This document shows, one piece after another, positions 1 to 20,212 of a DNA stretch of 20,212 nucleotides. Where the stretch lies: the IMG/VR virus record IMGVR_UViG_3300042549_004147, positions 1 to 20,212 of that record; one strand, written 5' to 3'. Below the pieces are notes generated by a model that was not told the origin of the DNA, searched no databases, and saw nothing but the letters and a program-made list of their open reading frames with translations. The position numbers and the translations under genes are program-made. This stretch comes from a virus. Each line of letters starts with the position of its first letter. Position 1 is the first letter of the stretch.

Positions 1-357
1 AGCGTTAAGCTTTTGTTGTAGTTTATTATACAGTTGTTCTGAAGCTCCTAATTTAGATTGCTCTTTTTTTAATTGCGCTTCATATTTATCAAAGGCTTTT
101 TCCCTTGCCTGTTGTAGTCTTATTTCTGCAAGTCTGGTTTTCTCAATTTGTTTTTCTAATTGAGCATGAATTTTTGCCTGATCCTTTATTTTTTCGTTTA
201 AATCCGTTACGCTTTTAGGTGATTGACCACCATTAAAAGAAAGTTGTAGTTTTGAAATTGCAACTACTTCTTCATGTGTTTTTGTCAATGATTTATATAA
301 TGCATCAAGTCCAGCCTGTGCCTCTTTACTTACTATTAAATCAATACTATTTGCCAT
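1..357 (-). CDS. Tape measure protein, N-terminal part (runs off window)
   Basis: An open frame of 119 codons starts with ATG at 357 and continues past position 1. The product begins MANSIDLIVSKEAQAGLDAL and then becomes a long charged helix rich in Lys, Glu and Gln with heptad-like spacing (roughly residues 50-119), as expected of the coiled-coil start of a tail tape measure protein, which sets tail length and is threaded inside the tail tube. Its start overlaps the stop of the upstream gene by 11 bases (ATGGCAAATAG), which suggests translational coupling. Position supports the call: it follows tail tube, gp10-like and chaperone-like genes, where the tape measure gene lies in siphoviruses. 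Only the first part is visible, so hydrophobic or lysozyme-like segments cannot be checked. Confidence 0.75.
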   Translation of the reverse strand, partial: MANSIDLIVSKEAQAGLDALYKSLTKTHEEVVAISKLQLSFNGGQSPKSVTDLNEKIKDQAKIHAQLEKQIEKTRLAEIRLQQAREKAFDKYEAQLKKEQSKLGASEQLYNKLQQKLNA

Positions 358-976
358 TCTTTTGTGATTTTATTGTTTTTTCAGCTTGTTTTTGGTACTC
401 AATCCATTCTTTTACCGTAATTTCTTTTGCATCTAATTTGTACTTTAATTCTAAAATACGACTAACTGAAATTAATTGGCTTTCTATACTTTGGCTTTCC
501 TGTTGATCATCTTTTTTAAGCTCTAATTGCAGTATTTCAATTTGTGTTTTAACATTCTGTAATCTTTGGTTAATGCTTTCAAGTTGTGAAAATATATCTT
601 TTGCTCTATCAATTCTGTAATGCCATTTTTCAAGTTCCCAAGTTAAAGCGTGAAACATATCTAAATTTAAACCCTTATCGTAATTGTATAATGATTTTAA
701 TATCAAAGAAACACAATTGTATTTACCCTCTAATTTCAATAATTTATAAATCTTTGAGAATCTTTGATAAACAGTATTATTTTGTGTTAGTTCTAAATAC
801 TCAACAAAAAAATCATTCATCACACTATCTAAGCCTTTTACGTCTTTTAATTCCTTTGTAAAGTATTTTAGTTCGTTAGTTTCAAGATACTTTTGAAAGT
901 TCCAAAGTGGCATTTCATTACACTTTTTATAAATATTGACGGATGTATTTATCCAGTTCAGGTTTAATAATTTCAT
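347..976 (-). CDS. Putative tail assembly chaperone-like protein
   Basis: I do not recognise a named domain. The 209-residue product is helical and charged, with a Trp/aromatic N-terminal half (PLWNF, KYLET, KYFTKEL) and a C-terminal coiled coil rich in Leu, Gln, Lys and Glu. The gene lies directly before the tape measure gene and overlaps it by 11 bases, the usual place of siphovirus tail assembly chaperones (lambda gpG/GT position), so the role is inferred from position only. I see no clear slippery heptamer near the end, so the classical frameshift product is not supported. The start is uncertain: ATG at 976 overlaps the upstream gene by 50 bases. ATG at 913 would begin 13 bases after the upstream stop, and an ATG at 1000 also exists. 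Confidence 0.6.
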   Translation of the reverse strand: MKLLNLNWINTSVNIYKKCNEMPLWNFQKYLETNELKYFTKELKDVKGLDSVMNDFFVEYLELTQNNTVYQRFSKIYKLLKLEGKYNCVSLILKSLYNYDKGLNLDMFHALTWELEKWHYRIDRAKDIFSQLESINQRLQNVKTQIEILQLELKKDDQQESQSIESQLISVSRILELKYKLDAKEITVKEWIEYQKQAEKTIKSQKNGK

Positions 977-1367
977 AATTAAGTTTTTGTTGATTATCAT
1001 AATTCAATCCAAAAATATTTTTACCATATTTTCCAATCAAATCGGGTGTTTTTGTATCGTTTGAATCAAATGTAAGTATTAAATTTTCTTTGTCTACTTT
1101 TAAATAAAAACCTCTATAAAAAGATCCTGAATAATTTAATGTAGTTCGGTCATAAGGTTGTCCTAATAATTGTTTTATCTCTACCGTAAAAAATGAATAT
1201 GGTTGTAAGTCTAATCCCAAACTGTCCTCACCTTTTGCATATAATTGAGCCTGTCTGTTTAAGTCTATTATTTCGGCTTTATTTCTATTGATTATACCTT
1301 CTGTTTGTTGTGGAATATTATCCCTAACATTTTTAACAAAGTCCATATAATCTTTAATAGTTCTCAT
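927..1367 (-). CDS. Tail-module protein, possibly HK97 gp10-like
   Basis: A 146-residue protein starting MRTIKDYMDF. The middle reads LDLQPYSFFTVEIKQLLGQP followed by DRTTLNYSGSFYRGFY, a pattern (R/K-rich ligand strand, then 'DT/SGSF.RG') that resembles minor tail or neck proteins of the HK97 gp10 type found in Bacteroidota phages. The C-terminal part has IFGL, then a helical end. Homology is from memory and moderate. The frame can be extended nine codons upstream, but that would place the start inside the U-run of the terminator at 1381-1410, so I use ATG 1367. It sits between the tail tube gene and the chaperone-like gene and is the first gene after a terminator, so it needs either read-through or its own promoter. 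Confidence 0.6.
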   Translation of the reverse strand: MRTIKDYMDFVKNVRDNIPQQTEGIINRNKAEIIDLNRQAQLYAKGEDSLGLDLQPYSFFTVEIKQLLGQPYDRTTLNYSGSFYRGFYLKVDKENLILTFDSNDTKTPDLIGKYGKNIFGLNYDNQQKLNYEIIKPELDKYIRQYL

Positions 1368-1371
1368 AATA

Positions 1372-1379
1372 CAAAAGTA
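1372..1379 (-). promoter_or_regulatory. Possible -7 element just upstream of the gp10-like gene
   Basis: On the minus strand TACTTTTG matches the Bacteroidota -7 consensus TAnnTTTG. It lies four bases before ATG 1367, so a transcript from it would be leaderless or nearly so. No TTTG is seen 19 bases upstream, where the terminator hairpin lies, so this may be a chance match in AT-rich DNA. Confidence 0.3.
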
Positions 1380-1380
1380 C

Positions 1381-1410
1381 AAAAAAAAGCGCACCTATTA
1401 TGATGCGCTT
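1381..1410 (-). terminator. Intrinsic terminator after the tail tube gene
   Basis: On the minus strand a perfect 7-bp stem AAGCGCA / TGCGCTT (1410-1404 with 1393-1387) encloses a 10-base loop and is followed by a run of eight T. It starts 24 bases after the tail tube stop codon. It divides the abundant head and tail-tube transcript from the chaperone and tape measure genes, a sensible place for lowering expression of low-copy tail proteins. Confidence 0.9.
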
Positions 1411-1433
1411 ATTTATAAAAACAATCTAAACTA

Positions 1434-2369
1434 CTAAATTGCTGTTGTAGTTGCTACATTTGATTTGTACAATACATCAGATAAATTGATGATAGTTTTC
1501 AATAATGTAGTATCCCAAGTTTTCAAAGTTAATACTTTACCAGCAATGAATGAAGGAACTGTAAGAGTATATTTACCAGCTTCAGTTGTGCTTTCTACTA
1601 ATGTTGTGATAGTTGTACTAACACCGTCAACAGTATAAAGCAAATCAGTTTTAAGCAATCCACTTAATGATACTTGATGATTGTCAGCTAATGTTTTAGC
1701 AGTGAAAACAATAGAAGTACCAGCAGTTGGAACAGTCATTGTAAATACTACATCATTAACACCATCTAAGTCCTCTTGTGCATTGTAGTTCAAATTATCT
1801 GAAGTAATCCAGCTTACGCGCTCGTCAAACTCTAATCTGTTAACCATTTGGAAAGTTACTGATTGAGCCGAAGCATCAGTACCGTTGCTCATAGTATATT
1901 TACCATTCTCAAACATACCAAGTGTGAATCCTTTAAACTCACCAGCTTTGGTTTGAGTAAAGATAGCATCACCTTTTGAATCAAACATAATCAAGTCATA
2001 CTGTCTGTGAGATGACAAAGAAGTCAATGCTTTGTGAAAGTTAAGACCGTTGTCAAACATCACAGTATATTCGTATGGGTTTTTCCCTGCTACGATTTTC
2101 TCACCTGATCCAGCGCGTGTAATAATTGTATCTTCTGCCGTGTTGTCAGCTAATTCAATTACACCCTGTAAAATAATTAATTGCCCTTTTTGTTGCAATT
2201 CTTGAAGATAAGCCAATTCCAAAGATCGCGCGTTATCAAATTTAAGACCTCTTTCTAATAGACCAAGAGTGGTAACTCTTTTAATGTCCTGTTTGCAGTT
2301 TTTCAGACCTGTTCCTAAAACTTCTGAAGCTCCACAGTTTACTGAATTTACGATTGTAGTTAATGCCAT
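1434..2369 (-). CDS. Putative major tail tube protein
   Basis: A 311-residue, Cys-poor, Thr/Ser/Val/Gly-rich product with no signal peptide (MALTTIVNSVNCGASEVLGT). The first 200 residues alternate short beta-like stretches, as in tail tube or sheath-like structural proteins. The C-terminal third (about 205-300) is a Thr/Val-rich beta segment that could be an added Ig-like surface domain. Codon use is cleaner and slightly more GC-rich than in its neighbours, a trait it shares with the major capsid gene and expected for a highly expressed virion protein. Position after the connector and tail completion genes and directly before a strong terminator supports tail tube. No enzymatic motif is present. 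Confidence 0.65.
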   Translation of the reverse strand: MALTTIVNSVNCGASEVLGTGLKNCKQDIKRVTTLGLLERGLKFDNARSLELAYLQELQQKGQLIILQGVIELADNTAEDTIITRAGSGEKIVAGKNPYEYTVMFDNGLNFHKALTSLSSHRQYDLIMFDSKGDAIFTQTKAGEFKGFTLGMFENGKYTMSNGTDASAQSVTFQMVNRLEFDERVSWITSDNLNYNAQEDLDGVNDVVFTMTVPTAGTSIVFTAKTLADNHQVSLSGLLKTDLLYTVDGVSTTITTLVESTTEAGKYTLTVPSFIAGKVLTLKTWDTTLLKTIINLSDVLYKSNVATTTAI

Positions 2370-2371
2370 TT

Positions 2372-2866
2372 TTAATTAAAATTTATAGTTTTTAAACAAT
2401 TTTCTTTGAAGTAAATATCCAACTCTAAAACTATCACATTCCAATTATCAATGGTTTTTGCTGTTTTGCCATTGTCTTCAGAATAGTTTGATTTTCTTTG
2501 TAGTTTGTATTTCCCTTCCTTTATTTCTGTTGTTGTACTTCGGTCCAATGCCTTTAGTATATTTTCTGCAAGTGGATTAAGTACATCATTAAATTCTGTT
2601 TCCCAAATTATCGGGTTTGTGTTGGTTGTGTGTACTGATTGTTTAGCAATAATTAGTTTTACAGATTTTTCAACTCCTTTTTTAGAAAAGTTTCCATTCT
2701 CTTCGTTTTCAACTAACCATATTAATGGATATTTATTTGTTTGTTTTAATTGAGCTAAATACAAATTTAAACTATCTTGACTTCCCCAGTTGAATTTTGG
2801 TTTAAATCCTTGAATAGTTGGTAATTGTGCAAATAAATCTCTTAAATAATGCTCTACAATTATCAT
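2372..2866 (-). CDS. Putative tail completion / tail terminator protein
   Basis: A 164-residue protein beginning MIIVEHYLRDLF. The N-terminal helix is followed by alternating beta and helical segments (YPLIWLVENEENG, KSVKLIIAKQ, WNVIVLELDIYF). Size, alpha/beta makeup and position between connector and tail tube fit the neck or tail-terminator proteins that cap the tail and join it to the head. No family was firmly recognised. Its start overlaps the stop of the connector gene by four bases (ATGA), and it ends two bases before the tail tube ATG. The call is by synteny. Confidence 0.55.
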   Translation of the reverse strand: MIIVEHYLRDLFAQLPTIQGFKPKFNWGSQDSLNLYLAQLKQTNKYPLIWLVENEENGNFSKKGVEKSVKLIIAKQSVHTTNTNPIIWETEFNDVLNPLAENILKALDRSTTTEIKEGKYKLQRKSNYSEDNGKTAKTIDNWNVIVLELDIYFKENCLKTINFN

Positions 2867-3501
2867 AATCCCATTTGATTTTGATTTCTAAAAATACTCA
2901 TATTTGCATCAACATAAACAGTATCGTGATCAGCTAAAAACTGAATTAAACTAACATAGCCTAATTGTTCTCCACTTCCAAACCAATCAATCACTTTTGT
3001 ATTTCCTTTATACCATACAGAAGGAAAGTGTGTATTTGTACCTTGATATTCAGATACAAAATCATTCCATACTGTTACCAGTCTTTGATTTGAGTTAATT
3101 GATTCAGCGTTTACAGATTTAATACTCTTTTCGCCTGTTCCTGTAACCATAGAAACGTTATCTTTTAACCAATAATAAAACACAAACTTTGCCATTAAAG
3201 ACGCTTTAAATAAGCCATCTGTATGTTTTAAACCTTTCCACTTGTATAATTTGCCATCTTTGGTATATTCAACACCGTTGACAAAATCAAGCCATTTTTG
3301 AGGCGCTAATACATCAAGGACTCCGTTTGTAATCTTACTATCTAAATCTTTAAATAAAACGTACCCTAATGCACCTTGTAATAATTGCCTACATTTATCA
3401 TCAATATATTGATTTAATACGGTTAAATTATCCGAGTCCATTTCGTTTAGATTTGGAATACTCAATTCTTTGATAAAATATGTTTGGTCAATTAAATACA
3501 T
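2863..3501 (-). CDS. Putative head-tail connector protein
   Basis: A 212-residue protein with an N-terminal region of the form LIDQTYF...LNQYIDDKCRQLLQGALG followed by LFKDLDS. This resembles Bacteroidota phage head-tail adaptor proteins (DUF6712-like), in which a helix bundle carries a conserved 'L..YI..A...L...LG..L' pattern; I match it from memory. The middle holds WKGLKH and a hydrophobic helix (AKFVFYYWL). It lies between the small head protein and the tail completion gene and starts one base before the preceding stop (3502), so the two are probably coupled. The expected role is to form the adaptor ring under the portal. Confidence 0.55.
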   Translation of the reverse strand: MYLIDQTYFIKELSIPNLNEMDSDNLTVLNQYIDDKCRQLLQGALGYVLFKDLDSKITNGVLDVLAPQKWLDFVNGVEYTKDGKLYKWKGLKHTDGLFKASLMAKFVFYYWLKDNVSMVTGTGEKSIKSVNAESINSNQRLVTVWNDFVSEYQGTNTHFPSVWYKGNTKVIDWFGSGEQLGYVSLIQFLADHDTVYVDANMSIFRNQNQMGL

Positions 3502-3639
3502 TTATTTTTTGCTTTTTGGTTCGTAATACTTAGCCACTTTGTCAACATTTACTAAGTGAGAAGCGAGTTGGGAGTCACACTCCCAAACATCGCCTTTCAG
3601 TTTAGTTGCAAAGTCTTTGATAAACTCTACTTTACGCAT
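3502..3639 (-). CDS. Small head-module protein, 45 residues
   Basis: An intact small frame (ATG 3639, TAA 3502-3504) fills the gap between capsid and connector genes, three bases after the capsid stop and adjacent to the connector ATG. The product begins MRKVEFIKDFATKLKGDVWE and ends with a Lys-rich tail. The pattern 'KVEFIKDFA..KKGD.WE...LA..L...DKVAKY' is that of tiny proteins commonly found after capsid genes in phages, in which a short beta segment ('KGD') precedes a helix. The function is unknown; it may be a head-closure or capsid accessory component. Tight packing and conserved-looking composition make it very likely real. Confidence 0.7.
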   Translation of the reverse strand: MRKVEFIKDFATKLKGDVWECDSQLASHLVNVDKVAKYYEPKSKK

Positions 3640-3642
3640 TTA

Positions 3643-4803
3643 TTAAGATGCTAATGTAGTTAATGCAGCAGAGATAGAAGCCACTTTTCTAAATCCTGTT
3701 TTATCAGCTTCTCTAACTAAGAAAGCTAATCTTTTACGAGCTTTCAAAGTCAACATATCTTCTGCAAAATCAGTACCGTTAAATCCTTTAGAAACAACAA
3801 CTCCGCCCATTTCATAAATACGTGCGAATCTTGAATCACCTAAGTAAAGAGTGTTGGCTACTACGTTGTTATCTTCTACGATGTTCAACGCTCCAATACG
3901 TGGATCATTAAAGTTGAAAACATAATTGTAAGTACTATCTTTTTTCAATTTCAATTTGTTGATATCTGCAATATTCATTGCTACGAAATCAGGAGCATAT
4001 TTAGCACCACCAACAGAAGTAATATCTTCAGTTACTTTTGCAATAAGGTCATAAATATTAGCATCTGTAATTCCTGAAGCAGCAGCAGTATAAAGAGGTG
4101 ATGAAGTGATTAAACCTTTCAAGTTAGTACCCGTGTTATCACCCACTACGATTTGAGAAGCAACTTTATCCAAAACGTTAGCCTCTAAAAACATATCCAA
4201 TTCAGCAGCAGCCATAACCTCATCATTGAAAAACTCTTCAGATACAGGAAGGGAATCACCGATTTTTTGCAAAGCTAATGTATAACCTTTAAATTTAGCA
4301 GTACTTTCAGCAAATGCAACACCTTCAGCAACAGAAGCGGCAGCTTTTACAGTAGTAGCCTCATCCCAGTCAACATAAGCAATAGTACCGTTATGGTTAC
4401 CAGCTCCGACAGGAATTTTTCTGAATAGTTCGTAAAGACTTCTTTTTTTACGTTGCAATTGACCAATACCATCAACTAACTCAACGTGTGGATTTGTAGC
4501 GATAGAAGCTCTCAAAGTATCAGCTTTCAATACTACTTCAGCATTTCCACCTTTTGCGATGTTTTTTAATGCTTCTTTATTTTCTTTGATTTCTTCTACC
4601 AAAGTTTTTACAGTGATTGACTGTGTTCCCATTTCTTTTAATTGGTTAACTTGTTCTTGTAAATTTTCGAATACTGATTTTTCAATCGTTTCTTTTCCTT
4701 TTAAAGCCTCTAATTCAGCTTTTAATGTAGATACTTCAACATCCTGTGCTTTGTATCCTTCAACTTTTGCGCTTAATGCGTCTAATTGTTCTTGTGTAAT
4801 CAT
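3643..4803 (-). CDS. Major capsid protein, HK97 fold, with coiled-coil N-terminal scaffold
   Basis: A 386-residue product. Residues 1-85 are a charged coiled coil (LDALSAKVEGYKAQDVEVST onward), equivalent to the delta/scaffolding domain that HK97-type capsid proteins lose on maturation. From about residue 110 the sequence follows the family: a LRRKKRSLYELF-like basic strip, then GNHNGTIAYVDWDEATTVKA, EGVAFAESTAKFKGYTL, and IGDSLPVSEEFFND, which are typical E-loop and P-domain segments. A C-terminal stretch ends with FLVREADKTGFRKVASI. It lies two bases after the protease gene, the usual order. Cleavage by that protease near residue 90-105 is inferred. Codon use is more GC-rich than the rest, as expected for the most abundant protein. 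Confidence 0.92.
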   Translation of the reverse strand: MITQEQLDALSAKVEGYKAQDVEVSTLKAELEALKGKETIEKSVFENLQEQVNQLKEMGTQSITVKTLVEEIKENKEALKNIAKGGNAEVVLKADTLRASIATNPHVELVDGIGQLQRKKRSLYELFRKIPVGAGNHNGTIAYVDWDEATTVKAAASVAEGVAFAESTAKFKGYTLALQKIGDSLPVSEEFFNDEVMAAAELDMFLEANVLDKVASQIVVGDNTGTNLKGLITSSPLYTAAASGITDANIYDLIAKVTEDITSVGGAKYAPDFVAMNIADINKLKLKKDSTYNYVFNFNDPRIGALNIVEDNNVVANTLYLGDSRFARIYEMGGVVVSKGFNGTDFAEDMLTLKARKRLAFLVREADKTGFRKVASISAALTTLAS

Positions 4804-4805
4804 TT

Positions 4806-5612
4806 TTAAAATTTGTTTAATAATTGGTTAAATTCGTTTTCATTCATTTTTTGAGTAACTTCTACGGTTGGCTCATTTTCTGAAAGTGTGTGAACGGCTT
4901 TCATATTATTTTCTAAGGTTGGTGTAATTGGATTAGATCCTATAACAACTGCACTACCTTCAATTAATTTAGCTTCTAAAACTGCCCAAAAATAACCTTT
5001 TTCCATTGCTGTATCTTGATTAGCAACCTCAGGAAGGTATTTATTCCAGTTCTCATATTCTTGCGTACTTGCTGGATTGTTAGCGCAAAGTACAATTTTA
5101 ACATAAGACATTCCCACAGAATGATTCTTAACAAAGCCTTTCGAATATTGCTCATACATAAACTCGTTACGATCCTCTTTTACTTTGCTTTCAAAGATTA
5201 AACATTCTGTTTTACCTTCGTAATTATACCCTAATTGTTTAAAAGTAAATTGTTGAGTAAAAACATTTAAGTCATCACCATCGGAAATAATTTTGTCAAA
5301 CTCCATACAATGCTCCTGCAAATGTACAATATTTTTGTTTTCACTAATAGACTTATTCCACAATCCTTTGATATGTACATCACCGTGAGAGTCTAAAAAG
5401 TTAGTTGAATTAATAACTACTTTTACTTTTAGTTCTTCTTCAGCTTCTTGAATTGGCGTATTATTAACAATTGCCTTTGTTGTTTCAATAGGACTAAAAG
5501 AAAATGTATCGGCTTTTTTAAATGATGCTTTTTTAAATGCAATCAGCTTATTTTGATTCTTTACGATAAAATCAATTTCCTGTTCTTTATTTTCGAACGA
5601 TGGTATCTTCAT
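4806..5612 (-). CDS. Prohead maturation protease, HK97 / S78 family
   Basis: A 268-residue product. The first 60 residues are charged and probably act as a targeting or propeptide segment. The protease core follows from about residue 62: VKVVINSTNFLDSHGDVH, a likely catalytic His at 101 (LQEHCMEFDKI), and the Ser motif NHSVGMS with Ser165. These His and Ser contexts are those of phage prohead serine proteases, which trim the capsid protein N-terminus during head maturation. The C-terminal part is helical and acidic (NEPTVEVTQKMNENEFNQLL). Length is typical for the family. The gene lies between portal and capsid. Its start follows two A-runs and is overlapped by a 23-codon frame that starts at the portal stop. 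Confidence 0.82.
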   Translation of the reverse strand: MKIPSFENKEQEIDFIVKNQNKLIAFKKASFKKADTFSFSPIETTKAIVNNTPIQEAEEELKVKVVINSTNFLDSHGDVHIKGLWNKSISENKNIVHLQEHCMEFDKIISDGDDLNVFTQQFTFKQLGYNYEGKTECLIFESKVKEDRNEFMYEQYSKGFVKNHSVGMSYVKIVLCANNPASTQEYENWNKYLPEVANQDTAMEKGYFWAVLEAKLIEGSAVVIGSNPITPTLENNMKAVHTLSENEPTVEVTQKMNENEFNQLLNKF

Positions 5613-5658
5613 TTTTTTTATTTTTTTTTAGTTCTTCTATTTCTTCTTTGGTTATCAT
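5587..5658 (-). CDS. Possible 23-codon mini-ORF bridging portal and protease genes
   Basis: ATG at 5658 overlaps the portal TGA in an ATGA arrangement, and the frame runs to TAA at 5587-5589, 26 bases inside the protease gene. The peptide is highly charged (MITKEEIEELKKNKKNEDTI and three more). The arrangement fits a coupling ORF that carries ribosomes across the 42-base gap to the protease start. It could equally be chance, because it is short and Lys-rich in an A-rich spacer. Confidence 0.3.
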   Translation of the reverse strand: MITKEEIEELKKNKKNEDTIVRK

Positions 5659-6809
5659 AATTCAGCTATATTAATATTATTATCATTTGCTAATATTTGA
5701 TTTTCTAATTTTAACTTAATAACCTCTTGACGTTCCTTTTCAAATACTTGGTTGAAACTTAAATGCTCCCAGCTCATAATTAATTCAGGATAATTAAACA
5801 AGTCCTCTAATGAATCAGTCAACATTTGCCCTTTAGGCTTTAAAACATATTCAACGTGCCTATTTACTGCCTTCTCTTGATTTTCGTATGTACTGCCCTT
5901 TAAGTTAGCTTCTAACACGTCACGTGGTATTCCATACATTGACCCAATCATAAAATAGTCATTATAGAAACACTCATCTAATTTTAAACGTGCAATGTCA
6001 TCAACAAAACGCTTTATATCAATAGGCTTTTTAATAGCGTGAACGTTCTTATTCCCTCTTACAACTCCTTCAATATTTCTTTTTTCTGTATCGGTCATAT
6101 TAACCGATTCTAAACTTTCACTCTTTGCGCTTGCTATAAATTTCTGGCTAAATTCTAAATTAATAGATTTTGCATTTAGTGCGTTTTCTGAATTAGAAAT
6201 AACTTTATATAACGCGTCAATTCTTGAAACCCCTTTAAAACTATTATTTGAAACGGTATTAGTAAGATCGTAAAATGGTGTAATTTCGCTAATTGGTATT
6301 AACTTTGAAGTATTACCAAAACTATATTTAACAGTACCTTTTAATAAATCTTTATAAGTTACATTTGATAAAACAAGGTTGTTTAATTTATCAATTAAAT
6401 TACTATCAAAATCAAGTTTAGCAGGATTAAGCCATTGAATAGGTGATGTTTCATTTAATGAATTGTTAGGAGTCCAAAGATATGCAGTACCTAATTGAAC
6501 AAAAAACATATAATCCCAAAGAAATTGAGTCCAGTTCTGTTTAAAGTTTGGTTTTTTTCTTTGAGTGTAAAGAAAGTCCGTTTCTGTTGGTGTGTTAATC
6601 TTACCTAAACTAAAAAGATCACAGTTTAATGCAAATACTTTTAACGCTGCTGGATTAGATAAAATAACATTAATTTTATCTTGATCGTTCTTAAACTTGT
6701 TTAGGTTTGCCTGTTGATTTATTACCTCGTAAAAGAAATTACCGCTTAAATCTCTCTCGATTGTTTGCGGTGCGTTACTTCCAAAACCTATATTAAAATT
6801 AAAACCCAT
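5655..6809 (-). CDS. Portal protein, HK97-type
   Basis: A 384-residue protein with the features of the phage portal family (PF04860-like): an N-terminal 'A..VFALNCDLFSLGKI' segment near residues 54-70, then WTQFLWDYMFFVQLGTAYLW, the SKLIPISEITPFYDL region, the GVSRIDALY motif near 195-205, and a long clip/stem helix region. 'FMIGSMYGIPRDVLEANLKGSTYENQE' (shown in part as GIPRDVLEANLKGSTYENQE) is the characteristic C-terminal portal signature. Twelve copies would form the DNA entry ring to which TerL docks. It starts 22 bases after the TerL stop and ends in an ATGA overlap with a mini-ORF. Length is slightly short but within range. Confidence 0.85.
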   Translation of the reverse strand: MGFNFNIGFGSNAPQTIERDLSGNFFYEVINQQANLNKFKNDQDKINVILSNPAALKVFALNCDLFSLGKINTPTETDFLYTQRKKPNFKQNWTQFLWDYMFFVQLGTAYLWTPNNSLNETSPIQWLNPAKLDFDSNLIDKLNNLVLSNVTYKDLLKGTVKYSFGNTSKLIPISEITPFYDLTNTVSNNSFKGVSRIDALYKVISNSENALNAKSINLEFSQKFIASAKSESLESVNMTDTEKRNIEGVVRGNKNVHAIKKPIDIKRFVDDIARLKLDECFYNDYFMIGSMYGIPRDVLEANLKGSTYENQEKAVNRHVEYVLKPKGQMLTDSLEDLFNYPELIMSWEHLSFNQVFEKERQEVIKLKLENQILANDNNINIAEL

Positions 6810-6831
6810 TAATTTATTTTTTACAAAGATA

Positions 6832-8070
6832 CTAAATATTTTTTATTATATTCATTTCGAATAGTTTTTGCGTAATATATTCGGTGGCATTGATTAGGTG
6901 ATCATTTCCGTCCTCAGGTTGCTCCAAAGTAACTCCGAACCTATCTTTCTGGTAACTATAATTTTCTTGCTCAAATTCAAGGTTTTTTGAAGTGGATGTA
7001 TAGTAAACATTTAAACTTTGCATAGTTCCAATTCTGTCAATTAATCGAGTTTTTCCACCTACAGATATAGCGTATTCCCAACCTGACCGCCTTAAAGCTA
7101 TTATCTTACTTGGCCTGTTGCTATCACATACAATTGTTTTATCTTTTGGTATATTTAGTTTTGTAAATAACCAACTTACCAAACCCTCATCGGATTGTGC
7201 GTTTATTTGATGGTTTTCAGTTGTTGTTAATGTTTTTCTTATTTCATTTTCAGATTTATAATTAATTTCATGTACATATAAATTGCCATCGTGGTACTTA
7301 ACCTCAACAATTGCAAATGGATCTACTAAACCCCAATCACAACCATAATAAACCGTTTTATCAATTTGTAAGTATTGAAAGTAATCAATAGGCTTCCAGT
7401 TGTATATTCGCCCTTGTTTTTCAGCTTTTAAGCCTAATCCGAATACTTGCCAGTTATATTCATTTGCAGTGCCTTGACTTATATTATATTCAGTAGGTTC
7501 GTATCCTAATATTTTCTTTTTTTGTTCAATTGGTATAAAAGGATTGTCTTTAAAAGTAGAGTGAATAACAATTGCATTATCTCGCTTCATAACGCTATCT
7601 GCCCAATGGTTACCAACTGGATTATAATCCATAAAAACAGCTTTAGAGCATCTCATATCTAACTGATCAAATGTTTCTTTAGATAATTTATAAAACTCAT
7701 TAAACCATAAATAATCTGAATGGTATCCCATTACTTTAAGTTCGTCATCTGTACCCTCTATAAATATCTGTGATCCGTTTGGAAATGTAAAAAACGATTC
7801 TGACTTATTATAAACTACTTTATCCCAATTCTCTAATGTTGGATAATACTTTAACATATCCTGTAAAATAGTATCCTTACAATCCTTTTTAGTAATCCTA
7901 AAAGCTGCTAATTTAATACGCTCATTTGACCAAGCTAAAAGCCAAAACAATTGTAAAATACTAAAGGTCTTACTCGAACGAGAAGACCCTGAATTTATAA
8001 TATATTTATATTTTCCAGTATTTAATGAATTATAATTTTTCTCAAATACCGTAGTTGCTTTAATCCTCAC
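6832..8070 (-). CDS. terL: Terminase large subunit
   Basis: A 412-residue two-domain packaging motor. The ATPase domain carries a Walker A variant GSSRSSKT (residues 27-34), an adenine-side segment FRITKKDCKDTI, Walker B LWFNE (121-125) and the coupling region DYNPVGNHW (148-156). The RNase H-like nuclease domain starts near 240 with the metal ligands Asp245 in GCDWG, Asp316 in VCDSNRPSKI and Asp390 in DGNDHLINA. All key residues are present, so the enzyme should be active in cutting and pumping concatemeric DNA. The start overlaps the TerS end by 11 bases. The type resembles terminases of cos or pac siphoviruses (terminase_3/6 group); packaging mode cannot be told from sequence alone. Confidence 0.95.
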   Translation of the reverse strand: MRIKATTVFEKNYNSLNTGKYKYIINSGSSRSSKTFSILQLFWLLAWSNERIKLAAFRITKKDCKDTILQDMLKYYPTLENWDKVVYNKSESFFTFPNGSQIFIEGTDDELKVMGYHSDYLWFNEFYKLSKETFDQLDMRCSKAVFMDYNPVGNHWADSVMKRDNAIVIHSTFKDNPFIPIEQKKKILGYEPTEYNISQGTANEYNWQVFGLGLKAEKQGRIYNWKPIDYFQYLQIDKTVYYGCDWGLVDPFAIVEVKYHDGNLYVHEINYKSENEIRKTLTTTENHQINAQSDEGLVSWLFTKLNIPKDKTIVCDSNRPSKIIALRRSGWEYAISVGGKTRLIDRIGTMQSLNVYYTSTSKNLEFEQENYSYQKDRFGVTLEQPEDGNDHLINATEYITQKLFEMNIIKNI

Positions 8071-8464
8071 TTGGTTTGATTATTTCGATTTGTAAGGTTG
8101 TATTTTGTATTTTTTCACCTCCAGAGGTTACATCTGTTTTATCACCAAACACCTTAGGGTAAAACTTTGCCATTTTCCATTTTAAAGTTTGAACTAATGT
8201 ATTATATGTTGAAGCATCAATTTCCTTAGCTATTAACATATCTCTATAATCATCCATTTCTTTTTCTAATGCTTCCGCTTTATCCTGTTGACTGTTTATA
8301 TACAACGTTCGTAATTCTTCATTATCTCGCTTCCAACGTCTGAAAGTTGACCAACTTGGGTAATTGTTATTTTTATCTAAAATACGCATTATATTGTTTC
8401 CTTGCGCTACTTCTTCGCAAATCTCAATACATAATATAAAATTATATTCGGTTAATCGTGCCAT
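8060..8464 (-). CDS. terS: Terminase small subunit
   Basis: A 134-residue protein directly before and overlapping terL. Residues about 10-47 form a helix-turn-helix (ICEEVAQGNNIMRILDKNN then SWSTFRRWKRDNEEL), of the type used to recognise the packaging site. The central part (50-105) is a charged helical segment (AEALEKEMDDYRDMLIAKE) suited to oligomer formation, followed by WKMAKFYPKVFGDKTDV, a signature frequent in small terminases ('K..P..YGDK'). The C-terminal tail is the likely contact to TerL. Small terminases diverge fast, but motif order, size and neighbour make the call solid. Confidence 0.87.
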   Translation of the reverse strand: MARLTEYNFILCIEICEEVAQGNNIMRILDKNNNYPSWSTFRRWKRDNEELRTLYINSQQDKAEALEKEMDDYRDMLIAKEIDASTYNTLVQTLKWKMAKFYPKVFGDKTDVTSGGEKIQNTTLQIEIIKPSED

Positions 8465-8482
8465 AAATACAAAGTTACAAAA

Positions 8483-8677
8483 TTAATTACAATTTTCTCT
8501 TATTCTTTTTATTTCATCATCATACTGTTTTTTAATTTGTTTAATAGCTGTTTCACTATTTCCAGTATAATGATAAGCCTGTTGATATTTATTATAAGCC
8601 TCAGCTTCTAAGTCATCACAATTTTTCGAGCAGCTTGTCATTCCAACAACTGCTAAAATCAATATTAATTTTTTCAT
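8483..8677 (-). CDS. Small lipoprotein, 64 residues
   Basis: MKKLILILAVVGMTSCSKNC is a signal peptide with lipobox and lipidation site at Cys16. The mature part is a charged helical segment (LEAEAYNKYQQAYHYTGNSE, then IKQIKKQYDDEIKRIREN) flanked by Cys20 and Cys63, which could pair to hold a helical hairpin. Such phage lipoproteins can be outer spanin subunits or superinfection-exclusion factors, but no lysis genes are visible here, so I leave the function open. The start overlaps the stop of the 32-residue membrane peptide by four bases (ATGA). It ends 18 bases before the TerS start. Confidence 0.75.
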   Translation of the reverse strand: MKKLILILAVVGMTSCSKNCDDLEAEAYNKYQQAYHYTGNSETAIKQIKKQYDDEIKRIRENCN

Positions 8678-8772
8678 ATATACTTATTATTTTTTAAAAT
8701 ATAAGCTACTAACGAAAAAAAGATACCCATCATAAACCCTATAACTATTCCTTGTGCAAAATCTTCTATCAT
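8674..8772 (-). CDS. Single-pass membrane peptide, 32 residues
   Basis: ATG at 8772, TGA at 8674-8676. MIEDFAQGIVIGFMMGIFFS continues with LVAYILKNNKYI: an acidic N-terminus, one hydrophobic helix (about 8-26) with Gly-xxx-Met-Met-Gly packing, and a basic C-terminus. It overlaps the lipoprotein start by ATGA and begins four bases after the previous small frame ends. Such packing in an operon is strong support for a translated gene. The function is unknown; it may be a holin-like or envelope-modifying peptide. Confidence 0.6.
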   Translation of the reverse strand: MIEDFAQGIVIGFMMGIFFSLVAYILKNNKYI

Positions 8773-8776
8773 AATT

Positions 8777-8863
8777 TTATGCTTTACTAATTAAAAAATT
8801 CCATAACCAAATCGCTTTTGGTCTTAAAAACTCGTATGCTATCCAAATTAAAATATATTTCAT
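8777..8863 (-). CDS. Tiny hydrophobic peptide, 28 residues
   Basis: ATG at 8863, TAA at 8777-8779. The product begins MKYILIWIAYEFLRPKAIWL and is rich in Trp and aliphatic residues, with a basic RPK kink in the middle, so it could insert in or lie on the inner membrane. It is preceded by an A/T-rich 52-base spacer and followed four bases later by the next membrane peptide ATG. The call rests on packing and composition alone. Confidence 0.45.
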   Translation of the reverse strand: MKYILIWIAYEFLRPKAIWLWNFLISKA

Positions 8864-8915
8864 AAATTTTTATTTTTAATTCTGTCCCTAATATTGTTTA
8901 AATTTGGGACTAAAC

Positions 8916-9107
8916 TTAATCAATTATACATAAATAAACAGAATCATTAGCAACGTGCTGAACTCTCATTAAATCGCCCTCACTTGGCTTTATTCCTTTA
9001 GTAGTCAATACTATTGTTTTATCTAAATGTTTATGATTTTTCATACCTAAATGAAACATTATAACCCCTACCGATGCTATCAAAATAGCTATAAATACTA
9101 CTCGCAT
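8916..9107 (-). CDS. Small membrane-anchored protein, 63 residues
   Basis: MRVVFIAILIASVGVIMFHL gives an N-terminal transmembrane anchor with no cleavage or lipobox motif. A short basic linker (GMKNHKHLDK) leads to a beta-like domain of about 35 residues (TIVLTTKGIKP, LMRVQHVANDSVYLCIID). Topology is probably N-in with the domain in the periplasm. No family was recognised. It overlaps the stop of the previous small gene by 10 bases. Its place in a run of envelope peptides just before the packaging genes suggests a shared role at the cell envelope. Confidence 0.65.
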   Translation of the reverse strand: MRVVFIAILIASVGVIMFHLGMKNHKHLDKTIVLTTKGIKPSEGDLMRVQHVANDSVYLCIID

Positions 9108-9250
9108 TTTTTATACGTTTTTATTATTATTAATATTATTATTATCATTCCAAAAATAGCGCTATAAAGTGGTAAAGTTGGAATACAATCTTTGTGGTTT
9201 GGATGCTCTATGCACCAACAATTACTTTTAGGTGGGCAAGGTGCTTTCAT
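9098..9250 (-). CDS. Cys-rich membrane peptide, 50 residues
   Basis: ATG at 9250, TAG at 9098-9100. The product starts MKAPCPPKSNCWCIEHPNHK and has Cys5, Cys11, Cys13 and Cys22 (a CPP...CWC...HPNHKDC pattern, possibly metal-binding or disulfide-rich), followed by a hydrophobic Ile-rich helix (about 31-43) and a basic end KTYKKCE. From memory, similar short 'MKAPCPP...CWC' proteins occur in other flavobacterial phages. The Ile-rich helix is encoded by an ATA/AAT repeat tract (9121-9145). It overlaps both neighbours (by 23 and 10 bases). Confidence 0.6.
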   Translation of the reverse strand: MKAPCPPKSNCWCIEHPNHKDCIPTLPLYSAIFGMIIIILIIIKTYKKCE

Positions 9251-9353
9251 CTTTTAATAATTTTCTTTTAATGTCATTTACTTTCTCTCGATTAGTACCT
9301 CTATCATAATAGTATTTTATAATCCTCTCAATTCTTTGCATTTTTGTTTTCAT
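9228..9353 (-). CDS. Small basic protein, 41 residues
   Basis: ATG at 9353, TAA at 9228-9230. The product is a basic helix (MKTKMQRIERIIKYYYDRGT, then NREKVNDIKRKLLKDES). The 'YYDRGTNREKVNDIKRKL' stretch reads like a short helix-turn-helix. It overlaps the end of the zinc protein by four bases and the start of the Cys-rich membrane peptide by 23. The function is unknown; nucleic-acid binding is only suggested by charge. Confidence 0.5.
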   Translation of the reverse strand: MKTKMQRIERIIKYYYDRGTNREKVNDIKRKLLKDESTLPT

Positions 9354-9622
9354 TTTTCTTCACATTTAGTTGAACAATATAATTCTTTTGTTAATCCTAT
9401 GCTTATAATTTTACTGCATTTATTGCATAGTGTTCCTCCAATTCCTGAATTGAACTTATGAATTGGTTTGGTTACTTCCCAATAATAATCACAATTATTT
9501 TCGTTTATATTAGGACTTTTGCAAAACCAAGACTGCCTAAATTTACTCGGTTCGGCTTTAAATCTATAGCAATTATCTTTTATATTGCAATTAATTCCTT
9601 TACAAAGTGATATATCTGGCAT
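9350..9622 (-). CDS. Cys-rich zinc-binding protein
   Basis: A 90-residue protein with two cysteine clusters. The first has Cys7, 12, 18, 34 and 44 (MPDISLCKGINCNIKDNCYR start). The second is a treble-clef-like CNKC...YCSTKC with Cys66, 69, 83 and 87. Nine cysteines in 90 residues in a cytoplasmic phage protein argue for zinc sites. Proteins starting 'MPDISLC.G..C' are frequent in Bacteroidota phages but, as far as I know, have no assigned role. The gene overlaps the upstream 43-residue frame by 23 bases and the downstream one by four. Confidence 0.7.
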   Translation of the reverse strand: MPDISLCKGINCNIKDNCYRFKAEPSKFRQSWFCKSPNINENNCDYYWEVTKPIHKFNSGIGGTLCNKCSKIISIGLTKELYCSTKCEEK

Positions 9623-9731
9623 CTTTTTTTATTTTTTTAAGTAGTTCTTTTGCTTCCTGTTTCAATTTATATTCCTGTTCATAAATCGATACTCTTTGCG
9701 TTAACGGTTTTTTAATTTTCTTATTTGCCAT
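9600..9731 (-). CDS. Small Lys-rich protein, 43 residues
   Basis: ATG at 9731, TAA at 9600-9602. MANKKIKKPLTQRVSIYEQE continues as a helix with alternating Lys and Glu (KLKQEAKELLKKIKKD). The frame has no domain that I recognise. It follows the HTH gene after a 52-base spacer holding a GC-rich palindrome and overlaps the zinc protein start by 23 bases. The absence of other coding frames in this stretch and the consistent overlaps of the whole run support translation. Confidence 0.5.
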   Translation of the reverse strand: MANKKIKKPLTQRVSIYEQEYKLKQEAKELLKKIKKDARYITL

Positions 9732-9754
9732 TTTATTTAAAATTTTAACTTATT

Positions 9755-9771
9755 ACGGCGTTAATCGCCGT
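9755..9771. repeat. GC-rich palindrome between HTH gene and small-gene run
   Basis: ACGGCG, a 5-base centre TTAAT, then CGCCGT. The 6-bp arms are almost pure GC in a very AT-rich spacer. No T-run follows on either strand (minus continues AATAAG), so it is not a canonical terminator. It could be an operator, an RNA stability hairpin or a processing site between the HTH gene and the small-gene run. Confidence 0.5.
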
Positions 9772-9783
9772 TAAAATAAATAT

Positions 9784-10251
9784 TTATAAAGCTTCCAAAA
9801 TCTTATAATCATTTATTGTAAACTCTGGCATAGGTTTATCCCAAAGCTCGTTTTTATTATCTTTTCTTAATGCTTCAATAATTCTTTTGTGATTCCATCT
9901 TTTAAAAGGTTTTTCATTCTTTTGAAGTACTTTTTTAACCCCAATATTATAAGTAATATAAGTTTTATTTAAAAGTGTTTCTTCTACTTCTTTAAATAAG
10001 TTTACATCTTTCCTGTCAAATGCTTTTTTTAATTTATTGTACTCTTTGATTTTTTTGTACATTTCTTTTCTTTGCAAATAATGATATACGGTTGCGTGGT
10101 TACATTGTAATTCCAAACAAATATCTGTTTGCTTTCTTTCTTTTAAAAGTTCCTGGTCAATATAATGACCTCTTAAATATACTAAATGCGCTTTTCTACT
10201 TTTAAATACCAAATCTATTTTAAATATTTCTTTGATTTCTGTTAGTGTCAT
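9784..10251 (-). CDS. DNA-binding protein with DnaA-domain-IV-like helix-turn-helix
   Basis: A 155-residue basic protein. Residues 20-60 read RKAHLVYLRGHYIDQELLKE, then KQTDICLELQCNHATVYHYL. This follows the layout of the DnaA C-terminal domain: a 'Y.R..y...ll' helix, a 'I...l.' turn, and the signature RDHSTVxH replaced by CNHATVYH (50-57). The rest is helical and lysine-rich (YKKIKEYNKLKKAFDRKD) with a C-terminal segment RWNHKRIIEALRKDNKNELW. There is no AAA+ domain, so it is not a DnaA. It may bind repeated sites at the phage origin or act as a repressor. It is the second gene behind the operator-bearing promoter at 10499-10529. The similarity is my reading and not database-checked. Confidence 0.6.
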   Translation of the reverse strand: MTLTEIKEIFKIDLVFKSRKAHLVYLRGHYIDQELLKERKQTDICLELQCNHATVYHYLQRKEMYKKIKEYNKLKKAFDRKDVNLFKEVEETLLNKTYITYNIGVKKVLQKNEKPFKRWNHKRIIEALRKDNKNELWDKPMPEFTINDYKILEAL

Positions 10252-10252
10252 A

Positions 10253-10465
10253 TTATTTAGCTATTAAATTAATCATTGTATTATTAAAAATTCCAAAAAC
10301 TACATTGTATAATTCTTTTAGTTCATTTTCTTTAATTCCTTTTATTTCAACTTCATAATTATTAAAGTCAAAACTTGCATTTCTTACACAAGTAGCTTTA
10401 TATCCTGAAAATCTTAAAACTTTTGCTACTTTAGTGTGTACTTTGTGTGATTGAATAGTTGTCAT
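10253..10465 (-). CDS. Small conserved-looking phage protein, 70 residues
   Basis: The start is ATG at 10465 (MTTIQSHKVHTKVAKVLRFS). A longer frame from a TTG at 10501 would start in the promoter -7 element and is rejected. The product is alpha/beta: a basic N-terminal helix, GYKATCVRNASFDFNNYEVEIKG-like strands, and a C-terminal helix. I do not recognise the family. It is the first gene of a transcript that starts near 10493, with an A/C-rich leader of about 27 bases, and it ends two bases before the HTH gene starts. Confidence 0.6.
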   Translation of the reverse strand: MTTIQSHKVHTKVAKVLRFSGYKATCVRNASFDFNNYEVEIKGIKENELKELYNVVFGIFNNTMINLIAK

Positions 10466-10498
10466 AATGTTTTGTGTTTTGTTGTTGTTATCTGAGTA

Positions 10499-10529
10499 CA
10501 AATATATAGTAATGTTTTATTATTACAAA
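10499..10529 (-). promoter_or_regulatory. Bacteroidota-type promoter for the 70-residue and HTH genes
   Basis: On the minus strand TTTG (10529-10526), a 19-base spacer and TATATTTG (10506-10499) match the Bacteroidota consensus TTTG / TAnnTTTG at optimal spacing. The expected start is near 10493, giving a leader of about 27 bases that contains AACAAAACACAAAA, also found in the leader of the 16181-17548 gene. The spacer carries a dyad operator. Confidence 0.8.
10509..10526. promoter_or_regulatory. Operator-like dyad in promoter spacer
   Basis: On the plus strand GTAATGTTTTATTATTAC: inverted half-sites GTAAT and ATTAC separated by eight bases. It fills the spacer between -33 and -7, so a bound protein would block RNA polymerase. 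The dyad at 17587-17604 is identical at 16 of 18 positions and sits at the same place in its promoter. Confidence 0.6.
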
Positions 10530-10531
10530 AA

Positions 10532-10738
10532 TTATTTCAATATATTTTCTAAAAAAGATACATTATTTTTAGTTCTGCTTGTATTCCACTCATTTACAGC
10601 ATCTTTATAAAGGCTATCAATCCACCAATGTAACTTATAAGTTCCGCTCCCTTTAAATATTAACCCATTTTTAAAGGTATGTTCTAATCTATCAGGATTG
10701 TTCTTTTTAAAGATTTCTATTTTGTCTGCTAATTTCAT
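10532..10738 (-). CDS. Small protein of unknown function, 68 residues
   Basis: The product starts MKLADKIEIFKKNNPDRLEH and includes TFKNGLIFKGSGTYKLHWWI, then a helix ending in SFLENILK. The short beta hairpin with TFKNGLIFKGSG and the tryptophan pair suggest a small folded domain; no family is recognised. It overlaps the VRR-NUC gene end by 32 bases, so translation is probably coupled, and it is the last gene of the replication transcript before the promoter at 10529. Confidence 0.55.
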   Translation of the reverse strand: MKLADKIEIFKKNNPDRLEHTFKNGLIFKGSGTYKLHWWIDSLYKDAVNEWNTSRTKNNVSFLENILK

Positions 10739-11039
10739 TTTTAAATTGTTCTAATGATCTAATTAAATAATACTCCTGATTTAATTCTTTTATTTTACTT
10801 TCAAACTCTTTTTGTTTTTGGCTTTGGATTCCAGTTTCTGTTTTTAACTCTACAAAAATAGTTTTTCCATTTAAAACAACTATCAAATCAGATACTCCTG
10901 CCATCGTTCCTGTGTTCTTAAATTTCTTATTTGAGTAGGTTGATTCGTTTGCTACTGAAAATATCAATCCTTTGCCTTTTATTTGGTAATTATTCCTAAA
11001 CCAAATTACGATTTGTTGTTGTATTTGTGCTTCTGTCAT
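10707..11039 (-). CDS. VRR-NUC domain nuclease
   Basis: A 110-residue protein that is essentially one VRR-NUC (PD-(D/E)XK) domain. An N-terminal helix (TEAQIQQQIVIWFRNN) leads to a strand region with ANESTYSNKKF. The active-site core follows: GVSDLIVVLNGKTIFVELK, with Asp51 and Glu64-x-Lys66, and then QSQKQKEFE (72-80), the conserved Q..KQ..F helix. All catalytic residues are present. Standalone phage VRR-NUC proteins are thought to act on branched or junction DNA during replication and recombination. The gene lies just downstream of the repeat-rich probable origin and the primase-helicase gene, in keeping with that. Confidence 0.88.
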   Translation of the reverse strand: MTEAQIQQQIVIWFRNNYQIKGKGLIFSVANESTYSNKKFKNTGTMAGVSDLIVVLNGKTIFVELKTETGIQSQKQKEFESKIKELNQEYYLIRSLEQFKNEISRQNRNL

Positions 11040-11044
11040 AGTTT

Positions 11045-11061
11045 GTAATATTTTTTATTAC
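11045..11061. promoter_or_regulatory. Dyad of GTAAT/ATTAC half-sites before the VRR-NUC gene
   Basis: GTAAT, seven bases, ATTAC. The half-sites are those of the operators at 10509 and 17587 with a spacing one base shorter. The dyad ends six bases before the VRR-NUC start codon. I see no TAnnTTTG on the minus strand in this gap, so it may act on translation or replication, or be part of the iteron set. Confidence 0.4.
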
Positions 11062-11123
11062 ATTTAATTCGTTTATTTTCAATACTTTAAGCCGATGTAA
11101 TATGTAATATTTTTTTTTAAAAC

Positions 11124-11142
11124 TTATATAGATTCTATATAA
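11124..11142. repeat. Perfect inverted repeat in the AT-rich core
   Basis: TTATATAGA, a single central T, then TCTATATAA: nine-base arms with no mismatch. It sits inside the A/T-only core of the probable origin and could extrude or bind a dimeric protein. A low-complexity origin for part of the arms is possible. Confidence 0.5.
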
Positions 11143-11257
11143 AAAAAACACTATTATGTATATTTATATAAATTATTATATATTATTATAAGTTTATGAT
11201 ATTTTTATATTACAATATTACAAATGGCTTTAAGTCAATGGTGGTAAGGGTTAACGT

Positions 11258-11275
11258 GTAATATAAAAATATTAC
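11258..11275. promoter_or_regulatory. Dyad of GTAAT/ATTAC half-sites in the probable origin
   Basis: GTAATATAAAAATATTAC has the same half-sites and the same eight-base spacing as the promoter operators at 10509 and 17587, with a different AT-rich centre. It is formed by two of the iterons, 11257 and 11268, in inverted orientation, which links the iterons to the operators. Confidence 0.45.
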
Positions 11276-11296
11276 ATTCATATTACAATATTACAT

Positions 11297-13480
11297 TTAA
11301 AAAGGAACTTCATCATTAATTTTCTCGTCAAATTCAGGTTTTACAAATAATTCAATACCCATCTTAACTATTCCTTTAATCCTGTATGATTTATATTCAA
11401 GCTTATTTTTTACAAAAATATCTTTTACATCGTATTTACTCACATTGATAGCTGTGTTTAAATTTAAGCTATTTAAAATGTCGCCCTGATTCATTATGCG
11501 CCTTTCGGTGTAAACATCGTTTAAATCAATCGAAAACCTATTAAAAAACAATTCCTCTACTGGCATCACTTCTATATTATTATTTGTGTTTTTTGCTAAA
11601 TAATCAATATCCTCGCTTGTGTATATTTTCCAGTCATAATTTTCGCGCCATAATTTAAAGGCTTCACGCCATAAACTATCCGTATCTAATAAAATCATTT
11701 TATTATAATCAATGGAAGTTACATTTAAGGGCAAAATACGCCTGTTTCCCGTTACATCTTTTAAAACTGACACATCGTTACTCGTTCCGCATAATGAAGC
11801 CTTACGTTTCATTTTTGAATAAAAAGCTGAATACGGTAAACGTATGTCAATTTGATTTGCATCGGCTATCTTTTTAAAATCTTTTACATCTTTTGTGGCT
11901 AATCCACCAAATTCATCATCCAGAACAATCAATCCTTTTACTAAATTATAAATAGAGTCTTTATCCTTGCTATCTATTTTATGCTCAATCAGGTATTTTT
12001 GTAGTTCTTTTGGTAGTAAGTTTCTAAAAAAAGAAGTTTTTCCAGTACCTTGTTGGATTCCACATAATACCAAAGTAAGAGGGGATACTTTTGTTTCGTG
12101 TAATGGGCTACACCAATTATGAACGCAACCAACAATCCATTTTTTAAACGCCCATCTATTATATTCGTTATTTGGTTGGATGCAATCAATGTATTTATCA
12201 ATTATCCCGTTTTCGAATTCCTTAATTTTAAAAAATTCATTTAAAGGATTAAAAGTTGGAGTAGCTTCGGAATTGATCATATCCCTAACATCTGACTTGT
12301 TTACATTAAAAGTCAAGCAGTTTTTAGCTGAAAAATAAATAGTATTTAGTTTTATGTCGTCAAGCAGTATTCCATTTAAAAATATTTCATTTGTTATTGA
12401 ATCTCTAACAGGATTAAAATTTTCAATAATAAAGTTTTTCAGCTGATTTACTTCGCTTTCTTCATTTTCTATTCCTGCTGAATAATCAAATTTTGATTCT
12501 ATTAATTCTTTAATTAGATTTTCATCTGGATTATCAATTTTTAAAACTTCAATAATATGCTTTTTAACACTTTCTATTGTTGGAGTTCCTTGCGCTTTTT
12601 GTGCAGCTACGGTTGTAATTGTTTTCTTTGTTTTGTCTGAATAAATCTCAATTCCTTCTTGTTTTACAAAGTGATAGAAAGTAGCTATTGTAACATTTCC
12701 AACTTTACAAAATTGCTTATAATGTTTTTCAATATTCTTTGCATCGTATTTAGAACCATTTTGACAAATTGCTTTAAAATAGTCTAATCCTGCTGCACCA
12801 AATTCTGAACCAATGGCAAATCCAATTTGAACGTATCTGGAATAATCATCCTGACAAAGGTCAATATTTGAAATTTTATCTAAAACAGCTGTAAAATCAT
12901 CCTTTACAAAAATGAATTTTTCCTTTTCTTTTGGTTTATCAATTTTAGATTTTGCAATAAACTTTTTCGCATTTTCATTATAAAATAAATAAGGGTCATA
13001 AGAATAATAACGAAGTCTGTTTTTATTCTTACAACTTGGATCAATTGTTAAATTAAAATTATCCCAATAGTATTGACCTAAATCATTAAATGATTCTAAA
13101 AATTTAGAAGTGTTTATTTTTACAAAAACGCAAACTCCATCGCCACCGAATGAACGATGCGAAATAAAAGTATGTTTATCATTGTTTATTTTTGTGATTG
13201 TTTCAATATCAACATTCTCATCAATATCTAAAACTATCAATCCATTTAACTCTTTTATATTGCTTTCAACTTTTGAACCTTGATTCATTATTGCGGAACC
13301 AGTAATGCATGGAGTTAGACTTTTAAACTCATTATACTTTTGTTTATCCGATTTAACGGATCGCGCGCTTAAAATAACATCCTGAAATCTTCCATTTTTA
13401 ATTGCATAGATATAATCTTTTAAATCAATGTCTATTTTATTCGTGTCTTTTACCGTTTTGTAACTGCTGAATTGTATCAT
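11297..13480 (-). CDS. Primase-helicase, VirE family
   Basis: A 727-residue replication protein with three parts. Residues 1-170 are a BT4734/VirE N-terminal-like primase domain with NGLIVLDIDE (79-88) and SHRSFGGDGVCVFVK (107-121), the strands that carry catalytic acids in this group. Residues about 195-275 are PriCT-2-like (DDYSRYVQIGFAIGSEFG ... FYHFVKQEG). From about 440 a VirE superfamily 3-type helicase follows: Walker A GIQQGTGKTS (474-483), Walker B VLDDEF (519-524), sensor LCGTSND (564-569) and TGNRRILP (577-584). It should both prime and unwind at the fork. It overlaps the upstream helicase gene by 44 bases, and its stop codon abuts the iteron region. Confidence 0.88.
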   Translation of the reverse strand: MIQFSSYKTVKDTNKIDIDLKDYIYAIKNGRFQDVILSARSVKSDKQKYNEFKSLTPCITGSAIMNQGSKVESNIKELNGLIVLDIDENVDIETITKINNDKHTFISHRSFGGDGVCVFVKINTSKFLESFNDLGQYYWDNFNLTIDPSCKNKNRLRYYSYDPYLFYNENAKKFIAKSKIDKPKEKEKFIFVKDDFTAVLDKISNIDLCQDDYSRYVQIGFAIGSEFGAAGLDYFKAICQNGSKYDAKNIEKHYKQFCKVGNVTIATFYHFVKQEGIEIYSDKTKKTITTVAAQKAQGTPTIESVKKHIIEVLKIDNPDENLIKELIESKFDYSAGIENEESEVNQLKNFIIENFNPVRDSITNEIFLNGILLDDIKLNTIYFSAKNCLTFNVNKSDVRDMINSEATPTFNPLNEFFKIKEFENGIIDKYIDCIQPNNEYNRWAFKKWIVGCVHNWCSPLHETKVSPLTLVLCGIQQGTGKTSFFRNLLPKELQKYLIEHKIDSKDKDSIYNLVKGLIVLDDEFGGLATKDVKDFKKIADANQIDIRLPYSAFYSKMKRKASLCGTSNDVSVLKDVTGNRRILPLNVTSIDYNKMILLDTDSLWREAFKLWRENYDWKIYTSEDIDYLAKNTNNNIEVMPVEELFFNRFSIDLNDVYTERRIMNQGDILNSLNLNTAINVSKYDVKDIFVKNKLEYKSYRIKGIVKMGIELFVKPEFDEKINDEVPF

Positions 13481-14993
13481 ATATTATTTTTGTTTTTAAA
13501 GTTTCGTATTTAACGTGTTTGCTATCTTTTAGCATTGATGTAATTGTCTTTGAATATGCTGGGAATAAATATTTTCTAAATCTTTGGTTTAATTGAATAT
13601 TTGGATTGTGCAAATGAAATTCAATTTTTTCTATTTTAGATAAAAAATATATCCATTTTTCTCGCAATACTTTTAAAGTTTCATATTTTGTTGAACCTTT
13701 ATTAATAAAATAAATTAAATCTAATGTTGGTGGTATTGTATTATTTTTTTTCCCTTGAATTTCAAAAAGTTTTTGTTCTTTCGGAATATCTTCTTCTACT
13801 TCTATAATATCAGGAACGTTCCCGCAATTAGGGCAGCAACTTTCTTTAATCTCATAAGTAAATCCACATTCCTCACATTCTGTAATATCTAAAAGTTTAT
13901 CTTTTATTTTCTTATCTGAAAATATTTTTTTCCAATCTCGATTAAAACTAAATGCTTGGTGTTCTTTATTATTATTACCGCCATCAATTAAAAGAAAAAA
14001 AGGTTTTTCTATTTTATTCGTTGGTCTTGCTCCACGCCCTGCAATCTGAACCCACAAAGATAATGATTTTGTAGCACGGGCCATAATAATACATTCTACA
14101 TCGCACACATCAAAGCCTTTTGTGAAACATCCAGTATTTATTAAAATAGCATCTCTTTCATTTTTAAACCATTCAATAATACTATCTCTTTCGTTTGGTG
14201 TGTTATTTACGCTGTCATAAGTTTTAATATTTTTATCTTTAAATAACTCGGCATAAATAGCATTTGTTTCCGTTGCCGAAGTAAATATCATTGTTTTTTT
14301 TCCTTCACAAAGTTTGTCGTATGTTTTGCGAAGTGCTTTTTTATAATCAGGATGTTGAAATACTTCTTTTAAACTTGCAGCCGTAAATTCTCCGCTTGCA
14401 TCAGTTTTTAAAGGTGTACTATCAAATTCAATGTATTCTGTTTTTTCAGGTACTAAATAACTATTTTGCATTAACCATTCAATTGGTTTCCCGCATACAA
14501 TATCATCATATACATCGCTCATTGTTTCTTGCGCGCTTATATTTTCATCAATAGAGTACCTTTTTAAACGCGCAGGAGTAGCAGTAAATCCAATAATTTT
14601 GCAATCAGTTAGGTAAGTAAATAATTTATTAAATTCCCAAATATGGCATTCATCAATAATGCAATAATCAAATTTAGGTAATTTTTCGCGTCTATTGTAA
14701 ACGGATTTAATCATACCTACTAATATTTTATTATCAGGTATTTTTTTTGCTCCAGCTAAAATAGATCCGATGTCTGCACCTTGCTTTTTAAATGTATCAA
14801 TAGTTTGATTGACTAAATCAATACTGTCAACGAGTATTAAAGTTTTGGCATTTAATTGCGTTACTAATTCCGTAAAAATTACTGTTTTTCCACCACCAGT
14901 AGAAAGCTGAACACAAAGTTTTTCAGTAATTGGAATTTTTTGAAGGATTTCATCTAACAACTCTTGTTGATAGGGTCTTAAAGTTTTTTTCAT
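13437..14993 (-). CDS. SF2 DEAD/DEAH-type helicase with zinc knuckle
   Basis: A 518-residue helicase of the type III restriction/UvsW-like SF2 group. It has LRPYQQELL at the start (Q-like motif), Walker A STGGGKT (31-37), motif II DECH (114-117), motif III FTATP (136-140), a C-terminal RecA-like domain from about 225 (KKTMIFTSAT, NTGCFTKGFDV) and motif VI QIAGRGARP (316-324). A four-Cys zinc knuckle follows (CEEC 373-376, CCPNC 386-390), then a helical tail of about 120 residues. It probably remodels forks or recombination intermediates with the primase-helicase encoded next. It is the first gene after a separate promoter and a structured leader, whose U-run ends only eight bases before the ATG. 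Confidence 0.9.
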   Translation of the reverse strand: MKKTLRPYQQELLDEILQKIPITEKLCVQLSTGGGKTVIFTELVTQLNAKTLILVDSIDLVNQTIDTFKKQGADIGSILAGAKKIPDNKILVGMIKSVYNRREKLPKFDYCIIDECHIWEFNKLFTYLTDCKIIGFTATPARLKRYSIDENISAQETMSDVYDDIVCGKPIEWLMQNSYLVPEKTEYIEFDSTPLKTDASGEFTAASLKEVFQHPDYKKALRKTYDKLCEGKKTMIFTSATETNAIYAELFKDKNIKTYDSVNNTPNERDSIIEWFKNERDAILINTGCFTKGFDVCDVECIIMARATKSLSLWVQIAGRGARPTNKIEKPFFLLIDGGNNNKEHQAFSFNRDWKKIFSDKKIKDKLLDITECEECGFTYEIKESCCPNCGNVPDIIEVEEDIPKEQKLFEIQGKKNNTIPPTLDLIYFINKGSTKYETLKVLREKWIYFLSKIEKIEFHLHNPNIQLNQRFRKYLFPAYSKTITSMLKDSKHVKYETLKTKIIYDTIQQLQNGKRHE

Positions 14994-15005
14994 TTAATAC
15001 AAAAA

Positions 15006-15074
15006 CCCGCAAATCAAAAGGTGGAAGACTTTATCATTGCGGGAATTTAATAATATTGTTAATTAGGCTTCCAC
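15006..15074 (-). ncRNA. Leader RNA with H-type pseudoknot before the helicase gene
   Basis: On the minus strand four strands interleave: GTGGAAG (15074-15068), CCCGCAA (15043-15037), CTTCCAC (15027-15021) and TTGCGGG (15012-15006). The first pairs with the third and the second with the fourth, each 7 bp without mismatch, which is the topology of an H-type pseudoknot (connectors of 24, 9 and 8 bases). The last strand is followed by TTTTT, so the second stem alone also resembles an intrinsic terminator, and the helicase ATG lies 13 bases beyond it. A perfect -7 element at 15085-15092 would start RNA a few bases before the first strand. A cis-regulatory leader (riboswitch, protein-binding leader or attenuator) or a short sRNA are both possible. 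I know no named family that fits. Confidence 0.5.
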
Positions 15075-15084
15075 TCCTATGGCA

Positions 15085-15092
15085 CAAATATA
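15085..15092 (-). promoter_or_regulatory. Promoter -7 element for the replication genes
   Basis: TATATTTG on the minus strand is a full match to TAnnTTTG. It lies just past the methyltransferase terminator and directly before the pseudoknot leader. The -33 position has only a T-rich sequence and no TTTG at 19 bases. It lacks the GTAAT/ATTAC operator seen in the two other promoters. Expected start is near 15079. Confidence 0.6.
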
Positions 15093-15110
15093 CAAATTAA
15101 TTTGATATAA

Positions 15111-15140
15111 AATAAAAAAACCGCTAAATTTCTTTAGCGG
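15111..15140 (-). terminator. Intrinsic terminator after the methyltransferase gene
   Basis: On the minus strand CCGCTAAA, a 4-base loop, TTTAGCGG (15140-15121), followed by TTTTTTTATTTT. The 8-bp stem has no mismatch. It closes the helicase-methyltransferase unit 24 bases after the methyltransferase stop. Confidence 0.92.
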
Positions 15141-15163
15141 CTAAAACAAAACGTGTAAATGTA

Positions 15164-16168
15164 CTAAAATAAAGTTTCTTGTTTTATACTTTCTTTAAAT
15201 CTTTTTGCGGCTTCTTGCAAATTTAACTTAGCTTGTTTAAAGTAACTATCTTTTAACTCGATACCTATTGCTTTTCTACCCATTGAAACAGGACTAAAAA
15301 CTTCACTACCTACACCCATAAAAGGAGTTAAAACAATTTCCCCAGGATTAGAATATAATTCTACAATTCTATCAATTACATCTAATTGCAAAGGGTGTAC
15401 GTGTTTTTCGTCATCTTCTTCTTTTGAATCTCTAAAAGGTAAAACATTATCTATTCTAATATCATCCCATACACTGGATGCGTAACGCTGCCATATATAA
15501 TGATTTAATTTAGTTATTTTGTCATCCTCATTAATATTGTTTAAATGATCCCAAAGTTGCACCTCGTTTAAATCTGAATTATTAGCATTATTCCAAGCTC
15601 TTAAAATGTTTGGTAAAATTGGAATTTCACCTGCATAATGATTCATTCCAAAAGGATGAGTTACTGGTACTTCATTTTCGCCTTTTTTAGTAAATACTAA
15701 AACATAATCAGGCATAGCAGTAAAACACTTTGTCGAATCTTCTACAATAAATTTATGCATTAAAGATTGAACCATTGTACGCATACGAACTTTTAAAGGT
15801 TCTTTCCAAATAGTTATTCTATTTCTATAATCAAAACCGTACTTCTCGTGTATTCTAATTACTTCGTGTGGAAAGTCCCAAAGGTGACAGGTATTTGTAT
15901 GAACATCCGTAACGTGTACCGCATTAATACGACCTCTTTTAGTTACCCTTGCCATTTCTTTTACCATAAATTCATATTGCTCTAAGAATTGTTCTTTACT
16001 ATCGCAATTAGAAAAATCTTTTTCAGAACTCGAATAATTGTATAATCCTGCAAAAGGAGGACTATAAACAACTAAGTCTACACTTTCAGTGTCTAAAGTT
16101 GGCAACACTTCCATACAATCGCCATTATAGATTGCGTAATTTTCTGTAATAATTTGATCTTTTACCAT
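15164..16168 (-). CDS. Site-specific DNA methyltransferase, beta class
   Basis: A 334-residue amino-methyltransferase with motif order IV, then target region, then X-I, which defines the beta class. Motif IV is SPPF (36-39), the form usual for N4-cytosine enzymes, although some N6-adenine enzymes have it. The segment NGDCMEVLPTL (15-25) precedes it, HPLQ (258-261) belongs to the motif X region, and TPFMGVGSEV (281-290) is the SAM-binding motif I, followed by GRKAIGIEL (297-305). The middle (40-250) is the target recognition region. No restriction nuclease is nearby, so it is an orphan. It is co-transcribed with the SNF2-like helicase 13 bases upstream and ends at a terminator. Likely roles are protection from host restriction or marking of phage DNA. 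Confidence 0.92.
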   Translation of the reverse strand: MVKDQIITENYAIYNGDCMEVLPTLDTESVDLVVYSPPFAGLYNYSSSEKDFSNCDSKEQFLEQYEFMVKEMARVTKRGRINAVHVTDVHTNTCHLWDFPHEVIRIHEKYGFDYRNRITIWKEPLKVRMRTMVQSLMHKFIVEDSTKCFTAMPDYVLVFTKKGENEVPVTHPFGMNHYAGEIPILPNILRAWNNANNSDLNEVQLWDHLNNINEDDKITKLNHYIWQRYASSVWDDIRIDNVLPFRDSKEEDDEKHVHPLQLDVIDRIVELYSNPGEIVLTPFMGVGSEVFSPVSMGRKAIGIELKDSYFKQAKLNLQEAAKRFKESIKQETLF

Positions 16169-16180
16169 TTTGTTTTGTTT

Positions 16181-17548
16181 TTAAAATTTAGGTTTAATAA
16201 TTGATTTGTTAAATTCTTTTGTTTTGTGTTCAAATGAACGGTTTACGTTTTCTGTTAGATTTCTATGTAATTGTATTGCTTTTTGTGTTTTTTGTTCTAA
16301 GGCTTCTAAAACCCTTGTTTGCCCGTCAGAAATAACCATATCAATAGTAACGTCTTTTGTTTGTCCAAACCTCCAAAAACGTCTTATAGCTTGGTAATAT
16401 TGTTCATAACTCCACGTTGGAAAAAATACTGAATGATTGCAATGCTGCCAGTTTAAACCCATAGAGGTCATTTTTGCCTTTGTAATTAGTCTTTCAATTT
16501 CTCCATTTGCAAAAGCTAAAAGTATTTCTTCTTTTTTATCAATACTTTGAGATCCTATAATTTCAACAGCATTTTTATCTGAACTTTTTAAAATACTACT
16601 TTCGTTATTAGTATTACACCAATATACCGAAGTTTTATTTTTTGCTAATTCAATAGCTTTTTCACATCTTTTTTCTTCCGTTTGCTTTTGTTCATAACGA
16701 ATTTCATTAAAATTTTTAGCTACTATATTAAACATTTGTAATTGACCATCTATAGAAATTTGACTATCATTTGTAACTATATGTTTATTAATTATCAATT
16801 CAGGTAAATTATAACGATCATTTGAAAAACCTAAGTCGCTAGGCATCTTTGCCATTATAGACCATTGATTAACCCAAGCAAAAAAGTCTTTTTCTGCGTG
16901 TGGTTTTAAGTAAAACTTTTCTCCAATATTTCTATTAGTTGAATCAATTGCATTATTATTTTGTTTAAAAAACTTCCCTAACATATCCATATACCCCATA
17001 TACCCCAACGCCTCCGAACTCGTACCTAATTCTATAAAGTCGTTAGGTGATGGTGTAGCCGTACTTAAAAATCTATAAGGTATTTTCTTAACAAAGCTTG
17101 TTACTTCTTGTTTGATTTTACCGTCAAAGTTTTTTAAAATACTACTTTCATCTAAAATAACTCCTTCAAAATCATTCTCATTAAAATAGTGTAATCTTTC
17201 ATAATTACATACAACTATTTTTTTAGTGTGCTTGCCATCTTTTGAGTATTCAATATCGTCAATACCTAACTTTTCAGCTTCTAAAATAAATTGAAACGCA
17301 ACCGCTAAAGGAGTTAATATTAATACCTTTTTATTGGTATGGTTTACTATGTTTTTAGCTAAAGATAATTGTACTAAAGTCTTACCCAATCCAGTATCTA
17401 AAAAAACAGCGCTACGACCTTTTAAAGTAGCTTTTTCAATAACGTGTCTTTGAAAGTCAAAAGCAATATCAGGAATGTAATTTGCTTTAAACCCATAGTT
17501 GCCTATTGAGTGTCTTTTTGTTTCTAAAAATTCTTTGTAATCTGTCAT
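16181..17548 (-). CDS. SNF2-like SF2 helicase / DNA translocase
   Basis: A 455-residue SF2 ATPase starting MTDYKEFLETKRHSIGNYGF. Upstream in-frame codons to 17608 overlap the promoter and are rejected. Motifs: FDFQRHVIEKA (30-40, Q-like), Walker A DTGLGKT (51-57), motif Ia LTPLAV, motif II DESS (133-136), motif III STATPSPND (162-170), and in the second lobe TKAKMTSMGLNWQ (356-367) and motif VI QAIRRFWRFGQTKDV (386-400), typical of SNF2-type phage helicases. No nuclease or target domain is present. It may translocate on DNA to clear proteins or to assist the methyltransferase encoded 13 bases downstream. It is transcribed from the operator-bearing promoter at 17579-17609. Confidence 0.9.
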   Translation of the reverse strand: MTDYKEFLETKRHSIGNYGFKANYIPDIAFDFQRHVIEKATLKGRSAVFLDTGLGKTLVQLSLAKNIVNHTNKKVLILTPLAVAFQFILEAEKLGIDDIEYSKDGKHTKKIVVCNYERLHYFNENDFEGVILDESSILKNFDGKIKQEVTSFVKKIPYRFLSTATPSPNDFIELGTSSEALGYMGYMDMLGKFFKQNNNAIDSTNRNIGEKFYLKPHAEKDFFAWVNQWSIMAKMPSDLGFSNDRYNLPELIINKHIVTNDSQISIDGQLQMFNIVAKNFNEIRYEQKQTEEKRCEKAIELAKNKTSVYWCNTNNESSILKSSDKNAVEIIGSQSIDKKEEILLAFANGEIERLITKAKMTSMGLNWQHCNHSVFFPTWSYEQYYQAIRRFWRFGQTKDVTIDMVISDGQTRVLEALEQKTQKAIQLHRNLTENVNRSFEHKTKEFNKSIIKPKF

Positions 17549-17578
17549 TTTGTGTTTTGTTTTGTTATTAATATTTGT

Positions 17579-17609
17579 CAAAGATAGTAATACTTTATTA
17601 TTACGCAAA
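17579..17609 (-). promoter_or_regulatory. Bacteroidota-type promoter of the helicase-methyltransferase unit
   Basis: On the minus strand TTTG (17609-17606), a 19-base spacer and TATCTTTG (17586-17579) match the Bacteroidota consensus. Just downstream lies the A/C-rich leader ending AACAAAACACAAAATG at 17548. It follows a terminator directly and carries the GTAAT/ATTAC operator in the spacer. Confidence 0.82.
17587..17604. promoter_or_regulatory. Operator-like dyad in promoter spacer
   Basis: On the plus strand GTAATACTTTATTATTAC, with half-sites GTAAT and ATTAC around eight bases. It differs from the dyad at 10509-10526 at only two positions in the centre and has the same placement next to the -7 element. 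A common regulator is the simplest reading. Confidence 0.6.
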
Positions 17610-17617
17610 TAAAAAGC

Positions 17618-17649
17618 AAAAAAAAATCGGTTAAATTAATAACCGATTT
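17618..17649 (-). terminator. Intrinsic terminator after the metallophosphoesterase gene
   Basis: On the minus strand AAATCGGTTA, loop TTAATT, TAACCGATTT: a perfect 10-bp stem (17649-17640 with 17633-17624), followed by more T for nine in a row. It begins nine bases after the stop codon and directly precedes the next promoter. Confidence 0.93.
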
Positions 17650-17657
17650 AAAATGTA

Positions 17658-18773
17658 TTAGAAAACGTGGGTGATTCGGGCGATTTGACCATTATTTTTG
17701 CAATGTAAAAAACCCTCTACAGCTTTTGGTGCGTGTTGATATCCGTTTCTACTATGCCAACTGTCAGCGCTCGAAGGACTTCTTAAAGACTCAACTGTGA
17801 TACCTATGTAATCCTTGCTTGTTTTGTGGTGTACGTGATGCGTATATACGTATCTATGTTTTGTTAAACTCCATTCAATAGGGAATTCCTGTGCCATTAA
17901 TAAAGGTAACAATTCTTGTTTTGCACCATCTCCGTGAGTAGTTCCAATAAGGTTGTTATAATACCTAAAACCTTTACGATGCGCTATCGAAGTATCAAAA
18001 GTAATATTTTGGCAGTTTTTAAAATAAGTTTCGATTACTTGAGCTAAAAAGAATCCGTTTGTATAATCGTGGTTACTTGGATTAAAACAAAAATGAACGT
18101 CTGCAATAGGTAAAAGTATTTCTAAAACATCAATATAAAGATTTTTAGCAATTATAAAATTTTCAAACCACATTCCATCGGTATCCTGTGGTGTGCCACT
18201 TGTAGTAGTGCGTTTTGGGTTGTCAATATGTAGTATATCATTACCGCCAATAAACAAAATTTTATCAATATTAAAAGAAGAAACCTTTTGTAAAATACCT
18301 TTTACTCCTGCTAAAACTCTATGTACTGCAATTTGATTATTATAATCTTCTCCAGTTTCAAAATGTTTTGATAGTTTACCAATGTGAATGTCAGCAGGGT
18401 CTAAAACTAATAAATAAGAATCTTTGTTTTCAATTCGTTCTAACTTTAAAAAATTAGGAGCGTATTCCTGTAAATCTTTTATTAATGTTGTTGTAAGGTC
18501 TTGAAATTGTTTTTCGTCTGCTTTCTCAAATAGTGGATTGGTAACTCTTACACTTTCATTTTTATTTTTTAACCATAACATCGGAACTGTTTTCGGATCA
18601 ACCCCTACGTTTTCACAAGCGTTTAAAATACCTGTATTGTCTTTTAGTTTTGCTATATGTTTTCTAATTCCTGAAACTTTATCAGGTAAAATTTGCCTTG
18701 CTATTTCTCTATTACTTAAACCTTTTTGTAATAATTCTAAAATCTCATCATTATACTTTGAAAAAATACTCAT
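17658..18773 (-). CDS. Metallophosphoesterase with N-terminal helix-turn-helix
   Basis: A 371-residue two-part protein. Residues 1-45 (YNDEILELLQKGLSNREIAR, then SGIRKHIAKL) are a helix-turn-helix of the type found in phage and transposase proteins. From about 118 a calcineurin-like metallophosphoesterase follows with metal ligands DIH (128-130), GGND (176-179), SNHD (233-236), THGD (279-282) and HHVHH (312-316), so both metals can be bound. Similar phage proteins are annotated as DNA repair exonucleases or general phosphoesterases; the combination with HTH favours DNA as substrate or target, but this is inference. It is flanked by terminators on both sides. The upstream terminator U-run ends only 17 bases before its ATG, leaving no room for a normal separate promoter. 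Confidence 0.85.
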   Translation of the reverse strand: MSIFSKYNDEILELLQKGLSNREIARQILPDKVSGIRKHIAKLKDNTGILNACENVGVDPKTVPMLWLKNKNESVRVTNPLFEKADEKQFQDLTTTLIKDLQEYAPNFLKLERIENKDSYLLVLDPADIHIGKLSKHFETGEDYNNQIAVHRVLAGVKGILQKVSSFNIDKILFIGGNDILHIDNPKRTTTSGTPQDTDGMWFENFIIAKNLYIDVLEILLPIADVHFCFNPSNHDYTNGFFLAQVIETYFKNCQNITFDTSIAHRKGFRYYNNLIGTTHGDGAKQELLPLLMAQEFPIEWSLTKHRYVYTHHVHHKTSKDYIGITVESLRSPSSADSWHSRNGYQHAPKAVEGFLHCKNNGQIARITHVF

Positions 18774-18790
18774 ATTTTGGTTATTTGATT

Positions 18791-18820
18791 AAAAAAAATA
18801 CGCCCCGTTTTGAGGCGTAT
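18791..18820 (-). terminator. Intrinsic terminator after the MazG-like gene
   Basis: On the minus strand ATACGCC, a 9-base loop, GGCGTAT (18820-18814 with 18804-18798), then eight T. It starts eight bases after the MazG-like stop. As the next gene starts 17 bases after the T-run, part of its expression must come from read-through or from a start inside the hairpin. TATATTTA at 18820-18827 is a 7/8 match to the -7 element. Confidence 0.9.
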
Positions 18821-18827
18821 AAATATA

Positions 18828-19193
18828 CTAAATTAAATCTGACAAATCCACACTCAAAAACCCCTCAGGTTTTACAATTTTGCCCTCAGGGCTTAATAAT
18901 ACTTCCCCATTTGGAAACTTTGTCATATTGTTAGCGTGAACTCTACGAAAAGCTTCCGAAAATATATCCTGCATTCCGTGAAAATTAATACTTCCAAATA
19001 ATACATAAGCCTGATCCACTAAAGCATCAAGTATCTCTACTTTGTCATTATTATAACAAGCTCCCAAATATTCTAAATTTTCCTCTTTCATTAATTTATA
19101 CCTTAATTCACAATCGTTGTAACTGTTAACCGTTGGTAAATCGTTAATAATTTGTTGTCCTGTTTTCTGAAATTCTCTAACTTCGTTTAGCAT
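18828..19193 (-). CDS. MazG / PRA-PH-like nucleotide pyrophosphohydrolase
   Basis: A 121-residue all-alpha NTP pyrophosphohydrolase. The metal-binding EExxE motif is KEENLEYL (36-43; Glu37, 38 and 41) and the second ExxD helix is EILDALVD (53-60; Glu53, Asp56, Asp60). The C-terminal half has RRVHANNMTKF (83-93) and EGKIVKPEGF (103-112), matching the phage branch of this family ('VHxSNMsK..dGK..K'). It hydrolyses (d)NTPs or ppGpp-like nucleotides to monophosphates, probably to tune nucleotide pools or host alarmones during infection. The start overlaps the 46-residue gene by 17 bases. A strong terminator follows. Confidence 0.85.
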   Translation of the reverse strand: MLNEVREFQKTGQQIINDLPTVNSYNDCELRYKLMKEENLEYLGACYNNDKVEILDALVDQAYVLFGSINFHGMQDIFSEAFRRVHANNMTKFPNGEVLLSPEGKIVKPEGFLSVDLSDLI

Positions 19194-19317
19194 ACATTTC
19201 TATTATTTGTTGGTTTGTAAAATATTGACCATGATATAAAAAACCATCTTGTACTTTTACCAAGTTCGGTTCTGTATCAAGCCATTCTATTAATTCAGCT
19301 ATTTTATTTGTTTCCAT
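19177..19317 (-). CDS. Small protein of unknown function, 46 residues
   Basis: ATG at 19317, TAG at 19177-19179. The product starts METNKIAELIEWLDTEPNLV and continues KVQDGFLYHGQYFTNQQIIE, with a helix, a short beta hairpin (VKVQDGFLYHGQYF) and a second helix. No family recognised. It overlaps the DUF3310-like gene by 14 bases upstream and the MazG-like gene by 17 downstream. The nested overlaps are typical of compact phage operons and make it likely to be real. Confidence 0.6.
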   Translation of the reverse strand: METNKIAELIEWLDTEPNLVKVQDGFLYHGQYFTNQQIIEMYAKRS

Positions 19318-19498
19318 ATTCTTTTAAATAAAGTTCTAAAACGATTATTGTTTTTTTTATATCTTCAGTAAATAAACCTTTTTTTCTACTTCTTACAATC
19401 CTTTTAATTGCATCGAATTCCCACGAGTTAAGGTTTTGTTGTTCTGCAAATAGGTATAAACTACCTTTTGAATTATCATAATGTTTTGGTGTTTCCAT
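19304..19498 (-). CDS. DUF3310-like small protein
   Basis: A 64-residue product. The order KHYDNSKGSLYLFAEQQNLN, then FDAIKRIVRSRKKG, EDIKKTIIVLELYLKEYG corresponds to the DUF3310 pattern (PKHY...G..iKYi.RagkK...eDlkKa..yLe), with the KHY start (5-7), the basic KR..RS.KK block (32-40) and the ED(I/L)KK helix (45-56). DUF3310 proteins are common in phage replication or nucleotide modules next to MazG-like genes, as here; they have no established activity that I can name. It overlaps the 46-residue gene by 14 bases. Confidence 0.65.
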   Translation of the reverse strand: METPKHYDNSKGSLYLFAEQQNLNSWEFDAIKRIVRSRKKGLFTEDIKKTIIVLELYLKEYGNK

Positions 19499-19524
19499 AA
19501 TTACCTTTTTAAATTATTTTTTTG

Positions 19525-19692
19525 TTATACATATATAAAATTAGTATTATTTTTTAAACGTCCAGATATTCTATCTGTAAAATATCTTTTATTTTTTTTA
19601 TATATTTCAGATAATTCTTTAATAGTATAGAAAATTCCATTTTGAGTATCTAAAACTGTTTTAACATTTGATAAATATATATTTGTAGGCAA
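19525..19692 (-). CDS. NUMOD1-like DNA-binding fragment, non-ATG start
   Basis: A frame of 55 codons if TTG at 19692 is used; no in-frame ATG exists upstream of the domain. It reads VKTVLDTQNGIFYTIKELSE, then RISGRLKNNTNFIYV. This matches the NUMOD1-type repeat of homing endonucleases (V.DT.TG.iY.SikEas..... G..KN.T.f.Y), a small helix-turn-helix for DNA recognition. No HNH or GIY-YIG catalytic part is present. It lies in the same frame as the upstream acidic gene, beginning one codon after that gene's TAG, so the TAG could be a recent split, or the fragment is a remnant of a decayed homing endonuclease. Confidence 0.5.
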   Translation of the reverse strand: MPTNIYLSNVKTVLDTQNGIFYTIKELSEIYKKNKRYFTDRISGRLKNNTNFIYV

Positions 19693-19695
19693 TGG

Positions 19696-20079
19696 CTACG
19701 ATTCCGTTTTATCAGGAACTAATCTTAAATCAGAATCTAAAAACCACCATTTCTTTTTTTGATAAACTTCATTCATTTTAGATACAAATTCATCAATAAT
19801 ATCTGTTCTTTTTTTAAAACATAATTCCATATCCTTAGTATCATCGTCAGGATTTCCTTCTGTATCATAATATTTATCTGTAAGCCAGTCAATTAGTTCT
19901 TCTGATGATATTGAAGCAGAATTAGATTCTTTATTTGCTACACATAAATATCCGTAATGTGGTTCAAAATCTTCTTCTTCTAAATCATCAATATTTTTCA
20001 ATGATTGCATTTCTAAATCTTCATAACCACAAAGAGTATATCCTTGTTCTAATGCTTCTTTTACTGTGATTGTTTTCAT
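19696..20079 (-). CDS. Acidic protein of unknown function, 127 residues
   Basis: ATG at 20079 (MKTITVKEALEQGYTLCGYE). A longer frame to 20133 starts at TTG and reads out a Cys-rich N-terminus in another gene's frame, so it is rejected. The product is strongly acidic (DDLEEEDFEPHYGY, YDTEGNPDDD), with a helical C-terminal part ending KKKWWFLDSDLRLVPDKTES. No domain recognised. Acidic phage proteins of this size can be DNA mimics or inhibitors, but nothing specific supports that here. The frame continues open after its stop into the NUMOD1-like fragment. Confidence 0.65.
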   Translation of the reverse strand: MKTITVKEALEQGYTLCGYEDLEMQSLKNIDDLEEEDFEPHYGYLCVANKESNSASISSEELIDWLTDKYYDTEGNPDDDTKDMELCFKKRTDIIDEFVSKMNEVYQKKKWWFLDSDLRLVPDKTES

Positions 20080-20096
20080 AATTACTTTTAGTTTAA

Positions 20097-20212
20097 TTAC
20101 CCGCCACAGCCTACAACAGCAGTTACAAGACAAACGGGTATAGTTATTAATTTTTTAATTGTTTTGTATTTGGTTACATTTAGCAACTCGGAAGGCAAAC
20201 AGGCTTGTTTAC
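20097..20212 (-). CDS. C-terminal end of an upstream small protein (partial)
   Basis: A frame enters from the window edge and stops at TAA (20097-20099). The visible residues include LNVTKYKTIKKLITIPVCLV and end TAVVGCGG, a basic segment followed by a hydrophobic stretch. It may be the end of a small membrane protein. No start codon is within the window, and the frame could be incidental, but it lies 17 bases before the next ATG, as expected in this operon. Confidence 0.4.
   Translation of the reverse strand, partial: KQACLPSELLNVTKYKTIKKLITIPVCLVTAVVGCGG

Follow-up and report, generated by a model that had tools for sequence, protein, structure and literature searches.

In type III toxin-antitoxin systems (ToxIN) a promoter, a pseudoknotted RNA and a terminator precede the gene in that order, and the HK022 put RNA is a 5' RNA fold which is recognised by RNA polymerase. 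The guanidine-IV (mepA) riboswitch consists of a 5' hairpin P1, a flexible linker and a hairpin P2 leading into a poly-U terminator, together with a kissing loop, and kissing is described as opposing the complete terminator stem (PMC11611296). Among phage leaders, that of T4-type gene 32 has a single autoregulatory pseudoknot 67 nt before the start of the gene, and structures in the leaders of mobE and I-TevI sequester the ribosome-binding site or lower initiation (PMC3014915). The leader described here shares features with most of these systems.

Structure of the leader

The window is a virus record of 20,212 bases whose genes are encoded by the minus strand. On one side of the leader a DNA methyltransferase gene finishes in a terminator-like sequence, on the other begins an SF2 helicase gene (ResIII/DEAD and Helicase_C in Pfam, 13437–14993), and the leader is predicted to have its own transcription start between these two genes. 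The downstream gene had been called a replicative helicase in the initial annotation, but a replicative role is not supported for this SF2 (ResIII/DEAD) helicase, which is followed by a gene for a VapE-type primase. The four 7-base strands, the −7 box and the U-run before the helicase ATG which it had described were all located on the minus strand, at the positions given.

On this strand, a −7 promoter element of the Bacteroidota type, recognised by its sequence (TATATTTG, 15085–15092), is followed by hairpin P1 (15064–15079), in which TAGG (15079–15076) pairs with CCTA (15067–15064) and the 8-nt loop contains the kissing strand S1a (GTGGAAG, 15068–15074). A 20-nt A/U-rich linker (15044–15063) leads to the terminator-like hairpin P2 (15006–15043; CCCGCAA at 15043–15037, TTGCGGG at 15012–15006), which continues via an internal loop of TGAT opposite TGAT (15036–15033 and 15016–15013) into the apical stem P3 (15017–15032; AAAG at 15032–15029, CTTT at 15020–15017). 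P3 closes a second 8-nt loop with the kissing strand S1b (CTTCCAC, 15021–15027), and a U-tract of five U residues (15001–15005) abuts the 3' side of P2, with the helicase ATG at 14993, 12 nt past P2.

As S1a sits in the P1 loop and S1b in the P3 loop, the leader consists of a pair of hairpins connected through a 7-bp kissing loop and is not a bare H-type pseudoknot. The H-type pseudoknot originally proposed thus stands as far as its interleaved strands are concerned, but P1 and P3 had been missed. Minimum-energy folding of the whole leader without a pseudoknot gave P1, P2 and P3, a fold which was obtained from the complete leader only; when the RNA stops short of the 3' strand of P2, S1 is paired in the best fold (−9.5 kcal/mol).

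Distribution of the element

A search by protein rather than RNA identified 21 viral loci encoding relatives of the helicase. The same layout with different sequences was present in 18 of the 20 loci of which the upstream region was read, a count that includes several near-duplicates and one locus (L001) from the phage of the window itself or a very close one, and it was absent upstream of the helicase in L010 and L021. With automatic scoring, the layout was found in 13/16 distinct helicase upstream regions (5.8% of shuffles) and upstream of 18/57 NUMOD4-HNH endonuclease genes (3.3% of shuffles). More copies with other kissing sequences were found before other genes, including several each in mumin6-1 and hattifnatt9-1, which are virulent Flavobacterium phages (PMC7077304). 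A first pattern scan (AGTGGANG...CNTCCACC) gave mostly chance matches and was abandoned. The element appears to be phage-specific, since none was found in 396 Flavobacteriales genomes in an exhaustive exact-pattern search for the commonest P1 form only. Covariance-model searches of approximately 395 genomes each, in which 11 candidates were scored per genome, were weak negatives, while the covariance-model search does find the element in viral records.

Several variants were observed. Upstream of the helicase gene in L002, L007 and L012, AGTGGATG is located in the loop of the second hairpin and its complement in that of the first, the reverse of the window. Elements in a phage of 38% G+C (L030, at 5799 and 7150; also L097) have an extra linker hairpin and eight U residues past P2. 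Up to approximately 130 nt upstream of an HNH gene, L211 and L214 have a different interleaved arrangement without a U-tract (in L211 AATCGTAGC/GCTACGATT with CTACATT/AATGTAG), which is perhaps a distant relative of the element.

Covariation of the kissing strands and hairpins

Taken alone, the window is moderately unlikely to have arisen by chance, with 1.3% of shuffled leaders matching its score and 0.3% when the U-run is included. In an alignment of 14 leaders, 98.8% of cells were paired, and the covariation score was 0.754, compared with 0.216 for shuffled and at most 0.13 for slid strands. These leaders had mostly been chosen by a scanner which demands complementarity, and unbiased tests were therefore run. 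Searching with a covariance model that omitted the kissing helix retrieved additional leaders (L178, L182, L183/L184 and L223), and all of these had kissing complementarity at 7/7 positions, including one G·U pair. Scans of the whole viral collection with a pattern for a single half of the element gave 58 distinct 5' halves, 54 of them followed at the expected spacing by the exact complement and four apparently unrelated. Of 59 distinct 3' halves, 58 had the complement upstream, and the remaining one is cut by a contig end; swapped controls gave 0.1% and 0.000, respectively.

The covariance model without the kissing helix was then used to align 98 distinct leaders, in which S1a and S1b are paired in all cells (686/686), with double changes at all seven positions. 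A lack of compensatory changes in relatives had been named as what would refute the structure; such changes were found at every kissing position. Over all helices 99.7% of cells are paired: P1 reaches 99.2% with covariation in all four pairs, in agreement with its predicted fold, P2 covaries in 4/4 counted pairs, and P3 is paired in 100% of cells, with double changes in all three counted pairs. Corrected mutual information, calculated with no structure supplied, placed three kissing pairs (8-61, 11-58 and 10-59) within its four strongest couplings, and 11 of the top twelve couplings are pairs of the counted structure, the remaining one being an extension of P2. S1b is thus identified by the one-half scans, the alignment and mutual information alike. 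These comparative tests exclude a chance arrangement and establish a real RNA structure before the helicase gene, supporting the earlier proposal that the promoter is immediately followed by a structured leader RNA which ends in a terminator-like hairpin and a U-run.

Across all helices there were 22 G·U pairs versus no A·C pairs, which indicates that the element acts as RNA of the gene strand. The inverted repeats and the association with DNA endonuclease genes could also be read as a DNA-level feature, with paired protein-binding or homing-endonuclease target sites mimicking an RNA fold. However, the repeats drift in sequence yet stay complementary, they are phased to the promoter, and the strand-specific G·U pairs are those of the transcribed strand, so that this reading was rejected as nearly excluded and extremely improbable.

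Conserved features outside the kissing helix

The sequence TAnnTTTG was found upstream of P1 in 89/98 distinct leaders (shuffled control 6.5%), and because it ends 4–6 nt before P1 in 88/98, we infer, with the start site taken from the promoter type, that P1 is at or near the 5' end of the RNA. Its consensus is GTAG-A-GTnGnnG-CTAC. This position, the fit of all helices into one compact fold and a use that is independent of the gene would suit P1, locked to P2 by kissing, as a shield of the 5' end against pyrophosphohydrolase and 5'-dependent RNases which stabilises phage mRNAs. We consider such protection unlikely, as it leaves both the terminator-like U-tract and the presence of the element at only some genes unexplained.

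The linker is A/U-rich throughout the 98 leaders, with several near-invariant A and T positions, and none of the strongest couplings connect it to other parts of the leader. The internal loop of P2 is a tandem G·A with exchange between A·G and G·A. In L013, L015, L124, L180 and L185 it is instead (A/G)AGUA or AAGUA opposite GAAA, which resembles the sarcin-ricin (loop E) motif. In 50 leaders picked without regard to the U-tract, T occupies 84, 98, 100, 88 and 74% of its first five positions, respectively, and the 8 nt past P2 are 75% T in 26 leaders versus 32% before the other genes of mumin6-1, where start regions are A-rich and not U-rich. This indicates that the U-tract is part of the element.

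Three positions of the kissing helix are highly variable and four hardly vary, and 20 versions were seen. Loci with two modelled copies had two different kissing versions in 11/11 cases, which as a sign of selection is suggestive only, because approximately 16% identity between copies is expected by chance (estimated from loop frequencies). The promoter and kissing hairpins could form a portable cassette that travels with homing endonucleases and is deployed repeatedly at phage early genes. The three hyper-variable positions would then act as an address for each copy, preventing cross-pairing within one phage, and a shared phage or host factor would read the fold and switch the gene set. We regard this scenario as quite unlikely.

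Genes downstream of the element

The 82 distinct downstream proteins include 39 with a match to HNH_3 (33 match NUMOD4) and six with a match to GIY-YIG, with HNH and GIY-YIG homing endonucleases making up slightly more than half of the total. Further products are SF2 helicases, proteins of replication type, an AntA antirepressor and small proteins of unknown function. Autoregulation specific to the helicase, as had been suggested from the window, is rejected on the basis of this census, as dozens of unrelated genes have this leader. The second helicase-like gene of the window (16181–17608) has a plain promoter and a short A-rich leader without the element, whereas the kissing element is present at the homologous gene of hattifnatt9-1, which suggests that the element can be gained or lost.

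At six loci (L284, L291, L301, L313, L327 and L330) a sequence of the ATAACG/ACAACG type directly follows the element, and the gene comes later with its own A-rich start. In L301 this sequence is in places an imperfect palindrome ending in TGTTATA. It might be attC-like, as in integrons, or a small mobile repeat.

The predominance of endonuclease genes would fit a translational damper, in which the folded leader near the AUG blocks or delays the 30S subunit, so that replication proteins and potentially harmful homing endonucleases appear late or in low amounts. mobE and I-TevI are examples of phage homing endonucleases with RNA structures which lower translation (PMC3014915), and the short distance from P2 to the ATG (the start codon is located 9–20 nt past P2 across the leaders) places the hairpin close to the ribosome footprint. 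Yet the start codon and the bases just 5' of it are free in the predicted fold, and the U-tract abutting P2 is left unexplained; translational damping is possible, if on the unlikely side.

A leaky attenuator as the favoured mechanism

Based on the sequence comparisons, the leader probably throttles the downstream genes. The mechanism which we tentatively favour, without considering it the probable one, is a leaky attenuator in which the P2 terminator hairpin is tuned by kissing, because P2 is terminator-like and kissing is best before P2 is complete, as in guanidine-IV. It builds on the observed structure, strand, promoter phasing, U-tract, conservation and gene contexts, while the exact start site, the occurrence of termination, and its modulation by kissing with the direction of this effect are inferred. 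Transcription would start at or a few bases from P1 and proceed through the A/U-rich linker into P2, with its tandem G·A internal loop and P3 cap, and the U-tract 9–20 nt before the start codon. The P1 and P3 loops would kiss via 7 bp, which can happen before the 3' strand of P2 exists, and would alter the speed or completeness of P2 closure. P2 with the U-tract would act as a moderate intrinsic terminator, so that P2 closure sets the read-through into early/DNA-metabolism genes and homing endonucleases. Candidate triggers are a protein, RNA polymerase speed, or none, in which case the leader would be a fixed dampener.

The leader does have the G+C-containing stem and immediate U-tract of an intrinsic terminator. 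On the d'Aubenton-Carafa scale, which was made for E. coli, only 2/26 P2/U-tract units scored above the threshold of zero, and two gene-end hairpins in the window scored +34 and +26; P2 would thus be a weak terminator by this measure. A mutually exclusive antiterminator helix, as expected of an attenuator, was not among the strongest covariation signals, and pairing of the linker with the U-tract, sought by mutual information as a candidate antiterminator, was likewise absent from the top signals. As all four helices can coexist and no competing helix is seen among these signals, a classical two-state switch is not indicated.

The fold could alternatively be read at the 5' end by RNA polymerase or a phage protein, as RNA-based antitermination or as the site for a phage RNA-binding protein coordinating a regulon. 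The element is promoter-proximal, occurs in many copies before unrelated genes, and keeps its tandem G·A internal loop and its linker conserved despite drift in the paired bases, but this reading requires both a putative partner and a putative long-range effect, and we find it quite unlikely. Together with translational damping and 5'-end protection, it is nevertheless a serious rival of the attenuator.

Comparison with known systems

None of the Rfam 15 covariance models matched the window at gathering score, consistent with the initial annotation, which could name no RNA family; across 18 related loci only one tRNA was found, and weak matches at the leader were chance-like. The suggestion of a small-molecule riboswitch was not borne out: a riboswitch of known class is rejected by the lack of Rfam matches and the drifting loops, which vary while staying paired, and no ligand-like invariant core was seen. 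No description of the element was found in open-licence papers, and it appears to represent an RNA family which has not been filed before, whose covariation is unusually clean and which is located before many flavobacterial phage genes. Flavobacterial phage hosts make little use of Shine-Dalgarno-led initiation, and the element is a candidate answer to how phages of such bacteria regulate their early genes. It may also serve as a marker for homing endonuclease modules, and as a tractable model for loop-loop kissing control of transcription or translation, with carriers that include virulent isolates amenable to laboratory culture (Muminvirus, PMC7077304).

With regard to the systems described above, the leader has the ToxIN order of promoter, pseudoknotted RNA, terminator and gene, but is a single element and not a set of tandem repeats, and the downstream genes gave no Pfam match to a ToxN-like endoribonuclease family. 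Like that of gene 32, it is a structured phage leader 5' of a DNA-metabolism gene, but it carries a U-tract and serves dozens of unrelated genes, rather than being dedicated to one gene whose product binds it. With mobE and I-TevI it shares an RNA structure before homing endonuclease genes, whereas here two hairpins kiss and the start region is left free. In design it resembles guanidine-IV, with two kissing hairpins and a poly-U terminator in both. The phage leader differs from it in lacking an Rfam match, in loop sequences which may vary if complementary, in 7-bp kissing of nearly the whole loop, and in its position before phage DNA-metabolism genes. While membership in a named family is not supported, these comparisons suggest that it is, by design, a leader of the kissing-loop type.
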